Assembly: GCF_000016605.1 (NCBI RefSeq) | Contig: NC_009440.1 | Span: forward strand, 186,001-250,000 | DNA: 64,000 nt | Origin: Metallosphaera sedula DSM 5348 | GTDB taxonomy: Archaea; Thermoproteota; Thermoprotei_A; Sulfolobales; Sulfolobaceae | Direction of reading: 5' to 3' | In this document: positions 1 through 64,000 of the stretch, one piece after another | How the letters are laid out: every line of letters starts with the position of its first letter | Numbering within the stretch: position 1 is the stretch's first letter | Translations under genes and position numbers: made by a program | Notes under the pieces: model-generated | Told to the model about the DNA's origin: nothing | Seen by the model: only the letters and a program-made list of their open reading frames with translations | The model's database searches: none

Positions 1-287
1 GCTCGGCCGACCTCTTCGATAGACTACCCCAGTATTATTTGGTCAAAACCAAGGTTGATCTTAAGCCAGGGATGGACGTTGCCAGAATCTATGAAAAGGT
101 GGAAAGAGAGCTTGGCACAGGGAACCAGGTGGTTAAGATTGACGGTGTAAAGATCATTGGGAAAGACTTCTGGATCCTAGTGAGAAAGAGCGGTACTGAG
201 CCAATAATTAGGGTGATGGTTGAGGCTAAGGAGCAGGGAATGGCTGAAAGCTTGGCAAACCAAGTCAAAGCCCTGATAGGTGCTTGA
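1..287 (+). CDS. phosphohexomutase (phosphomannomutase/phosphoglucosamine mutase family), C-terminal end only
   Basis: Only the last ~95 residues lie in the window; the frame is open to base 3, so the gene begins upstream. The segment WILVRKSGTEPIIRVMVEA carries the RxSGTEP phosphate-binding signature of domain IV of alpha-D-phosphohexomutases, the enzymes that interconvert hexose-1- and hexose-6-phosphates (mannose, glucose or glucosamine). A TTG at 39 is internal and is not a credible start, since the residues before it read smoothly as protein. The gene overlaps the start region of the next gene by a few bases, which suggests co-transcription. Substrate specificity cannot be judged from this fragment. 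Confidence 0.85.
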   Translation, partial: SADLFDRLPQYYLVKTKVDLKPGMDVARIYEKVERELGTGNQVVKIDGVKIIGKDFWILVRKSGTEPIIRVMVEAKEQGMAESLANQVKALIGA

Positions 288-288
288 C

Positions 289-675
289 ATGAAATACAGA
301 CTAATGGACATTCTGGCTTGCCCCATGTGCAAACATTTTCACCTGGATCTCTACGTGTTCCAGGAGAAGGAGTATCCCAAGAGGGAACCTAACGGACAGC
401 TTCCCCTCTGTGAAATTTACTGTGCCTATAAGAACACCGAGGTAAAGTCCCTAGAGTCTCCACCTTGTCAAGAGTGCATAAAGAAGGAGGTAGTGGAGGG
501 CCTACTGGTGTGCCCGGCGTGTAACAGATGGTACCCCATCATCGACGAGATACCTAGGATGTTGCCAGATAAGTTAAGGAAAAGGGAGAGCGAACTTGAG
601 TTTCTTGAAAAATACAAATCTAAAATTCCCCAAAAGGTGCTAGAGAGCGGACTTCCCTTCAATCTCAAGAGTTAA
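289..675 (+). CDS. Trm112-like zinc-ribbon protein
   Basis: A 128-residue protein starting MKYRLMDILACPMCKHF. The opening LxDILACPxCK is the hallmark of Trm112, the small zinc protein that activates several tRNA, rRNA and protein methyltransferases. A second pair of cysteines follows in LLVCPACNRWYPI (about residue 80), with P-I-I-D-E-I-P-R-M downstream as in the family. An extra insert of about 45 residues between the two halves holds four more cysteines, more than a minimal Trm112 of ~60 residues, so a second metal site is possible. ATG at 289 directly follows the mutase stop and begins the conserved motif; a GTG at 280 in the same frame is the alternative. The methyltransferase partner is not nearby. 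Confidence 0.7.
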   Translation: MKYRLMDILACPMCKHFHLDLYVFQEKEYPKREPNGQLPLCEIYCAYKNTEVKSLESPPCQECIKKEVVEGLLVCPACNRWYPIIDEIPRMLPDKLRKRESELEFLEKYKSKIPQKVLESGLPFNLKS

Positions 676-747
676 CTATCCCAGCTTTACTCAAATTAAA
701 ATGAGCTTATTAATGGCCATTCCCTAACTTACTATGGTGTAAACATT

Positions 748-1167
748 ATGGAAGGCTCATTCATTAGTAATCTGGATGAATGGATTAAGATGCAGAAGAA
801 TCTGCTTGCAACAATCAAGGACATGGAGAAGAAAGAGGAGACAATGGAGGAGGACAGGTTAGACCTAATTCTCGCCTCGAGGGTAGCTTTCCAGCACATG
901 ATGAGGACCTTGAAGGCTTTCGATCAATGGTTACAGGACCCCATGATAATCAAGCATATGCCAAGGGAGATGCTTGAGGATGTTAAGAAGACCAGTTGGG
1001 CTATACTTCAGCAACTCCTAGAACTAGATGTGAGACATACGAGCCAGGCCAAGGAATTGATAACGAAGCTTGGGAAAGAGGGGAAGTTAGATCCCTTAAT
1101 CTGGAGCAGACCGCCAGTGGAAGAACAACCTAGCCAGCCAAAGAGAGGTACCTTCACAACAATGTAA
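748..1167 (+). CDS. conserved hypothetical helical protein (possibly DUF2153 family)
   Basis: A 139-residue, soluble, mostly helical and charged protein with no signal peptide or membrane segment. The first half (residues 8-45) is rich in K, E and M and probably forms a helical hairpin; the C-terminal 20 residues are proline-rich and likely disordered. It resembles a small protein family conserved in crenarchaea that I associate with DUF2153, but I cannot verify this. The ATG at 748 has a weak AT-rich promoter-like stretch (TTATTAA, about 707-713) about 37 bases upstream. It stands alone between the Trm112-like gene and a convergent regulator gene. Function unknown. Confidence 0.6.
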
Positions 1168-1322
1168 GCTTAAATGTTTTCAATTTTAGTTACTAAGTCT
1201 AAATTAACTGAGACATATTTTGGCGTTAAGATTTTCTACTTTTTATATTTACTATTAATTAGATAAATAATACCAACTACTATAATGGTATTTCTTAACT
1301 TTAATCTTACGAGAGAATTATT

Positions 1323-1802
1323 CTATCTTCTCCTTCTTCTTTCAGATCTTAACTTAAGGTTGTACTCCTGGTCAATGGACACTATTTTCTGTTTCAGCTC
1401 AGTAACCACATTGTTTACCGTGTTAATGAAACCCTCATCTAACAGTTGTTTATTTGCAGCTAAGGCCTCCTCTCCGTCATTAGTTAGTTTAAGCTTCTTG
1501 GTCTGGTCTGACTCGATATATCCTAGATAGAGCAGGGAAGTAATATCCTCTTTCACAGTGGGACTAATCAGGTTGTTCCCTAGCGTGTTGAATTGATGCC
1601 CCATGTTTAATCCCTTCTGGGCCCCCTCATACAACAACGTGATTAATCCCTTCTCTGTAACTCCTCCAAGAACCTTTATGATGTATAGTAACTGAAGCTT
1701 TCTCTTGTCCTCCTTGAGCACCGAGGGAGAAATCACTTGCTTAGATGACGTCTTAAGTTCCTTGGATTTGCCTGGCTGTCCTCCTTGACTTGGTTGAGAC
1801 AT
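1323..1802 (-). CDS. winged-helix-like conserved protein, co-transcribed with hexulose-phosphate synthase
   Basis: A 159-residue protein. Residues 1-30 are polar and probably disordered. Residues 35-110 look like a winged-helix fold (KLQLLYIIKVLGG, then a helix, then LTNDGEEAL as the wing and closing helix). The C-terminus ends in a run of arginines (RSERRRRR), typical of nucleic-acid contact. It begins 4 bases after the hexulose-phosphate synthase stop codon, so the two genes are almost surely one transcript. It could be a transcription factor or a nucleic-acid-binding accessory protein; no ligand domain is visible. Family assignment is by pattern only. Confidence 0.6.
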   Translation of the reverse strand: MSQPSQGGQPGKSKELKTSSKQVISPSVLKEDKRKLQLLYIIKVLGGVTEKGLITLLYEGAQKGLNMGHQFNTLGNNLISPTVKEDITSLLYLGYIESDQTKKLKLTNDGEEALAANKQLLDEGFINTVNNVVTELKQKIVSIDQEYNLKLRSERRRRR

Positions 1803-1806
1803 TCAA

Positions 1807-2490
1807 TCACCGTGTTGCTATAGTACTGGTGGATAAGATTTTAATTATTTCCTCAGCCACCTTCCTTGGAGTGCTACTCCTAGTTATTGCTCCACCCACA
1901 ACGTAAATCGAAATGGGAAGCTCAGCTAGCTCGGGTATTGTCTTTGGACTTAACCCTCCTGCAACTGAGATTAATCCGTACTTACCAGCTTCCCTTATTT
2001 CCTCCTTGAGGTCCGCTACGGTTACTCCTCTCTTCTTTTGTACATCCAGGCCAATGTGAAATCCCACAATGTCCACTCCAATTCCAAAGAGCTCCTTTGC
2101 TCTTTCCACGGTGTTCTTAACTCCTATTAGGTCTGCCTGAACCACTATTCCTACCTCTCTAGCTCTCTTCACTGCGCTCTCCACCGTGGAATCATCCATT
2201 GCGCCCAGGACAGTCATTATGTTTGATTTGCCCCTGAGGGCTATTTCCACCTCAACATCTCCAGCATCCGCGGTCTTTGTGTCAGCTAAAACAATGTTGT
2301 TGAACTCACGAAGCTTTAGTAATCCCCTAATTCCTTCAGCCTTTACAAGTGGCGTTCCAGCTTCAATTATAACGTTTCTTAGATCCGCCACCTCTCTCGC
2401 CACCTTAAGGGCGTCATTTATATCAATGAAGTCCAAAGCTACCTGGAGATGCTTCGCCTGTTTTAATCTTTCAAGAATCTCCGATCTCAT
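1807..2490 (-). CDS. hps: 3-hexulose-6-phosphate synthase (OMP decarboxylase superfamily)
   Basis: A 227-residue TIM barrel that condenses formaldehyde with ribulose-5-phosphate or, in archaea lacking the oxidative pentose pathway, runs backwards to supply ribulose-5-phosphate. Family features: QVALDF (D20), IIEAGTPLVKAEG (43-53), the metal and catalytic segment LADTKTADAG (D70, K72, D75) and the phosphate-binding VVGGAITRS near residue 200. The EAGTPL motif separates it from orotidine-5'-phosphate decarboxylase, the main alternative. Its partner isomerase is at 10271-10900. The promoter region is shared with divergent pyrG: a TATA-like TTTAATTATT lies about 25 bases before the ATG, fitting a leaderless mRNA. 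Confidence 0.82.
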   Translation of the reverse strand: MRSEILERLKQAKHLQVALDFIDINDALKVAREVADLRNVIIEAGTPLVKAEGIRGLLKLREFNNIVLADTKTADAGDVEVEIALRGKSNIMTVLGAMDDSTVESAVKRAREVGIVVQADLIGVKNTVERAKELFGIGVDIVGFHIGLDVQKKRGVTVADLKEEIREAGKYGLISVAGGLSPKTIPELAELPISIYVVGGAITRSSTPRKVAEEIIKILSTSTIATR

Positions 2491-2582
2491 ACCTGCTTTA
2501 CCTATTCGGGGGTAATAATTAAACTATCCTGCAATGGCTTTTTATTCTCGCCGTGAGAAACTTGTTTACTGTGATTTCCTAG

Positions 2583-4178
2583 GTGACAAAATACATCGTA
2601 GTGACCGGCGGAGTTCTTTCCAGTGTTGGCAAGGGTACTGTTTCAGCCTCGTTAGGGCTCATCCTAAAAAACATGGGTTATAACGTGAGTATAATCAAGG
2701 TGGATCCCTACATTAACGTTGATGCAGGGACAATGAACCCCTATATGCATGGTGAGGTCTTCGTTACAGAGGACGGTGCTGAGACTGACCTGGATCTGGG
2801 TCACTACGAGAGATTCCTTAACATTAACACAAGCAAGCACAACAATATAACCGCTGGGAAGGTCTATTTCGAGGTCATAAGAAAGGAAAGAGAAGGTAAG
2901 TACATGGGCCAGACGGTCCAGATTATCCCTCACGTGACAGACGAAATCAAGGCTATGGTCAGGAAAGTCGGTGAAGTGGAGAAGGCTGACATAGTGATAG
3001 TTGAGGTAGGAGGGACCGTTGGGGACATCGAGGGACTGCCGTTCCTTGAGGCCATGAGGGAACTCAGACTAGAGGAGGAAGAGCATAACGTAATATTCGT
3101 CCATGTAGCCCTTGTGGAGTACCTTTCTGTTACTGGGGAACTAAAGACAAAGCCTCTACAGCACAGCGTTCAAGAGCTCAGGAGGATAGGGATACAGCCA
3201 GATATAGTTATTGCTAGATCCATAATAGAGCTTGACGAGGATACCAAGAGGAAGATCGCGCTTTTCACCAATGTAAGGCCTGAGTACATATTCTCGAGCT
3301 ATGACGTGGAAACGGCATACGAGGTACCGCTCATTCTCCAGAGACAGGGACTAGGGGCAAGGGTCACATCTAAGCTTGGACTCCCACAAAAAACTCCTGA
3401 TTTTGGAGAGTGGGAGAAATTTGTGTACTCGGTAAAGAGGAAAGAAGGTAAAAGGGTAAAGATAGCCCTTGTGGGAAAATACACAAAGCTCAAGGATAGT
3501 TACCTTAGTATAAAGGAGGCAATATATCACGCCTCTGCTCACCTTGGCGTGATTCCTGAACTACTTTGGATCGAGTCGTCGGACCTGGAGAGGGAGAACC
3601 CAGAGGCAATACTGAAACAGGCAGAAGGTATCATAGTATTGCCTGGATTCGGCTCCAGGGGTACAGAGGGAAAGATCAAGGCAATTAACTACGCTAGGGT
3701 TAATAACGTTCCCTTCCTAGGAATATGCTTCGGGTTACAACTGGCAGTGGTTGAGTTTGCCAGGAACGTTGTGGGTCTTCAGGGTGCACATAGCACGGAA
3801 ATAGACCCTAACGCTCCCCATCCAGTGGTGACCCTGTTAGATGAGCAGAAAAAGGTTACGCAATTTGGCGGAACAATGAGGTTGGGAGCCCAGAGGATAA
3901 GCCTAGTTCGAGGAACCCTGGCCCACTCAATTTACGGGAAGGACGTAATCTACGAAAGGCATAGGCACAGGTATGAGGTGAACCCCTCCTACGTGGATCT
4001 ACTTCAGAAGCACGGGTTAACAATCTCAGGAATTAGTGACAATGGTCTTGTGGAGATGATAGAGCTTAAGGATCACAGATTCTTCATAGCTACCCAGGCC
4101 CACCCCGAGTTCAAGAGTAGGCCCTTAAATCCAGCTCCCCTATTCCTTGGTTTCCTCAGGGCCGTCGTCGGGAACTAG
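2583..4178 (+). CDS. pyrG: CTP synthase
   Basis: A 531-residue enzyme that aminates UTP to CTP using glutamine and ATP, the last step of pyrimidine nucleotide synthesis. The N-terminal synthetase domain opens with [17 protein letters not shown] (P-loop). The C-terminal class I glutamine amidotransferase domain has LPGFGSRG, the nucleophile elbow LGICFGLQ (Cys near 385) and the His-Glu pair in AHPEF near the end. Length is normal. The start is GTG at 2583, giving the conserved [15 protein letters not shown]-like CTTTTTATTC about 40 bases upstream implies a short leader. The 3' end overlaps the convergent regulator gene by 39 bp. Confidence 0.97.
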
Positions 4179-4472
4179 GGAGATAATTATCCTGGAGTAC
4201 TTGGCTTTGATCAATTTTTTCAACCCCTTGTTTCCCTCGGTGTATCTCACCTCCACTAACCCTGAGCTCTCCAGTAACGCAACTTGAGAGCTAACGTTTC
4301 CCTTAGTCATATGCAGTTCTTCGCTCAGGTCCGTGATGCTCTTTTCCCCCTCGGCTATCAGTCTGAGAATGTTGACCCTGGTAACGGATGAGAGAGCCTC
4401 AGTGACTCTAACTACGTCCTCAACGTCAGAGACCACCAGTTCCATGGAGAATATATTTTTCACTTTATTCAT
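4140..4472 (-). CDS. ArsR/MarR-like winged-helix transcriptional regulator
   Basis: A 110-residue protein with a single winged helix: [13 protein letters not shown], then [30 protein letters not shown] as the helix-turn-helix and wing (residues 30-80). No effector domain or metal-binding cysteines are visible, so the signal it senses is unknown. It ends inside the 3' end of pyrG on the opposite strand (39-bp convergent overlap) and diverges from the Sm-like protein gene. A TATA-like element (CTATAAAAG on the minus strand, about 4505-4513) lies ~36 bases before the ATG and overlaps the promoter of the divergent gene, so it may control its neighbour and itself (inference). An internal ATG at 4445 is an alternative start. 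Confidence 0.75.
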
Positions 4473-4533
4473 AAGGGTTTGTCCCTGAATCCTTCACGTC
4501 ATTCTTTTATAGTAGTGAAGCCTTAAGATTAAA

Positions 4534-4542
4534 GGAGGAGGT
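4534..4542 (+). promoter_or_regulatory. strong Shine-Dalgarno for a TTG start
   Basis: GGAGGAGGT, a near-perfect complement of the 16S rRNA 3' end, ends 6 bases before the TTG at 4549. It decides the unusual start codon of the Sm-like protein gene over the internal ATG at 4588. Confidence 0.75.
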
Positions 4543-4548
4543 AAAATT

Positions 4549-4812
4549 TTGCAGGCAAAGGTAGAGAATCCTTTGAAAAGCCTAAGGATGGCTACAAACA
4601 AGATTGTCCTTGTTAAGCTGAAGGACGGTTCTGAGTATATAGGTAAAATGGAACAATCAGATGGGACTATGAACCTGGTTCTAAGGGACTGCACAGAAAT
4701 GAGGGAAGGTACTGCGGACCCCATAGCGAAGTATGGCAGAGTCTTAATACGTGGTAGTAATATTCTATTTATCAGTGTGGATTACGAGAACATCATTAAC
4801 ACGGGCAAGTAA
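4549..4812 (+). CDS. Sm-like (LSm/SmAP) RNA-binding protein
   Basis: An 87-residue protein with the two Sm motifs. Sm1 is [19 protein letters not shown] followed by [10 protein letters not shown], where D-x-M-N-L-x-L is the RNA-contact loop. Sm2 is [16 protein letters not shown] with its R-G dipeptide. Archaeal Sm proteins form heptameric rings that bind U-rich RNA and tRNA. The N-terminal ENPLKSL helix is typical of the archaeal family, which supports the TTG start at 4549, as does the strong Shine-Dalgarno in front. It lies 33 bases upstream of the S-adenosylmethionine synthetase gene. Confidence 0.92.
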
Positions 4813-4845
4813 TTTTTTAAAAGTAGCAGGGCAGTTGAGGGTGAA

Positions 4846-6063
4846 ATGAAAAACATCAACATTGAGTCATTTAGAACTTTGGAACCAGATTCCTTACCTG
4901 TAGAATTGGCCGAAAGGAAAGGAACAGGACACCCAGACTACATAGCTGATTCAGCCTCAGAAGAGGCTAGCAGGAAGCTATCGCTTTACTACCTAAAGAC
5001 ATACGGAACTATACTTCATCATAACTTGGATAAGACCCTTCTTGTAGGAGGTCAGGCCTCTCCAAAATTCAAGGGCGGAGATGTCATTCATCCTATTTAC
5101 ATTGTGGTAGCTGGTAGAGCCACTACAGAAGTGAGGACCAATGATGGCGTGGATAACGTTCCAGTGGGTACAATAATCGTCGAGAGCGTCAAGAACTGGA
5201 TAAGGGAGAATTTCAGGTATCTAGATGCGGAGAAGCACGTTATAGTTGATTATAAGATAGGAAAGGGTTCAGCGGATTTGGTGGGCATATTTGACAAGGG
5301 CAGGAAATCAGTTCCTCTCTCCAATGATACAAGTTTTGGAGTAGGTTTCGCACCTTACTCGAAGCTGGAACAGTTAGTATTCCAGACAGAGAGAATGCTC
5401 AACTCTAAGAAGGTGAAGACCGAGCTTCCGGAGGTTGGTGAGGACATAAAGGTGATGGGACTCAGGAGAGGGAAGGAGGTCACGCTTACCATAGCCATGG
5501 CAGCCATAAGTCCCCTCATTGAGGATAAGAACCACTATATCTCCGTGAAGGAACAGGTAAAGGAAAAGGTACTGGATCTAGCCTCTCAAATAGCTCCGGA
5601 TCTTAGCGTTAAAGTAAACGTGAACACAGGTGATAGGGAAGACCAGGGAATACTTTATCTAACCGTAACTGGCACCTCAGCTGAGCATGGAGATGACGGG
5701 ATGACTGGGAGAGGAAACAGGGGTATAGGGCTCATAACTCCCATGAGGCCAATGTCTCTTGAGGCGACTGCTGGTAAGAATCCAGTTAATCACGTGGGTA
5801 AGCTCTACAACATAGTGGCTAACCTTATTGCTAAGAAGGCCTCAGAGCAGGTTAAGGATGTTAGGAACGTGCAGATAGAGGTTCTGGGTCAAATAGGTAG
5901 GCCAATAAACGACCCTCTCATTGTCAACGTGGAAGTTGCGACTCATTCTGGAACCATAACATCTGATACAAAGGCCGAGATATCAGGAATTGCAGAGGAG
6001 TATTTAGATTCATTCGACAAGATAACCCAAATGATACTTGAAGGAAAGGTTATGCTATTCTAG
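4846..6063 (+). CDS. mat: archaeal S-adenosylmethionine synthetase
   Basis: A 405-residue cytoplasmic enzyme making S-adenosylmethionine from ATP and methionine. It belongs to the archaeal form, distinct in sequence from bacterial Met[19 protein letters not shown] near the N-terminus, then [20 protein letters not shown] and [14 protein letters not shown] in the catalytic region (about 285-330). Length is typical. The ATG at 4846 has a Shine-Dalgarno-like GAGGGTGA just upstream, and a TATA-like TTTTTAAAAG at 4813-4822. The last 14 bases overlap the 3' end of the convergent DUF460 gene. Confidence 0.96.
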
Positions 6064-7858
6064 ACCTTGAAGATCTGTATTCTTCGACCAATCTTTTTAG
6101 CAGGTCTTCACTCATTTCACGGCTTATTTCCTTCTCCTTCTTAAGAAGGTTTAGATCCTTAATGAGGCGCTCGTCAATTAGGGCGAAATCTCTCCCCACG
6201 TACTCTGCCAGATCGTTGCTTATTCTCCATTCTCCAAAATACAGTTGGCCATCCCTAACCTCCAACCCCTTCAGGTATCCCCTCACCACTGTGACCTCAT
6301 TCTTCACCAGTTTCTCGATAATTGAGGAAAGCTTAGCCAGTGATTCCGATTCTGCCTGAGATAGTTCCTTCAATTTGATTATCTCCTTGTTCTTCTGCTC
6401 CAGTATCCTTTTCAGTTCCTCCACTCGCCTATCCCTGTCCAGTTCAGCATTGTAAAGCCTCTTTATTTCCTCGACCCTCCTCTCAAGCATCTCCTTTTCA
6501 TGAATTAACCTAGACACTGTCCTGTTGAGTCTGATTAACTCCTGCTTGAGCAATGTGTTCTCCTCAGCCAACTTCTCGTTGTGTTCAGTCTTTACTTCCT
6601 GTTTTACTATACCGGCGTTTTGCGGAACAGATATCTTCTTCTCTATCTCGTTCTCAATGCATTCGGCAATGGTTCCCCCGTTTACAACGCACCTGAACAC
6701 GTTGTTTCTGTCTATGTCTATTCCAAACCTACCTATCATGCCCTCAGCCTGCCTGAGTTTCCTCTCTACGTCCCTATACGCAACAATGGCAGCAGCTAGG
6801 GAATCCCTTATGTGCGGGTCGCTTACGTGAATTCCAAACTTCGTGGAATATTCGTCAAGGAGAGCTTGTTTTTCGTCCACCGAAAGCGACCTCTCAGGAA
6901 CGTAGAGTCTAGCCTTCAGAATTGCGCTCATCTTCTTTACCGTGTCTGGCACTGGATTAACGTCTGTGGCAATGAGGGCTGGGGTCCCCTTCTCTAGAAC
7001 GAGCTCTATCACAGACTCCCTGTCAATTCCCCTCTTGGTAGTGAGGAGTACAGGATTTCCGTACATGTCGAGGATCGAGATTCCAACTTCCAGACCTGGA
7101 TCTAACCCTACTATAACAGGTCTCTGGGAAACCCTCTTAGTGTCCACAAACTCAATTCTATCCCTATAGTAGGCCCTGATCTCGAGATTAACGTCGTGTC
7201 CACTCATTTTCTTGACTAGACCGTATAGGCTCTCCCTTGGGGCATAAACAATGAACATAGCCCCTTCCATTCCAGCCTTAGTTCTCCTGACAACCACGTC
7301 ATAGTCAAAGTTGTGTCTGTCCAGTTCTTCCTTCACTCTTCTAAAAACCCTGAGCACCAATCCCCTCAGATGCCTCTTGTATCTATTGGAGCTCATTCCC
7401 CCTGGTCCTGATCTTCTCCCCTTGGAAATGATGATTTTGGTCCTGTTTTCAACGAACTTTATCTTGGTCCCTGCCCCCTTGAGAGCTAGGGTCGCCACGA
7501 TAAAGGCAGTCCTGGACGGAGTCGGCTTCCCCTGAATCTCAATACCGTACTCCTTAGCTACATCCTTTAGGTCGAGGAAGACGCCGTTCTTTACTGTAAC
7601 CTGAACTACCTCCAGTTTCTCGGGTAACAGGGATAGAAGCGATATTACTTCCTTGTCGTTGCTACCTAGCTCGTAAATGTTGTCAGTTCCAAGAAGTGAG
7701 ACGTCGTACTCCCAGGCCAGTCTTACTAACCTACTCCTAGTTACATCTTCGACCTTAACCACTGTTTCTCCGTTTTCGTCTAGAATTACCACTGAGTATC
7801 TAGGCTGTTCCGTGGAATTGGGCGACCCCCTCTCTATGTCGATACCCATTACCCTCAT
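6050..7858 (-). CDS. DUF460 protein: RNase H-like fold plus coiled coil
   Basis: A 602-residue archaeal protein. Residues 1-240 form an N-terminal domain opening [11 protein letters not shown]. Residues 245-370 look like a second RNase H/RuvC-type fold with GLDPG (251-255), TDVNPVP (299-305) and [11 protein letters not shown] (348-358), where the acidic residues sit as in resolvase-like nucleases. Residues about 425-515 are a long coiled coil ([19 protein letters not shown]), followed by a short C-terminal domain. This matches DUF460; its role is unproven, and a nucleic-acid-linked function is inferred from the fold. Its ATG overlaps the Rio2 stop codon by 4 bases, so the two are translationally coupled. 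Confidence 0.8.
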
Positions 7859-8712
7859 GAATATCCCTTTACGTAGTCCAAAACCTCCTCAAGGTCTCTC
7901 TCAAGGGAATACTCCTTTTCGAAGAAGGATAATATCCTAGTGACGTCGCCTATCAAGACGTCTTCATCCCTGGTAGCCTGTGGCCAATCTATAACCCTTA
8001 CGTCCTCATCCTTGCTCACCAAAACGTTGAACTGGCTTAGATCGCCGTGGGTTAATCCCTTACAGTAAACGTAGGCAATTCTCATGGTTCCGAGGATCGC
8101 ATCTAGTACCTTCTCAGGGTCACTTAGTTCCGCTCTATATAGGGGAGTTCCCTCGAAGTACTCCATGGCCACAGCGTTTGTCGTGAAGGTTATTGGAGTT
8201 GGGACGTAACCCATGTTGTTCTTGACGCACTGGAGGGCCTCATACTCCCTTTTAGCGTTCTCCAAGGTCATGGATACCCAGTTCTTACTGGGGAAGTTAC
8301 TGATCCTTTTCTTGAAGCTCTTCCTCCCTATTCTGTGATACTTTATGGCTAGAGTGTTATCTTCGTGGTCGTATCCGAACATAACCCTGCTTTCCTTCCC
8401 TTCACCAATGGTTATTCCAAGGCTCTTGATCACTTTCTTGGAGTAGAGGGACTTGGTTGCCACAATGTCCAGGCCTGTGAACGTGATGGAAAAGGAGTCT
8501 TCTCCTCTAATTCTTTTCTTAGTGACTGCGCCGTTCTTGATGAGCCTCAATAAGCTTATCTGGGCCTCTCTCTCCGTAAGGGATAGGTTCTCCTTAAGAA
8601 CGCTCTGTGGAACGTACTCAAACTTTTCCCTCTTCTCGATGAGGTACTTGAGGATAAGGTAATCCACCTTGTCTGTGACGGCTACTCTTTCAGCTAAGGT
8701 AAGAGAGTTCAT
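7855..8712 (-). CDS. rio2: Rio2 atypical serine/threonine kinase
   Basis: A 285-residue protein. An N-terminal winged helix (residues 10-90) is characteristic of Rio2 and distinguishes it from Rio1. The kinase part has the nucleotide loop GEGKES (103-108), the lysine in AIKYHR (K124), the catalytic loop HGDLSQFNVLV (H222, D224, N229) and the metal-binding IDWPQ (D242). Rio2 acts in late maturation of the small ribosomal subunit. It is the first gene of a two-gene operon with DUF460 (ATGA overlap), which hints that DUF460 may also serve RNA or ribosome biology; that link is inference. Confidence 0.93.
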   Translation of the reverse strand: MNSLTLAERVAVTDKVDYLILKYLIEKREKFEYVPQSVLKENLSLTEREAQISLLRLIKNGAVTKKRIRGEDSFSITFTGLDIVATKSLYSKKVIKSLGITIGEGKESRVMFGYDHEDNTLAIKYHRIGRKSFKKRISNFPSKNWVSMTLENAKREYEALQCVKNNMGYVPTPITFTTNAVAMEYFEGTPLYRAELSDPEKVLDAILGTMRIAYVYCKGLTHGDLSQFNVLVSKDEDVRVIDWPQATRDEDVLIGDVTRILSFFEKEYSLERDLEEVLDYVKGYS

Positions 8713-8811
8713 AAGATAAGAGAAATATGTTGTATGACCTATTTTTGCTTTTACGTATCAAGTGTCTTGTTTAGATACCAGATTGGAAAGAAGATATGGA
8801 CCAACAACAAG

Positions 8812-8819
8812 TTATAAAA
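8812..8819 (+). promoter_or_regulatory. TATA box of the ParA-like gene
   Basis: TTATAAAA, centred 27 bases before the GTG at 8843. In Sulfolobales transcription starts about 26 bases after the TATA centre, so a leaderless mRNA beginning at that GTG is expected. This argues against the longer frame starting at the GTG at 8762. Confidence 0.6.
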
Positions 8820-8842
8820 AACAATCTCTCTACCCTAGAACT

Positions 8843-9619
8843 GTGAGAGTATCTATACTAAGTTCTAAGGGAGGAGTCGGAAAGTCAACAGTTACCATTT
8901 CACTGTCGAAGGCCCTTGCCATGATGGGTTTCTCTGTTCTTTTGATTGATAGGGATCTTGTGGGATATGCATCATACGTCGCAGGTATTAAGGGCCCTGG
9001 ATTAATAGCAAGTGTGTCTGACGGTGTTGACTCCACGGTGTACAAGGAAATAGCCCTAGGGGACGGCTCCGTTACCGTACTGAAATATTTTGGGGACGGT
9101 CCACGTTATAAGATTGACATTGATAAGTTTCACAAGGATAGGAAACTAGGAGAAAAGGGATGGGAGATATACAGGAAAGTCCTTACCACGAAGAAGTTCT
9201 CCTTTGTGTTGGTGGATAACGCACAATTGGTAAGACCTGAAGATGATATTGTGAAACATGAATTGGAGAAATTCATAGAGATCTATCCAGGATTTCCCAT
9301 TTGGCAGTTGTTTGTGTCGGACTCTTTGGCTAGAACTATAGAGGACAACGTAAGTTATGCAGAGTCGATAGGTTCTGTTAGAGATGGTACAGTTTTAGGT
9401 TTCATCATAAACATGATACGTCCTGGAGAGGTAGAGAAGTTCAGAGGCGTACTAGATAACGTGTTAAAGAGAGTTAAAGCCAAGTTTGGAGTCTTGTTAC
9501 CCTTCTCAGAAGATATCTTCCAATTCACTGGAACTTTTGAGGAATTTCCAGTCCTTCAAGAGATAAAGGACCTCGCCTCAAAGGTGGTGGAGCTCAAAAC
9601 TATGGCTAGTAGGAGTTGA
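8843..9619 (+). CDS. ParA/MinD-family P-loop ATPase
   Basis: A 258-residue protein with the deviant Walker A motif SSKGGVGKST at residues 7-16, including the signature lysine (K9) of the ParA/MinD/Mrp class. A hydrophobic strand, SFVLVDNAQL, supplies the Walker B-like aspartate. I start at GTG 8843, which puts the P-loop right at the N-terminus as usual for the family and sits 27 bases after a TATA box; the upstream GTG at 8762 would add 27 poorly family-like residues. No ParB or centromere-like repeats are seen nearby, so a plasmid-type partition role is not supported. It may position a protein or assemble a complex; partner unknown. Confidence 0.8.
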   Translation: MRVSILSSKGGVGKSTVTISLSKALAMMGFSVLLIDRDLVGYASYVAGIKGPGLIASVSDGVDSTVYKEIALGDGSVTVLKYFGDGPRYKIDIDKFHKDRKLGEKGWEIYRKVLTTKKFSFVLVDNAQLVRPEDDIVKHELEKFIEIYPGFPIWQLFVSDSLARTIEDNVSYAESIGSVRDGTVLGFIINMIRPGEVEKFRGVLDNVLKRVKAKFGVLLPFSEDIFQFTGTFEEFPVLQEIKDLASKVVELKTMASRS

Positions 9620-9669
9620 TCATCATAAAGGCAGTGAATACATATTAACCTCACATCAAGAATCATATC

Positions 9670-9897
9670 ATGAAATCGGTGGTAGGTCCTGTTATACTTG
9701 GTTCGTCTGGTGTTTTTGGGTATTTCGTAGACCTTGCAAGTGCTAGAATGGGGCTTGAATTAGCAAGAAAACTTTACCCAGACTTTCGAGTGTCCCTTGT
9801 CGACCTATCCGTGCCTGAGGATAAGATCCTGGCTGTTGATATCGATCCTGACCTAGGAGACTTTGACACTGGTTATGCTGTCCTTGTGGAGGCTTAA
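9670..9897 (+). CDS. small hypothetical protein downstream of the ParA-like ATPase
   Basis: A 75-residue acidic protein, MKSVVGPVILGSSGVFGYF at the start, ending DFDTGYAVLVEA. It reads as a small alpha/beta domain with alternating hydrophobic strands (FRVSLVDLSV, KILAVDIDPD) and no cysteines, signal peptide or membrane span. I do not recognise the family. It starts 50 bases after the ATPase stop in the same direction and may share its transcript. The coding look is good (no rare-residue bias, clean start), and it ends 40 bases before the tRNA gene. Confidence 0.5.
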   Translation: MKSVVGPVILGSSGVFGYFVDLASARMGLELARKLYPDFRVSLVDLSVPEDKILAVDIDPDLGDFDTGYAVLVEA

Positions 9898-9904
9898 ACT
9901 AGCA

Positions 9905-9915
9905 AATTTTTTATG
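9905..9915 (+). promoter_or_regulatory. TATA box of the tRNA-Val gene
   Basis: AATTTTTTATG, centred 28 bases upstream of the first base of the mature tRNA, the usual place for an archaeal tRNA promoter. Confidence 0.6.
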
Positions 9916-9937
9916 GGATAAACGAATAGTGTGCTGA

Positions 9938-10012
9938 GGACCCGTCGTCTAGCCTGGTTAGGACGCAGCCCTCACACGGCTGAGGTCGAGGGTTCAAATC
10001 CCTCCGGGTCCA
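9938..10012 (+). tRNA. tRNA-Val (anticodon CAC)
   Basis: A full cloverleaf folds by eye. The acceptor stem GGACCCG pairs with CGGGTCC and is followed by discriminator A. The D stem GTCT pairs with GGAC (one G-T). The anticodon stem CAGCC pairs with GGCTG and encloses the loop CTCACAC, giving anticodon CAC for valine GTG codons. The T stem GAGGG pairs with CCCTC around TTCAAAT. There is no intron, and CCA is not encoded (the next bases are TCT). A T-rich run follows directly. Confidence 0.95.
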
Positions 10013-10020
10013 TCTTTTTA
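10013..10020 (+). terminator. T-rich terminator after the tRNA
   Basis: TCTTTTTA immediately follows the tRNA 3' end; short oligo-T runs are the usual archaeal transcription stop signal. Confidence 0.5.
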
Positions 10021-10270
10021 CGATATTTTTGTTTCAATTCTGACGTTTACATTATCATTACGCGACAGTAGCATAACACGTGAAGACAAATGTAAGTGTT
10101 CAAAGAGAGATTCAATAACATATTCTTAACGATTTGAACTATTTAGTTGAGACCATCTGAATAGGCGTATCGTGGAGTCGCACCATCATTATCTTTGAGT
10201 TAAGTTATACTTATTACACATCTATTCAAAATTAAATACATCAAGTGGAAAATGAGGTTGGAAACGCAAG

Positions 10271-10900
10271 TTAGAGCTCTATATTGGCATGAACTCTCCT
10301 AAGATCTTCCTCTGTCTTCTTCAATCTCATCATTAATTCAGCTACTATACCATCTAGGAAGACCTGGGTAGTGTCCTCAAACAGTGTACCAAGAGGTGCT
10401 AGAGGTTCGGTTATACCTAAGATTTGCCTAGCGAAGTAATCCTCATTTTGAGAGTATTTGGTTCTTCCAGGAATCTCCACCACCACATCTGCAATCCTCC
10501 CAAGGGGGCTATCGTAATAGCTGGTTAAGGCTACCAGGGTTGCCTTAGCATCCTTTGCTGCCTCAGCTGCAGTAACTATTAGCTTGGTTCTTCCTGATCC
10601 AGATATGGCTATAGCTAGATCGTTCTCCCTTATGGCTGGGACTATGGTTTCACCCAGGACATAAGCATTATACCCTAAATGAAGAAGCCTCATGGCAAAG
10701 GCCCTGCCTACAAGTCCACTCCTCCCAGCCCCCATGACAAGAACTTTGCCTCCCTTGTTCTCGTAAAACCTAGCTAGCGTATCTACCATTTTCTCGGTTT
10801 GATCAGGGCTTATGAGTTCCACAGACCTCAAGATAAATTCCGCGATGTCATACATGGTCTTGAGACTAAGAGGAAGATTGATAGATGATGGAGGCTCCAC
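10271..10900 (-). CDS. phi: 6-phospho-3-hexuloisomerase (SIS domain)
   Basis: A 209-residue single SIS-domain sugar isomerase that interconverts 3-hexulose-6-phosphate and fructose-6-phosphate. Residues 57-76 hold [16 protein letters not shown] and residues 98-105 AISGSGRT, the sugar-phosphate-binding loops. [11 protein letters not shown] near the C-terminus is typical of this subgroup. With the synthase at 1807-2490 it completes the reversed ribulose-monophosphate pathway that makes pentose phosphates in Sulfolobales. The start is GTG at 10900; the family usually begins close to MYDIAEFIL (residue 16), so a shorter form is possible. It stands alone, with ~250 bases of unassigned sequence on one side and ~300 on the other. 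Confidence 0.88.
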
Positions 10901-11198
10901 CCTATCCGCCGAGCCTTAATTTGAAAGATATCTTTTAAAGTTACCTTATCACTTTCTGAATTTATGATCCTTAAAATAAGATCAAGATATTATCTTCCTA
11001 AAATCTAAAATTGTTTATGGATGTGTCCAGTTGTCGCGTCGGCCAGGTAACCCGTCTTCGATTAACATCCTTCTACCTTAGGTTACCCTACGGTAGCACG
11101 GGAAATATGAAATTCTTCTATCTAAAGAGCAATCATAAAGGTGTCCGTAACTTTCTAGGTGTGGTAATCTTAGGTCACTCCTTCAGAAAGGTAGGGCC

Positions 11199-12014
11199 TC
11201 ATTTTTGCAATATCTTTACAGCCTCCTCAGGAGATACTCCTTCGTGAACTAGTTTGGAAACAGCCTGTGCCATAAGATCTGGATTCTGCGATTGCCATAG
11301 ATTCCTCCCCACAGTAATCCCAGAGGCGCCTGAGTCTAGAGCATCTCTCAGCATCTTCAAGAATTCGAGGTCGTTTGAGGTTTTTGGTCCGCCCCTTATG
11401 AGAATGGGAGCAAAGGACGCCTCGACCACGGAAGCAAATCCGTTCTTATCTCCCGTGTAGTCTACCTTTAACAGATCTGGACCTATTTCCGAGGCCAGCC
11501 TGGAAACGTATTTTACAGCGTTGGTCTCCTTAATAGAGTCCGTTATCTCCTTTCTCACGAAGAGTGGCTCTATAATGAAGGGTAGCCCGTAATCTTGAGC
11601 TTCTCTTCTAGCCCTGGAGAGTTGTTCCAGGTTGTATCCCTCTATCCTGTCATCTCCGTAGCCCACCACTAGGTACGTGACCACGGCGTCTGCTCCTGCC
11701 CTTACGGCTTCCTTGACCTCATAGACCATGGAGTAGTATCCTTGATCGTACTTTCTAGCGTCTCTCCAAACGTTTGCAGTATCAAGCCTAGCAATTAACA
11801 TTGGAGATGACCTGGAGTAGAAGTTCTCCTCTACCGTTCTTAGCATGGCTGGGGTCATCTGCAAGGCATCCGGATAATTGCCCATCTTCTTTACCACGCT
11901 CATCGCGTTTTCTATCCCTCTAAGGGGACCCATTACTAGTCCGTGGTCCAAGGCCACAACAAAGGCCTTACCCCTGTGAAATAGTTTTTTCAACCTAATG
12001 TCGAGTCCGCTCAT
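11199..12014 (-). CDS. DhnA/DeoC-type class I aldolase (fructose-bisphosphate aldolase-like)
   Basis: A 271-residue TIM-barrel aldolase. VVALDHGLVMGP (19-30) is the family's N-terminal signature, IIEPL (147-151) follows, LLKVDYTGD places the Schiff-base lysine at K183, and ILIRGGPKT (205-212) is the phosphate-binding end. Archaeal proteins of this family act as class I fructose-1,6-bisphosphate aldolases or as ADH synthases in aromatic-acid synthesis. Sulfolobales also use a bifunctional aldolase/phosphatase for gluconeogenesis, so the exact substrate is open. ATG at 12014 is preferred; a TTG immediately before it (12017) is the other option. A TATA-like AAAAATTAAAG lies ~26 bases upstream. 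Confidence 0.82.
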   Translation of the reverse strand: MSGLDIRLKKLFHRGKAFVVALDHGLVMGPLRGIENAMSVVKKMGNYPDALQMTPAMLRTVEENFYSRSSPMLIARLDTANVWRDARKYDQGYYSMVYEVKEAVRAGADAVVTYLVVGYGDDRIEGYNLEQLSRARREAQDYGLPFIIEPLFVRKEITDSIKETNAVKYVSRLASEIGPDLLKVDYTGDKNGFASVVEASFAPILIRGGPKTSNDLEFLKMLRDALDSGASGITVGRNLWQSQNPDLMAQAVSKLVHEGVSPEEAVKILQK

Positions 12015-12301
12015 CAACTATCCTTGTTTGGAATCACTTTAATTTTTACTCATGATGAGGCTAGATAAGGTAGCGTGAGGCCTATTCCAGACAGGATAGT
12101 ATTTGAGAGAAGATTCTCTTGGCTTAGGGAATTCAGGTGTATCTGCCAATGTCCTCGTATTAAGGCTTTAGTTACGATTTCTCCTAGAGATAAACTAGAC
12201 GTGAAGGCCCTTTACTCACCATTCACTAAATTCCTAAGTCACTTGAGATTGTTACATATTTGACGTTAGAGAGACCAGGACTTAGATGACAAATTCTCTC
12301 A

Positions 12302-13819
12302 CTATCTATTTCTAGTTGATGAGAGAACAGGCTTTATAACGCCTATAGCTCCACTTACAATTTGTCTCGAGTACTTGTTTAAAGCTAGATTTACAACTAT
12401 GAAGGGAATCAGGGCCAACCCCGCCCTTTCAGCCATAATGTATATATCCTGAATAAACCTAGATCCGTGAATAGGAAGGATTGGATAAAACATCAAAAAC
12501 AAACCTATCACCAGGGAAGATGCAACAGGCACGCTCACCTCCGGAATAGGAAAATGGAAGTTGTACAGTTCCTTTGAACTCTGAAATGCCGAGACCAGGA
12601 TTGCCACTGAGTTAATCAAGAGGCCTAAACTCATTGAGGCTGAGTATATGGCAGGATCTGTAACATGCGATAAGTAGAGAAACCCCATCAACCCAATTGC
12701 TATCCCAGTACCTATCACAGAAAGAATGGAATTCCTCTTAGCGAGCCTAGCTAGGTGTCCCTTTAGCTCCTCCCTGGATTCAACGCTAAGGGTCTGGTCG
12801 TTCATGTAAACGCTTGTGTAAAAAATCTGGAAGAATCCTCTTAACAAGTTAGAGATCGAAAGTATAATCAAGGAAATATATGCAGCTACGTACTCAGGTC
12901 TCAGCAAGTAAAGGAGAGGAAGTCCATCCGCTAAGGCTAGCAGGAGAAACAGCGAACTCGCAAGAGAAAATAGCTTAAGTGACGTCTCAATAACTGAGGG
13001 ATCCTTTGTCTCGCTAAGTTTAGGGATGAGACCACTAAAGGCTCCAGTCGACCAGATAACCAGGTTAGAGATTATCAGGGCTGATTCGAAATATGAGACA
13101 GGGACCGTATTCCTTACAAGAAAGACTGCAACCCAGGTCAGGGTTGCCTCTAGAATATACTGAATATATGGGATCATGAAAACCACCGATTTCCTCAGGG
13201 CCATAAACGCTACGTGAAGGTCCCTCCTAAAGTTTGCCTTTACAAAGAACATGTTTATTCCTATCTGTGCAATATATCCTAACATGTAGGCCAGAATTAC
13301 AGCCTCTATGGAGAGTCTTAGGATCAATAACCCATAAACAGCCACCCCGAGTCTGATTAACTGGAAGGTCAGAGCTGCTATAGCGTTAACCCTAGGACCT
13401 CTTCCCAGTGAAATGGCATTTGAGGCCTTCATAAAGAAGATCGTGAATATTAGGAGAACCCCTAGATAGAAGTAGATCGGCTCATCATAATGAGAAATGC
13501 TAACGAAATAGGGTACAAGTGCGACGTAAATCACCGAGCTAATCACGGCTGTTATCATGTCAATGAAGAGAATCCCTCCCACTGGCTTGCCCTCTGCTGT
13601 ATATCTGGAGGTTATATTAGAGAGAAGGTCTCCAGGTATCGTGAAGTACCCCGTGACTAAGACGAAAATGAACTGCCAGGCCCCAAATGTCTCCACCGAA
13701 ATGGCCGATAGGTATCTGGCAACAACAAGAGAGAAAAGGAAAGAGATAGGAGAACCAATTAACCTGAGAGCTAAACTGAAAATACCAATTTTCACTAAGC
13801 CTGGCTTAGATTTGCTCAA
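12302..13819 (-). CDS. MOP-superfamily polysaccharide flippase-like membrane protein
   Basis: A 505-residue protein with about 12-14 hydrophobic helices across its whole length, beginning GIFSLALRLIGSPISFLFSL. The helix pattern and the conserved early charge (VVARYLS) fit oligosaccharide flippases of the MOP superfamily (Wzx/RfbX-like), which carry lipid-linked glycans across the membrane. The neighbours, a sugar nucleotidyltransferase and UDP-sulfoquinovose synthase, support a role in N-glycan or surface-glycan export; this is inference. The start is TTG at 13819, near the point expected from a TATA-like TTTTTTATTT about 13844-13853. Confidence 0.78.
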   Translation of the reverse strand: MSKSKPGLVKIGIFSLALRLIGSPISFLFSLVVARYLSAISVETFGAWQFIFVLVTGYFTIPGDLLSNITSRYTAEGKPVGGILFIDMITAVISSVIYVALVPYFVSISHYDEPIYFYLGVLLIFTIFFMKASNAISLGRGPRVNAIAALTFQLIRLGVAVYGLLILRLSIEAVILAYMLGYIAQIGINMFFVKANFRRDLHVAFMALRKSVVFMIPYIQYILEATLTWVAVFLVRNTVPVSYFESALIISNLVIWSTGAFSGLIPKLSETKDPSVIETSLKLFSLASSLFLLLALADGLPLLYLLRPEYVAAYISLIILSISNLLRGFFQIFYTSVYMNDQTLSVESREELKGHLARLAKRNSILSVIGTGIAIGLMGFLYLSHVTDPAIYSASMSLGLLINSVAILVSAFQSSKELYNFHFPIPEVSVPVASSLVIGLFLMFYPILPIHGSRFIQDIYIMAERAGLALIPFIVVNLALNKYSRQIVSGAIGVIKPVLSSTRNR

Positions 13820-13879
13820 GCAGAGGACACCTGATTACGACCAAATAAAAAACCATGAATTAAAGACTAATCGTAAGCC

Positions 13880-14266
13880 TCAGGATTCAAACATGTCATC
13901 CAAGGCTTTAGCTACGTCCCTAATAGAGATTATACCAGTGAGTTTACCGTCCTCACTAATAACAGGGAGGTGTCTTATGTTATAGGTTCTCATTAGACTG
14001 AGAGCTCCAGTAATAGGTGAGTCTTCTCTCACGGTGATTAGCGACACGGTCATTATATCATCAACCTTATCGTCAAGCTTGTGGTCCTTACCAATGGCCC
14101 TGACTACATCTCTTTCAGTAACTATGCCAATCGGCTTACCGTTCTCGGTTATAATGACTGAGCCAACGTTCTTCTCAGTCATTATCTTAGTTATCTGCCT
14201 TAATGTGGCTCCTTTTTCCACGGAAATAACTTCAGTTTTCATATAGTCTTTGACGATCTCTTCCAT
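13880..14266 (-). CDS. protein of two CBS domains
   Basis: A 128-residue protein made of a single CBS pair (Bateman module). The repeats are visible as DYMKTEVISVEKGATL...GSVIITENGKPIGIVTERDV and DIMTVSLITVREDS...HLPVISEDGKLTGIISIRDV. Such modules bind adenine nucleotides and regulate other proteins. TERDVVRA and SIRDVAKA are the usual ends of each repeat. It is leaderless by sequence: TTAATTTTAAATC is centred about 26 bases before the ATG. It is similar to the CBS protein at 53905-54330. The target protein is unknown. Confidence 0.9.
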   Translation of the reverse strand: MEEIVKDYMKTEVISVEKGATLRQITKIMTEKNVGSVIITENGKPIGIVTERDVVRAIGKDHKLDDKVDDIMTVSLITVREDSPITGALSLMRTYNIRHLPVISEDGKLTGIISIRDVAKALDDMFES

Positions 14267-14379
14267 GTAAACGAATAAAACTTCATGGATTTAAAATTAA
14301 GCCAAGAAAGATCGTAAGGATAATTTGTCGCAGGTAATAAGGATCAAGGACTTGAGCTAGTAAAATATCGTCGCGTCTT

Positions 14380-15135
14380 TCATATCTTGTATGTGAATTC
14401 TAATGCCCTAAAGTAATTATCTGGGTCTCCCACATTTAACCATCTCTCCTTTTCTAGGAGAATAGCGTAGACCTCTCCTCCCTGTCTGAGAATGTTTGAT
14501 ATCCCATAGGTTAGTTCCAGCTCTCCCTCCTTCACATCAACTTGCTCCAAAGCGTTCATGATCCTCGGGGAGAAGATGTAAACGGCGGAGATTCCTAGGT
14601 CAGACTTGGGTACCTTCGGTTTCTCCTCAGCTTCCTTTACCCTTAGAAGCTTGTGGTTCATTGTCTCCCCCACCTCCTCAACTGTGACGACACCATATCT
14701 CTGGGGATTGTTTACCTTCCTGACCATGAGTACAGCATCTGGTTCCATTTCCTCGAAGATCTTAGTGGCCTCCACATAACCGCCTGTTAACACACCGTCA
14801 TCGGCATGCACGAAAAAGGGATCATTCCCCACGAAGTCCTTTGCCCTTAGCACAGCGTCCCCAAATCCCCGAGGAACGTTTTGTGTAACGAAAGTGACTC
14901 CTCTCTCTGCGAGATAGTCCACGAGTAGCTTGCCTTGGTTTCCTACCACTATGCAAGGCTTCGTAACTCCAGCCTCTCCTAGGGAATCTAGTATCAGATC
15001 AATAACAGGTCTCATTACAAATTTTCCATCCTCCTTTCTGAAGAGGGGTAGAAGGGCTTTAGGTAGTACAGAAGTGATATATTTCATTCTACTGCCCTTA
15101 CCTGCCGCAGTGATCACTGCTTTTTCCACTTTCAT
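14380..15135 (-). CDS. NDP-sugar pyrophosphorylase (glucose-1-phosphate nucleotidyltransferase)
   Basis: A 251-residue nucleotidyltransferase. The N-terminal signature ITAAGKGSRMKYITSVLPKA (GxGxR...PKA) binds the nucleotide, and FVHADDGVL (around 115) holds the metal-binding aspartate. RYGVVTVEE and KPKVPKSDLGISAVYIF follow as in UTP-glucose-1-phosphate uridylyltransferases. There is no C-terminal left-handed-helix domain. It probably makes UDP-glucose, the substrate of the next gene product, UDP-sulfoquinovose synthase. A TATA-like ATAATTTAAATTG is centred 26 bases upstream of the ATG, fitting a leaderless mRNA separate from agl3. Confidence 0.88.
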   Translation of the reverse strand: MKVEKAVITAAGKGSRMKYITSVLPKALLPLFRKEDGKFVMRPVIDLILDSLGEAGVTKPCIVVGNQGKLLVDYLAERGVTFVTQNVPRGFGDAVLRAKDFVGNDPFFVHADDGVLTGGYVEATKIFEEMEPDAVLMVRKVNNPQRYGVVTVEEVGETMNHKLLRVKEAEEKPKVPKSDLGISAVYIFSPRIMNALEQVDVKEGELELTYGISNILRQGGEVYAILLEKERWLNVGDPDNYFRALEFTYKI

Positions 15136-15294
15136 GGATGAAAGGAGACATATCTCAATTTAAATTATATGCTATATTTAGTACCCCAAGACAAGGGGCC
15201 TACACAGCCCAAGGAAACAGAAAGCGTTCTTTCTGGTTTCCAAGATCGATTGTCCATGACGTCCTCGCGTTATAGGGAAAGTATGCAGTTAGTT

Positions 15295-16449
15295 TTACTT
15301 CCACACCGTCTTTGGCATTATAACATGCTTGAAGCTTTCCAGTCTCTCCTTATATGGGAGGAGATCCTTTATCATAACCTTGGTCTCATCTCTAATGTTC
15401 CTTTTAGGTTTGAATCCAAGTGAGGGTAGAACTTTTACCTCAGGGTTGTAGTAGTGTTCCTCGGCCTCAACTCGAGGGTTCTTCACGTGTGTTATATCAG
15501 TCTTCAGCCCCAATTCCTCCGCAGCGTTCTTTACAATCTCGGCAAGTTGTCTCACATTGTAAACCTCAGCGAACTGATTCACGACCCTATACTCGCCATC
15601 CTTGGGTGGATTTTCTATGAGCAATCTTAAGGCCTCTACACTATCTTCAAGGGAAATGAAACCCCTAGTCTGTTTCCCTTTACCGTAAGGTGTTAAGGGT
15701 AAACCCAGTACTGCCTCCACACAGTACCTGTTTATCACTGTCCCCCACGTTTCGTCGAAGTCAAACCTAGTGCGTAGCTCCTCGTCTGTTATCTCTTCCG
15801 TCCTTGTTCCATAAACGGGTCCCTGCATTATGTCAGTTACGGTGAGATTGGAGAGCTTTCCCTTAAACAGGATAAGAAATGTGTCGAAGATCTTGCTCCA
15901 GTGATAGTATGAGCCACCCCACTTCGGGGTTGGGATTGTATCCTCTTTCCCTTGGATAATGGCTTTGACGAATGCCGATTCAGGTATGTCGAAGTTTGGG
16001 GTACCATACTCACCCATGGTACCCATCTTGAGTATGTGAATTGAAGGATCTATCTCGCTTACTGCGTACAATAGGCTAAGGGTGGACTTCAGGTTATTTT
16101 CGAGAGTGTACCATGCATGTTCGTAGTCCTTCATTGAGTAGGGAGCCGATCTTTGCTCGGCAAAATGAACTATCACATCAGGTTTGAAATCCCTAATGGT
16201 CTCCTCCAGTAATGCCTTATCCTTTGCGTCTCCTACAATGAACTTAATGTCAGCGCCCAGTTTCCTCTTCACCGCTTCTACCCTTTCCTTTGGGGACGGC
16301 AATGGAAATGCGGAGTCTGATCCCACTTCGGCCGAAAATCTCCTCGTGGAAAGGTTGTCAATCCCTGCAACCTCATGCCCTTTGGCCACTAGCCTCAGGG
16401 CCAAGGCCCACCCAATGTACCCATCAATGCCAAGGATAAGAGCTTTCAT
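15295..16449 (-). CDS. agl3: UDP-sulfoquinovose synthase (Agl3/SqdB type)
   Basis: A 384-residue NAD-dependent short-chain dehydrogenase fold that converts UDP-glucose plus sulfite to UDP-sulfoquinovose. The Rossmann loop is GIDGYIGW (7-14); the active site is MGTMGEYG (142-149, T144) with YYHWSK (Y182, K186). PAxGRG-like loops and TRGFISLEDSVEAL follow as in Sqd1 proteins. In Sulfolobus acidocaldarius Agl3 supplies the sulfoquinovose of the N-linked glycan on S-layer and other surface proteins. The ATG at 16449 lies about 26 bases after a TATA-like ATTTTTAGCC. Together with the two preceding genes it forms a glycan-precursor block. Confidence 0.92.
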   Translation of the reverse strand: MKALILGIDGYIGWALALRLVAKGHEVAGIDNLSTRRFSAEVGSDSAFPLPSPKERVEAVKRKLGADIKFIVGDAKDKALLEETIRDFKPDVIVHFAEQRSAPYSMKDYEHAWYTLENNLKSTLSLLYAVSEIDPSIHILKMGTMGEYGTPNFDIPESAFVKAIIQGKEDTIPTPKWGGSYYHWSKIFDTFLILFKGKLSNLTVTDIMQGPVYGTRTEEITDEELRTRFDFDETWGTVINRYCVEAVLGLPLTPYGKGKQTRGFISLEDSVEALRLLIENPPKDGEYRVVNQFAEVYNVRQLAEIVKNAAEELGLKTDITHVKNPRVEAEEHYYNPEVKVLPSLGFKPKRNIRDETKVMIKDLLPYKERLESFKHVIMPKTVWK

Positions 16450-16510
16450 AGGGACTAATTCGAGATAAGGCTAAAAATCTTCTGACTACAGAGACGAAAT
16501 GAAAAAGAAA

Positions 16511-17470
16511 TCATTGATATTTCAGTTTCTCCAACATCTGAATCCTTTTCGCTGGATGAGGGTGATCGCTGAAGAAATCAGCATACCATGGAACTCTCTC
16601 CGTCTTCCAGTAGTTAATGAGTTCATCCACGTCCCTATACACTTCCTGTGGTTGTGTTGAAGTGAAGAACAGCATTTTCATCACGTTGTTCTTGTTCCTG
16701 TACCTCTGCACTGCTCTTGGATCTACGGCTAGGGTTATCTTGGCCAAGGCCCTTTCCAAGTCATCTGTTCCTCCAGGTATTGTCTTGGCTGAGTTGAAGT
16801 CTGCATATGCCTCTCTCATCCTGTTTATGGCCAAAATGAAGAACTGGAAGATGAAGCTAACAACTAGAAGACCTATTCCCACTGCCCAGGCATAAAGGGA
16901 TCCTCCGTTCCTCTGTCCTCCACCTCCGAGGAAACCGCTCCACATTAGCGAGTAACCAATCCAATACATGATAGCTGGTATGAGTCCTATGGCAAGCAGA
17001 AGCTCCACATCCCTGTGTTTTAGGTGACCAAGTTCATGGCCCAGTACCGCCTTTATCTCATCTGGAGTTAGAACCTTCAACAGTGGAAGAGTTATGGCAA
17101 CCCTCTTTCCAGCTATTGGGCTTCCATAGGCGAAGGCGTTGGGGAACGGTACGTCAGCTATGTACACCTTGGGAGTGCCAATCTTGTTGTAAAGTGCTAC
17201 CTCGTCCACAAGGTTGACTAACCATCCATATTGCGGATCAGTTGGGGTAACCTCTCTGGCCCTATACATGGCATTTATCAGGTATGGACCCACAAGCCAT
17301 TGAATTATGTTAAATATACCAACTAGAATTAATGCACCCACAATGATGTAGGGAGTGAAGGATCCATATAGATAACCTAGCACCCCATAGACTAGGGCGA
17401 AACCGGCTACGAAAACTGCTAGACTCAGGAGAATCATTCCCAGCTTTAGCTTGATTGAGACCAAGTTCAT
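16511..17470 (-). CDS. htpX: HtpX-like M48 membrane zinc metalloprotease
   Basis: A 319-residue membrane protease of the HtpX family, which degrades damaged membrane proteins. Zinc motif AVLGHELGHLKHRD has HELGH at 145-149; the third ligand is E220 in MREAYADFN. Transmembrane helices lie about 10-33, 40-60, 155-178 and 195-215. The protein ends with SDHPHPAKRIQMLEKL, the usual M48 C-terminal motif. I start at ATG 17470; a TTG at 17497 in frame would add nine residues but falls before the start site expected from the TTTTTTATC element at about 17501-17511. Confidence 0.92.
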   Translation of the reverse strand: MNLVSIKLKLGMILLSLAVFVAGFALVYGVLGYLYGSFTPYIIVGALILVGIFNIIQWLVGPYLINAMYRAREVTPTDPQYGWLVNLVDEVALYNKIGTPKVYIADVPFPNAFAYGSPIAGKRVAITLPLLKVLTPDEIKAVLGHELGHLKHRDVELLLAIGLIPAIMYWIGYSLMWSGFLGGGGQRNGGSLYAWAVGIGLLVVSFIFQFFILAINRMREAYADFNSAKTIPGGTDDLERALAKITLAVDPRAVQRYRNKNNVMKMLFFTSTQPQEVYRDVDELINYWKTERVPWYADFFSDHPHPAKRIQMLEKLKYQ

Positions 17471-17568
17471 CTGTATCAAAGTAAATGATACAAACAAGGG
17501 ATAAAAAAGGTTTTCAAGATATGTCTTTACAAAAATGCTCGAAAACCGCTTTCCTGAGGTGGGGTTAG

Positions 17569-18996
17569 TTAAACTGGTAGGGAGACTCCCTCGCTCCTAG
17601 GATCCGCCACGGCTATGTGTAAGTCCCTCTTCGTTTTAAGTGCCTGAACTATCCCTACCTGTGGGGAAAATGGTTCCAGTTTAGTGGAAGGAGTACCCAG
17701 TCTGCTCTCTGCAACGACCTTGTTACCAGTGAACATAAAACGCGGTGCATTGACGGCTTCATCTATTTCCATCATGTAGTCAACATAATACTCTAGGACT
17801 TCCGAATGGATCTGTGGCCTTAAATCTCCACCCGCACAACCAATGATAAGTTCGTCGTCTCTTCCCTCAGCGTAGAGTATTGAGAGAGTATGAAGCGGAC
17901 GCTTTCTTCCCTCAGGTTTGTTCCTTCCTTCGGTGAAATTGTCTCCGCGATTATTGAAGACTATGTCGTTAACCACAATCCCCGATCCGAAGGGTTGGAA
18001 CAAGCTCTGTATGAAACCTACTTTGTTCTCCTCATCAGCTACGGTGAAAAAGGTAGTGTCCCCATCTTGGTTAACCTTTGCCTCCATCCCCACTTCCATC
18101 AGTCTTTGAGTCAGGTAGTTGTTATCAAGGAGAAAGGCTGGCAATGGATGAAATCTAGGGTCAGCAACGTACTGGTCCCTATCCTCGTAGGCTAGGGCCG
18201 AGATCCTAACATGTTCGTTTACTCTCTTAACGTCATTATAGGGCAATTTGTTTATCCCGGTCATCTCCACCATCCTGAGGATCTGTAGCGTAGTGATCCC
18301 TTGAGTATTGGGCGGAAACTCGTAAACGGTATATCCCTTGTAATTGGTCTTTAGCAACTCTACTCTTTCGGCCCTAAACTCCCGAAAATCGTCAAGTTCA
18401 ACGGGCACCCCTCTCTTTCTAAGTCCCTCTACAAGTTTCTCTGCCACTTCCCCCTCATAAAAAGACCTGGGGTCCCTCGCAACACTCCTCAGTACTTCTC
18501 CAACTCCTCTGACCCTTATCCTATCCCCGAATCTCTTCCCTCCGTAAAGGGATTGCCAATCCTGGCTTAGCTTTTCTGAATTGACTATGGCGTGATGGAG
18601 CCCTCTCCCTACGTGAAATCCGTTAACTGCCAGTTTTATTGCTGGTTCAAGGAGTCTATCTAAGCTCATTGTAGTGTAATCCTCCATGGCATGCCAGAGT
18701 TCCACTAAACCTGGGATAACAATTGACCTGGGACTCCTAGGATCTATCTTGTCCTCTCCAATATTCTTGGGTGCCCATCCAGTGGAGTTTATGGCAATTA
18801 TACCTTCAGGGGTCTTAGCTAGAAGTAAGCCATCCCCTCCTAACCCGCTCGTATGGGGTATCACAACGGAAAGTGTAGCGCTCACAGCTATTGCAGCATC
18901 AAACGCATTTCCACCCTGTTCAAGTATCTTTGCTCCCACGTAGCTCGCGACGTAATTCTGGGAGGCTACGACTCTCCTACCAGCGGCTGTTGGCAT
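17569..18996 (-). CDS. ggt: gamma-glutamyltransferase family protein, without signal peptide
   Basis: A 475-residue N-terminal-nucleophile hydrolase. The family pattern is clear: ASQNYVASYVGAKILEQGGN (11-30), HTSGLGGDG (48-56), and the autoprocessing site DGDTTFFTVAD where T314 would become the new N-terminal nucleophile. GSGIVVNDIVFNNRGDNF and GCAGGD line the active site. Members transfer or hydrolyse gamma-glutamyl groups, and some are cephalosporin acylase-like. No signal peptide is visible, so it should be cytoplasmic, unlike most bacterial homologues. It is leaderless by sequence (GCTTTATTT about 26 bases before the ATG). Native substrate uncertain. Confidence 0.9.
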   Translation of the reverse strand: MPTAAGRRVVASQNYVASYVGAKILEQGGNAFDAAIAVSATLSVVIPHTSGLGGDGLLLAKTPEGIIAINSTGWAPKNIGEDKIDPRSPRSIVIPGLVELWHAMEDYTTMSLDRLLEPAIKLAVNGFHVGRGLHHAIVNSEKLSQDWQSLYGGKRFGDRIRVRGVGEVLRSVARDPRSFYEGEVAEKLVEGLRKRGVPVELDDFREFRAERVELLKTNYKGYTVYEFPPNTQGITTLQILRMVEMTGINKLPYNDVKRVNEHVRISALAYEDRDQYVADPRFHPLPAFLLDNNYLTQRLMEVGMEAKVNQDGDTTFFTVADEENKVGFIQSLFQPFGSGIVVNDIVFNNRGDNFTEGRNKPEGRKRPLHTLSILYAEGRDDELIIGCAGGDLRPQIHSEVLEYYVDYMMEIDEAVNAPRFMFTGNKVVAESRLGTPSTKLEPFSPQVGIVQALKTKRDLHIAVADPRSEGVSLPV

Positions 18997-19038
18997 ATTT
19001 CCTTAATAACGTGCTAAGAAATAAAGCTTAGATGATCC

Positions 19039-19398
19039 TTGCGAGTTTCCAAGGACTTTCTTGAAAAGGTAGAGAGGGATAGCTGTGTTCCGTATAGGGA
19101 CAGCGAGGTTGTATGTCTTACGGAGGATCTACCTGGATCAGATAATGTCCCCGTGCAACTCGAAGTGGACCGAGAGGGTGGTAACGTGTTACTAAGACAT
19201 GTAATTATGGACAGGGAAGACAATCCACTATATGTGGAGTACTTCATTGACAGGAACTTCCTAGAGAGCATATCCTCCACCAAGACCGTTAGTATACTTT
19301 TCGTGAACGTGGAAGGAGATATAAGGAAAAGATTCTCCATACCCCTGAGTGACGAGGATATACGACTGATAAGGAGTGAGATGAGGATTGGAAGTTAG
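19039..19398 (+). CDS. hypothetical protein upstream of MazG
   Basis: A 119-residue soluble, acidic protein of unknown family, MRVSKDFLEKVERDSCVPY at its start. It has alternating charged and hydrophobic strands (TVSILFVNVEGDIRKRFSI) and ends with a short helix (DEDIRLIRSEMR). The frame is preferred over overlapping minus-strand frames because it joins smoothly, with an 11-base overlap, to the MazG gene in the same direction. The start is TTG at 19039; no in-frame ATG lies near it. It may be the first gene of a small operon with mazG and tmcA. Confidence 0.6.
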   Translation: MRVSKDFLEKVERDSCVPYRDSEVVCLTEDLPGSDNVPVQLEVDREGGNVLLRHVIMDREDNPLYVEYFIDRNFLESISSTKTVSILFVNVEGDIRKRFSIPLSDEDIRLIRSEMRIGS

Positions 19399-19633
19399 GG
19401 AATTGCAAAATCGGTTAAGGGAGATGTATTTTGAGAAGGACAAGGAAAGGGGAATTTTTGGCACATTCACCTGGTTCACTGAGGAAGTAGGAGAGCTGGC
19501 CGAGGCCCTTCTACAGGGCAAGAGGGGATCCATAGAGGAGGAGTTGGCGGACGTTATAGCCTGGGCTATTTCAATAGCCAACCTGACTGGGATCGACGTG
19601 GAAGAAGCTTTAAAGAAGAAGTACGGATTGTGA
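19388..19633 (+). CDS. MazG-like nucleotide pyrophosphohydrolase
   Basis: An 81-residue all-alpha MazG-type domain: FTWFTEEVGELAEALLQGK (EEVGE at 32-36) then EEELADVIAWAISIANLTG (E51, E52, D55) gives the EExxE...ExxD magnesium site. Such single-domain enzymes hydrolyse nucleoside triphosphates to monophosphates, often to clear abnormal nucleotides. The start is TTG at 19388, inside the end of the previous gene, and the gene ends 4 bases before tmcA, so the three genes likely form one operon. Confidence 0.88.
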   Translation: MEVRELQNRLREMYFEKDKERGIFGTFTWFTEEVGELAEALLQGKRGSIEEELADVIAWAISIANLTGIDVEEALKKKYGL

Positions 19634-19637
19634 CACC

Positions 19638-21926
19638 ATGGATAGTGAGGAGTTCTTTTCAGCACTGAGGGAGGCGTTGATAGATTCAAGGAAGCGGTTC
19701 TATAGGAACTTGGTATACATAGAGAAGACAGATTACCTAGAGGACCTGAGGCGCGTTCTTTCCCTGTTCAACGAAACTCAAGGGGGTAGTAGAAGGGCCT
19801 ATGCCTTTCATCCTTGGGCTACTGGTTCCAAGGAAAGGCTTTCAGCGTTGAAGGACCTCCTGGGGCAGGTAGATGACATAGATTACTCCAGTTCTGAGTA
19901 CTACCTAGGAAGGACATATGACCTTGTAGTCCTTGACCTGGTGGATAACTTCCAGCCAAACTATGTGGGCAGGCTTACCGATCTTACCAGCGGAGGCGGT
20001 CTGGTGGTAATGTACACTGATAATCTAACGCAAAATAAAATATTTCGAAATTCCATAGCGAGGAAGGGAATAGTCCACGATTACTATGAGCAGAGGTTCA
20101 GGAGGAAACTCAATGAACATGAAGGCATGTTTAGAATAGATTCTAGTTATGAGGCTAGGCCCTTCAAGGGAGAGGTCAAGCCCACAACCGAGAAAAAGCG
20201 TCTCAAGAGCATGTATTTCCCTAAGGAACTTCACGATCTCTGCCTCACCGATGAACAGGACAAGGTTCTAGAGGAGTTCAGGATCCTGTACAGGGGAGGT
20301 AAAAGGATCCTCGTGATAACTGCGCCCAGAGGGAGGGGAAAAAGCGCTGTCACTGGGCTAGGCATAGCGGCCTTGATAGCTGATTCCAATAGGGAGAGAA
20401 CTAGGGTAGTGATAACAGCTCCGTCCCTCGCCTCAGCTTCGCAGATCATGGAGTTCGCCAAGAGGGGACTAGATACGCTTCAGGTCCCCAATGAGGCAGA
20501 GATGTCTGATATAGGAATAGTGAGGGCCATTAGAGGGGATAATTTCTCAGTTGTTTATGTCTCACCCGAGACGGCTGTGGGTGAAGACGGCACTTTCCTG
20601 GTTGTGGATGAGGCAGCTGCAATTGGGATAAATCTTCTAGCCCAGTATGTTAACAGATGGAGAAAGGTAGTCTTTGTCTCCACGGTATATGGCTATGAGG
20701 GATCAGGAAAGGCCTTCCTGAGATATCTTAAGAACATTCTAGAGGAGAAGAAAGCCTGGACACGTTGGCTAACAATGAGTAAACCACTTCGTTACGCAGA
20801 AGGCGACCCAGTGGAGAAATGGCTCTATGATGCCCTACTACTCAACCCTGAGCCCGCTAAACCTAAGAGCTTGGAATCGGTTGAATTCGTAACGTTAGAC
20901 AAGGAGACACTCTTTCACGACGACGTACAATTGTCGCAGGCCTACGGCATACTGGTCTCAGCACACTATCGGAACAACCCCGACGACCTAATGATAATGG
21001 GGGATGGGCCACATCACATTCTGAAGGCAATTAGGGCTGAGGATGGGTTCATCTCAGTCTCCCAAATCTCCGAGGAGGGGAGCCTTTCGGATTCAATGAT
21101 AGATCTTGCCCTCAAGGGAGGTACCTTTGATGGTGATCTTATTCCAGATAGACTATTGAAGCATGTTAGAATTAAGGAGTTTGGGAAGCTTTCAGGCTGG
21201 AGAATAGTGAGGATAGCCACGGTCCCTGAGCTTCAGGATAAGGGTTTTGGAAGCCAGCTTCTTCAAATGATACTTGAAGACGCTAAGTTACAGGGGGTGG
21301 ACTGGGTTGGCTCCTCCTTCATGGGAGACCCCAAGGTTTTAAGGTTCTGGATAAGGAATGGCTTCATCCCGGTTCACGTCTCCCCCAAGAGGAATGAAAA
21401 GTTTGGGGACTTTCCCGTGGTCGTGATCTATCCAATATCTAATGTATCCAAAAGGATCGTGGGCATAGCCTCCCACGTATTCAAGGAGAAGTTGCTGAAC
21501 ACCATACATGACGTCTACTTTAACATGACACCTGACATGGCCATGCTACTTCTTCAGGGCAGTAAAGCTCACTTGGACGTTAGTGTAAGTAAGGTTTATC
21601 TAGCAAAGCTTGTAGCATTTCTACAGGGTACCAGTCCCTACGAGTCCTCTGCTGACGCCATTCACGTTCTCGTAATGAAGTACTTCTGGGACGGAAAGAG
21701 GGACTGGAAGCTAGATGATAACCTAGAGAAGGTTCTCCTGGCTAAGGTTCTTCAGGGAATGCCTTGGTCATATCTAAATGTTGTTATTGGAAAAGGGAGA
21801 ACGAATTCCACGGAGGCAATACATGAGGCTGTGAGCATCTTAGCAAAAAGATATTATAACTTAGATGAGGAAGGAGAAATTGCAGTTTCGTTACAGGATT
21901 TAGGTGATGAGTTCACAACACGATGA
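19638..21926 (+). CDS. tmcA: tRNA(Met)/RNA cytidine acetyltransferase TmcA, copy 1
   Basis: A 762-residue enzyme that makes N4-acetylcytidine in RNA. Domain order: N-terminal DUF1726-like domain (1-190, with FHPWATGSKERL), helicase-like ATPase (Walker A APRGRGKS 229-236, Walker B VVDEAAA 322-328), GNAT acetyltransferase with the acetyl-CoA loop PELQDKGFGSQLL, then a C-terminal tRNA-binding part. All motifs are intact. TmcA homologues modify tRNA anticodons and, in hyperthermophilic archaea, many sites in rRNA and mRNA. A second full-length paralogue is at 31547-33727. The ATG at 19638 follows mazG by 4 bases. Confidence 0.93.
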   Translation: MDSEEFFSALREALIDSRKRFYRNLVYIEKTDYLEDLRRVLSLFNETQGGSRRAYAFHPWATGSKERLSALKDLLGQVDDIDYSSSEYYLGRTYDLVVLDLVDNFQPNYVGRLTDLTSGGGLVVMYTDNLTQNKIFRNSIARKGIVHDYYEQRFRRKLNEHEGMFRIDSSYEARPFKGEVKPTTEKKRLKSMYFPKELHDLCLTDEQDKVLEEFRILYRGGKRILVITAPRGRGKSAVTGLGIAALIADSNRERTRVVITAPSLASASQIMEFAKRGLDTLQVPNEAEMSDIGIVRAIRGDNFSVVYVSPETAVGEDGTFLVVDEAAAIGINLLAQYVNRWRKVVFVSTVYGYEGSGKAFLRYLKNILEEKKAWTRWLTMSKPLRYAEGDPVEKWLYDALLLNPEPAKPKSLESVEFVTLDKETLFHDDVQLSQAYGILVSAHYRNNPDDLMIMGDGPHHILKAIRAEDGFISVSQISEEGSLSDSMIDLALKGGTFDGDLIPDRLLKHVRIKEFGKLSGWRIVRIATVPELQDKGFGSQLLQMILEDAKLQGVDWVGSSFMGDPKVLRFWIRNGFIPVHVSPKRNEKFGDFPVVVIYPISNVSKRIVGIASHVFKEKLLNTIHDVYFNMTPDMAMLLLQGSKAHLDVSVSKVYLAKLVAFLQGTSPYESSADAIHVLVMKYFWDGKRDWKLDDNLEKVLLAKVLQGMPWSYLNVVIGKGRTNSTEAIHEAVSILAKRYYNLDEEGEIAVSLQDLGDEFTTR

Positions 21927-21952
21927 ATTGTGATATGATGCATCTCAACTGA

Positions 21953-22729
21953 TCAGGCAACTATGGCTAGGGAGTTGAGAATTATCGCCACGACCGTCAA
22001 TAGAGAGAATAGCTGGTGGAACCCGATAGACATACCAGGTTTCTCTGGGTTTTTGTTGATTGACCTATACACCCAAAGGCCAGCGCCTATTTCTAGGACA
22101 GTGAAGGCTAGGGTTAACCAGTAATGAAGGTAAATAACTGCAAACAGGAATATTACCGCAAGTAAACCGTGAATAGCCCAGGCCCACTGAATTTTCCCCT
22201 GAGGCTTCCTTACTTGACCAATGGGCCTAGACATTCTTCTTAGTCCTGTAACCACTCCTCCCATAAAGATGACGAAATACAGGAAGTGCGGTGGTATTAT
22301 TGCCTGTTCAAGGAATTGAATAACGTTTACATGATAACCTAAACCCTCTAGGAAGATGAGAAGGTAAGTAACAAAGGTGGTATATGCAGCGATATCGTGA
22401 AGTCCTTGAAATATGGAGGGTAATTTCCCTGCTAGCACGTACAATGTTGCCATTCCCAAGAGAGCCGTAAACACTACCGCAACAAATCCTATAATGGTAA
22501 TAAAAGATGGTGACATAATTAGGAACGCTAGGGAGATCAGTCCCACAATTGTGGCACTGATTCTGTGAAGAGCCTCAGGATCTCCCTTCATAGCCACCTG
22601 ATGGATGTCTCTGGTGTAAGGCCATTTGGTACCCAAGGACAGGCCATAACCGTAGCCCTCAACTATACCACCTAATATCACAGTCATACCAGCTAAAATT
22701 GATGCAACAATTCCTAACGTGTATAACAT
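21953..22729 (-). CDS. heme A synthase (CtaA)-like membrane protein
   Basis: A 258-residue protein with about eight transmembrane helices. The first loop carries DIHQVAMKGDPEALHRISAT, where the histidines before the helix LHRISATIVGLISL match the heme-ligand histidines of CtaA/Cox15. A second set, including GLHDIAAYTTF, PPHFLYF and IGFHQLFSL, lies in the later helices. CtaA converts heme O to heme A for aa3 oxidases, which fits the aa3-type soxABC cluster at 59 kb. It could also be a different b-type membrane cytochrome. Convergent with tmcA (26-base gap), with a TATA-like ATTATTTTACC ~28 bases before its ATG. Confidence 0.6.
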   Translation of the reverse strand: MLYTLGIVASILAGMTVILGGIVEGYGYGLSLGTKWPYTRDIHQVAMKGDPEALHRISATIVGLISLAFLIMSPSFITIIGFVAVVFTALLGMATLYVLAGKLPSIFQGLHDIAAYTTFVTYLLIFLEGLGYHVNVIQFLEQAIIPPHFLYFVIFMGGVVTGLRRMSRPIGQVRKPQGKIQWAWAIHGLLAVIFLFAVIYLHYWLTLAFTVLEIGAGLWVYRSINKNPEKPGMSIGFHQLFSLLTVVAIILNSLAIVA

Positions 22730-23036
22730 GATATAGACTACGATTTCACCTGGTAAAATAATTTGATGAAATCGGAGTTAACAGTTTGAATGCTTATGTT
22801 CAGCGGGTGTAGTGGAGAGTCATGAAGTATGGCCTCATAGATGCAGGTCTATACTCGTGTATAATGTGCCCGGATGTGAAAGCAGAGAAACTACGCAATC
22901 TCATTCATTGTGATCTCAATAAGTTGAGGATCATCGAGGATGGCAGTGCATAACTCGTGTGGATATGGTTCCTGAAACTCTCACTCCCCTGGAGGACGTA
23001 AGTCTGAGTTGATGAGGACCTCCATAGACGATGAAG
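22730..23036. other. 307-base intergenic stretch with a possible 43-residue frame
   Basis: No conserved gene is recognised. On the plus strand a short frame from ATG 22822 to TAA 22953 would encode 43 residues with LYSCIMCPDV and LIHCDLNKL; a GGAG-like sequence lies just before it. It may be a real small gene, a decayed gene or chance. The first 30 bases hold the promoter of the CtaA-like gene on the minus strand. Near 23031-23050 GATGAAGCTA is repeated twice in tandem, overlapping the end of the next gene. Confidence 0.3.
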
Positions 23037-23624
23037 CTAGATGAAGCTATTTCTCCTCTCTACTATACTCATTACGACGGACTGAAGGTACTTCCCAAAG
23101 CTATTCTCCTCAACAAAAGGAATACTCACAACTATTTGAAAAAGTTTTTCTACATCTTTAGATACTGAGTATTCCTCAGGTACCTGGTTAATCACGAGTC
23201 CGAACTTGCTATAAAACTTCTCGCTATATTCTAGCGTTACCCCAAGGTTGAGGGGATCAGTAACAAAGAGAGGAAGTGAATCCGCATCCACTTTTATAAT
23301 GGGATTATGCGGAACCGCACAAGAGAAATTATCTATCACTACGTAATCCCAGCTCTGAGAGTAAACCTCCTGCAACTTTCTACAGGCTATCTCTAGATCA
23401 TTTGAATCTATTCTAAAAGGTTTCCTGAAGAGCTTAAGAATGCAAAGGTTACCTTCGCATAGCATCTCCCCATTTATCCACATCTTCCTCCCAAGGCCAC
23501 AGGTAGGGGTTTTATCCACTATCAGAGTCTTGCCCAATTTAGCCAGTTCCCTAGACAGATGTAAGGCTACGCTTGTCTTCCCTACTCCTTCTTTGACCCC
23601 TAGTACATTTACTTTTATCAACAA
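23037..23624 (-). CDS. ParA/MinD-like P-loop ATPase with unusual P-loop and five cysteines
   Basis: A 195-residue protein with the MinD-type fold. The P-loop reads GVKEGVGKTS (9-18): it keeps the signature lysine (K11) and K16, but the usual KGG is KEG. Walker B-like strand DYVVIDNFSC follows at 93-102, then LPLFVTDPLNLGV and LVINQVP as in the family. Cysteines at 42, 56, 61, 81 and 102 could bind a metal or cluster, although the CPxC pair of Mrp/NBP35 is absent. The start is one of two adjacent TTG codons (23624 or 23621), close to the point expected from a TTTTAATAG promoter element. Function unknown. Confidence 0.7.
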   Translation of the reverse strand: MLIKVNVLGVKEGVGKTSVALHLSRELAKLGKTLIVDKTPTCGLGRKMWINGEMLCEGNLCILKLFRKPFRIDSNDLEIACRKLQEVYSQSWDYVVIDNFSCAVPHNPIIKVDADSLPLFVTDPLNLGVTLEYSEKFYSKFGLVINQVPEEYSVSKDVEKLFQIVVSIPFVEENSFGKYLQSVVMSIVERRNSFI

Positions 23625-23750
23625 GCAATAAGTTTTAGGAGAGCTATTAAAATCTTCAAGGCTGTATAGTTAACCGCTTGGAACCCATTTGCCGAGTTCC
23701 AGGATCGAAGTAATTTATTACCTCAAACGAGTTGAGATAAGTCGGTCCAA

Positions 23751-24071
23751 ATGGATCCCTTTATGTCGAAGGTCTGGAAACTCATTGACCTTCAACTTCC
23801 GTTGGTCGTGACGGATGCTGAGACCTATCTGGTGAGAGAGGGTAATTTAACTCAAGAAGACTATGAGAAACTCAAGAATTCTACCAAATCTATAAAAATC
23901 TCCTACTATTCGGGGGATTTGAATAAACTTAAAACTTCTCTAAAAGAAGCATTAAATCAGTTAAAAACTATTCAACCTAAAAAACCCTTTCCACCTGAGA
24001 TGAAAGCTAGGTTTGATGCTGTTATCAAAACGTTATCTGAGTTAGCTGAAACCGCACAGGCAACATCTTAA
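23751..24071 (+). CDS. hypothetical helical protein
   Basis: A 106-residue, lysine- and leucine-rich soluble protein that should form three or four helices (for instance LNKLKTSLKEALNQLKTIQ and FDAVIKTLSELAETAQ). It starts MDPFMSKVWKLIDLQLPLV. There is no membrane segment, cysteine or recognisable motif. It is more AT-rich than its neighbours. The ATG at 23751 is about 37 bases after a TATA-like TAATTTATT. It is a single-gene unit followed by a T-rich stretch. I do not recognise a family. Confidence 0.5.
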   Translation: MDPFMSKVWKLIDLQLPLVVTDAETYLVREGNLTQEDYEKLKNSTKSIKISYYSGDLNKLKTSLKEALNQLKTIQPKKPFPPEMKARFDAVIKTLSELAETAQATS

Positions 24072-24130
24072 TATAGTCATCGGCCTCTAAAGTCTAAATA
24101 TTATAGAGATATCCCTAGCCTAGTCTGATA

Positions 24131-24145
24131 CTTTTTTATTTTACC
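24131..24145 (+). terminator. T-rich terminator region
   Basis: CTTTTTTATTTTACC, some 60 bases past the stop codon of the preceding small gene; an oligo-T stretch of the kind used by archaeal RNA polymerase to stop. Confidence 0.35.
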
Positions 24146-24260
24146 TTTAAGCCAACTACTAAGTTTTTAAGGGCTTTATCCTTTAAGCTTTCATGAAAAC
24201 GAGGGATTTTTCCAGGGTAATTTTTTAAACTTTTAGGATCGAAAAGCTTAAAGGGAGATC

Positions 24261-25661
24261 ATGAAGTTAAGCCGAGGCGTTATTTCTCTTAAGGAAGCTT
24301 ATGGCCAAGCTATGGCAGTCACAGCCCCATTGGGAAGCGTGGTTTCTACGTCTACTGCAGCCATACTATACGCAGGTCATTCAGTGGTATTCACGACACT
24401 ACTCGCTTTACTTGGAAGTGCCTTATGGATATACACTCTCACGAGTTATACGAGGAGGGTCGCCTCTCCTGGAGGCTATTATACCTTTGGTTATAGCGCT
24501 TGGAGGAATAAGACAGTGTCATTCTTTGAGGCGTTGACGGAGGTATTCGCTTATTCTCTATTAAATGCAGTGAACGCTATTACCTTATATCTCCTCGTGA
24601 GTATAGGCCTTCAGGTAATCGGGATCTCCCCTCCCTGGTGGGTTGAAGTTCTCGCGATAGGCCTCGGTTTAGCTTACCCAACTTTAATCTCACTCACGGA
24701 CATTAAGAAACTACTGGGCTACGTGGTTACAATCAGTGCCTCTGCTGAGGTTGTTCTTCTACTGGCCCTTTTCATTCTCTCCTTATCTAAGCCATTTCAT
24801 CCGGAGTATTTCACACCAGATGGAGTGAGCGGAAGTAACATCGCTCAGGCGTTTGTGCTCTCCATGGTTAGCATATCAGGAGCTGGGGCAGCTTCCTACC
24901 TTGGTGAGGAAGCCAAGAAGCCTTTCAAGACCATAACACAGGGCATGTGGTTATCCCTTGTTATAGGCGGTATTGCCATGTTTCTGGGGACATATGCCCT
25001 AGTGGCCTTGTGGAACGGCTCCCTCTCGGCTCTAGCCAATTCTCCTCAGCCTCTCATTTACGAGATGTTTCAGTACGGCAAGATACCCATGATAATAGCG
25101 TTAGTACTAGCTGCGAATAGTCTACTTGCCTCTAACATTGGCACTACCCTAGGATCGGCCAGAATTCTGTTTAACTTAGCTAGGGAGAAATCAGCACCAA
25201 TGTTGTTAGCGAAGACAGCGAAGAATGGTGAGCCACTAGTTGCGACTATGATGATAGGAGGCCTCTCTACTTTGGTCGTAGTGGTTTCGGTTCTAGGCTT
25301 AGGCATATCCAATGCCTTCGCTGTAGTGAGCGTGATAACGGGAATATTCTGGCTTACTGGCAGGATTGTGGACGGCTTTGGGGTTCCAGTATTCTACTAC
25401 AGGATAGGTCAACTATCCTGGAACACCTTGTTCATTCCCTTGATAGCTACTGCCCTGAACGTGTGGGGAGTTGGAGAGTCCCTTTCCTCACCTGACCTAT
25501 TCACTATTTACACTCTCGTGGCCATACTCCTAGTAATCGGAGCCTGGTACTTTTTAATGGGAAGAAAGGGTAGGCCAGGCTCCCTCGTCGTTGACGAGAA
25601 CAACCAGGTAATTACAATCGAGGAGTACATGGAAAGACTGAAGAAGAAAATTCCTAGTTAA
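24261..25661 (+). CDS. APC-family amino acid permease
   Basis: A 466-residue membrane protein with about 12 helices, matching the amino acid/polyamine/organocation transporter superfamily. The first helix region has AVTAPLGSVVSTSTAAILYA, the unwound-helix GxG-type substrate site of this fold. SPGGYYTFGYSAW and ISGAGAASYLGEEAKKPFK (helix 6 to loop) are typical landmarks. Substrate unknown. The ATG at 24261 has a Shine-Dalgarno-like AGGGAGAT at 24251-24258 and a TATA-like ATTTTTTAAAC at 24221-24231. The short tail after the last helix is polar and ends EEYMERLKKKIPS. Confidence 0.9.
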   Translation: MKLSRGVISLKEAYGQAMAVTAPLGSVVSTSTAAILYAGHSVVFTTLLALLGSALWIYTLTSYTRRVASPGGYYTFGYSAWRNKTVSFFEALTEVFAYSLLNAVNAITLYLLVSIGLQVIGISPPWWVEVLAIGLGLAYPTLISLTDIKKLLGYVVTISASAEVVLLLALFILSLSKPFHPEYFTPDGVSGSNIAQAFVLSMVSISGAGAASYLGEEAKKPFKTITQGMWLSLVIGGIAMFLGTYALVALWNGSLSALANSPQPLIYEMFQYGKIPMIIALVLAANSLLASNIGTTLGSARILFNLAREKSAPMLLAKTAKNGEPLVATMMIGGLSTLVVVVSVLGLGISNAFAVVSVITGIFWLTGRIVDGFGVPVFYYRIGQLSWNTLFIPLIATALNVWGVGESLSSPDLFTIYTLVAILLVIGAWYFLMGRKGRPGSLVVDENNQVITIEEYMERLKKKIPS

Positions 25662-25667
25662 CCATTT

Positions 25668-26435
25668 TTATTCTGCATTTAGATACTTATTTGTTAATAT
25701 GCTTCCCAAGAGAACCATTACAAGAGCAAACACGGCAAGGTATCCCAGGTAATTCCACGATGGGTCATTATAAAGCAACATTCCTCTGTTAAGTTCAGCA
25801 GCATAAGTGAGAGGGTTAACGTCGCTTATTGCCCTTAACCATCCAGGGAAGAAGGCCTTTGGAAAGAGAGCTGTACTAGAGAACATGAGAGGTAGATTTA
25901 TCAGGTTTGATATAACTCCGGGTGCTTGCCAGTCAGCAGTCTTTAGGGTGAACATGGAATAGAGTGAGGAGAAACCCAATCCAACGAAAGCTAGAGATAG
26001 GAACAGGACTCCGAGCGAAAGTGGAGTAAGATTTAACCTTACTCCTAGGAAGTAACTGGCTACCAGTAGAATTGGAACCTGCAATAATCCCCTTGTCATT
26101 CCACCTAGCGTCTTAGCTAGAAAGACGTCGTATTTCGGTGTCGGGGTAATGAGGACTCTCTTCAAGTAACCGAACCTCTTGTCTTGGATAAGGCTCATGG
26201 AGCTGAACATCCCCACGAAAAGCATGGATATGGATAACTCACCGGGTAGAATGAAGGCTATGTAGTTGGTAGTGTGAAAGAAGCTTATTAGGACTTGAGA
26301 AGGTACACCAGAGAAACTGCTACCGAAGAACACTAGCCACATTATGGGCTGTGAGATTAGCATTATCCACATATACACGCTTCGGAATATCCTCTTTGCC
26401 TCCCTCATATAGAGCGCATAAAGTCTGTCTATCAT
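25668..26435 (-). CDS. ABC-2 type transporter permease
   Basis: A 255-residue integral membrane protein with six predicted helices and the ABC-2 fold (drug, polysaccharide or lipid exporters): YALYMREAKRIFRS at the cytoplasmic start, KRVLITPTPKYDVFLAKTLG in the coupling-helix loop, and NPLTYAAELNRGMLL near the last helix pair. It overlaps the ATPase gene by 4 bases (26432-26435), so the two form an exporter of the DrrAB kind. Substrate unknown; DrrAB-like systems in archaea are widespread and uncharacterised. Confidence 0.9.
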   Translation of the reverse strand: MIDRLYALYMREAKRIFRSVYMWIMLISQPIMWLVFFGSSFSGVPSQVLISFFHTTNYIAFILPGELSISMLFVGMFSSMSLIQDKRFGYLKRVLITPTPKYDVFLAKTLGGMTRGLLQVPILLVASYFLGVRLNLTPLSLGVLFLSLAFVGLGFSSLYSMFTLKTADWQAPGVISNLINLPLMFSSTALFPKAFFPGWLRAISDVNPLTYAAELNRGMLLYNDPSWNYLGYLAVFALVMVLLGSILTNKYLNAE

Positions 26436-27385
26436 CTTCTCGCCCTCCTTATCATGGCGTAGAACTTCCTGGCGTCAAAGTCCTGCTCCTCAATTGTTCC
26501 TCCCGTGAGATTTATGAAAACCGTGTCGAGGCTAGACTTGTTTATCTTAATGCCCTTGATGTTATCGCTTCCTATCGCCCTTATGACGTCCATTAGCATG
26601 GTCTCCGCATTGTTCACCTTTATCCTGACCTTGCCATTACTAACTACCGCATTCTCGAGCCCCACGTTGACGTTTGCCCCGTTCTTAAGCTCGATTTCTA
26701 TTATATCCCCTCCATATCTGGCCTTCAATTCCTCTGGAGTTCCCAGTGCGATGATTTTCCCCTTGTTAATGATCCCTATCCTTGAACACAAGGAATCTGC
26801 CTCCTCCATGTAATGGGTAGTCAAGAGTATTGTCACCTGGTAATCCCTGTTTATTTCCCTTATCAGATTCCACATGGTAGCCCTGGTGTTCACATCTAGC
26901 CCAATTGTGGGTTCATCCATGAAGATCACTTCTGGGGAATTGAGTAGGGCCATGGAAACCTCTAGTTTCTTCCTCATTCCAGTGGAGAACTTTCCAGTCC
27001 TACGATTGGCGAACTCGAGGATTCCAAAGTACTTAAGAAGAGAGGTTGCCCTTTCCTTCCAGTTCTTGACTCCTGTGAGCCTGGCCTGAATTTCTAGGTT
27101 CTCCCAAGCAGTTAAGTCGTCATCCAGGATGACTTCCGAAGAGATCCATCCTATCCTCGACTTTACCTCTATTGGATTTTTCCTTATACTATACCCCGCG
27201 ATTATTGCCTCCCCCTCCGTAGGTGGAGTTAAACCTGTGAGCATCTTGATGGTGGTAGTTTTCCCTGCCCCGTTCGGACCCAAAAGACCAAATATCTCCC
27301 CTTTCTCCACCTTGAATGAGACGTGATCAACAGCTACAAAATCTCCATATTTTTTTGTAAGATTTTCTGTCTCAATCGAATACAT
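26432..27385 (-). CDS. ABC transporter ATPase (DrrA-like)
   Basis: A 317-residue nucleotide-binding subunit. Walker A GLLGPNGAGKTTTI (34-47), Q-loop-equivalent region GWISSE, signature FSTGMRKKLEV, Walker B EVIFMDEPTIGLD and switch histidine LLTTHYMEEADSLC are all intact. A C-terminal extension of about 90 residues, as in DrrA-type exporter ATPases, follows. It is the first gene of the pair with the permease. The TTTTTTAG element at about 27408-27415 lies some 26 bases before the ATG, fitting a leaderless mRNA. Confidence 0.94.
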   Translation of the reverse strand: MYSIETENLTKKYGDFVAVDHVSFKVEKGEIFGLLGPNGAGKTTTIKMLTGLTPPTEGEAIIAGYSIRKNPIEVKSRIGWISSEVILDDDLTAWENLEIQARLTGVKNWKERATSLLKYFGILEFANRRTGKFSTGMRKKLEVSMALLNSPEVIFMDEPTIGLDVNTRATMWNLIREINRDYQVTILLTTHYMEEADSLCSRIGIINKGKIIALGTPEELKARYGGDIIEIELKNGANVNVGLENAVVSNGKVRIKVNNAETMLMDVIRAIGSDNIKGIKINKSSLDTVFINLTGGTIEEQDFDARKFYAMIRRARR

Positions 27386-27422
27386 ACCTGAATATCGGAT
27401 TATAGACTAAAAAAGATATATC

Positions 27423-27815
27423 TCATTTTACCACGAGGACCGGGATATTTGATCTACTTACCAACTCACTGGACACACTTCCCAACACTATCTTCTTGAT
27501 CCCGGTCAACCCCCTGCTCCCCGTCACAATGAGGTCACATTCAATCTTGTTGCAGTAATCTATGATCGCGGAGGGGACATCTGCGGATTCCAGGACCTTG
27601 GTGACCACCTTGTAGCCCTCAATCTCCTTCTTCACGGCGTTAAGGGCTTCCTCAGCTTTCTTGTCATTCTCAATTGTTACCTGTTCAGGACTTCTCGGAA
27701 TTTCCTTCACAACGGTGACCATGTGAAGTTCATCAATATCCCTCATCAGTTTCAGGGCAAACAGTAACGCCTTCCTCGCGTAGTCTGACCCATCATAGGC
27801 TAAAACAATTTTCAT
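27423..27815 (-). CDS. universal stress protein (UspA family)
   Basis: A 130-residue single Usp domain. It opens KIVLAYDGSDYARKALLFAL (the family's first strand with the D-G-S motif) and ends DLIVTGSRGLTGIKKIVLGS followed by SNIPVLVVK, which contains the ATP-binding G-x2-G-x9-G-S type sequence. It is probably a nucleotide-binding stress protein; precise role unknown. A single-gene unit between the exporter genes and an MFS transporter gene. Confidence 0.93.
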   Translation of the reverse strand: MKIVLAYDGSDYARKALLFALKLMRDIDELHMVTVVKEIPRSPEQVTIENDKKAEEALNAVKKEIEGYKVVTKVLESADVPSAIIDYCNKIECDLIVTGSRGLTGIKKIVLGSVSSELVSRSNIPVLVVK

Positions 27816-27879
27816 GATTATAATATATCAACTTCATAGTATATGAGCTTTTTATCATGGTAATTAAAAAATTGTCACT

Positions 27880-29199
27880 TTAACCCTCTTTCACAACGCT
27901 TTGGGACGATACTTCTATGGGAGTCATGTTTACGTCGTAGCCCTTGAAGTACCAGGTAATGGTCGCAATGGCTCCTAGGGCCCATAGGGCGGTATTATAT
28001 AGCACGTAAAGGAACGGGGAGTTAATAAAACTCGTAAAGTACACAGAGAGGGAGCTCAGAGTGATGGGAAAGACTCTAACGAGCCCTATCATGAAGGCCC
28101 TATTACTGCTTGGAAGGATTAGGGGTTCGTAAATGGTTCTCACAGCCCAGCCGAACTCACTAAAGGCCATGTTAAGGAGAAGGAGGCCGTAAAATAGGCC
28201 CATGTTACTGGAGACAGAGTTGATTGTGAGAAGTATTCCCAGGATCGTGACTGTCCCTCCCAGGAACGAGAAAAGTGAGAATTTCCTGCTCTTTACCCTG
28301 TTAACTGCGAAGCCCGCAATTACCCCAGCTACGCTAGCTCCTACGTTAGCAATAAACACAATGAAATTCTCCAGACTCGGGAAATAGAAATCTCCTATGT
28401 AGAAGGCCATGAGGCCGTAGGTCAGGTATTGCGATATGGCAATCGCAACCAAGAACCAGTATCTAGAGAGCAGGCTCAACTTGCTTACGTTCCGGTTCTC
28501 TTTGACCTCTTGTATCCTGTTCCCCAACTTGGAAAGTTCGGCCTCTACTCTCTCCCTAAACCCCTTCACGTATAGCCATCTAACGGACTCGGGTAATCTA
28601 AGTCTCACCGCTATGAGAAAACCTAAACCTACTAGTGCGGTGAGGGACAGGGAGAGCAACTCTAGAGTTGGAGCACTTGACGAGGCCGATACAAGAACAA
28701 TTGCTGAGGCTACCATGGCCCCTATATTGTCAAAGTTTGGGGCAAGAACTAGAACCTGGTCCCTCCTCACGATGGGCATCATCTCAGCCGCATACGACAA
28801 CATAACTGGAACTTCCCCTTCCACCCCAAGTACTCCTAGGACTATTCCAAAGGTTAGGGTGTAAAGTAGAGCGGGACTAGTGAGAGGAATCTTAGTGAAT
28901 TGTGAAACCAGGGACACAATAGCTATAATGAGCGCTCCACTACCGTACATAGACATTGTAACAATAAAGGTCCTTTTCCTTCCGTACATCTTGTCAGAGA
29001 TGAAAGGGAAGATCAAGTTCCCAGCTAGGGTTGCGACTATGGGTGCTATGATAAAGAACACGTTGTTTATAGAGGGGTATAGAAGGGGAGCTATGGTACT
29101 AATTGTTCCCCACATGAAGAAGCCTAAGGCCAGAGAAGCAAAGAGTAGACTATGGGTTGAGGTCCATACAGCCTTATCTACTTTATCTAAAGGTTCCAT
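27880..29199 (-). CDS. MFS transporter
   Basis: A 439-residue protein with 12 predicted helices. The loop between helices 2 and 3 has FISDKMYGRKRTFIV, the DxxxGRR/K-type signature of the major facilitator superfamily. The central loop (VKGFRERVEAELSKLGNRIQEVKENR) is charged and cytoplasmic. The layout resembles the sugar/organic-acid:proton symporter group. Substrate unknown. A TATA-like GATTTATAAC is centred about 26 bases before the ATG. It follows another MFS gene in the same direction with a separate promoter between them. Confidence 0.87.
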   Translation of the reverse strand: MEPLDKVDKAVWTSTHSLLFASLALGFFMWGTISTIAPLLYPSINNVFFIIAPIVATLAGNLIFPFISDKMYGRKRTFIVTMSMYGSGALIIAIVSLVSQFTKIPLTSPALLYTLTFGIVLGVLGVEGEVPVMLSYAAEMMPIVRRDQVLVLAPNFDNIGAMVASAIVLVSASSSAPTLELLSLSLTALVGLGFLIAVRLRLPESVRWLYVKGFRERVEAELSKLGNRIQEVKENRNVSKLSLLSRYWFLVAIAISQYLTYGLMAFYIGDFYFPSLENFIVFIANVGASVAGVIAGFAVNRVKSRKFSLFSFLGGTVTILGILLTINSVSSNMGLFYGLLLLNMAFSEFGWAVRTIYEPLILPSSNRAFMIGLVRVFPITLSSLSVYFTSFINSPFLYVLYNTALWALGAIATITWYFKGYDVNMTPIEVSSQSVVKEG

Positions 29200-29234
29200 A
29201 AACTTTTGTTATATAACTTGGTTATAAATCTACT

Positions 29235-30422
29235 TTATACATTATGGCTCGAAGTATGGATGGCTGCCCTTGGCCATGTAATGACTGAAATAAACACCGT
29301 GATGAGAGCAACCAGATTAATGATGTCGATTATCTTGGCCATTCCCAAGATACCCATGTATTGCATTGCTATCCCCGTGATGACTTCCGCAATGCCTCCC
29401 ACAAGCCCGCCTATGTTATAGGACATTCCCGACAAGAGCCCCCTAACCTCCACGGGAACGGAGTGGGCAAGGAGAAGCGGTATCAGGGGCCAGAATCCGC
29501 ACGATGAGGCATAAACCATCGTAGAGATGATTGAGGCAAGAGGGCCTAGGTTGATGAATCCAGGAACGGTAAAGAAGAGGGATACTGTGAGCGTAACCAG
29601 GGCAGAAAGGATTAGTTTCCTTACGTTTATCCTGTCTGCAAGGCGACCAAACACGATAAAGGATATTGCAAGTCCTACGTTGGAGATCAGTAGTGTTAAC
29701 CCTAAAGTAGAGGGAGAGATTCCAATTAATTTTTCCGCAAAGGTTGGATAATTTCCGAAAACAGAGAAGTAGGCTACAAACATCCCTGACATTGCCAAGG
29801 TAGACTTAAGGATGAGGTTTAGGTAATCCCTGTACTCAACTTTTACCTTGGATACCCTTGTGGGTTTGGATTCTGGAACCTTCAGTTTCATGTAAGGTAC
29901 CAGAAGGAGGGGAAACGTTCCAGTGGCTAGAAAGATTCTCCAATCCTCCGAAATGAGAGGTGAAAAGTAGATGTACATTGCCCCTGTGAGCGCGTAACCC
30001 ATTCCATACCCAGACTGGACTATCCCTGTAAGTATTCCCCTGACTGATACGGGGGCACTCTCATAGGCTATTACTGTTCCAGCAGTCCACTCTCCTCCCA
30101 TGAATACTCCCTCAAACAGTCTCGCCAGGAAAAGTACTATCACGTTTGGGGAAAAGGCCATAATCCCATGAGACAACGAATACCCCAACGTAGTGAATAT
30201 CAGGACAGGTTTCCTTCCGTACTTGTCCGAAAACCTTCCAAAGAGTGTACCTCCAACCACCCTCCCCAATAGTCCAAAGGAAAAGAGTAGGGAAACCATT
30301 ACATAGCCTATGTGAAATGTGCTTTCAATATATTGATAAACGTAAGTAATAATTAGCAGGTCATAAATATTTCCTGCCCATGCGATTGTGGAGGCAAGTG
30401 TTGCGTGTAGGTACGGTTTCAT
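29235..30422 (-). CDS. MFS transporter (metabolite:proton symporter type)
   Basis: A 395-residue, 12-helix transporter. FGRFSDKYGRKPVLIFTTLG after helix 2 is the canonical major facilitator signature, and LFEGVFMGGEWTAGTVIAYE in helix 4 is typical of the metabolite:H+ symporter (MHS/sugar porter) group that carries carboxylates. ATG at 30422 is preferred: a TATA-like AAATTTATTAAG (minus strand, 30448-30459) predicts a start site close to it, while the in-frame TTG at 30440 would lie too near the TATA. Its upstream region is shared with a divergent hydroxyacid dehydrogenase gene and holds a 16-bp palindrome. Confidence 0.87.
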   Translation of the reverse strand: MKPYLHATLASTIAWAGNIYDLLIITYVYQYIESTFHIGYVMVSLLFSFGLLGRVVGGTLFGRFSDKYGRKPVLIFTTLGYSLSHGIMAFSPNVIVLFLARLFEGVFMGGEWTAGTVIAYESAPVSVRGILTGIVQSGYGMGYALTGAMYIYFSPLISEDWRIFLATGTFPLLLVPYMKLKVPESKPTRVSKVKVEYRDYLNLILKSTLAMSGMFVAYFSVFGNYPTFAEKLIGISPSTLGLTLLISNVGLAISFIVFGRLADRINVRKLILSALVTLTVSLFFTVPGFINLGPLASIISTMVYASSCGFWPLIPLLLAHSVPVEVRGLLSGMSYNIGGLVGGIAEVITGIAMQYMGILGMAKIIDIINLVALITVFISVITWPRAAIHTSSHNV

Positions 30423-30538
30423 TTCGAAAAAATGGTTCAAACAAAACTTAATAAATTTCTTGTGTCACGGCACCTCTTTAAGAATCAAGTAAGGATGTAT
30501 GGGACTGAAATTGCATTTCTTGATGGACACATCCAGTT

Positions 30539-30554
30539 ATTCAACTAGTTGAAT
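30539..30554. promoter_or_regulatory. 16-bp perfect palindrome in a divergent promoter region (candidate operator)
   Basis: ATTCAACTAGTTGAAT is an uninterrupted inverted repeat. It lies between an MFS transporter gene and a 2-hydroxyacid dehydrogenase gene that point away from each other, about 35 bases upstream of the dehydrogenase TATA-like element and about 80 bases upstream of that of the transporter. That position suits an activator or repressor shared by both genes. The regulator is not known. Confidence 0.4.
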
Positions 30555-30585
30555 TACTCCAGAGACGTAAGCCCACATCAGTTGT

Positions 30586-30595
30586 GGTTAAAATG
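30586..30595 (+). promoter_or_regulatory. TATA-like box of the 2-hydroxyacid dehydrogenase gene
   Basis: GGTTAAAATG centred 26 bases before ATG 30616. It favours that ATG as a leaderless start over the GTG at 30595, which would lie within the element itself. Confidence 0.5.
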
Positions 30596-30615
30596 TGCCA
30601 CTTCTCATTTCTCCT

Positions 30616-31563
30616 ATGTATAAGGTACTGGTAACTAGAAGGATCCCAGGACCTTGGCTCGACCTTCTTAAAAGAGAGACTGAAGTGGACATCTGGGAGG
30701 GAAGAGATCCTCCACCTAGGTCTTGGATACTTTCCAGAGTAAAGGATAAGGATGGGTTGTTGGTCACCCTAACCGAGAGGGTAGATAGGGAAGTGATAGA
30801 CGCTGGAGTAAACCTGAAGGTGATTAGTACCTATAGCGTGGGTTTCGATCACATTGACGTGAAATACGCCCTCAGTAAGGGGATTAGGGTAACAAACACG
30901 CCAGACGTTCTGACTGACGCTACCGCAGACCTCATATTTGGCCTTCTATTAGCGGTAGCCAGGAGGATAGTGGAAGGGGATAGATTGATAAGAGATGGTA
31001 AATGGAACCTTCCATGGTATCCGGAATTCATGCTTGGTAAGGAAGTGAGTCATAGCACCCTGGGAATCCTTGGAATGGGAAGAATAGGCAGGGCTGTCCT
31101 GAGGAGGGCCAAGGGATTCGACATGAATGTGATATATTACAGCAGGAAACCTCACGATGTGGATGCGAAGTTTGTGGATTTGGACACGCTTCTCACAGAA
31201 TCCGACTTTCTAGTGGTCACGGTGGATCTGAACCAGGAAACATATCACATGCTGGATTACTCAAAGTTAATGAAGATGAAGAGGACGGCTTTCCTTGTTA
31301 ATGCGTCCAGGGGACCAGTGGTCAAGGAAGAGGATCTGGTCAGGGTATTGTCGGAGGGGAGAATTGCGGGGGCTGCCCTAGACGTATTTGAAAGGGAACC
31401 AATTTCACCGGACAACCCACTGGTTAAGTTTCCCAACGTGGTATTAACTCCTCACCTAGGGAGTGCCACGAGGGAGACAAGGGAGAAGATGGCTGAGATA
31501 GCCGTGAAAAATCTGCTCAATTGTCTTAAAGGAGAGAGCCCACTTTATGAAGTCAAATTATGA
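30616..31563 (+). CDS. D-isomer-specific 2-hydroxyacid dehydrogenase (glyoxylate/hydroxypyruvate reductase type)
   Basis: A 315-residue NAD(P)-dependent dehydrogenase. The nucleotide-binding loop is LGMGRIGRAVLRRAKGF, followed by YYSRKP. The catalytic residues are present: R in LVNASRGPVV, E in FEREPI, and H in LTPHLGSAT. The sequence resembles archaeal GyaR glyoxylate reductases. ATG 30616 is supported by the promoter position. It probably reduces glyoxylate or hydroxypyruvate, or oxidises the matching hydroxy acid. It shares its upstream region with a divergent carboxylate-type MFS transporter, which suggests that the hydroxy acid is the transporter's substrate (inference). Its end overlaps tmcA copy 2 by 17 bases. 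Confidence 0.9.
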   Translation: MYKVLVTRRIPGPWLDLLKRETEVDIWEGRDPPPRSWILSRVKDKDGLLVTLTERVDREVIDAGVNLKVISTYSVGFDHIDVKYALSKGIRVTNTPDVLTDATADLIFGLLLAVARRIVEGDRLIRDGKWNLPWYPEFMLGKEVSHSTLGILGMGRIGRAVLRRAKGFDMNVIYYSRKPHDVDAKFVDLDTLLTESDFLVVTVDLNQETYHMLDYSKLMKMKRTAFLVNASRGPVVKEEDLVRVLSEGRIAGAALDVFEREPISPDNPLVKFPNVVLTPHLGSATRETREKMAEIAVKNLLNCLKGESPLYEVKL

Positions 31564-33727
31564 CATTCAGGAGATATTTAGGGACGCAGTGTCAGGCAAC
31601 TATAGGAACCTTGTGGTGATAGAGGGGGACTATCGAGAACCCCTCCTTGAGTTCATCCATGAGTATCTGAAGGTGGAGAGGAATCCGTCCACTGGATATT
31701 ACTTCCATCCATGGGCGCAGGGAAGTAAGGAGAGGCTAAACTGGATAAGGTCAGTTCTAACAACCGTGACTGACATTGATTATTCCTCCTCCGAGAGGTA
31801 TCTGGGAAGCACGTTCGACCTTTCCATAATAGATGCGGTAGATGATTTTAGGCCGTCATATGCGGCTAGGGCCGTAGAGACCGTTAGGGGAGGAGGGCTC
31901 ATAATCCTTTACACAAACAGATTGGAGGAGGGGAAACTGTACAGGGACACGTTAACGAGAGACGGTAAGGTTAACAATTTATTCGAGGAAAGGTTCAGGC
32001 ATAAACTACTTTCCCACAGGGGTATACTATACTGGAATGATGGGGAACTAATCGTAAGGCCCTACTCGAGCTCGGAGGTAAGCAAGCCTAAGAGATCTAG
32101 GAAGGGAAAATACCCTGAGCTTGCCAAACTCTGTAAAACGGATGACCAGGTTAAGGTACTTGACGAGATAGATTTCCTCCTCGAGGAAGGGAAGAAGCTC
32201 TTGGTTGTAACGGCTCCACGCGGGAGGGGTAAGAGCGCCTCAGTGGGGCTCGCCCTGCCTCTGCTTATTTCCCAGAGCAAGTATCCCCTCTCCATTGTAG
32301 TTACTTCCCCGACCTACTGGTCAGGTGCTGAGATAATGAGATTTTCAGAGATGTCCCTAAAGGCCCTTCACAAGAGGTTCAGGAAAGTTATCTCTAGGGA
32401 TGGCAAAATCCTCTCTCTGGAGATTGGAGAGAGTAGAATAAGATGGCTTCCCCCTGAGCTAGCTAGGGATCAGCATGGGGATATACTCGTTGTGGACGAG
32501 GCAGCTGCTCTCGGTAAGGAGTTCGCTGATTACGTCCTGAGGCGATGGAATAAGGTTGCCCTGGTCACCACAGTTCACGGATATGAGGGATCAGGAAAAA
32601 TATTCCTGAAAATATTCGATAGCTATGACGGGGAGCACGATGTTCAGAGGCTGAAACTGGATTTCCCCGTGAGATATGGGAAGGGAGATCCGGTGGAGAG
32701 ATTTCTAAATGATGCTTTCCTGTTGAACGCAGATGCCACCGAGGGAGAAGATCTGAACAAGGTAGCAGAGGTCGACGTGAGGTCCCTCTTCGAGGATGAG
32801 GAGAGGTTGGCTTCAGTCTACGGAATCTTGGTAACTGCCCATTACAGGAACACTCCTGACGATCTCATGATGTTGGGGGACATGGCGTTTCAGAGATTAT
32901 TTGTGGCTGAAAACAATGCTGGTGTTGCTCAGGTTGTAGAGGAGGGAGGACTTTCTCAGGAGGCAATAAAATCCATAGCCCAGGGAGAAGAAAACCTGGG
33001 GCATCTGATTCCCCATAGGCTCGTAAAGTACTGGAGGCTGTTTGAATTTGGTGAGTTACGTGGCTGGAGAGTGATGCGTATAGCAGTCGCTCCCGCACTT
33101 CAGGGGAGAGGGATAGGATCTAAGCTCCTCAGGGAAATTGAAATTAAAGGTGAGGGGGAGGGTATTGATTGGATTGGATCATCCTTTCTCGCTAGCTATA
33201 ACGTTATCAAGTTTTGGGCAAAGAACGGTTACATACCAGTTCATGTCTCCACGAAGAAGAACGAAAGTCTAGGGGGATACTCGGTTATTGTTGTGAAGCC
33301 GTTCTCGTCCGCGGCTAAGGAAATGAGCAGTCGCGTTTCCCTACTGCTTAAGGACAAATTGCTCAGGACATCCCATCAGGTATACTTCAATTTAGATCCA
33401 AGGATACTAGCCATTCTACTCAAACTCACACCTCCCGCTTCCAACGTTACAATCTCAGATCTATATGTGAAGAAACTCAGAGCCTACCTGGAGGGACTTC
33501 TACCCTATAACTCTGTCGCGGAGGCTGTTCACCTTCTAGGGGAGAAGTACTTCAAGGAATTACGATTTGACGTGGACGACGTTTCCCTGGCCACGCTAAT
33601 CTCAAGGACATTCCAGGGCAAGAGCTGGTATCATGCGGGGGTATCTCTGGGCCTAACGAGCTCTCAGGTCGAGCAGAGACTTAAGGACACGATCGCATTG
33701 ATCTTAGAAAAATATCAGTTATCATAG
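31547..33727 (+). CDS. tmcA: tRNA(Met)/RNA cytidine acetyltransferase TmcA, copy 2
   Basis: A 726-residue paralogue of the protein at 19638-21926 with the same domain order. The N-terminal domain has YYFHPWAQGSKERL, Walker A is APRGRGKS (223-230), Walker B is LVVDEAAALG, and the acetyl-CoA loop is APALQGRGIGSKLL. It is ~35 residues shorter, mostly in linkers, and clearly diverged at the DNA level, so the duplication is old. All catalytic motifs look intact, so both copies should be active, perhaps on different RNAs. The ATG lies inside the end of the preceding dehydrogenase gene, implying co-transcription. Confidence 0.9.
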   Translation: MKSNYDIQEIFRDAVSGNYRNLVVIEGDYREPLLEFIHEYLKVERNPSTGYYFHPWAQGSKERLNWIRSVLTTVTDIDYSSSERYLGSTFDLSIIDAVDDFRPSYAARAVETVRGGGLIILYTNRLEEGKLYRDTLTRDGKVNNLFEERFRHKLLSHRGILYWNDGELIVRPYSSSEVSKPKRSRKGKYPELAKLCKTDDQVKVLDEIDFLLEEGKKLLVVTAPRGRGKSASVGLALPLLISQSKYPLSIVVTSPTYWSGAEIMRFSEMSLKALHKRFRKVISRDGKILSLEIGESRIRWLPPELARDQHGDILVVDEAAALGKEFADYVLRRWNKVALVTTVHGYEGSGKIFLKIFDSYDGEHDVQRLKLDFPVRYGKGDPVERFLNDAFLLNADATEGEDLNKVAEVDVRSLFEDEERLASVYGILVTAHYRNTPDDLMMLGDMAFQRLFVAENNAGVAQVVEEGGLSQEAIKSIAQGEENLGHLIPHRLVKYWRLFEFGELRGWRVMRIAVAPALQGRGIGSKLLREIEIKGEGEGIDWIGSSFLASYNVIKFWAKNGYIPVHVSTKKNESLGGYSVIVVKPFSSAAKEMSSRVSLLLKDKLLRTSHQVYFNLDPRILAILLKLTPPASNVTISDLYVKKLRAYLEGLLPYNSVAEAVHLLGEKYFKELRFDVDDVSLATLISRTFQGKSWYHAGVSLGLTSSQVEQRLKDTIALILEKYQLS

Positions 33728-33803
33728 CAACTATTGTTACATTATTCATATATCTCTATTAAAAAGTTTAATCTTATGTCAAGTTTTTTAAGCCACACCG
33801 ATA

Positions 33804-34988
33804 ATGATGCGGATCAAGTTGAGGAGAGAACCATCCTTTGCATATATTGCACTCACTCTTTCCTTGATGACCATAGCTGCGAGGTCAACCAATAACATGG
33901 TGACCACTACAGTCGGTCCTCTGTCAAAGTATCTTCTAGGTTTCTCTAACACGCTTGTTGGTGTGATAACTGCGGTGATGTTTGCTACCACGTTCATCGC
34001 AACGTCATACATAAACCCGAGCTTGAACTCATCAGTCAGACGTAAGGCGTTCATTTTGTCTAACCTTACCGTTCTACTCCTTTTACCGCTGTTCTTCTTT
34101 GTAAGCAGTGTCACAATCTGGATAATTTCCGCTTTGATAGGTCTAGCCTTCGGTCTGGTAATGCCCAACCTTATCACTGCGGCATCCTTAGTTAATGACA
34201 GAAAAACTGCGGAAAGACTATTGGCGCTTTACTCCACAAGTCTTAGCATAAGCCTGATACTTGGACCTGCATATGAGAGCTTCGTCTTAAGTAAGTTCCC
34301 ATACAATTACGTGTTTCTAGCCTTCCTTCCAATAGCTGCCTTGGCCTTTGCCCTGTCTTGGACCGTGAAATTTCCAGATACCAAGAGAGAAGTTAAGGGA
34401 TCTAGGGCCCTGAGAAACAAGGGGTTCTTGTCCTCCGTGCTTGCAATAACCACCTACAATGTTCCCTTCGCTGCCATAACTGCCTTCCTCACCATACTTG
34501 CAGTGGATAGATTTCATGTTCCAGGCGATTTAGCCTACTCAACGTATATCCCCTTCTTCACAATGTCCTTTCTAACAAGGCTATATATGACCATAAGGCC
34601 GTTCAACTCGTTGAGGATGCCAATGTTTATATCAATCCTTATAACAGTTCTCACACTGGCTGGAACGCTCTTCTCTCCAACTTATGCCGTGTTCCTATTG
34701 GTCATGGCATTGCTTGGCATCCCTCACGGTTCCGTATTTCCCATGTCAACTATCATGATTCAGAGGGCAACATCTAAAGAGGAGAGAAACGCCGTTAACT
34801 CCTATTTCCTAGCATACAACAACTTCCTCTTCATAGCTGTACCTACAGTGGTAGGTTATCTCTCAGAGTTCATTGGCCTATCCCTCACCTTCGGACTACT
34901 CTCAATACCTGTGGTGCTGACCAGCTTGGTCTTCTTCGTCAAGTTCTGGAATGATGACATCCTCACCGGAAAGTTGCCTCAAAGTTAA
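33804..34988 (+). CDS. MFS transporter
   Basis: A 394-residue protein with about 12 helices, opening SFAYIALTLSLMTIAARSTN. The helix 4-5 region (ALIGLAFGLVMPNLITAASL) and the central charged loop (PDTKREVKGSRALRNKG) fit the major facilitator fold, though the classic loop 2-3 motif is weak (NPSLNSSVRRKAF). The substrate is unknown; the overall look is of a drug/metabolite exporter. There are two adjacent ATGs (33804, 33807). T-rich and TATA-like elements (AAAAAGTTTAA, GTTTTTTAAG) lie upstream. Confidence 0.82.
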   Translation: MMRIKLRREPSFAYIALTLSLMTIAARSTNNMVTTTVGPLSKYLLGFSNTLVGVITAVMFATTFIATSYINPSLNSSVRRKAFILSNLTVLLLLPLFFFVSSVTIWIISALIGLAFGLVMPNLITAASLVNDRKTAERLLALYSTSLSISLILGPAYESFVLSKFPYNYVFLAFLPIAALAFALSWTVKFPDTKREVKGSRALRNKGFLSSVLAITTYNVPFAAITAFLTILAVDRFHVPGDLAYSTYIPFFTMSFLTRLYMTIRPFNSLRMPMFISILITVLTLAGTLFSPTYAVFLLVMALLGIPHGSVFPMSTIMIQRATSKEERNAVNSYFLAYNNFLFIAVPTVVGYLSEFIGLSLTFGLLSIPVVLTSLVFFVKFWNDDILTGKLPQS

Positions 34989-35027
34989 CACTGTTTATGA
35001 CTAAATGTCATGCTGAACTTGGAAAAG

Positions 35028-35037
35028 TTATATAAAT
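35028..35037 (+). promoter_or_regulatory. TATA box of the 122-residue protein gene
   Basis: TTATATAAAT centred 26 bases before the ATG at 35058, predicting a leaderless mRNA. Confidence 0.6.
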
Positions 35038-35057
35038 AACAAGGCTTGTAGAAGCCC

Positions 35058-35426
35058 ATGTTAAGGCCGTTAATAGCCATTGACCTAAACAGTAATGTTG
35101 GCAGTAGATCCATTGCCAGGTTTGTGTCCAAGATCCTGAGGGTATTTGGGATAGCTGACGTTATTTTCATTATGGACGATGAGAGCATTGTGGAGTTTAA
35201 CGACGCACGCGTGTTCTCTGTCTCGGACCCAGAATCAGTTACGTCCTTGACGGAAAATCTGAGAAAGTTGTCGGAGAAAAAGGACGTTCTTGACCTGAGA
35301 AGCGCAATTACCTTGAAAAGGGAATTGGGCAGGAGTTTACTCATAGTCGTCTCAGACAGAAAAATAAAGAAGGCGCATGAGCTAATATTCAAATATAATG
35401 GCAGAAAGGTTCAGAAACTTGTTTGA
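35058..35426 (+). CDS. hypothetical alpha/beta protein
   Basis: A 122-residue protein with alternating strands and helices. It opens LRPLIAIDLNSNVGSRSIAR, where D-x-N-x-x-x-G-S sits at the end of the first strand, and closes LGRSLLIVVSDRKIKKAHEL. The layout is loosely like a small von Willebrand A or Toprim-like fold, but the metal-binding DxSxS motif is not complete, so I do not assign it. The ATG is exactly placed for leaderless transcription. A metallopeptidase-like gene follows 52 bases later in the same direction. Confidence 0.6.
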   Translation: MLRPLIAIDLNSNVGSRSIARFVSKILRVFGIADVIFIMDDESIVEFNDARVFSVSDPESVTSLTENLRKLSEKKDVLDLRSAITLKRELGRSLLIVVSDRKIKKAHELIFKYNGRKVQKLV

Positions 35427-35478
35427 CGTAGTGCAATGATAGTTAAAGGTAAAAGTGACCCAGTGAGTTTGTGATGAG

Positions 35479-35862
35479 TTGAGGTTTACTAGAGCGGAAG
35501 ATGTAAGGTCCATGGCCCTCTTTCTAAATGAAAACCTGAGCATTGGGCTGGACCTAGGGAAGGTAGAGTTCATACGAAGCTACGGCTCAAGGTCAAGGGC
35601 TTATGCGCGAACCTTTTCTCTTCCAAGTCAATGGAGATATGTACTCAACACGGACAAGCTCTACGTGATAGAGGTGATATCGGAGAAATTTGACAGACTA
35701 TCCTGTGAAGACAAGGCTTACGTGGTAATCCATGAGCTCATGCATATTCCCACAAAGATGACAGGAGGGTTAAGGAATCATAGTTACGCAGGTTTTAGGA
35801 GGATAAGAGCTCTCCTCAAGAAGGCCAACCTGTCGGGTATTTGCAGACCAGCCTATCCCTGA
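35479..35862 (+). CDS. putative zinc metallopeptidase (HELMH) of the phage-metallopeptidase/COG4900 type
   Basis: A 127-residue protein with AYVVIHELMHIP (HExxH near residue 90) and a further histidine in GGLRNHSYAGF, which would be the third zinc ligand. It resembles the short predicted metallopeptidases grouped as COG4900 and found also in archaeal viruses and phages. There is no signal peptide or membrane segment, so it acts in the cytoplasm; substrate unknown. The start is TTG at 35479 with a GTGATGAG sequence just before it; the next in-frame ATG (35515) would cut into the domain. Confidence 0.7.
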   Translation: MRFTRAEDVRSMALFLNENLSIGLDLGKVEFIRSYGSRSRAYARTFSLPSQWRYVLNTDKLYVIEVISEKFDRLSCEDKAYVVIHELMHIPTKMTGGLRNHSYAGFRRIRALLKKANLSGICRPAYP

Positions 35863-35923
35863 TGGGAAAATCCATTCAGTTTATATAACTCTCACACTTT
35901 AAAATTATTAAGGTAATTCGAGC

Positions 35924-36328
35924 ATGGACGCCGTAAAGCTCTCTGCGACCCTCATTGCCATAGCCTTTCTCATAGCCTTCGTTGTCCTGCTTAATGTAAA
36001 AGCGATGGTCATAAGCAGTGTAAATCAAGTTTTTCAGTTGAAGGATTCACTGAACCAGGTTAAAATCAGGAGCATTTCAAGCACTGAACACAACATAACC
36101 CTTTCCCTAAGTAACCCATTCAATGTTTCCATGTACGTTTACAATGCGACCGGACAGTACGTTTACTTGAAAAGTCCTATACATGTTCCGCCGATGAGCC
36201 AGGGAAACTTCACTCTTGTGATAACTAATCCCAAGATGTTCTATGAGCTGGCACAGGCTCGGCAAGAGAATATAACCCTTTACCTGGGAATAGGGACCTT
36301 CAACTTCACGCAGGAAGTGAACGTATAA
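35924..36328 (+). CDS. membrane-anchored extracytoplasmic protein with many N-glycosylation sites
   Basis: A 134-residue protein with one N-terminal hydrophobic helix (LSATLIAIAFLIAFVVLLNV, residues 6-25) and a ~100-residue domain that should lie outside the cell. That domain carries at least six N-x-S/T sequons (NIT, NVS, NAT, NFT and repeats), fitting heavy surface glycosylation. Its beta-strand pattern (HNITLSLSNPFNVSMYVYN) resembles an immunoglobulin-like or LEA14-like fold. Function unknown. Its stop codon overlaps the ATG of the next membrane protein (TAATG), so both are co-expressed. Confidence 0.65.
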   Translation: MDAVKLSATLIAIAFLIAFVVLLNVKAMVISSVNQVFQLKDSLNQVKIRSISSTEHNITLSLSNPFNVSMYVYNATGQYVYLKSPIHVPPMSQGNFTLVITNPKMFYELAQARQENITLYLGIGTFNFTQEVNV

Positions 36329-36864
36329 TGCAGTTCAAACTTACAACGATTTACTACGTCCTTGTGGCCATAGTGTCCATCATACCTTACCCTTGGTGGT
36401 ATTATAGCGTCGGCGGAATAGTCACCATAGAGGACTCGCCATTTCAGGTCCTCATATATTTCCTAGGAACTAGATTGATCCTTTCTGACGTATTGACTTT
36501 CCTTCTCACTGCTTTTAGGCTCTACGTGTTCGTCGTAGCGGTGGGATACGCCTTTCAATCCATGAGAGGTAATCCCAAGGTTTACTCAACAATGTTCTGG
36601 TTTCCCGTGCTTTACGTCCTAGATCCCATCCTGATTTACGTTCTCTTCAAGTTTATCCCTCAACTTTTGGGTGTCCCTATTCAGTACCCATTCTTCATAT
36701 GGGGGACCGAAACATTTACCTCTAGCTTCAAGGGAAATCAGGTGATCGCCGAGGTAATTAGTTACCCCACACTGATTTACTGGTTTGCCCTGGGTACAGC
36801 CATCCTATACCCCTTTTCTAGATGGGAAATCAGGGCATCAAGGAGAAAGGCTAGACAACCCTAG
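36328..36864 (+). CDS. hypothetical membrane protein
   Basis: A 178-residue protein with about four transmembrane helices (near residues 5-25, 55-78, 87-112 and 142-162), aromatic-rich at the ends (YPWWYYSV), and a basic C-terminal tail (RASRRKARQP) that should be cytoplasmic. No family is recognised. It starts within the stop codon of the preceding membrane-anchored protein gene, which suggests a two-component membrane assembly. Confidence 0.65.
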   Translation: MQFKLTTIYYVLVAIVSIIPYPWWYYSVGGIVTIEDSPFQVLIYFLGTRLILSDVLTFLLTAFRLYVFVVAVGYAFQSMRGNPKVYSTMFWFPVLYVLDPILIYVLFKFIPQLLGVPIQYPFFIWGTETFTSSFKGNQVIAEVISYPTLIYWFALGTAILYPFSRWEIRASRRKARQP

Positions 36865-36936
36865 TCTATGTTTAATTTATTGCATCTTTTTAAATTTCTA
36901 GTGATTTACTCTCCTCTAGGTAATCTCCTTTCTTTC

Positions 36937-36974
36937 ACTTTACGTGCTAGTTTATATACTGTAAAAAGTAAAGT
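36937..36974. promoter_or_regulatory. inverted repeat around a TATA box upstream of the DoxX-like gene
   Basis: ACTTTAC (36937-36943) and its reverse complement GTAAAGT (36968-36974) flank TTTATATAC (36951-36959). The half-site centres are 31 bases apart, about three helical turns, so a protein bound to both could cover the TATA box. This is a candidate operator for the gene starting at 36995; the regulator is unknown. Confidence 0.35.
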
Positions 36975-36994
36975 TAGATTACAAGGTGAAGTAA

Positions 36995-37393
36995 ATGAGC
37001 GAACTAATTGGTTCAATAGGTCTCCTGATTTTCAGGCTGCTCTATGGAGTAGCCTTGATACCCCATTCTCTGCCTAAAATATCCATGAACAAGCAAGTCA
37101 AGGAGATGATGAAACAGATCGGAATCCCTGGGGGATTTGTGGACCTATCCTTGATAATAGAGCTAGTAGGAGGTTTACTCGTGATTCTAGGTACCATTTA
37201 CGTGCTAGTTGATGCTGTCTTAGTGTTATTCTTCCTAGGAACTACTGTGGTGAGCGTGACCAAGATGAAGAAACCCCTTCCATCCATCACTAACCCAGGT
37301 TATGACTTAGATATCCTTTTCCTAGCTGGAGCAATCCTGCTACTACTTCTAGGTCCAGGTCCTATATCCTTGTTACCAGGTCCTCAAATCTAG
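36995..37393 (+). CDS. DoxX-family membrane protein
   Basis: A 132-residue protein with four hydrophobic helices: LLIFRLLYGVALIPHSLPKI, then LSLIIELVGGLLVILGTIYV, LVDAVLVLFFLGTTVV and ILFLAGAILLLLLG. RLLYG...HG/HS-x-x-K and the glycine-rich second helix are typical of DoxX/DoxD-type proteins, some of which are linked to oxidative stress or quinone chemistry. The ATG has a Shine-Dalgarno-like AAGGTGA at 36983-36989 and a TATA box at 36951-36959. Confidence 0.8.
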   Translation: MSELIGSIGLLIFRLLYGVALIPHSLPKISMNKQVKEMMKQIGIPGGFVDLSLIIELVGGLLVILGTIYVLVDAVLVLFFLGTTVVSVTKMKKPLPSITNPGYDLDILFLAGAILLLLLGPGPISLLPGPQI

Positions 37394-37472
37394 AGGAAGA
37401 AACTAGCCTAAGCCAATACAGGCTTTTTCAAATCTTCCTTGTCCTATTTAAAAACACCTAGAGAATGTAAAG

Positions 37473-37480
37473 AATTTATA
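37473..37480 (+). promoter_or_regulatory. TATA box of the hotdog thioesterase gene
   Basis: AATTTATA centred 27 bases before the ATG at 37504, fitting a leaderless start there. Confidence 0.55.
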
Positions 37481-37503
37481 GCAAGATAATAACATTTCAT
37501 GGC

Positions 37504-37932
37504 ATGAGGTTTCAATCACTTAATGAACTTCAGCTTTACCTGGAGGAGGGCGACCCAGTATTTAGGATGCTGGAGGCCAAGATCAAGCATCTAGGACATG
37601 GAGAAGCAATCGTGGAGGTGCCGTACAAGTACGAAATAACTAGAAGGGGCGGGGTATTAAACGGTGGAATGATCATGACCATCATGGACTTCACTGGTGG
37701 TATAGTGGTGGCAAGCGTAAATGACGGTGACGACCAGGTAACCCAGGAGTTGAAGGTGAACTTTCTTGAGCCCATGCATAGGGGTCCCTTTCAATGCCAT
37801 GCTAGGATTCTGAGAAAGGGTTACACTGCCGTAGTCGTTGACATAGAGTTCAGGGACGCGGAGGGAAAACTTGGTGCTAAGGGGCTAGGCACCTGGTATA
37901 TTATCAGGGGAAGAAAAGTTACAAAAAGTTAA
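37504..37932 (+). CDS. hotdog-fold thioesterase (PaaI-like)
   Basis: A 142-residue single hotdog domain. [18 protein letters not shown] is the long central helix with the catalytic-site region of PaaI/YbgC-like thioesterases (H/N-G-G-x...D). The strand [20 protein letters not shown] is the usual dimer-forming edge. It likely hydrolyses an acyl-CoA or aromatic acyl-CoA. Its last 4 bases overlap the convergent HxlR regulator gene. Confidence 0.85.
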
Positions 37933-38264
37933 TTTTTATTCAATACCCACTTCTCTCCCCATTGCCCCATTAACTTGAAAATACTCTCTAGTTCTTTACC
38001 CTTACTGGTTAGAGCATATTCCACCTTGAAGGGTCTAGTCCCCACAATTCTTCTCTCGACTATTCCTGCCTCCTCCATAAACTTGAGCGTAGAGGAAAGG
38101 GTCTTTGAACTGAGTCCAGTTTCCCTCAGGAGTTGATTGAATCCCTTTGGACCATCAAAGAGGTATCTCAGAACCAGTAGTCTAGCTTCCGTCCCTATAA
38201 TCTTTATTGTCTCCACGATAGGGCATGTAGTTTTATTTTGTTCATCACGTGAAATGGATGCCAT
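37929..38264 (-). CDS. HxlR-family transcriptional regulator
   Basis: A 111-residue winged-helix protein. [36 protein letters not shown] has the HxlR order: a cysteine before a P-x-V helix, the conserved L-x-L-R-x-L helix, then the recognition helix [18 protein letters not shown] and a wing ([15 protein letters not shown]). The single conserved cysteine (C14) in this family can act as a redox or electrophile switch. It diverges from the CDGSH iron-sulfur protein gene over a shared palindromic TATA box, with a 13-bp dyad just before its start, so autoregulation and control of that gene are plausible (inference). Confidence 0.88.
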
Positions 38265-38269
38265 CTAAT

Positions 38270-38298
38270 TTACATGAAGTAACCTCGCTCTTATATAA
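38270..38298. promoter_or_regulatory. shared divergent promoter with palindromic TATA and dyad
   Basis: TTATATAA (38291-38298) is its own reverse complement and stands 30-36 bases from both flanking start codons (minus-strand 38264, plus-strand 38330). TTACATGAAGTAA (38270-38282), with TTAC/GTAA arms, lies where the minus-strand transcript should begin and is a candidate HxlR operator. Confidence 0.45.
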
Positions 38299-38329
38299 TT
38301 TATGATCTAAATCTGCTTTAGGAAATAAA

Positions 38330-38536
38330 ATGGCTAGACTCGTAAGGCATGATAGGAATTTCCCATACCAAGTTAAGACAAATAGTGGGGAGACCCTCTG
38401 GATATGTGCGTGTGGTCTCTCGAACAATAAGCCCTTCTGTGATGGCTCCCACAAGAAGACCCAGGACGAGAACCCAGGAGACGTCTACGTATACGACGGA
38501 AACACCAGGGTAAAGATAAACCCGCTGTACCTGTGA
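38330..38536 (+). CDS. CDGSH-type iron-sulfur protein
   Basis: A 68-residue protein with the full CDGSH motif: ICACGLSNNKPFCDGSH gives ligands C26, C28, C37 and H41 for a [2Fe-2S] cluster of the mitoNEET type. There is no membrane anchor, so it is a soluble electron-transfer or cluster-transfer protein. It ends VYDGNTRVKINPLYL. It is divergent from the HxlR regulator gene, with which it shares a promoter region. Confidence 0.93.
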   Translation: MARLVRHDRNFPYQVKTNSGETLWICACGLSNNKPFCDGSHKKTQDENPGDVYVYDGNTRVKINPLYL

Positions 38537-38543
38537 CAAGAGA

Positions 38544-40370
38544 TCAAGACAGCGCCTTTTTTATGAGCTCTAGGGACTGAGGATTTTCGAGGGAGGATAT
38601 ATCTCCTAGATCTTTGTTGAGTATCGTGTTCCTTATGAGCCTCCTCATGATCTTCGCGTTCCTGGTTTTTGGCAGTTCAGGGACTAGTTTCACGATGGAG
38701 GGAGCTATTGCCTTCCCCAACCTCTCCTCAAGGTATTTCAGTAACTCCTCCTCGAGTCCAGTCCTAACCTCCTTAGGTACTGCTAGGCATATCACCTTCT
38801 CTCCCTTCGTAGGATCAGGGACACCAACACATGCACTCTCCACGATAGCTCGATGGGCATTGAGAACTGCCTCTATCTCCCCTGGACCTATCCTTTTCCC
38901 TGAGACCTTTATGGTATCGTCGCTCCTTCCCACGATGTAGAAGTAACCGTCCTCATCCTTTATGGCTAGATCCCCGTGAACCCAAACGTTTTTCCATCTA
39001 GACCAGTAGGTTTCAATGTACCTGCCTGGATCCTTCCAGAACCCCCTGGTCATTCCGGGCCAAACGCTCAGCACCACCAGCTCCCCCTCCTCGCCCGGAT
39101 TAGCAGGTTCGCCACTCTCGTTGAAGACCTCAGCCCTTATTCCTGGAGATTGCCCGTTAAAGGAGGAGGGCCTCATCTCCTTGACAACGTAGTTCCCCAG
39201 TATTCCTCCGGAGATCTCCGTGCCACCAGAGTAATTAATCACTGGGGACTCCGTAACCTGGGCAATCCAGTTCCAGCTCTCAGGATCTATGGGTTCACCG
39301 GTGTTCCCCACGACCCTCACATCCAGCTTCATGGACGGCTTAGACGACCTCAAGCTCCTGATTAGGCTGGCTGATAGACCTAGGACGTTTACCCTCAAGG
39401 TGTTCACGAAGTTTTCCAGGGTTTCGGGGGTTGCGTAACCGTCGAGGAGAGCCATTCTCGCTCCCACCATCAGAGAGCCAAACACTAACCACGGTCCCAT
39501 CATCCATCCCATGTCTGAAATCCAGGAAACACCCTCTCCTTTCCTCACGTCAAAATGGAAGTACATGTCCGCTGACGCCTTCACTGGAAAGCCACCGTGA
39601 ACGTGAACACATCCCTTTGGTTTCCCGGTGGTACCTGAAGTGTAAATTATCATTAGGGGACTCTCCGCCTCAGTTTCCTCGTATCCGTCTCCTCCTTCCC
39701 TGGTTAACTCCCTTAAGTCGTGATAATCCTTTAGCTCTAGGGAAGTTTTCAGGGCTATCTTTACGAGATTGAGTCTCTCCAGGTTCCTAGTCGGTTCCAC
39801 CCGTTTCCCCTTTCTTGTGTACCTATCTACAGTGAAGATTGCCTTAGCTCCGCTATCCTCCACCCTAACTCGAATTGGTTCCTCTCCATACCCTGAGAAT
39901 AGCGGGACAATAATCATCCCTGCCCTAGCTATCCCCAGCATAATGGGAACTATCTCAGCTGTCATGGGCATGTACACGGCCACCCTATCCCCTGGGGACA
40001 GCCCAGCTCTCCTCAACCAGCTGGATATGGATTTAGCCCAGCTCAGGACCTGGGAGCGACTGAACTCCTTAACTTCTCCCTCCTCATTCATGGAAGAGAC
40101 CAGAGTTTCAGGGGAATCATCCAGCTGATCTGTAACGTTTAACCTAGATCCTACGAACCACTTGGACCATTCTCTTCCTCGAGAGAGGTCCAGAACCTTC
40201 TCGGGTTTCCTCCTGAAATTAACCCCGACTCTTTCTAGAAAGGAAGGCCAAAAGGTTTCAGGTTCCTTCCATGTGAATTCCTGGAACTGATCCAGGGACT
40301 GGTTCCTTTCAGCTAACCATTTCCCTATATTGCTCTCTTCCCTCCATTCCTTGTCAGGCTTCCATATCAA
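38544..40370 (-). CDS. AMP-forming acyl-CoA synthetase (acetyl-/propionyl-CoA synthetase-like)
   Basis: A 608-residue ANL-superfamily ligase that activates a carboxylic acid to its CoA thioester via an acyl-AMP. Motifs: MIIYTSGTTGKPKGCVHV (ATP/AMP binding), WISDMGWMMGPW, YSGGTE, VHGDLAIKDEDGYFYIVGR and the hinge, then the catalytic lysine in PKTRNAKIMRRLIR. Length and the N-terminal SFLERVGVNF-like domain fit the acetyl/propionyl-CoA synthetase branch; the exact acid is not clear. It is the last gene of a five-gene operon (4-base overlap with the DUF35 gene before it), so it probably activates the substrate or recycles the product of the thiolase-fold enzymes. Confidence 0.88.
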   Translation of the reverse strand: MIWKPDKEWREESNIGKWLAERNQSLDQFQEFTWKEPETFWPSFLERVGVNFRRKPEKVLDLSRGREWSKWFVGSRLNVTDQLDDSPETLVSSMNEEGEVKEFSRSQVLSWAKSISSWLRRAGLSPGDRVAVYMPMTAEIVPIMLGIARAGMIIVPLFSGYGEEPIRVRVEDSGAKAIFTVDRYTRKGKRVEPTRNLERLNLVKIALKTSLELKDYHDLRELTREGGDGYEETEAESPLMIIYTSGTTGKPKGCVHVHGGFPVKASADMYFHFDVRKGEGVSWISDMGWMMGPWLVFGSLMVGARMALLDGYATPETLENFVNTLRVNVLGLSASLIRSLRSSKPSMKLDVRVVGNTGEPIDPESWNWIAQVTESPVINYSGGTEISGGILGNYVVKEMRPSSFNGQSPGIRAEVFNESGEPANPGEEGELVVLSVWPGMTRGFWKDPGRYIETYWSRWKNVWVHGDLAIKDEDGYFYIVGRSDDTIKVSGKRIGPGEIEAVLNAHRAIVESACVGVPDPTKGEKVICLAVPKEVRTGLEEELLKYLEERLGKAIAPSIVKLVPELPKTRNAKIMRRLIRNTILNKDLGDISSLENPQSLELIKKALS

Positions 40371-40792
40371 GTTCTTACCCTGAGTGGAATGCCGTATTCA
40401 ACAATTTCAACCTTTTTCCCGATTTCTGGAATTCCCTGAACAATTGCAAGAAGTCCACCGCTAGCTCCCTTGAACCTAACTAACCCCACCGTGATGGGTT
40501 GGTCCAATCTTCTGTCCGCGTTATCGTAGTATATTGTGGTGAAGCTGTCCAGGTAAGCTTCCTTAACCTCAACGTACTCGCCGTTCTCGACGAAACAATC
40601 CTCGCAGTACATTCTCGGCGGTACGTAAACCCTTCCGCACCTCGGACATTTCCTTCCCAGGATCTTCCCCTCCCTCAGCCCCCTGAGAAACTTTTCGCCA
40701 TCTGGCCCTGCCGTATAGACGTATCTTTCAACTTCCATGACGTCCTTCCACGTAACTAGCTCGTTTTCCCTTCCGCGCTTGTCCCAGGACAT
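40367..40792 (-). CDS. DUF35 zinc-ribbon/OB-fold acyl-CoA accessory protein, copy B
   Basis: A 141-residue protein. The N-terminal helix precedes a rubredoxin-like zinc ribbon, CPRCGRVYVPPRMYCEDC, and a C-terminal OB fold (YYDNADRRLDQPITVGLVRFKGA, then KVEIVEY). DUF35 proteins are obligatory partners of thiolases, HMG-CoA synthase complexes and the steroid aldolase Ltp2. It abuts the other DUF35 gene (end to start with no spacer) and shares a perfect 96-bp stretch with it. Co-transcribed with two thiolase-fold genes upstream and overlapping the acyl-CoA synthetase gene by 4 bases. Confidence 0.88.
   Translation of the reverse strand: MSWDKRGRENELVTWKDVMEVERYVYTAGPDGEKFLRGLREGKILGRKCPRCGRVYVPPRMYCEDCFVENGEYVEVKEAYLDSFTTIYYDNADRRLDQPITVGLVRFKGASGGLLAIVQGIPEIGKKVEIVEYGIPLRVRT
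40592..40687. repeat. 96-bp perfect direct repeat, unit B (within DUF35 copy B)
   Basis: Identical base for base to 41090-41185; it covers the zinc-ribbon segment. The flanking coding sequence of the two genes is clearly diverged. The start-to-start distance is 498 bp. Confidence 0.95.
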
Positions 40793-41290
40793 TTACACCA
40801 CCTCAAAGCACTCTATATCGTCAATGCTTCCTGTCCTTTTTTCAGCGGGTCTCCATCTGGCCCTCACAGTTTTTCCCATAATTGTCATGCTCTTCACGTC
40901 TTCGTAGGAACAGCATATTCTGTGGAACAGACCTGGATATACGTAATCCCTGGGAGATGACGGGAATAGTCTAATGGTTCCCACAATTTCTGGCTCCTCT
41001 AGTCTGTCCCTTGTCCATGAAATGAAGCTTGCCACGGCGGTCATAACAACTCCCTCATCCTTGACCTCAACCCATTGCGAAGTGGGATAGAAACAATCCT
41101 CGCAGTACATTCTCGGCGGTACGTAAACCCTTCCGCACCTCGGACATTTCCTTCCCAGGATCTTCCCCTCCCTCAGCCCCCTGAGGAAAGTGCTCAGAGC
41201 CTGGCCCGCAGTGTAGGAATACTTGGCCTGAGGTTTGTACGAAATGGTAACGTGTTCCTTCAATTCCTCCTCCTTAAGTGGATGAACCAT
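40793..41290 (-). CDS. DUF35 zinc-ribbon/OB-fold acyl-CoA accessory protein, copy A
   Basis: A 165-residue paralogue of the next gene. The N-terminal 34 residues lead into the same zinc ribbon (CPRCGRVYVPPRMYCEDC), and an OB-fold follows (VVMTAVASFISWTRDRLEEPEIVGTIRLF). The C-terminal ~60 residues differ from copy B and include MTIMGKTVRARWRPAEKRTG. It begins 9 bases after the stop of the first thiolase-fold gene upstream. Two DUF35 genes beside two thiolase-fold genes suggests one DUF35 partner per enzyme or a heteromeric complex (inference). Confidence 0.88.
   Translation of the reverse strand: MVHPLKEEELKEHVTISYKPQAKYSYTAGQALSTFLRGLREGKILGRKCPRCGRVYVPPRMYCEDCFYPTSQWVEVKDEGVVMTAVASFISWTRDRLEEPEIVGTIRLFPSSPRDYVYPGLFHRICCSYEDVKSMTIMGKTVRARWRPAEKRTGSIDDIECFEVV
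41090..41185. repeat. 96-bp perfect direct repeat, unit A (within DUF35 copy A)
   Basis: Identical to 40592-40687. Synonymous positions are also identical within the block, which points to recent gene conversion or a fused duplication rather than protein-level constraint alone. Confidence 0.95.
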
Positions 41291-41299
41291 GGTCTCACC

Positions 41300-42475
41300 T
41301 CAATTTCTCATAACCATGACCGTGGAGGCCTGCATTAGGTCACCCCACGCCTGGGCTACGCCAGTGTGAACTGGCCTTTTCACCTGCATCTTCCCAGCTG
41401 TTCCCTTAAGTTGCCAGTAAATGCTAATGACCTTCATTAGTCCTGCTGCAGCTATGGGGTTCCCAACTCCTAGAAGTCCTCCTGAGGGGCTACTGGGTAT
41501 ATCCCCGTCCTTATCGAAGAACCCTTCCTTCAGAAGTAGGGGTGCCTCGCCTCTCTTGGCTAGCATGAGGCCCTCCAGGTGATGAAGTTCCTTATAATCG
41601 AAGGGATCATATGGCTCCACGACGTCTATCTCCTTCTGAGGTCTCTCTATCCCTGCCATCCTGTAGGCCATCCTAGCTGCGTTCTCAAGGTATCTGGGAT
41701 ACGCAAGTTCCCTGTTGGGCCAAGAGGTGTTATCGAGGGTCCATCCAACTCCCTCAACCCATATGGGGGTATCAGTGTATCTCCTCGCAATGTCACCGTC
41801 CACGAAAACCATGGCAGCTGCCCCATCACTAACTGGGCTTACGTCTAGAAGTTGCACTGGCCACACTAGAACCTCGCTTCTCAGCACATCGTCCACGGTG
41901 ATTTCTCCCCCCAGTTGTGCATAGGGATTGCTTGCAGCGTTCCTCTTGTTCTTCACCGAGACTAGGGCAATCTCTTCCTTGCTCACCTTGTTCACGAACA
42001 TGTATCTGTGCATCTCCATGGCGAAGATCCAGATTAGGTTGGGGTTCAGGGGTTTCTCCGTGATTGGATCCCAGATGTACCTAAAAACGGCTTGGGGATG
42101 GGGCCTACCTGTACTCATCTTTTCCTCTGCCACAGCGAGCACTTTCTTGCACATCCCGCTGGCCACGTGGTACCATCCTGCAATGGCCGTCATGACCCCC
42201 GTTGCTCCTCCAACGTATACCCTGCTACTGGGTCTCATTACCCCTCCCGCTCCGTGTGCCAGGTATTCCCCCTTCATGTGAACTCCGTCGAAGGCATCTG
42301 GTGCGCTCCCAATTACCACACAGTCTATGTCCCTAAGTTCCAGGCCAGCCTCATCAAGGGCTCTCCTAGAGGCCTCCCAGGCCATTTCCTGTGGTGTCTC
42401 CAACATCCTCCTTCTGAAGGGTGTCATTCCCGCACCTATCGCCGCGACCCTCCTGAACTTTAGGTTGGTCTTCAT
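41300..42475 (-). CDS. thiolase-fold protein lacking the catalytic cysteines (SCP-x/Ltp-like), first
   Basis: A 391-residue thiolase-superfamily protein. It has the thiolase frame (VAAIGAGMTPFRRRM, DEAGLELRDIDCVVIGS), but the acyl-cysteine site, normally C-x-S-G near residue 90, reads GGATG (G90). The GHP histidine motif reads GNPIAAAG, and the C-terminal C-x-G site reads AWGDLMQAS. PYDPFDYKELHHLEGL is shared with its paralogue. It thus lacks the Claisen-condensation machinery and resembles the aldolase-type Ltp proteins that work with DUF35 partners. ATG 42475 is preferred over TTG 42523: it overlaps the preceding stop by 4 bases (ATGA). Confidence 0.85.
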   Translation of the reverse strand: MKTNLKFRRVAAIGAGMTPFRRRMLETPQEMAWEASRRALDEAGLELRDIDCVVIGSAPDAFDGVHMKGEYLAHGAGGVMRPSSRVYVGGATGVMTAIAGWYHVASGMCKKVLAVAEEKMSTGRPHPQAVFRYIWDPITEKPLNPNLIWIFAMEMHRYMFVNKVSKEEIALVSVKNKRNAASNPYAQLGGEITVDDVLRSEVLVWPVQLLDVSPVSDGAAAMVFVDGDIARRYTDTPIWVEGVGWTLDNTSWPNRELAYPRYLENAARMAYRMAGIERPQKEIDVVEPYDPFDYKELHHLEGLMLAKRGEAPLLLKEGFFDKDGDIPSSPSGGLLGVGNPIAAAGLMKVISIYWQLKGTAGKMQVKRPVHTGVAQAWGDLMQASTVMVMRN

Positions 42476-43590
42476 CTCTGCATCACCGCCACTCCTCCTG
42501 TGAACGTGGGAATTCCCCTCCAACTCGCCACAATGGCTGAACTCGCCCCCTCCCTCATGTACTCCACAGCGTCAAGTACCAGGGAGAGTCCAGATGCCTC
42601 TAGGGGATACCCCTTGGCCAGATGCCCTCCCTTCGGGTTAACTGGCAGGTAACTTCCCTCATGGAAATATCCCTCCCTGAACTTCTCCGCAACGTTAGTA
42701 ACACCAAGGGCCTCCACGTGTTGGAGCTCCTTGTAACTGTACCTATCATCTACGAACAGGCCGTTGACCTTAAGGGGTGACTCCAGTCTCGCCATACTAA
42801 ATGCCAGGGAGGATGCCTTTCTCGTGTAAAGGGCATCACCTAGCCTGGCCAGCTCCAGGTTGGAGTTATCCGTGGCAAACCCTATTCCCGTGATCCAGAT
42901 GGGCGTGTCGTTAAACTTCCTCGCGAAGGTTTCAGAGGCTAAGACCACGACCACGGCTCCGTCTACGGGACGTGCTATGTCCACGCGGGTCAGGGGGTAA
43001 ACAACAGCCTCTTGCGAGAGAACGTCCTCCTTAGACAGGAGTGAGGCGTGGGGTGCCCTACCAGTCTTGAGCCCGCTGGCCCTATTCTTTATTACAACCT
43101 CCGCCAAGTCCTCCCTAGACACTCCGGTTCTGTGCATGAACTTCGTCGCATCTAAGCCAGCTATGAAGTGATAGTTGGGGATCTTAGCCTCCCTAACGTA
43201 AACGGGATCCATGGCTAACTCCACGATCTCGGGAAAGGTGAGAATGTCGCTGGGTTTAGCGTGGGACTCAACCACCACGACGTCGGCTACTCCGGAGTTG
43301 ATCAACATGAACCCGTGTGCCAACCCCTGAAGTCCGTCACCTGCAACTGTCATCGTGGGTCTCATTGCTCCTCCCACGGGGTCAGGGGCAAACTCGTCTG
43401 AGATCGAGATGCCCTCCCAGAAATCCTCCTGGCAAGAGATGAATGCGTCCACCTGTTCCCTAGGGTTCATTCCACCTGCGTCGTAAAATGCTCTCTGAGC
43501 AGCCTCAAACATCATCTCCCTGAACGAGAGATCATGGACGTTAGTGGAGAACCCGTACCACCCGATTCCCACAATACCTACGTTCTCCAC
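42472..43590 (-). CDS. thiolase-fold protein lacking the catalytic cysteines (SCP-x/Ltp-like), second
   Basis: A 372-residue thiolase-superfamily protein and first gene of the five-gene operon. The nucleophile position reads TVAGDGLQG (A83 in place of Cys), the GHP motif is GYPLEASG (a tyrosine replaces His), and the C-terminal site is ASWRGIPTF without Cys. DDRYSYKELQHVEALG matches the paralogue. In mycobacterial Ltp2, a thiolase-fold retro-aldolase of steroid side chains, active-site tyrosines replace the thiolase residues, so the tyrosine here is suggestive. The start is GTG at 43590, 25 bases after a GATTTTAAA promoter element, so the operon mRNA is probably leaderless. Confidence 0.85.
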   Translation of the reverse strand: MENVGIVGIGWYGFSTNVHDLSFREMMFEAAQRAFYDAGGMNPREQVDAFISCQEDFWEGISISDEFAPDPVGGAMRPTMTVAGDGLQGLAHGFMLINSGVADVVVVESHAKPSDILTFPEIVELAMDPVYVREAKIPNYHFIAGLDATKFMHRTGVSREDLAEVVIKNRASGLKTGRAPHASLLSKEDVLSQEAVVYPLTRVDIARPVDGAVVVVLASETFARKFNDTPIWITGIGFATDNSNLELARLGDALYTRKASSLAFSMARLESPLKVNGLFVDDRYSYKELQHVEALGVTNVAEKFREGYFHEGSYLPVNPKGGHLAKGYPLEASGLSLVLDAVEYMREGASSAIVASWRGIPTFTGGVAVMQR

Positions 43591-43610
43591 TATCCCACAT
43601 GATAATTATG

Positions 43611-43619
43611 TTTAAAATC
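43611..43619 (-). promoter_or_regulatory. TATA box of the thiolase/DUF35/acyl-CoA synthetase operon
   Basis: GATTTTAAA on the minus strand, centred 25 bases before the GTG at 43590. A second element, ATTTTATATAG (about 43620-43630), lies just upstream and could serve as an alternative. Confidence 0.5.
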
Positions 43620-43691
43620 CTATATAAAATCTGCTTATTTTTACAAGATTATAAAAGTGCACTTAAAAAGATTTAAAAAATTATAACTAGA

Positions 43692-44762
43692 TTAAAGCTC
43701 GTGGACAAGATCTTCTATGTGTCTTGAGAGGATTATTCTTTGAACCTCGTCTGTTCCCTCCCCTATTCTGGTTAACCTCACGTCCCTATATGCGCGCTCC
43801 ACCCTAGTCAATTTTGCGTATCCCATCCCACCCATGACTTGGACCATCCTATCTACCACCCTGTTTGCGACTCCCGAGGAGATCAGTTTCAGGGAAGAGA
43901 TCAGGGGTTCGGCCCTCTTCCAGTCCTTGGTAAAGGCGTTACATGTTGCGTCTAGGAGCGCCTTGACCGATTCCAACTCTGCGATTGAGTCGGAGAACAA
44001 CCACGCTATCCCCTCGTGCTCCATGAGCCTTTTCCCAAAGGCCTGCCTTTCCTTTGCCCAGTTGTATGCCTCCTCCATGGCACCTAGGGCTAATCCCAGG
44101 GAGATTGCGGAAATGGCTATCCTACCTATGGCGAGGGCGTACTTTATTACCTCCCATCCACCTATGAGTTCTCCCTCGCACTCGTTCATCCTTATCCTCG
44201 CCGTCCCCGTTCCCCTATTCCCCTGAACCTCGATCTTTTCCCTCTCCATGCACCGGGTGTCCCTCACCAGGAACGCTGAGATCTTCCCCTCGTCGTTCTT
44301 AGCTGCGACCAAGAACACGTTGGCGTAAAGTCCTTGAGTTATCCACATCTTTTCCCCGTCAATCTTCCAGGTACCGTTAACCTTTCTCGCTGTTGATCTC
44401 ATGGCAGACGTGTCGGATCCGCAACACGGCTCGCTCAGGGCGAATGAGCCCAGGATCTTGCCCTCTGCTATCTTCTCTGTGAGGTCGTTATCCCTTCCAT
44501 ACCTTCTAAGGGGAGCGTTCACGAGTTCCCCCTGGACATCCTGTATGAGCGCCACTGAACCACTAACCTTGGCTATCTCCTCCAAGCAGAGCATGGAGTC
44601 CAAGAGTTCTGCACCGTGGTGAAGGGGATCCAGGATCCCAAGTTCTCCCATCTTCGAGATTAGATCCCGAGGGTAGAAGTCATCCCTATCAATCTTATCG
44701 GCAACCCTCAGGATCTCCCTCCTGGCGAAGTCTGAGACTGTGGAGATCAGAAGCTCATCCAT
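43692..44762 (-). CDS. acyl-CoA dehydrogenase
   Basis: A 356-residue FAD-dependent acyl-CoA dehydrogenase catalysing alpha,beta-oxidation of a CoA thioester. GSFALSEPCCGSDTSAMRST and KMWITQG are the FAD-contact motifs of the middle domain; WAKERQAFGKRLMEHEGIAW and MVQVMGGMGYAKL belong to the C-terminal helical domain, and RIGEGTDEVQR places the catalytic glutamate at the usual site. It is slightly shorter than typical (~380). The ATG is 26 bases after a GTTTAAATG element (44784-44792). It is divergent from the adjacent hotdog thioesterase gene. Confidence 0.92.
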   Translation of the reverse strand: MDELLISTVSDFARREILRVADKIDRDDFYPRDLISKMGELGILDPLHHGAELLDSMLCLEEIAKVSGSVALIQDVQGELVNAPLRRYGRDNDLTEKIAEGKILGSFALSEPCCGSDTSAMRSTARKVNGTWKIDGEKMWITQGLYANVFLVAAKNDEGKISAFLVRDTRCMEREKIEVQGNRGTGTARIRMNECEGELIGGWEVIKYALAIGRIAISAISLGLALGAMEEAYNWAKERQAFGKRLMEHEGIAWLFSDSIAELESVKALLDATCNAFTKDWKRAEPLISSLKLISSGVANRVVDRMVQVMGGMGYAKLTRVERAYRDVRLTRIGEGTDEVQRIILSRHIEDLVHEL

Positions 44763-44783
44763 TGATAATTATAGATGTAAAAA

Positions 44784-44792
44784 CATTTAAAC
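44784..44792 (-). promoter_or_regulatory. TATA box of the acyl-CoA dehydrogenase gene
   Basis: GTTTAAATG (minus strand), centred 26 bases before the ATG at 44762, predicting a leaderless mRNA. Confidence 0.5.
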
Positions 44793-44826
44793 ATGTATTT
44801 TGTGATCTGTGATCGGAAAAGTAACG

Positions 44827-44835
44827 TTTTATAAG
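44827..44835 (+). promoter_or_regulatory. TATA box of the downstream thioesterase gene
   Basis: TTTTATAAG, centred 24 bases before ATG 44855, which favours that ATG over the GTG at 44846. Confidence 0.5.
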
Positions 44836-44854
44836 GAATTGAAGTGTGTTTATC

Positions 44855-45205
44855 ATGTTCCCAGAGTTATTGGGTATAAGAAAGGAAGAGGAAAGGGAAG
44901 GATACGTTAAGATGTCCATGGTCACACAGGAGAACCAGGTTAACGTTCACGGTACCATACACGGAGCGGTCATCTTCGCGTTAATTGATTCCGCGTTTGA
45001 GGTAATCAGTAACCAAGGAAGGAGGGCGATGGCGCTGAACGTCGAGGTAAATTACAGGAGGCCGGTGAACCCGGGGGAAAGACTTGTGGCTGAAGCGTGG
45101 CCCGAGTCCCTGGGGAGAACAACCTCGGTGTACAGGATAAGGGTCACAAACGGTGAGGGAAAGGTTGTGGCGATTGCTACGGCATTATCATACAGCGGGT
45201 CTTGA
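44855..45205 (+). CDS. hotdog-fold thioesterase (PaaI-like)
   Basis: A 116-residue hotdog domain: VNVHGTIHGAVIFALIDSAFEV is the HGG/HGT-type central helix with the active-site aspartate, followed by the strands MALNVEVNYRRPVNPGERL and TTSVYRIRVTNGEGKVVAIATAL. It likely hydrolyses an acyl-CoA from the surrounding catabolic genes. The start at ATG 44855 is favoured by the TATA position. About 280 bases without a recognisable gene follow. Confidence 0.86.
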   Translation: MFPELLGIRKEEEREGYVKMSMVTQENQVNVHGTIHGAVIFALIDSAFEVISNQGRRAMALNVEVNYRRPVNPGERLVAEAWPESLGRTTSVYRIRVTNGEGKVVAIATALSYSGS

Positions 45206-45487
45206 TCTCAAGTTCTCGTCACTTGAAATGGACCTGTACAGAAGGTTTTTGTGCAGATGTGGCCTTGCTTCTCAGGTTCCCTGAGTCTTCATGGGCAAAG
45301 CGTGGCCTAGCGTCATCGGGACTTGCTAGGAATCAACGAATGACCATTTAGATACCTAGATCGTTAAGTAAAGGCTTATCGCGATGAACTAGGAGAAATC
45401 TTTTACCTAATCAGAGATTCAAGTGGGTAGATTCCCGATCTAAGAGTATAGGAACAGAAAGCCTAGCCTCTTGAGGTAAGGAGTCTG

Positions 45488-46651
45488 CTAGTCCTTGAAA
45501 AGTCTCCTGGATATGATCAGCTTCATCACGTTCATCGCTCCCTCTGCCCCTACCAAGTATGAGACTATTCCCCTGAATCCCATTTCCACAAGGGCATCCT
45601 TGGAGTAACCATATGCCCCCATCCACATCATTACCGACTTCGCTATATCAAAGGCTACCTGAGGTGCAGTGAGCTTGCTCATGGCCGCAAGCATGGCCGT
45701 CTCATCGGAGTTGGGCTCCCTATCCATCATCCAAGCTGCCTTGTAGTTGAGGAGCTTCGCCATCTCTAGCCTTGTTTTCAGCTCCGCAGCCTCGAAGGCT
45801 ATTGCCTCGAAATCCTTCAGCTTGGTGGAGAAAACTTCCCTTTGCTTCACGTACTCTAGTCCCATCTCTAGGATTGCCTCAGCTGCCCCTATGCACGCAC
45901 CAGCTACTAACACTCTAGCGTGATTGAAACCATCCATGGCGTAGTAGAAACCCCTATTAAGTTCCCCAACGAGGTTTCCCTCAGGAACCTCAGCATTCAC
46001 ATATCTCATGGTCCCTGTTGAGATACCCATTCTGCCCATGTTCTCTATCTTAGATATCTCTATACCCTGGGTAGAGGTAGGGACAAAGAACATGGAAATC
46101 CCCCTATGGCCCGCCTCGGGGTTAGTCTTAGCCAGGGTCAGATGTCCTCCACCCCAGTTGTAGGCCTCAAGTACGCCACTTATGTAGATCTTCTGCCCAT
46201 TTAGCACGAATTTTCTGTCCCTCCTGGTGGCAAGTGTTCTTATCCCAGCAACGTCGCTTCCTCCAGTGGGCTCAGTTGAGGCAACCCCCAGGAACCAGTC
46301 GCCTGAGATTACCTTGGGGAGAACTGCCTCCCTAAGACTCTTTGACCCGTACCTGTCTAGGACGTAACCCCAACCGCTTTCCAGGAGGAAATACACCGCT
46401 GTGGCCATGCTGAAGTCTGCCCTAGCTATCTCCTCAGATGCTATTGTGGACAGGAGAAACCCAGCCCCCTGACCACCCACGTCCTGAGACGCCGTCATGG
46501 CCCATATTCCCAGGGAGGAAGCCTTCTTAACGAACTCCCTAGGTATTCCCTCTCTATCAATCTTGCCCACTAGGGGTCTGAGTTCCTTCTGGAGAAACTC
46601 CCTGAGGTTCTCACGAAATAGCGATTCCTCCTCCGAGAACGAGAAGTCCAT
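45488..46651 (-). CDS. acyl-CoA dehydrogenase
   Basis: A 387-residue FAD-dependent acyl-CoA dehydrogenase. FSEEESLFRENLREFLQKEL is the N-terminal helical domain; LGVASTEPTGGSDVAGIRT and KIYISG line the flavin. GYSKDALVEMGFRGIVSYLV precedes the catalytic-base region, which here reads GAEGAMNVMK in place of the common YEGTNEIQR; the glutamate is kept but its surroundings differ, so the substrate may be unusual. It is leaderless by sequence: CTTTTATAA is centred 26 bases before the ATG. Confidence 0.92.
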   Translation of the reverse strand: MDFSFSEEESLFRENLREFLQKELRPLVGKIDREGIPREFVKKASSLGIWAMTASQDVGGQGAGFLLSTIASEEIARADFSMATAVYFLLESGWGYVLDRYGSKSLREAVLPKVISGDWFLGVASTEPTGGSDVAGIRTLATRRDRKFVLNGQKIYISGVLEAYNWGGGHLTLAKTNPEAGHRGISMFFVPTSTQGIEISKIENMGRMGISTGTMRYVNAEVPEGNLVGELNRGFYYAMDGFNHARVLVAGACIGAAEAILEMGLEYVKQREVFSTKLKDFEAIAFEAAELKTRLEMAKLLNYKAAWMMDREPNSDETAMLAAMSKLTAPQVAFDIAKSVMMWMGAYGYSKDALVEMGFRGIVSYLVGAEGAMNVMKLIISRRLFKD

Positions 46652-46981
46652 ATAATTATATTATTCAGAAAGTTATAAAAGTATAGGGATGATTGAAAGG
46701 TTTCAGTTTCGCTTTATACGTGTTTTGTAATCTTCTCTACGTGGGGAATCGAGAGCGACTTGATAACCCATTAAACCGACGTTTAGCTCACGAAGGGCGA
46801 TTTTAGTAGGTTTCAGGGCCCTGCTCATCTAGAATCATTTAGAGTGCATACTCTAGGCGTTCCAAAAGTCAAATACACAAGAACTCCTGAGTCACATACT
46901 ATTTTCAAATTCTATTATTACACTGAACTACATGCAATTTTAAACGAGTAGATTTATATTGATAATGATAAATATATATTC
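46652..46981. other. 330-base divergent intergenic region
   Basis: It holds a minus-strand TATA box for the acyl-CoA dehydrogenase (46673-46681, CTTTTATAA read on the minus strand) and a plus-strand TATA box for the aminotransferase (46951-46960). The roughly 270 bases between them are less AT-rich and contain no frame I can support; they may be decayed coding sequence. No strong repeat is seen. Confidence 0.4.
46951..46960 (+). promoter_or_regulatory. TATA box of the class III aminotransferase gene
   Basis: GATTTATATT centred 26 bases before the ATG at 46982, a textbook placement for a leaderless mRNA. Confidence 0.6.
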
Positions 46982-48235
46982 ATGAGCCTAGCTTCAAGGA
47001 TAATAGAAGAGGATTCAAGGTATCTAATGCAGTCCTTCAGCAGATGGTATCCCCTGGTGATTGAACGTGCCAAGGGATCCCTAGTGTATGACGTGGATGG
47101 AAAGGAGTACATTGACATGAATGCAGGCATAGGGGTAATGGCCCTGGGACACGGCAACGAGAAGATCATCCGCGCCGTTCAAGAGCAGATGAACAAGTTT
47201 TTCCACTATAGCCTAACCGACTTCTATTACGACCTAGCTGTAAGGGTAGCCCGCAAGCTGGTATCACTCGTGGGATTTCAGGGTAAGGTGTTTTACGCCA
47301 ACAGTGGCACGGAGAGTGTGGAAGCCAGCCTGAAGATAGCCAGGGGTCACACTGGGAGGCAGTACATCATAGGTTTCACTAACTCATTTCACGGAAGAAC
47401 ATTCGGATCCATGTCCTTCACCTCAAGTAAATCGGTGCAAAGATCTGCGTTCTCACCACTTTTACCCTCCACTCTCCTGGTTCCATACCCTGACAGACAT
47501 AACCCGCTTTGCCGAGAGGATTGCGCCAACGCAGTTCTGGAATACATTGAGGATTGGGTCCTGAAGAAGATCGTGGACCCCAACGACGTTGCGGGTTTCC
47601 TCCTGGAACCTATTCAGGGGGAGGGAGGAATCATCGTCCCCCCAAGGGAGTTCCTTCAAGGTCTCCAGAGGATAGCGAGGAAGAACGGGATTCTCCTCAT
47701 CCTAGATGAGGTCCAGACTGGAATAGGCAGGACAGGAAAGATGTTTGCCTTTGAGCATTTTGGTGTGGAGCCGGATCTGATATGTCTGGCCAAGGCCCTT
47801 GGGGGAGGCTTACCCTTGGGGGCAGTGGTGGGGAGGAGTGAGGTCATGGACCTCCCAAGAGGTTCCCATGCCAACACGTTCGGGGGAAATGCCCTAGCCC
47901 TGGCCGCGGCCGAGGTCGTGCTAGAGGAGGTTCCAGGGCTTCTAGGAAGGGTTAACTCCCTGGGTAAAATGATCGTGGACATTCTAGGCTCCACGAAGTC
48001 CAGATACGTGGAGGAGATTAGGGGTATGGGTCTCATGATAGGAGTAGACCTAAGGAGAGATGGGGAACCCTATGAGGAGGGGCTCGAGAAGGTTCTGAGG
48101 AGATCCTTCGAAAGAGGAGTACTCGCCATAGGAGCAGGTGAATCAGTAGTGAGATTACTTCCTCCCCTCGTGATAGAGGAAGAACTTGCTCAGAGGGGTA
48201 GCTCTATAATAAGGGAGGAAATAGATAGGTTATAG
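46982..48235 (+). CDS. class III aminotransferase (4-aminobutyrate/ornithine type)
   Basis: A 417-residue PLP enzyme of fold type I. ANSGTESVEASLKIAR binds the phosphate, ILDEVQTGIGRTGKMFAFEH gives the aspartate that contacts the PLP ring nitrogen, and LICLAKALGGGLPLGAVVG holds the PLP-lysine. THANTFGGN-like sequence (SHANTFGGNALA) follows. The family moves amino groups from terminal amines such as 4-aminobutyrate, ornithine or beta-alanine to a 2-oxo acid. It starts an operon with an acyl-CoA dehydrogenase and a molybdo-hydroxylase subunit, so an omega-amino acid degradation role is plausible (inference). Confidence 0.92.
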   Translation: MSLASRIIEEDSRYLMQSFSRWYPLVIERAKGSLVYDVDGKEYIDMNAGIGVMALGHGNEKIIRAVQEQMNKFFHYSLTDFYYDLAVRVARKLVSLVGFQGKVFYANSGTESVEASLKIARGHTGRQYIIGFTNSFHGRTFGSMSFTSSKSVQRSAFSPLLPSTLLVPYPDRHNPLCREDCANAVLEYIEDWVLKKIVDPNDVAGFLLEPIQGEGGIIVPPREFLQGLQRIARKNGILLILDEVQTGIGRTGKMFAFEHFGVEPDLICLAKALGGGLPLGAVVGRSEVMDLPRGSHANTFGGNALALAAAEVVLEEVPGLLGRVNSLGKMIVDILGSTKSRYVEEIRGMGLMIGVDLRRDGEPYEEGLEKVLRRSFERGVLAIGAGESVVRLLPPLVIEEELAQRGSSIIREEIDRL

Positions 48236-48244
48236 GTGATCTAG

Positions 48245-49441
48245 ATGGTGTTCCCGTTCAAGGGACTTGAGGATTTCAAAATAGATCTAGACCAGGATCA
48301 CGAACTCCTACGAACAACCATAAGAGACTTCCTTGAGAGAGAGGTACAGAACAGGGTGGAGGAGGGAGAAAGGAAGGGAGATCTGGGAGAGGTTAGGGAG
48401 AAGATAAAGGAGCTAGGACTAAATGGACTAGACGTTCCGCAGGAGTATGGGGGAGCTGGTGGAGATTACCTTTCACTTCTCGTTGCCACAGAGGAGATTA
48501 GCAGGATTTGGCCCTCCCTCTCCACCTTCTTCTTGATAAATTGGATGTTCACCAGCGCACTGCTCCGATTTGGGGGGAAGGATATCAAGGAGAGATACGT
48601 GCCTCCAGTTGCTAGGGGAGAAAAGATCGCGGCGTTTGCGAACACTGAGCCTGGAGCTGGTACCGACGTTGCTGGGATGTCCTCAGTAGCCAAGAAGGTT
48701 AACGGCGGTTATGTTCTGACAGGAAAGAAGATATTTATTACGAGTGGAGACCTTGCCGATTACATTATTGTTACCGCAAGGACTTCCCCTCCATCTGAGC
48801 AAAGGTGGAAGGGAATCACCATGTTCGTCGTCGAGAGGGATTTCCCAGGCTTCAAGGTTGAGAGCAGGATTGATACCACAGGACTCAAGGCGTCTCATAC
48901 AACTGAGATTTCCTTCAATGAGGTTAAGGTACCTGAGGAGAACGTAGTTGGGGAGGTCGGACAGGGATTCAAGTACGCTGTCTCATCCTTTGACTACGCA
49001 AGGACCATAGTTGCCTCTCAGGCCCTGGGCATAGGTCAGGCTGCCCTCGAGAAGATGGTGAGGTACTCAATGGACAGGAAAAGTTTTGGACAGAGCATAG
49101 CAGGTTTTCAGATGGTTCAACAAAAGGTGTCAGAGTCCATGGCAGACTTAACAACCACGAGGCTGTTAGTTTACTGGGCTGGCTCCCTTTACAAGAGGGG
49201 AATGGAGAATGAGTATATCATGGCCGCCTCCTTGGCCAAGTTCTTCGCTACAGAGGCGGCGGAAAGAATAGTGTTAAGGGCCATGACAGTTCACGGCGGA
49301 TACGGAGTCACCACGTCTACGGGTCTTGAGAGGATGCTTAGGGACATTCAGATTCTCAAGACCTACGAGGGAACCAACGACATTCAGAGGGTCTCCGCAG
49401 CGAGACACTTCTACAGGAAGTTCATGGGGCTAAACGTATGA
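48245..49441 (+). CDS. acyl-CoA dehydrogenase
   Basis: A 398-residue acyl-CoA dehydrogenase with all family landmarks: AAFANTEPGAGTDVAGMSS and KKIFITSG around the flavin, YSMDRKSFGQSIAGFQMVQQ in the C-terminal domain, and KTYEGTNDIQR with the catalytic glutamate. It starts 9 bases after the aminotransferase stop and its end overlaps the next gene by 4 bases (ATGA), so the three form one operon. Closest in layout to short/branched-chain or glutaryl-type dehydrogenases; the exact substrate is not visible. Confidence 0.94.
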   Translation: MVFPFKGLEDFKIDLDQDHELLRTTIRDFLEREVQNRVEEGERKGDLGEVREKIKELGLNGLDVPQEYGGAGGDYLSLLVATEEISRIWPSLSTFFLINWMFTSALLRFGGKDIKERYVPPVARGEKIAAFANTEPGAGTDVAGMSSVAKKVNGGYVLTGKKIFITSGDLADYIIVTARTSPPSEQRWKGITMFVVERDFPGFKVESRIDTTGLKASHTTEISFNEVKVPEENVVGEVGQGFKYAVSSFDYARTIVASQALGIGQAALEKMVRYSMDRKSFGQSIAGFQMVQQKVSESMADLTTTRLLVYWAGSLYKRGMENEYIMAASLAKFFATEAAERIVLRAMTVHGGYGVTTSTGLERMLRDIQILKTYEGTNDIQRVSAARHFYRKFMGLNV

Positions 49442-51693
49442 TAGGGAAGCCCGTAAGGAGGTTAGAGGATCCAAGGCTGATCTCCGGAAGAGGAAGATTC
49501 ATAGACGACATTCACCTCCCGGGCGAGCTCTTCCTGGGGGTCATAAGGTCTCCGTATCCACGAGCTAGATTTCGGGTTAATGGCAAGGAGGTTGAAGTCA
49601 TCACCCAAGCAGACCTAAAGACCAATCCCTTACCCAATTTCTTCTTTGAGTCTGCACCAAAGGAGTATCCCTTGGCTATTGACGAGGCCAGATACGTGGG
49701 AGAACCCGTGGCACTTGTTGTGGGAAGAGATAGGTATGAGGCGGAGGACTTAAAGGAGATGGTCGAAGTAGAGTACGACCCTCTTCCGCCTGTGGAAAGT
49801 GCTAGGGAAGCCCTAACAGGAAAAATCCTCGTCCACCAGGAATTAGGGACGAACCTAGTCTACAGGGACTCCTTTGAGTATGGGCAACCACCCTCTTCCT
49901 TTAAGACGGTTGAGAAGACCTTTCGCGTCAACAGGATTTCCCCTATGCCTCTTGAGACCAATGGTGTAATAGCAGATTACTCTCCGGTAGACGAAAGCCT
50001 CACTGTCTACGCCAACACTCAGGTCCCTCAGGTGTTTAGGACAGCTCTCAGCATAGTCTTCCAGATACCCAGGAGTAGAATCAGGATAATAGTTCCAGAC
50101 TCAGGGGGCGGTTTTGGAGGGAAAATTTTCCTGAAGCCTTTGGTGCTCGCAACCATGGCCTCTATGGTAACTGGAAGACCTGTAAAGTATATTGAGACTA
50201 GAACCGAGCACGTCATCTCAGCCGTACAGGGCCCTGACAGGGAGTACCAAGCTAGGATAATGTACAAGGATGGGGAGATCCTAGGAATGGAGGTTGACCT
50301 CCTGGAGAACTTCGGAGCTTACATGCATACCTACCAACCGCTCCCCATCCTGAGGCAGATATACCACCTCACGGGGGCATACAACGTTCAGTATCTCAAG
50401 TTCAACGTGAACGGAGTCCTCACCAACATGCCTCCCACGGGACCCTATAGGGGTCTGGGAATTCCCCCTGCGGTACTGGTTCTAGAGAACTTGGTAAGTT
50501 CCGTGTCTAGGAGGGAGAAGACCACACAATGGGAGATCAGGAAGAGGAACTTCATCAAGTCACTCCCTCACACCACGATCACGGGCGCAATTTATGACAG
50601 CGGGGATTACGAGAAGTCGCTGGAGGTATTGAGGGAGGCCCTAGGTGACAAGGGACCAGGCTTGACCGGAATGGGCGTAGCCTTTGCCCTGGAACCTGGC
50701 TCGTCGCTGGCCTTTCAGACTCTAGTGGTAAAGAAGGCTAGGACCCCCTACTACGAGGGAGTCTATATCAAGATGGATAGCGGTGGAGACATTACTGTCT
50801 CACTGAGCACCAATTCCATGGGTACAGGTCACGAAACCTCCGTAGCCCAGGTTGTCTCCCACGTCCTAGGAGTCCCCATGGATAAGATAAGGGTTATTCT
50901 AGGCGATACCTCAGGACCTCCGGGAACAGGATTTTACGGTAGCAGGTTCTCCGTGGTCTCCATAAGTGCCGTGTACAAGGCATCAATCAAACTTAGGGAA
51001 AGGATCAGGGAGCTGGTAGCCCAGGTCCTCAACGTTGAGGTGGATAAGGTTGAGATAAGGGACGGAACTGTGAGGGTAGGAAACAGGAGTTTCCCCGTGG
51101 AGGAGGTTGCGAACCTTGTGTATAACAGGTATCATTCACCGCTTGATGATATGGGAATAGAGGCGACAGAGGTGTTCAACTCCCCTAACGTGAACGTTGC
51201 GGATGAGAAGAGGAGGGTAAACTTCTCCTCAACCTATGGCGTTAACGCCCATGGGGCCATAATAGAGGTAGACCCCAATACCGGTTTCATCAAGATCAAG
51301 AAATACGTCGTGGTGAGCGATAGCGGTAACCTGATTAACCCCCTTATCGTTGACGGCCAACTCATGGGCGGAACTGCAATGGGAATAGGGGCCTCTCTCC
51401 TTGAGGTTATAAGGTACGTCTCGGGAGTCCCCCAGCAGATCAATCTCGCAGATTACTGGATGCCCACCGCACTGGAAGTACCTAGAATGGAGATAAGGCA
51501 TCTAGTCTCCCCCTCACCCTTCACTCCCCTGGGCACGAAGGGAGTTGCTGAGGGAGGCGCGACTGTTCCCTATGCGGTTCTAGTTAACGCCCTGGAGGAC
51601 GCCTTGGGTATCACGCTGGACAGGGTGGAAGTTCCCATAACGCCAGAGTTCGTCCTTGAGCAACTGGAGAGGAGGGCGGTTAAAGCAATTTAG
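49438..51693 (+). CDS. molybdenum hydroxylase large subunit (xanthine/CO/aldehyde dehydrogenase family), orphan
   Basis: A 751-residue molybdopterin-binding subunit. IGKPVRRLEDPRLISGRGRF at the start is typical of CO-dehydrogenase/aldehyde-dehydrogenase large chains. IVPDSGGGFGGK contacts the cofactor, TGPYRGLGIPP follows, and GTKGVAEGGATVPY places the catalytic glutamate at E705. Such enzymes hydroxylate a C-H bond next to a heteroatom or oxidise aldehydes. They normally need FAD and 2Fe-2S subunits, which are absent from this operon and from the window, so it must borrow them or be specialised. Its ATG overlaps the dehydrogenase stop codon by 4 bases. Confidence 0.9.
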   Translation: MIGKPVRRLEDPRLISGRGRFIDDIHLPGELFLGVIRSPYPRARFRVNGKEVEVITQADLKTNPLPNFFFESAPKEYPLAIDEARYVGEPVALVVGRDRYEAEDLKEMVEVEYDPLPPVESAREALTGKILVHQELGTNLVYRDSFEYGQPPSSFKTVEKTFRVNRISPMPLETNGVIADYSPVDESLTVYANTQVPQVFRTALSIVFQIPRSRIRIIVPDSGGGFGGKIFLKPLVLATMASMVTGRPVKYIETRTEHVISAVQGPDREYQARIMYKDGEILGMEVDLLENFGAYMHTYQPLPILRQIYHLTGAYNVQYLKFNVNGVLTNMPPTGPYRGLGIPPAVLVLENLVSSVSRREKTTQWEIRKRNFIKSLPHTTITGAIYDSGDYEKSLEVLREALGDKGPGLTGMGVAFALEPGSSLAFQTLVVKKARTPYYEGVYIKMDSGGDITVSLSTNSMGTGHETSVAQVVSHVLGVPMDKIRVILGDTSGPPGTGFYGSRFSVVSISAVYKASIKLRERIRELVAQVLNVEVDKVEIRDGTVRVGNRSFPVEEVANLVYNRYHSPLDDMGIEATEVFNSPNVNVADEKRRVNFSSTYGVNAHGAIIEVDPNTGFIKIKKYVVVSDSGNLINPLIVDGQLMGGTAMGIGASLLEVIRYVSGVPQQINLADYWMPTALEVPRMEIRHLVSPSPFTPLGTKGVAEGGATVPYAVLVNALEDALGITLDRVEVPITPEFVLEQLERRAVKAI

Positions 51694-51744
51694 TTTTCTC
51701 AAAGGTTTAAGCATCCAGGACATTTCTAGATTTTTTCGGTAATG

Positions 51745-51753
51745 CTTTAAATC
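51745..51753 (+). promoter_or_regulatory. TATA box of the prpD-prpB operon
   Basis: CTTTAAATC centred 25 bases before the ATG at 51774; leaderless start expected. Confidence 0.55.
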
Positions 51754-51773
51754 TTAACGAGAAATGTTAAAGT

Positions 51774-53060
51774 ATGGAGCTCGCTGAAGTTTTCTCAGAA
51801 TTCGCTACCTCAACCTCGTACTCCGACCTTCCCGAGAAGTCGGTGCACGAGGCGAAAAGGAGGGTTCTTGACTCCCTTGCGGTGGCCTACGCTTCAACGT
51901 CGTCACCGCCAGCTGAGGTCGTCAGAAAGGCAATTCCAAGTTTTCAGGGACAGGGCTTGCTCCTAGGGGGAGGAAACTCTTCCCCAGACATGGCTGCGTT
52001 CTACAACACCCTCCTCATCAGGTATCTGGACTTCAATGATACCTATCTTTCCCTTGAACCTCTCCATCCCTCTGACATGATTGGCGGTCTCCTTGCAGTT
52101 AACCCTAGGCTAAGCGGAAAGGAATTGATAAGGGCTATCGTTTTAGGGTATGAGGTTTCCACTAGGCTATGCGATTCCACGTCCCTTAGGAAAAAGGGAT
52201 ACGACCACGTAAATTTCCTCCAGGTTGGGTCGGCAGTGGCACTTGGAGTGGCCTTGGGTCTTAACAAGGAGCAATTGGTGAACGCAATCTCGATCACCAC
52301 TGTGCCACACGTGGCCCTCCGGGAAACTCGTTCAGGAAGTCTTAGTATGTGGAAAGCTGGGGCAACCGCTGAGGCAGTGAGGAACTCCGTCTTTGCTGTG
52401 CTCTTGGCAAAGGCTGGATTCACGGGTCCTTCGACTCCCTTTTCAGGGAAGATGGGATTCAGGAACGTAATTGCACCGGACATGTCAGATGCCCCCTTCA
52501 AGAGCCTGGGGACCACCAAGATCCTAGAGACGTACATAAAGAAATATCCTGTGGAGTATCACGCTCAAGCAGCTGTTGAGGCAGGTATCAAGTTAAGGAA
52601 ACAGCTGATGGGGGATATAACCAAGGTAACCGTGGAGACCTATGAGGCTGGAAGGACTATCCTAGCTGACGAGGGAAAGTGGGATCCTAAGAACAAGGAA
52701 ACCGCTGATCACAGCCTTCCCTTCATAGTAGCAGTCACCCTGCTAACTGGTAAGTTCTGGCTCGATGCATACGATCTTGTGGGGGATCCCAAGGTCACGG
52801 AACTCATGAAGAAGATTGAGGTCGTGGAGAACGAGGAGTACACCAAGGTCTACCCTAGCGAGCTACCCACCAAGATAGTGGTGAAGACCACCTCTGGTAC
52901 TTTCTCAGAGGAGGTTAGAATTCCTAGGGGTCACCACAAGAACCCCATGAGCGACGAGGAGGTGGAGGAAAAGGCAATGAAACTGGGTCTAGGGAAGGAC
53001 ATCGTGAATAAGATCTGGAACCTGGAGAAAATGGAGGTGAAGGACATTGTCTCTTGGTAA
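51774..53060 (+). CDS. prpD: MmgE/PrpD family protein (2-methylcitrate dehydratase type)
   Basis: A 428-residue MmgE/PrpD protein. VHEAKRRVLDSLAVAYAS opens the helical domain; the DYNDTYL-like DFNDTYLS (metal/active-site loop), HPSDMIGGLLAV and SMWKAGATAEAVRNSVFAVLLAKAGFTGP are typical. These enzymes dehydrate 2-methylcitrate in the methylcitrate cycle for propionyl-CoA. The neighbours, a PEP mutase/isocitrate lyase-type lyase and a citrate synthase, match that pathway. Its 3' end overlaps the lyase gene by 14 bases. The family also includes other dehydratases and decarboxylases, so the role rests partly on context. Confidence 0.9.
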   Translation: MELAEVFSEFATSTSYSDLPEKSVHEAKRRVLDSLAVAYASTSSPPAEVVRKAIPSFQGQGLLLGGGNSSPDMAAFYNTLLIRYLDFNDTYLSLEPLHPSDMIGGLLAVNPRLSGKELIRAIVLGYEVSTRLCDSTSLRKKGYDHVNFLQVGSAVALGVALGLNKEQLVNAISITTVPHVALRETRSGSLSMWKAGATAEAVRNSVFAVLLAKAGFTGPSTPFSGKMGFRNVIAPDMSDAPFKSLGTTKILETYIKKYPVEYHAQAAVEAGIKLRKQLMGDITKVTVETYEAGRTILADEGKWDPKNKETADHSLPFIVAVTLLTGKFWLDAYDLVGDPKVTELMKKIEVVENEEYTKVYPSELPTKIVVKTTSGTFSEEVRIPRGHHKNPMSDEEVEEKAMKLGLGKDIVNKIWNLEKMEVKDIVSW

Positions 53061-53871
53061 AGAGTTCACCGTAATCCCCGGGATATTCAACCCCTTCACC
53101 GCCCTCCTTGCAGAAAGGGTTGGGTTCAAGGCAGTCTATCTCTCAGGTGGAGCCCTTACCTCATCCCTGGGATTGCCTGATATAGGGATAATAGACCTCT
53201 ACGAGTTAGTGGACATGGTTAGGAGGATAAGGGAAGTCACATCTATTCCCATGATCGTGGACGCGGACACAGGTTTCGGAGAGGCAATAAACGTGTACAG
53301 AACTGTTTCCCTGCTGGATAGGGCAGGCGCAGACGCGATTCAGATCGAGGATCAGAGGATGCCCAAGAAATGCGGTCACCTGGACGGTAAGGAGGTCATA
53401 CCTCACTCAGAGATGGTTTCCAAGATTAAGGCTGCTGTGAGAGCTAGGAAAAACGCCAAAATAATAGCAAGGGTGGACTCGAGAGCAATATTCGGGCTTC
53501 AGGACGCCATAGAGAGGGCTAAGGCTTACCTAGATGCTGGGGCAGACATAATTTTCCCGGAAGCTCTGCAGTCCAAGGAGGAGTTTAGAGAGTTCGCTAA
53601 GGCAGTGAATGCTCCCCTTCTTGCTAACATGACTGAGTTTGGGAAGACTCCCCTAATAACTGCCAAGGAGTTCCAGGAAATGGGCTACACCTACGTTATC
53701 TTTCCCGTAACCATTTTCAGGGTTGCTGCGAAGGCCATGGAGGACGCGCTGAAAACCCTAATGAACGAAGGTACGCAGAAAAATCTCATGGACAAGATGA
53801 TGACTAGAAAGGAACAGTACGAGGTAATTCATTATGACTTTTATGAGAAGTTAGATAAAGAACTAGCATAA
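53047..53871 (+). CDS. prpB: methylisocitrate lyase (PEP mutase/isocitrate lyase superfamily)
   Basis: A 274-residue TIM barrel. DADTGFGEAINVYRTV (72-87) supplies metal-binding aspartates, and IEDQRMPKKCGHLDGKEVI carries the KKCGH catalytic-cysteine signature (107-111). ARVDSRAIFGLQDAIERA and FPEAL follow. It should cleave 2-methylisocitrate to pyruvate and succinate. The start is TTG at 53047 within the end of prpD, giving MSLGKEFTVIPGIFNPFTAL, which matches the family N-terminus (PG-x-x-N/D). Oxaloacetate decarboxylase or carboxy-PEP mutase are alternatives within the superfamily. Confidence 0.92.
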   Translation: MSLGKEFTVIPGIFNPFTALLAERVGFKAVYLSGGALTSSLGLPDIGIIDLYELVDMVRRIREVTSIPMIVDADTGFGEAINVYRTVSLLDRAGADAIQIEDQRMPKKCGHLDGKEVIPHSEMVSKIKAAVRARKNAKIIARVDSRAIFGLQDAIERAKAYLDAGADIIFPEALQSKEEFREFAKAVNAPLLANMTEFGKTPLITAKEFQEMGYTYVIFPVTIFRVAAKAMEDALKTLMNEGTQKNLMDKMMTRKEQYEVIHYDFYEKLDKELA

Positions 53872-53872
53872 C

Positions 53873-53883
53873 TTTTATTATAA
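53873..53883 (+). promoter_or_regulatory. TATA box of the CBS-prpC unit
   Basis: TTTTATTATAA, starting just past the prpB stop and centred 27 bases before the ATG at 53905; a second promoter inside the prp set. Confidence 0.5.
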
Positions 53884-53904
53884 TCGAAAGGTAATATATC
53901 TATT

Positions 53905-54330
53905 ATGGCGAGTATTGTAAAGCATCTGATAAGTAAAAATCCAGTGTCGGTGGAGAGGGGAACGCCAGTGATCAAGGCCGTTGAGCTCATGGCCTCTCAT
54001 AACATGGGCTCTGTCATAATTACCAAGGATGGTAAGCTCGCTGGGATAATTACTGAGAGGGACGTGATTAGGGGTATCGCTCGGGGCATAAGCCTCAATC
54101 AACCCGTAGAGGAGTTTGGAACCATGAAGGACCTCGTAACGGTGAGAGAAGATGATACCGTGTATACAGCCGTCAAGAAGATGGCCGAGAGAAATCTAAG
54201 GCATCTAATCGTGGTAGACCGAGACGGGAACCTGAAGGGAGTGATCTCAGTCAGGGACATAATCAGGGAATCTCACGTGTTGAAGGCAATCTCCCAGGTC
54301 GAGGGAGAGGAATTTCCTGGAAGTGATTGA
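53905..54330 (+). CDS. protein of two CBS domains, embedded in the methylcitrate gene set
   Basis: A 141-residue CBS pair: VKHLISKNPVSVERGTPV...GSVIITKDGKLAGIITERDV and DLVTVREDDTVYTAVKKM...HLIVVDRDGNLKGVISVRDI. It is a paralogue of the CBS protein at 13880-14266. CBS pairs sense AMP, ATP or related nucleotides, so it may tune the flanking enzymes by energy state, as CBS proteins do elsewhere; a direct link is inference. It has its own promoter and its stop codon lies just before the citrate synthase ATG, implying co-translation. Confidence 0.9.
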   Translation: MASIVKHLISKNPVSVERGTPVIKAVELMASHNMGSVIITKDGKLAGIITERDVIRGIARGISLNQPVEEFGTMKDLVTVREDDTVYTAVKKMAERNLRHLIVVDRDGNLKGVISVRDIIRESHVLKAISQVEGEEFPGSD

Positions 54331-54331
54331 A

Positions 54332-55468
54332 ATGAGCCAGATAAGTAGAGGATTGGAAAACGTATTCATTAAGACAACCTCCTTAACCTACATAGATGGA
54401 GAGAACGGGATACTGAGGTACGGAGGATATGATATAGAGGATCTAGTTGAACACACCAGTTTTGAGGAAGTAGTACATCTTATGCTATATGGGGACCTGC
54501 CCACTAAACTTCAACTCCAGAGATTGAAGAGTGCATTAGACGAGGCATATGAAGTACCGCAGCAGGTCATTGACATGATATATTCTCTGCCAAGGGATTC
54601 GGATGCTGTGGGTATGATGGAAACAGCCTTTTCAGCCCTTTCCTCCATCTACGGAATGCCATGGAACAAGGCCACAAATAGGGATAACGCGGTTAAGCTG
54701 GTGGCAAGGGCCTCCACCGTGGTCGCAAACGTGTTAAGGGCAAAGGAGGGAAAGAAACCTGCCATACCTGAGCCCTCTGAGAGCTTCGCTAAGAGCTTTC
54801 TAAAGGCCTCATTCTCCAGAACGCCCACAGAGGAAGAGGTTAAGGCAATGGATGCTGCATTAATACTCTACGCAGACCATGAAGTTCCGGCATCCACAAC
54901 GGCAGCCCTAGTCACCTCGTCAACTCTCTCTGACATTTACTCCTGTGTAGTAGCAGCCCTTGCAGCACTGAAGGGACCCCTACATGGTGGTGCCGCAGAG
55001 GAGGCGTTCAAGCAGTTTGTGGAGATTGGAGAGCCTGACATGACTGAGTCATGGTTTAAGAGAAAGATAATCGAGGGCAAGTCCAGGCTAATGGGGTTCG
55101 GACACAGGGTATACAAGACCTACGATCCTAGGGCAAAGATATTCAAGAAGTACGCTAAAGTTATCTCGGAGAGGAACAGTGACGCCAGAAAATATTTCGA
55201 AATAGCCCAGAAGTTAGAGGAGTTAGGAGTGGAAACCTTCGGTGCCAAGCACATCTACCCGAACACAGATTTCTACTCGGGTGTAGTGTTCTACGCTTTA
55301 GGATTCCCAGTCTATATGTTCACTTCCCTGTTCGCCCTTTCCAGGACTCTGGGATGGACAGCTCATGTCATAGAATACGTGGAAGATCAGCATAGACTCA
55401 TAAGACCTAGGGCCTTGTACGTTGGTCCTCTGAAGAGGGATGTCGTGCCTATAGAATTGAGAGGATAA
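54332..55468 (+). CDS. prpC: citrate/2-methylcitrate synthase
   Basis: A 378-residue citrate synthase. GILRYGGYDIEDLVEHTSFE is the N-terminal motif, GPLHGGAAEEAF holds the first catalytic histidine, GFGHRVYKTYDPRA the second, and YPNTDFYSGVVFYALGF the catalytic aspartate. Archaeal enzymes of this size often use both acetyl-CoA and propionyl-CoA; next to prpD and prpB, methylcitrate synthase activity is likely, but it could also be the cell's main citrate synthase. ATG 54332 is preferred over the GTG at 54323, which lies within the end of the CBS gene. Confidence 0.93.
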   Translation: MSQISRGLENVFIKTTSLTYIDGENGILRYGGYDIEDLVEHTSFEEVVHLMLYGDLPTKLQLQRLKSALDEAYEVPQQVIDMIYSLPRDSDAVGMMETAFSALSSIYGMPWNKATNRDNAVKLVARASTVVANVLRAKEGKKPAIPEPSESFAKSFLKASFSRTPTEEEVKAMDAALILYADHEVPASTTAALVTSSTLSDIYSCVVAALAALKGPLHGGAAEEAFKQFVEIGEPDMTESWFKRKIIEGKSRLMGFGHRVYKTYDPRAKIFKKYAKVISERNSDARKYFEIAQKLEELGVETFGAKHIYPNTDFYSGVVFYALGFPVYMFTSLFALSRTLGWTAHVIEYVEDQHRLIRPRALYVGPLKRDVVPIELRG

Positions 55469-55481
55469 CTTCTTTTTTTGG
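55469..55481 (+). terminator. T-rich terminator after prpC
   Basis: CTTCTTTTTTTGG directly after the stop codon, an oligo-T stop signal. Confidence 0.45.
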
Positions 55482-55519
55482 ACTAAAACTCTAATATTCG
55501 TTTCTCCTTCTTCATTCTA

Positions 55520-56077
55520 ATGCCGAAGAAACCAAAGCTAAACGTAACCCTCTATGATGGCATTAGAAGAGGTTCACTCGCACTAATACTATTTGCTACC
55601 TTTCTCGGAATGTCAGTTGAGAGTGCCAGTTCGTCTCTCTACTTTCTTCCACTCATCATTTCGTATGTGATGTTGTTTCTCTTCGGATGGCTAAATAGGA
55701 AGTCCTTCTCCTCTCTAGGTGAAAAGTTTAATCTCTCAGTAAGGCTCTATCCGATTCTTATGGTAGGACTAGTTCTAGGATTCGTATCCTCCGTGTTGGT
55801 GGAGATAAGGATAGATCAGCAGATCTTTTCGATAATAGAATTTGTAGGTATTCTTTTGATCCTCAGTTACCTCTTCGAATATTCTCTAGAAATGGTTAGA
55901 CTTAGCGATGATTTTGGTTCTAAGGGATTGAAGATAGCTTCCGGTATTCTTGCGATCTCAATCCCCATATATCTCATAATTGGCGCAATTCCCTTTGCTA
56001 TCCTCGTTACTGCCGGCGGAATGTACGCGTATGTGGAAATGACAAAAATAGTTAACCTGTACAAGAGGGATGCCTAG
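55520..56077 (+). CDS. hypothetical membrane protein
   Basis: A 185-residue protein with about six hydrophobic helices (for example LALILFATFLGMSV, FLPLIISYVMLFLFGWL, LYPILMVGLVLGFVSSVLV, FVGILLILSYLFEYS and IPIYLIIGAIPFAILVTAG). The N-terminus is basic (MPKKPKLNVTLYDG), so it should be inside. No family is recognised. It overlaps the convergent gene by 4 bases. It lies at the edge of the respiratory region, but nothing ties it to the oxidase directly. Confidence 0.65.
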   Translation: MPKKPKLNVTLYDGIRRGSLALILFATFLGMSVESASSSLYFLPLIISYVMLFLFGWLNRKSFSSLGEKFNLSVRLYPILMVGLVLGFVSSVLVEIRIDQQIFSIIEFVGILLILSYLFEYSLEMVRLSDDFGSKGLKIASGILAISIPIYLIIGAIPFAILVTAGGMYAYVEMTKIVNLYKRDA

Positions 56078-56529
56078 AGCCTGTAGGTGTACCTGGTTTT
56101 TGAGGAAGGTATCATGATTAACGATATTATCAGTATAAGTGTCGGTACAAATATTCTAGGTAGTGGAGCAAAATAGTCCAGATATGGGGTAGCGAAGCTC
56201 ATGTAATATAGGACAATAGAGAGGACCAGTAGGAATATCCCGAGGGCAAGCCATCCCTTCAGATACACGTAGTGGACGAATAACTCTTGCCAGTCTGCCT
56301 TGCTCGTTTCAACCATTATGGCCTCTCCCTTCATAAAGGCTAGACTTTTCTTACTCCCCATCATGGCAAACCCATTCATTCTCTTGAAACCCAGCTCTCT
56401 AGCTTCCTCATTTCCCTTCTCCACGTTAAATTTCAGGATCCCAGCCAGCTCCTCACTTGCATTTACCTTCTCTATCACGTTCCATTTATCGTCCACTTTC
56501 ACATGGCCTAAATAACCCTTAACCTTCAT
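56074..56529 (-). CDS. DUF2173-like protein fused to a two-helix membrane tail
   Basis: A 151-residue protein. Residues 1-90 (YLGHVKVDDKWNVIEKVNAS, then RMNGFAMMGSKKSLAFMKGE and SKADWQELFVHYVY) look like the preceding gene product and like the small DUF2173 family. The C-terminal 55 residues form two transmembrane helices (WLALGIFLLVLSIVLYYMSF and IFVPTLILIISLIMI). It is thus a membrane-anchored version of its neighbour. The genes overlap by 4 bases. I remember DUF2173 from acidophiles, but the assignment needs a profile search. Confidence 0.6.
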   Translation of the reverse strand: MKVKGYLGHVKVDDKWNVIEKVNASEELAGILKFNVEKGNEEARELGFKRMNGFAMMGSKKSLAFMKGEAIMVETSKADWQELFVHYVYLKGWLALGIFLLVLSIVLYYMSFATPYLDYFAPLPRIFVPTLILIISLIMIPSSKTRYTYRL

Positions 56530-56828
56530 TGAGCAGTCACCCCTTGAAAGGCCTCTAAAACCTTGTTCCAGTTGGTTTTTACTGCGTCAACGAAAACCAC
56601 GTAGTTCCCCATAACTGCTATACCAAGGTTATCAAGAATCATTGCGAAACCTAACAAGTCTCCCATGTCAAGTTTCTTGGCCTCATCCTGACCTATCTTG
56701 AAGTTCTCCTTGATAAAGGCCTGCAACTTGTTCAGGTCGATGTTAATGTCTTCTCCAGTAATCTTCATCATGCCTTGGTCCTCCACTCTGTATACGGCCC
56801 TCAATCCAGGAATGATCTCAAATCCCAT
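56526..56828 (-). CDS. DUF2173-like small protein
   Basis: A 100-residue soluble protein: VYRVEDQGMMKITGEDINID, then FKIGQDEAKKLDMGDLLGFA and LGIAVMGNYVVFVDAVKTNW. The order (strand, helix E-E/A-x-K-L, G-F-A-M, strand, V-x-T-x-W) is shared with the following gene, so the pair arose by duplication. The fold looks like a profilin/roadblock-type alpha/beta domain (inference). There is no cysteine or membrane helix. It starts the two-gene operon; TATA-like GTTTAAAAG and GTTAAAAAG sequences lie upstream. Confidence 0.6.
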   Translation of the reverse strand: MGFEIIPGLRAVYRVEDQGMMKITGEDINIDLNKLQAFIKENFKIGQDEAKKLDMGDLLGFAMILDNLGIAVMGNYVVFVDAVKTNWNKVLEAFQGVTAQ

Positions 56829-56934
56829 TTCTATCTAATGAAATATTGGCTTTTTAACTTTTAAACCTTTCTTAGTTAACATAATGTTAGTTTTTAACTG
56901 TATTTTTAAAAAATAATATCGTAACAAGATTAAG

Positions 56935-57336
56935 TTAATAGAATATACATGCAGTGGAGCAAATGTAAGCACCAACGAAGGCTAGTGCCATAAGATATGA
57001 AAAGCTGTAGTTTATGGTGCTGTAGAACAGAAGTCCACCGGCTGCGGCTATGGCAATAAACACTGCGTTGAGCAGTCCCAGAAGCCTTAACCCTCTCCTG
57101 CTCTCCTTTGCAGTTGCCGTGTAAAGGGCAAGTCCAAAGAATGCAGTAAGCATAGCAAAGCTAATGTGAGCCGATAGAATAAAGGATTGCCAGCTTGCCT
57201 CAATTGGAAACTTGTCATAAAGCAGAGCTGCAGCCCCAGCTATGAAGGCTCCAGTCATGAATATGGTCTCCACAATGGCTAGGTTCGTTGTTAGTCTCGA
57301 CTTGGGTCCAACTCCAATCAGAGCCATGACTATCAT
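56935..57336 (-). CDS. four-helix membrane protein
   Basis: A 133-residue protein with four transmembrane helices: LAIVETIFMTGAFIAGAAALL, SFILSAHISFAMLTAFFGLAL, LGLLNAVFIAIAAAGGLLFY and SYLMALAFVGAYICSTACIFY. AHISF has a histidine inside helix 2 that could bind heme. It looks like the next protein (57380-57793) in size, helix count and the position of the helix-2 histidine. No family recognised; proximity to the sox genes suggests a respiratory or assembly role (inference only). Confidence 0.65.
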   Translation of the reverse strand: MIVMALIGVGPKSRLTTNLAIVETIFMTGAFIAGAAALLYDKFPIEASWQSFILSAHISFAMLTAFFGLALYTATAKESRRGLRLLGLLNAVFIAIAAAGGLLFYSTINYSFSYLMALAFVGAYICSTACIFY

Positions 57337-57379
57337 GATATATTGGAAAATAAGGTTTTAAAAATTTTTATGTTATCTT

Positions 57380-57793
57380 TCAGTGAGATAAACAGTAGAA
57401 GAGGATTCCCGACGTCGTGAAAAGTGTTCCCACGAAGCCCACAGCCATTCCAAGGGCATAAGACGGATCCACGAAGCCTCCGAAATAGAAGAGTCCCTCA
57501 AAGGCAGCCACGAGCACAAACAGGACGTTAAAGAGAGATATTGCCTTTAGTTTGAACTCGTTGGTTCTCATGGCTGCCGCTAAAATGATAATGCTAAGCA
57601 CTGCCACAGTAATTGCGCCGTATATATGGGCTGTAATTGCTGCCCCAGCTAATCCAAGGTTGAAGATGGGTATCCCCATTCCCGCTGAGTATAGGCCTAT
57701 TAGGGTAAGTATCTCTAACATCGAGAGCCCTGTGACGTAGTTGTGTCGAGCCACCAGATCCATTAGCTTGTACACTCTGGTCTCGAGACTCAT
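57380..57793 (-). CDS. four-helix membrane protein, similar to the preceding one
   Basis: A 137-residue protein with four helices: GLSMLEILTLIGLYSAGMGI, AAITAHIYGAITVAVLSIII, LFNVLFVLVAAFEGLFYFGG and YALGMAVGFVGTLFTTSGILF. A histidine in AHIYG sits at the same place as in the neighbouring protein. I choose ATG 57793 (MSLETRVYKLMDLVARH); a longer frame from 57859 has an unlikely basic and aromatic leader. Unknown family, possibly a small heme membrane protein (inference). Confidence 0.65.
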   Translation of the reverse strand: MSLETRVYKLMDLVARHNYVTGLSMLEILTLIGLYSAGMGIPIFNLGLAGAAITAHIYGAITVAVLSIIILAAAMRTNEFKLKAISLFNVLFVLVAAFEGLFYFGGFVDPSYALGMAVGFVGTLFTTSGILFYCLSH

Positions 57794-57870
57794 AACTCTC
57801 ACATAATTTAGGTAAATCTTTAATCTAATAAAGTTTGCATAGCAAAAGTGGTTGGACAAGCGTGGAAAAA

Positions 57871-58086
57871 TTAACTAAATCTTTTGAAAACAACAATAAA
57901 GATACCTGACATCAACAGGATGTAAAGCGAAACCGCAATCTCAATTGTAATACCGTTCCCTAGGGAGATTCCCGAGAATATGTTGAGAGGGATTGATAGA
58001 AGAATGAAGAAAATGATACCCACGGATGTGATTAGGGCTATCATTTTGTCGTTCAACTGGCTCACCTTATGGGCGATGTGTTCCAT
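57871..58086 (-). CDS. small two-helix membrane protein downstream of soxL
   Basis: A 71-residue protein with two helices (MIALITSVGIIFFILLSIPL and ITIEIAVSLYILLMSGIFIVVF) and a polar N-terminus EHIAHKVSQLNDK. It starts within the end of the 35-residue peptide gene (25-base overlap in another frame), so it belongs to the soxL operon. It could be a small oxidase subunit; no family recognised. Confidence 0.65.
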   Translation of the reverse strand: MEHIAHKVSQLNDKMIALITSVGIIFFILLSIPLNIFSGISLGNGITIEIAVSLYILLMSGIFIVVFKRFS

Positions 58087-58169
58087 ATCATGTTATAGGC
58101 TATGAAAAACGCTATGCCCGCAGTTCCTCCAAATATCATGGCCAATATCATAAACCCTAACTTAGTCAT
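58062..58169 (-). CDS. 35-residue single-helix membrane peptide in the soxL operon
   Basis: A short frame, MTKLGFMILAMIFGGTAGIA followed by FFIAYNMIWNTSPIR and a stop. It has one hydrophobic helix of about 22 residues and a basic or polar end. AAGGTGAG (58173-58180, minus strand) ends 3 bases before the ATG and is a good Shine-Dalgarno. It starts 9 bases after the soxL stop. Small one-helix subunits are common in heme-copper oxidase complexes, so it may be a structural subunit (inference). It is too short for most gene finders. Confidence 0.6.
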   Translation of the reverse strand: MTKLGFMILAMIFGGTAGIAFFIAYNMIWNTSPIR

Positions 58170-58178
58170 TTTCTCACC

Positions 58179-59153
58179 TTAGGAGGAGAATGTGTCTCCC
58201 TCGTTATTAAGCTTTGAATAGCACTGAGATGGAGTCTGGCCCTTGCTCAAGAGCATCTTTGGACAACCAGTTTGCTCATTATACGAGGATAAATATGCGA
58301 AGCTCGCTAGGTCTGAGGGCTGCCCCATGATTACTGGAGCCTTTAGGTTCATTCCTACAGCGTAAAGGTAGTCTGTATTCTGGTCCCAGTAGAGCTCCAC
58401 ATAGGGTAGAGGTCTCTGAGTTGGCCCCGTCAGGACTGCGGCTCCCTTGGAAGGATCATAGGTAGAGCCGTGGCAGTCACAATGTATCACGGAGGGTGCA
58501 CCTGCATTTTGTGCTGCCTGGTACGCAACGGGTGGAAGATAGTTGGGAGTTACACCTCCCGGAGCAAGGTACTTGGGCGGATAGAAATGAATCTCAGGGG
58601 GCTGACAACCTAGGTGCTGACATATTGCGCTAAACGCGACGATGGAGTTGTGAGGTCCTACCCCTCCAGGGAAGGTATAGGTGCTACCATCCTCGGGAAT
58701 CACAACATTAGTTGAGGGAATCGCCACAGGGTTGTCGTTTGCGTCACCCATGTTTATGAGGAAGGTTATGTCTCCCTCCATGGGATACTGGAACAACAGG
58801 ATGGAGGGATCGTTGACCTGTAGATTAGACGCCTCGATGGGGTTGCCATCAGAATCGACTATAATTATCCATGGAAAGTTTTTGATGTAGACAGGGGGCT
58901 GATTAAGATAGGAGATAACGGGGACTGCGCTAGCCACCGCAAGCGCGCCTATCCCAATAAGTATTCCCTTGAGGAACATCCTCCTTCCAGGGCTTAATGG
59001 ACCTACTTTTTCCTCGGCGTAATTATATAGGTAATCTCTCCCTTTCTCAGCAAACTTTTTCTCGTCGAACTTCGTCTTGGGATCTCGCATTTTTCTTATC
59101 AATCTTGTAGCAAAAATGAAATCGTCCCTCTTCAGCGCGAAATGCCTACCCAT
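58179..59153 (-). CDS. soxL: Rieske iron-sulfur protein (SoxL type)
   Basis: A 324-residue Rieske protein. A long basic N-terminal region leads to the twin-arginine motif GRRMFLKG (56-63) and a hydrophobic anchor to ~82, so it is exported folded by Tat and stays membrane-bound. AICQHLGC (C178, H180, C183) and HCDCHGSTYD (C225, C227, H228) form the 2Fe-2S site and disulfide. It faces the outside and takes electrons from quinol. ATG 59153 is preferred over a start at 59264, whose extra residues are unlike the family. It diverges from soxA, as soxL does from soxABCD in Sulfolobus. Confidence 0.9.
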   Translation of the reverse strand: MGRHFALKRDDFIFATRLIRKMRDPKTKFDEKKFAEKGRDYLYNYAEEKVGPLSPGRRMFLKGILIGIGALAVASAVPVISYLNQPPVYIKNFPWIIIVDSDGNPIEASNLQVNDPSILLFQYPMEGDITFLINMGDANDNPVAIPSTNVVIPEDGSTYTFPGGVGPHNSIVAFSAICQHLGCQPPEIHFYPPKYLAPGGVTPNYLPPVAYQAAQNAGAPSVIHCDCHGSTYDPSKGAAVLTGPTQRPLPYVELYWDQNTDYLYAVGMNLKAPVIMGQPSDLASFAYLSSYNEQTGCPKMLLSKGQTPSQCYSKLNNEGDTFSS

Positions 59154-59346
59154 AACTATCACATTAAATGTTTGTTGAGTGAAAGGTTTAAATATTTTGT
59201 TATAATAGATCTTATCAAATTTATCTCTCTTGATCTTTCTGATGAAAACAAAATAAAAATACATAACTAACCATGATAAACCTGAAGTAACATTTAGTTA
59301 ATTTACGTTTTTGTTAAAACTATTTTTAAAAGATAAAAAGGTAAGC

Positions 59347-59384
59347 AAGTTAAACTTAAATTAAGTTAAAATAGAAAAGTTAAA
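59347..59384. repeat. three AAGTTAAA direct repeats in the soxL-soxA intergenic region
   Basis: AAGTTAAA occurs at 59347-59354, 59363-59370 and 59377-59384 (spacing 16 and 14 bases). They lie in the ~277-base AT-rich gap between the divergent Rieske gene and soxA, 50-85 bases before the soxA start. The last copy overlaps a possible TATA element (GTTAAAAAG), so these may be promoter or regulator sites. Confidence 0.4.
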
Positions 59385-59430
59385 AAGGGGGTTTCTCCTT
59401 CATTTTAGAATGATAAAAGGGTGTTAAAGA

Positions 59431-59964
59431 TTGGCTGATTTTAAGGAAAAGATAGCCCATCACGCGGAGCTCGCATGGTTTATTGTGATGCTAGTCATGG
59501 TTGCAGTTTTCTTCTCATGGTCAGTCATAGAGGTAACTAACGGGTCCAGCACAAGTATAAGGTATGGGTTACCTCTCTTCTCGGGCTTACCAGCTCAGGC
59601 CCAGCAAGCCGTTTTAACCTTTGAAAAGTCGCCTCCAGCTAATCATACGTCAGAGATAATAAACGGAATTCTAGTGGTGAACATGACGGCTGAGCAGAAC
59701 GGAAGTTTCTCTGACGTCTTTCATCCCAACGTAATAGTTGCGCAACCTGGTGAACCTATCACCATTATTCTAAACTCGCCTCAGGTGATCACGGGATTCT
59801 TCATAAGACTTCCGGACGGAGTGGTGAATGTTAACGCCATACCAGGAGAACCCAGTTACGTCTACTTCGTGGCACCCAACCAACCAGGAAATTACACCTG
59901 GAGGGAACCAGAATTGGCTGGTTATGATTTCTCATATATGACCGGTACCCTTGAGGTGGTGTAA
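59431..59964 (+). CDS. soxA: quinol oxidase subunit II (SoxA), without CuA site
   Basis: A 177-residue subunit II-type protein. One transmembrane helix (WFIVMLVMVAVFFSWSVI, about 14-33) anchors an outer cupredoxin domain with NVIVAQPGEPITIILNSPQV and GYDFSYMTGTLEVV. The normal CuA ligands (C-x3-C-x3-H-x2-M) are missing, and there is no cysteine in the whole protein, so it cannot take electrons from a cytochrome c and belongs to a quinol oxidase. The start is TTG at 59431 with GGGTG upstream. It is followed without gap by soxB. Confidence 0.87.
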   Translation: MADFKEKIAHHAELAWFIVMLVMVAVFFSWSVIEVTNGSSTSIRYGLPLFSGLPAQAQQAVLTFEKSPPANHTSEIINGILVVNMTAEQNGSFSDVFHPNVIVAQPGEPITIILNSPQVITGFFIRLPDGVVNVNAIPGEPSYVYFVAPNQPGNYTWREPELAGYDFSYMTGTLEVV

Positions 59965-61617
59965 ATGAGTTTTCAAGTCAAAGATATTTTAAAAATGGTT
60001 TCCAATTACCTTAGTATTTTTTCTGCCTCTAATATAAAGAAAGTGCTGTTCCCATCGACTACCTCTGGGGTCATATGGCAATACTTTGCTGGTTCTCTGG
60101 CATGGCTAGCGGTAGTAGGTATGGCAGCTATGAACCTCAGGACCTACCTAACCTACCCTTCAAACAGTCCTGAGGTTGGAGTCACTTACTATGCCTTCTT
60201 AACCCTTCATGGCTGGTCAGCCATGCTGGGGCTAGTGCCCTTCGCTGCGATATCCGTGATAGCTTACTCCATGTACAAGGACGGAATGAGCATCAGGAGA
60301 ACAAAATTGATGAGTGGGATGTTTTGGCTAGCCAACGCAGGCCTCATCTTCGCTCTCCTCGGAGGACCAGACATGGGGTGGTACATGTACCCGCCCCTGG
60401 CTGTAGAGGACAACTCCAATTTTCATGCTTTTCTTAACTATCACGGAGCATTAATGGGTATAGCCTATCTCGCCTTGGCCTTAAGCTCATTGGCTCAGAC
60501 CATTGCCACTGTTAACTTGGTAAGCGATGCCTATGCGACCAAACCCAAGGGACAGAAACTGGGGATATTCTCAGCCTACGGTGTAGCCTTTGCGGTCATT
60601 ATTGCGTTAACTTTACCAGCGTTAACAGCGGGTGAGTTGTGGTATACCCTTAACATTCTAGCAGGGGTCCCAATCAACACCTTACTATGGCTAGTGCTTT
60701 TCTGGTTCTACGGTCACCCCGTAGTGTATTATGTGCCTTTCCCTCTGTTCGGTGCACTTTACTACTTTGTTCCCAAGTTTTCAGGGAGGCCCCTATTCAG
60801 CGAAAAGTGGGCAAGGTGGAACATTTACCTCTTGGCCATTGGTTCCATGTTGATATGGGTTCATCACCTCCAGACCTTCCCAATTCCGGTCCCGGTGAGG
60901 CTATGGATAAACCTGTCGACCTTGGTGTTGGCTTCTGGTTCAGGTTTAACGGTGCTTAACCTTGGTTTGACGGTTCTAACGAGCAAGGGGTATAACTACA
61001 AGGATCCAGTGGGAATGGCGACCTTAATGGCGCTCATAGGGTTTATTCTAGGCGGAGTTCAGGCAGTTCCTCTTCCCATGTTCCCCATCAATCCCATAGT
61101 CCACAATACTTACTACGTCGTAGGTCATTTCCACCTCGTTATCTGGACCCTGATACTCATGGGATTCACTGCAGTTTTCCTAGACGTTCTCAGAACTGTG
61201 AGGCCAGGATTTGACTACAGCAAGTCGGCAACAAGGCTAATAAACGCGGGCATACTTGTGTGGACCATTCCCTTCGTGATAGTTGGTTACCTGATGAGCA
61301 TGGAAGGCTACATGGGGATGCTAAGAAGGGTTATTGCTTATCCCACGACCTTCTACCCATACAATCTTTCAATTTCACTTCTAGCTGAGATAGGGATTGC
61401 GGGTATAGTTATGGCAGTAGGGTCGGCATTGGTGGAGTTCCTAACTTACTCTCCCTCCACCACAGTAAGCGTTTCATCTGGATCTGGATCATCTACTCCT
61501 TCGATCTCCTTAGCCACAGATCAAAATGACAAAAAGGGAGAATTTTTTGATAATCTTAAACTTAAGCTTAATAACAGTGTTTATGGAAAATCTTCCGAAT
61601 TAAGAAGGGTGAGATAA
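59965..61617 (+). CDS. soxB: quinol oxidase subunit I (SoxB), heme-copper oxidase
   Basis: A 550-residue, 12-helix oxygen-reducing subunit that pumps protons while reducing O2 to water. Ligands seen: heme a H82 (TLHGWSAM) and H390, heme a3 H388 (VVGHFHLV), CuB H251, H300 and H301 (YGHPVVYY, WVHHLQTF), and Y255 in position for the His-Tyr cross-link. A C-terminal serine-rich tail of ~60 residues is not part of the core. It is aa3-type in the soxABC arrangement; the CtaA-like protein at 21953-22729 could make its heme A. Confidence 0.96.
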   Translation: MSFQVKDILKMVSNYLSIFSASNIKKVLFPSTTSGVIWQYFAGSLAWLAVVGMAAMNLRTYLTYPSNSPEVGVTYYAFLTLHGWSAMLGLVPFAAISVIAYSMYKDGMSIRRTKLMSGMFWLANAGLIFALLGGPDMGWYMYPPLAVEDNSNFHAFLNYHGALMGIAYLALALSSLAQTIATVNLVSDAYATKPKGQKLGIFSAYGVAFAVIIALTLPALTAGELWYTLNILAGVPINTLLWLVLFWFYGHPVVYYVPFPLFGALYYFVPKFSGRPLFSEKWARWNIYLLAIGSMLIWVHHLQTFPIPVPVRLWINLSTLVLASGSGLTVLNLGLTVLTSKGYNYKDPVGMATLMALIGFILGGVQAVPLPMFPINPIVHNTYYVVGHFHLVIWTLILMGFTAVFLDVLRTVRPGFDYSKSATRLINAGILVWTIPFVIVGYLMSMEGYMGMLRRVIAYPTTFYPYNLSISLLAEIGIAGIVMAVGSALVEFLTYSPSTTVSVSSGSGSSTPSISLATDQNDKKGEFFDNLKLKLNNSVYGKSSELRRVR

Positions 61618-63306
61618 ATGACTGAAACTTCACAGGAAAAAAAGAAGGGTCTAATAGATCAAATTCTTGATAGGGTAGGGGTAACTGAGGCTCCGTTCTT
61701 TAAGACCCCCGACTACATGTATAACATTTCCTACTGGCTTGGTGCCATGGTCTCAGCTGCTTTTATCTACACTGTAATCACCGGGCTCTTCCTTTTACTT
61801 TACTATATGCCAGCTAATCCTTACCCTCAGACACAGGCGATAATTAATACTGTGCCCTATGGGTCGGTCATCCTTTTCAGTCACCTTTATGGAGCTTACA
61901 TCATGATCATCCTAGCGTATATCCACATGTTTAGGAATTTCTATAAGGGAGCTTATAAAAAGCCTAGGGAACTGCAATGGGTAACTGGAGTTTTGTTACT
62001 CGCTCTGACCATGGGTGCTTCATTCTTTGGCTATAGCCTCGTGAGCGACGTACTGGGAGTCAATGCAATAAACATCGGGGAAAGCCTTCTTGTGGGAACT
62101 GGGTTCCCAGGTGCTTCCACTATTGCAAATTGGCTATTTGGACCCGGAGGTGACGCAGCTACAGCCAGTAACCCACTGGTTAAATCGCAGCTATTTGATA
62201 GGCTTCTTGGCTGGCACATCATCATGGTGTTCCTGATAGGCCTTCTATTTGGTGTTCACTTCCTCATGTCAGAGAGATACGGTATGACTCCCTCTGCTAA
62301 GGAAAAGCCCAAGGTTCCAGCATATTACACAAAGGAGGAGTGGTCTAAGTTCAACGAGTGGTGGCCCAGGAACGTGGTTTACATGCTATCAATCGTGCTG
62401 ATGACCTGGGGAATTATCCTGTTTATCCCAGATCTACTAGCTAACATCAACGGCCTACCCATTGTGATCAATCCTTACCCTGCACCTGAACCCGGGACCG
62501 CAGCAGCTCTTTCCACACAACCCTACCCACCTTGGTTCTTCCTATTTCTATACAAGTTTGTGGACTTTGAGCTTCCCAATGGACAGGCCATGAGTCCAGC
62601 TCAGGCACTTTCAATACTAGTGGTTATTCTAATGGTGCTGATTCTAATGCCCTTCTTTGAGAACAGCGAATACATGTTCCTAAGGAACAGGAAGTTCTGG
62701 ACGTGGATAATGACCGTAGCGTGGGTGTCCCTCATAGAGTTAAGCGTATGGGGATACCTAGCTCCAGGAGTTCCAGCTCCAACTAGCCAACAGGTGGAGA
62801 TTCTCGGAATCCCAGCGGTAATAATAGGTCTTGTTATTCTTGCTACAGGTAGACAAAAAAGCTCAAAGTCAGCACCTTCTCTTAATGCACCAGAAACTGT
62901 TCCAAAAATTGGACCAACATCAATCCTTGGAACTGCAATAGCCTCGCTACTGTTCGCCGGCAGTTTCGGAGTTTGGTTAATGCACCCTGTCATGATTAAC
63001 ATGATAATGATGATACCCTTTGGGGCATTAGCTGTTTACATGGTGTATAGGATGGCCTCTGGAATGAGGGTTAAAGTTGCCAAGCCCGCGGGTACAATGA
63101 CATGGGAGGAGGTTAAGTTTAGGAAAACAATTGCCTTGTTTGCCCTTCCAGCAATTCTAGTGGTAACAGCTATACAGACTGCAATAATGTGGAAACTTCC
63201 AAGTGTGGGACCACAGGCTACCTACGCTGGAATGGATCTAGGTATACTCCTGTTCCTATGGGGTGTGGCCATCCAGCTTTATCATTACATAGTTTATGTT
63301 AGGTGA
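61618..63306 (+). CDS. soxC: quinol oxidase cytochrome b subunit (SoxC)
   Basis: A 562-residue cytochrome b fused from the b6 and subunit IV-like parts. The heme ligands are paired in two helices: H89 and H103 (LFSHLYGAYIMII...YIHMF), and H200 and H214 (LLGWHIIMVFL...FGVHFL). PYPPWFFLFLYKFVDF is the equivalent of the PEWY quinol-site loop. About 12 helices are present, more than in the bc1 cytochrome b. With SoxL and SoxA/SoxB it forms a supercomplex that fuses quinol oxidation with oxygen reduction. Its end overlaps the next gene by 4 bases. Confidence 0.95.
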   Translation: MTETSQEKKKGLIDQILDRVGVTEAPFFKTPDYMYNISYWLGAMVSAAFIYTVITGLFLLLYYMPANPYPQTQAIINTVPYGSVILFSHLYGAYIMIILAYIHMFRNFYKGAYKKPRELQWVTGVLLLALTMGASFFGYSLVSDVLGVNAINIGESLLVGTGFPGASTIANWLFGPGGDAATASNPLVKSQLFDRLLGWHIIMVFLIGLLFGVHFLMSERYGMTPSAKEKPKVPAYYTKEEWSKFNEWWPRNVVYMLSIVLMTWGIILFIPDLLANINGLPIVINPYPAPEPGTAAALSTQPYPPWFFLFLYKFVDFELPNGQAMSPAQALSILVVILMVLILMPFFENSEYMFLRNRKFWTWIMTVAWVSLIELSVWGYLAPGVPAPTSQQVEILGIPAVIIGLVILATGRQKSSKSAPSLNAPETVPKIGPTSILGTAIASLLFAGSFGVWLMHPVMINMIMMIPFGALAVYMVYRMASGMRVKVAKPAGTMTWEEVKFRKTIALFALPAILVVTAIQTAIMWKLPSVGPQATYAGMDLGILLFLWGVAIQLYHYIVYVR

Positions 63307-63863
63307 GGATCTTGTTAAATTCCAAGTCAAAGGTTTTTTATGTTATGGCTTCAGTTGCCTTGATAGTTCTCACTGTAAACCCCTTCACGCTCGAGGCTTT
63401 GCCTAAGAATCCCCTAGTTCTCATGGCCTCCCATTATTCCCTGTACTTTGCAGGTGCCTTAGCGGGATTAGGGCTTTTCAGATTTAACAAGCTTTTAGCT
63501 ATCCCCGCAGTAATACCTCCCATCGTTTTTCATTTGCCCTATTTCTTTGTGGAATCTGGAGTGAGCCTGCCCTGGACATTTGTGGACTATTCCCTAACGG
63601 TCGTGGGAGGCATACTATTGGGAGGTTCAATGAGGCAAATGGGTAAGGTCATGAAGGGTTCTTTATTCGTACTTTATATGATTGGAGATACAACTCTTGC
63701 AATACTATTAATACTTGGCTTTCCGGTCTATTCTTCTCCAACAGTACCATTCTCTCCATATTCCACTACTCAACTAGTGGAAGTCTCCTATTTGATGTTC
63801 GGAGTAATGAATGCTATACTATTTGGAGTTCTAGGATATACTCTTAAGAAGTTACTTGAGTAG
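63303..63863 (+). CDS. membrane protein at the soxD position of the oxidase operon
   Basis: A 186-residue protein with about five or six helices, starting MRILLNSKSKVFYVMASVAL. It overlaps soxC by 4 bases (GTGA at the stop/start), so it is translationally coupled to the oxidase genes and probably belongs to the complex or its assembly. It occupies the place of soxD in the Sulfolobus soxABCD operon, but I cannot confirm homology. GTG at 63303 is the start. The last 20 bases overlap the convergent partial gene. Confidence 0.7.
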   Translation: MRILLNSKSKVFYVMASVALIVLTVNPFTLEALPKNPLVLMASHYSLYFAGALAGLGLFRFNKLLAIPAVIPPIVFHLPYFFVESGVSLPWTFVDYSLTVVGGILLGGSMRQMGKVMKGSLFVLYMIGDTTLAILLILGFPVYSSPTVPFSPYSTTQLVEVSYLMFGVMNAILFGVLGYTLKKLLE

Positions 63864-64000
63864 CTTTCTTTTTTGTATCTACAACAAGGGATGATATGGC
63901 GAACGTGCTAGCGCCCACTATTATTGAAAAGTCGGAGTAGTCCATCATTGATGGGATAACAGGGTAGACAACTCCTCCAAGGGCCGCGGAGTTTATGGCG
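63844..64000 (-). CDS. membrane protein, C-terminal end only (runs off the window)
   Basis: On the minus strand a frame is open from base 64000 to a TAA at 63844-63846. It encodes a hydrophobic segment (AINSAALGGVVYPVIPSMMD) followed by FSIIVGASTFAISSLVV and a basic tail VDTKKKATQVTS. It looks like the last two membrane helices and cytoplasmic tail of an integral membrane protein whose start lies beyond the window. It converges on the oxidase operon with a 20-base overlap. Family unknown. Confidence 0.5.
   Translation of the reverse strand, partial: AINSAALGGVVYPVIPSMMDYSDFSIIVGASTFAISSLVVDTKKKATQVTS

Follow-up and report, generated by a model that had tools for sequence, protein, structure and literature searches.

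Concerted evolution of a zinc-ribbon block in adjacent DUF35 genes of Metallosphaera, most probably by recurrent gene conversion

How do two neighbouring genes come to share a stretch of DNA that is identical down to its synonymous sites when the rest of their sequence has drifted apart? The question arises from two adjacent DUF35 genes, called g1 and g2 here, on the minus strand of a 64-kb stretch of the Metallosphaera sedula DSM 5348 genome (2,191,517 bases in all). That whole stretch is the window that we analysed, and coordinates refer to it unless another source is named. The first gene, g1 (40793..41290), encodes a protein of 165 aa, and g2 (40367..40792) encodes one of 141 aa. Both proteins score above the cut-off for PF12172, the ChsH2-type zinc ribbon (zf-ChsH2), and the CxxC...CxxC signature of the ribbon is present as CPRC and CEDC. 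The OB fold of g2 (PF01796, OB_ChsH2_C) also exceeds its cut-off, and the best PDB sequence match of this protein, SSO2064 (3irb), extends over the full length. In g1 the ribbon is followed by an OB-type region that Pfam does not score, and the OB fold is assigned from the predicted fold only. This g1 model has 3irb as its best structural match, and its top matches are DUF35 subunits of thiolase complexes.

Both genes belong to a cassette with conserved neighbours. Two thiolase-like genes, partner 1 (PRK06065 family, 41300..42523) and partner 2 (PRK06066 family, 42472..43590), lie at higher coordinates on the same strand, and an AMP-binding acyl/acetyl-CoA synthetase-like gene (38544..40370, minus strand) overlaps the end of g2. 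The two DUF35 genes sit side by side across most Sulfolobaceae, and the cassette of thiolase-2, thiolase-1, g1 and g2 is conserved out to contigs of Jordarchaeia and Freyarchaeota, which are Asgard-related archaea. Every thiolase-like pair that we found adjoined DUF35 genes. This gene neighbourhood suggests a thiolase-fold protein as the putative binding partner of g1 and g2. By eye, the usual catalytic Cys and His-Asp-Cys motifs seem to be absent from the thiolase-like proteins (41300-43590; EPYDPFDY occurs in the first, for example), which are perhaps closer to Sal/Ltp2-type aldolases or to inactive partners.

The first-pass annotation of this locus described an exact 96-bp direct repeat joining the two DUF35 genes, and the sequence bears this out. 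The longest exact run is 96 bp (40592-40687 and 41090-41185). It lies within a match of 98 out of 99 bases between 40592..40690 in g2 and 41090..41188 in g1 (both minus strand), in direct orientation and 498 bp apart, with the sole mismatch at 40688 in the g2 copy and 41186 in the g1 copy. Each copy encodes the same 33 residues, FLRGLREGKILGRKCPRCGRVYVPPRMYCEDCF, which comprise a helix end and a rubredoxin-like zinc ribbon. In the predicted g1 structure, the block takes in the last part of a helix (residues 26-40) together with the ribbon and stops just short of residue 72, where the first OB strand lies. As had been claimed, the exact run stops sharply on both sides, and the identity takes in synonymous sites while the rest of the two genes is diverged. 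The flanking codons of g1 and g2 have 35-38% nucleotide identity, and the probability that all 33 ribbon codons coincide, given identical residues and local codon usage, is ~10^-13.

Within the 64-kb window, this is the sole exact direct repeat of at least 40 bp with copies inside 6 kb. As a genomic control, we searched 20 further 20-kb stretches of the M. sedula genome (with ~5 kb masked in one of them) and found two other exact repeats, both of a different kind: a 42-bp tandem array inside a gene and a 62-bp repeat in a self-repetitive ORF. We also considered whether the ribbon module had been shuffled in from elsewhere in the genome and rejected this origin. The 99-mer has just two full copies in M. 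sedula; no other full copy was found in its own genome or in the genus Metallosphaera, where the extra matches reach only 22-24 bp.

The annotation had pointed to synonymous sites in related genomes as informative, and they are. We compared six Metallosphaera genomes, among them M. javensis and M. yellowstonensis, and each carries an exact within-genome repeat between the g1 and g2 ribbons, of 87-104 bp. Within genomes, 64 of the 65 fourfold sites are the same in the g1 and g2 ribbons. Between species, the corresponding values are 0.31-0.34 for the ribbon and 0.32-0.35 for the flanks, and the ribbon block is 73-88% identical. Additionally, the two copies change together: 33 of the 39 variable ribbon columns carry, in every genome, the identical change in both genes, compared with 0 of 234 in the flanks, and the six discordant columns all lie inside the first 12 nt. 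Sequences that are identical within a genome, yet saturated at fourfold sites between genomes, argue for concerted evolution and not for sequence constraint. Elsewhere in the family and the order, the g1 and g2 ribbons of other genera match at only 0.51-0.76 and are not homogenised.

Selection on the DNA or RNA itself, by way of a regulatory element, a structured RNA or an antisense gene, could in principle keep the copies alike. It would account for identity that reaches synonymous sites, and antisense ORFs do overlap both repeat copies. However, between species the block lacks the conservation beyond coding constraint that such an element should show; its fourfold sites are chance-like and have diverged in the same way as those of the flanks. 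A constraint on a fixed sequence also cannot yield copies that change jointly, genome by genome. By the rule set out in the first-pass annotation, copies that stayed identical over the long term in all relatives would speak for selection of this type; the rule is inapplicable to a block saturated at fourfold sites between genomes. Because of this saturation we reject constraint at the DNA or RNA level, which we judge very unlikely.

Recent gene conversion, or a swap of the ribbon module between paralogues, was the reading originally offered for the repeat. There is strong support for conversion of this module, but not for a single recent event, as the pattern recurs in all six Metallosphaera genomes. 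An older single event, in which one conversion in the Metallosphaera ancestor was followed only by strong purifying selection on the protein, would draw on the fact that the ribbon protein is well conserved, but it cannot account for the synonymous changes that the copies share. The copies within a genome differ at 1, 0, 5, 0, 0 and 0 positions, against the at least 12 to 21 differences that separate them from the nearest other species and that would be expected after a single ancestral conversion (Poisson P per genome 1.5e-4 to 8e-10). With so few differences in each genome, every one of the six terminal branches must have seen homogenisation at least once. A single ancestral conversion is refuted by the concerted synonymous change in every genome, and we regard it as extremely improbable.

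Phylogenies of the block and of its flanks disagree in the manner that repeated conversion would produce. In the ribbon-block tree, the copies pair by genome, and the AU test rejects a clade made up of g1 copies only (p 6e-5); the block is only 99 bp, and support is low except for the within-genome pairs. In the flank tree, g1 is split from g2 at 100/100. An independent, recent tandem duplication in each species would agree with the adjacency and common orientation of g1 and g2, but it conflicts with flanks that form two deep orthologous groups and with a two-thiolase, two-DUF35 cassette that reaches Jordarchaeia and Freyarchaeota contigs. Deep flank groups and ancient synteny show that the duplication giving rise to g1 and g2 is itself ancient; they refute recent tandem duplication, to which we give next to no probability. 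The sequence comparisons make it very probable that g1 and g2 undergo recurrent gene conversion, and hence concerted evolution, confined to the zinc-ribbon block of these adjacent paralogues.

In all six Metallosphaera genomes the block runs out behind the Phe codon next to the last zinc cysteine, with a right border that is the same in five of them and 2 bp longer in the sixth. The left border lies no more than 3 bp from the first block base in five genomes and 12 nt later in the remaining one, G003. The loss of identity over the first 12 nt in G003 fits ordinary conversion with variable ends and not a site-specific cassette. To read the direction of transfer, we used residues that clearly separate g1 from g2 in other genera (block positions 2, 13 and 25). 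At these diagnostic positions Metallosphaera is g1-type in both genes, except for one edge residue in the g2 of G003, and good conservation of the g1 ribbon extends to distant archaea. Both observations point to a founding transfer that probably ran from g1 to g2, with the g1 copy as the probable donor type. In each of the six Metallosphaera genomes, the ribbon has a higher GC3 than expected from codon usage (z 1.25 to 3.63), and block GC3 also lies above that of its flanks, unlike in the non-homogenised genera (Mann-Whitney p 0.001, relatedness ignored). This excess hints at GC-biased conversion, which could explain it, although the sample is small and other causes are possible.

We propose that two ancient, adjacent DUF35 paralogues undergo recurrent non-reciprocal recombination limited to the 99-bp block encoding the ribbon. 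The founding conversion would date from before the Metallosphaera radiation or from its early phase; with g1 as the probable donor, it would have replaced the g2 ribbon and left a short identical island inside otherwise unalignable DNA. Ordinary homologous recombination, presumably RadA-type with short-patch conversion, may then have reused this island, with new mutations in it being erased or copied to the partner gene in each lineage and the flanks evolving independently. That the borders keep their place would follow from the end of homology at these points and from selection, which likely acts against longer tracts, as these would swap gene-specific OB-domain or N-terminal residues. Recombination in Sulfolobus acidocaldarius needs no more than 30-50 bp of homology (PMC5684531), and a review documents short, discontinuous conversion patches in this species (PMC4471258). 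By these measures, an island of 99 bp is reusable and the diverged flanks are not. More tentatively, and with rather less than even confidence, we suggest that a 99-bp island with no usable homology beside it constitutes a self-sustaining, GC-biased conversion hotspot across the whole genus. If so, the locus would be a natural gauge of the shortest homology and the tract length of archaeal conversion, and gene fusion would be an occasional by-product.

Crossover or single-strand annealing through the island would delete ~498 bp and fuse the start of g1 to the end of g2. The first-pass annotation predicted a single fused gene of this kind, and one is apparent in G009, a sister genome of Metallosphaera that groups with the six Metallosphaera genomes in the neighbouring-gene tree (100/100 for all seven). 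Here, one DUF35 gene (G009:C21, L090 5124-5564) replaces the two, and the operon is otherwise intact. Its protein has a g1-like start (MTLHPLKEEELN...YSYTAGQALSK), the ribbon and a g2-like end (VENVDYVEV...IPLRVRVK). This gene is placed mid-contig and has a clean frame; its spacing to the thiolase-like gene is the usual one, and it overlaps by 4 bp with the synthetase gene, which flanks it as it does g2 in M. sedula. The C-terminal half of g1 was not found in the G009 assembly.

The same sequence could have been made by an assembler that used short words and skipped the 399-bp loop between identical repeats, an alternative that concerns the fusion only. Such a collapse predicts exactly what is seen in G009, the assembly is in 20 contigs, and in the only other genome compared from the genus of G009 the thiolase gene is also missing. 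Against an artefact stand the mid-contig position, clean frame and normal spacing to both neighbours described above. Additionally, assemblers with words longer than ~105 bp would not collapse the repeat, and the loop is missing from the assembly, though so short a contig might be dropped. We consider an artefact unlikely, but far from negligible. Since assembly collapse would give the same sequence, we hold a genuine g1/g2 fusion to be likely and not certain.

Recurrent conversion might also be aided by selection, if the two ribbons bind equivalent surfaces of a two-thiolase complex, so that matched ribbons are favoured and cells with a conversion prevail. This idea would add to the explanation by conversion, not replace it. 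One complex is known whose DUF35 zinc finger is packed against the thiolase-fold subunit and gives the cleft of that subunit its shape (PMC12329534), and the best structural matches of g1 come from thiolase-fold complexes. The constant presence of the thiolase-like pair beside the DUF35 genes fits as well, and prokaryotic genes with long-lasting concerted evolution mostly code for members of complexes (PMC6053082). However, all four genes are also kept by related genera whose ribbons have diverged, which means that matching is no general requirement, and we regard a contribution from such selection as possible but doubtful. Homogenisation of the whole operon was rejected, since the neighbouring thiolase-like pair has no conversion tract: after trimming of the physical overlap, no exact word longer than 20 bp was found between the two genes (9-11 bp in Metallosphaera). 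Longer words in this pair, and a 106-bp g1/g2 word in M. yellowstonensis, come from overlapping open frames and were set aside.

Long-lasting, domain-limited conversion has been described for mtrA-1/mtrA-2 of Methanococcales and Methanomicrobiales (Wang et al. 2015, PMC4632066). Like these, g1 and g2 are neighbouring archaeal paralogues in one operon with a single domain homogenised, and copies from the same species cluster. Old paralogues, identity in one segment only, tree conflict and recurrence are all found here, and the pair appears on these grounds to belong to the same type of domain-restricted concerted evolution. In mtrA-1/mtrA-2, homogenisation covers all of the MtrA domain, and a fusion gave the second gene a different transmembrane part, whereas in g1/g2 the tract is ~99 bp, the two genes are DUF35 paralogues throughout, and the remainder diverged by ordinary evolution. 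As in tuf, amoA and other surveyed genes (Wang and Chen 2018, PMC6053082), conversion recurs over many species and affects both synonymous and non-synonymous sites; unlike the g1/g2 block, those cases are homogenised over nearly the full gene. The archaeal cases of that survey come from methanogens only, with none from Sulfolobales and none in DUF35 genes. In the open-access literature that we searched, we found no earlier report of gene conversion in Metallosphaera, Sulfolobales or DUF35 genes. While the type of phenomenon is already known from mtrA, the g1/g2 case is apparently new for Sulfolobales and is notable for its small tract, its six replicate lineages and the apparent fusion.

In architecture, the g1/g2 cassette resembles SSO2064 (3irb), the HMGCS/thiolase/DUF35 complex (6esq, 6et9), Ltp2-ChsH2 (6ok1), PhlABC (5m3k) and Sal-Shy (9myr), with a ribbon plus OB fold and thiolase-like gene neighbours. 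It differs from the known DUF35/ChsH2 complexes in having two DUF35 and two thiolase-like genes, and in its homogenised ribbons. The locus offers a clean natural case, in a thermoacidophilic crenarchaeon, of one small domain being homogenised over the lifetime of a genus as the rest diverged. With its sharp edges, its six replicate lineages and the apparent fusion, it lends itself to testing minimum homology and GC bias in archaeal conversion, and it could also serve for asking whether sharing a zinc ribbon matters in thiolase/DUF35 complexes. DUF35 trees built on the ribbon may mislead.

Both repeats from the control stretches lie within reading frames. An exact 42-bp unit occurs in ~11 tandem copies, in frame within an ORF (QGGESGGQRVESRV), at L111 12037-12500 (G000 ~512,037). 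The exact 62-bp repeat (L120 12109-12170 and 12568-12629; G000 ~1,512,109) has its copies 459 bp apart in one internally repetitive ORF and is possibly another small conversion tract.
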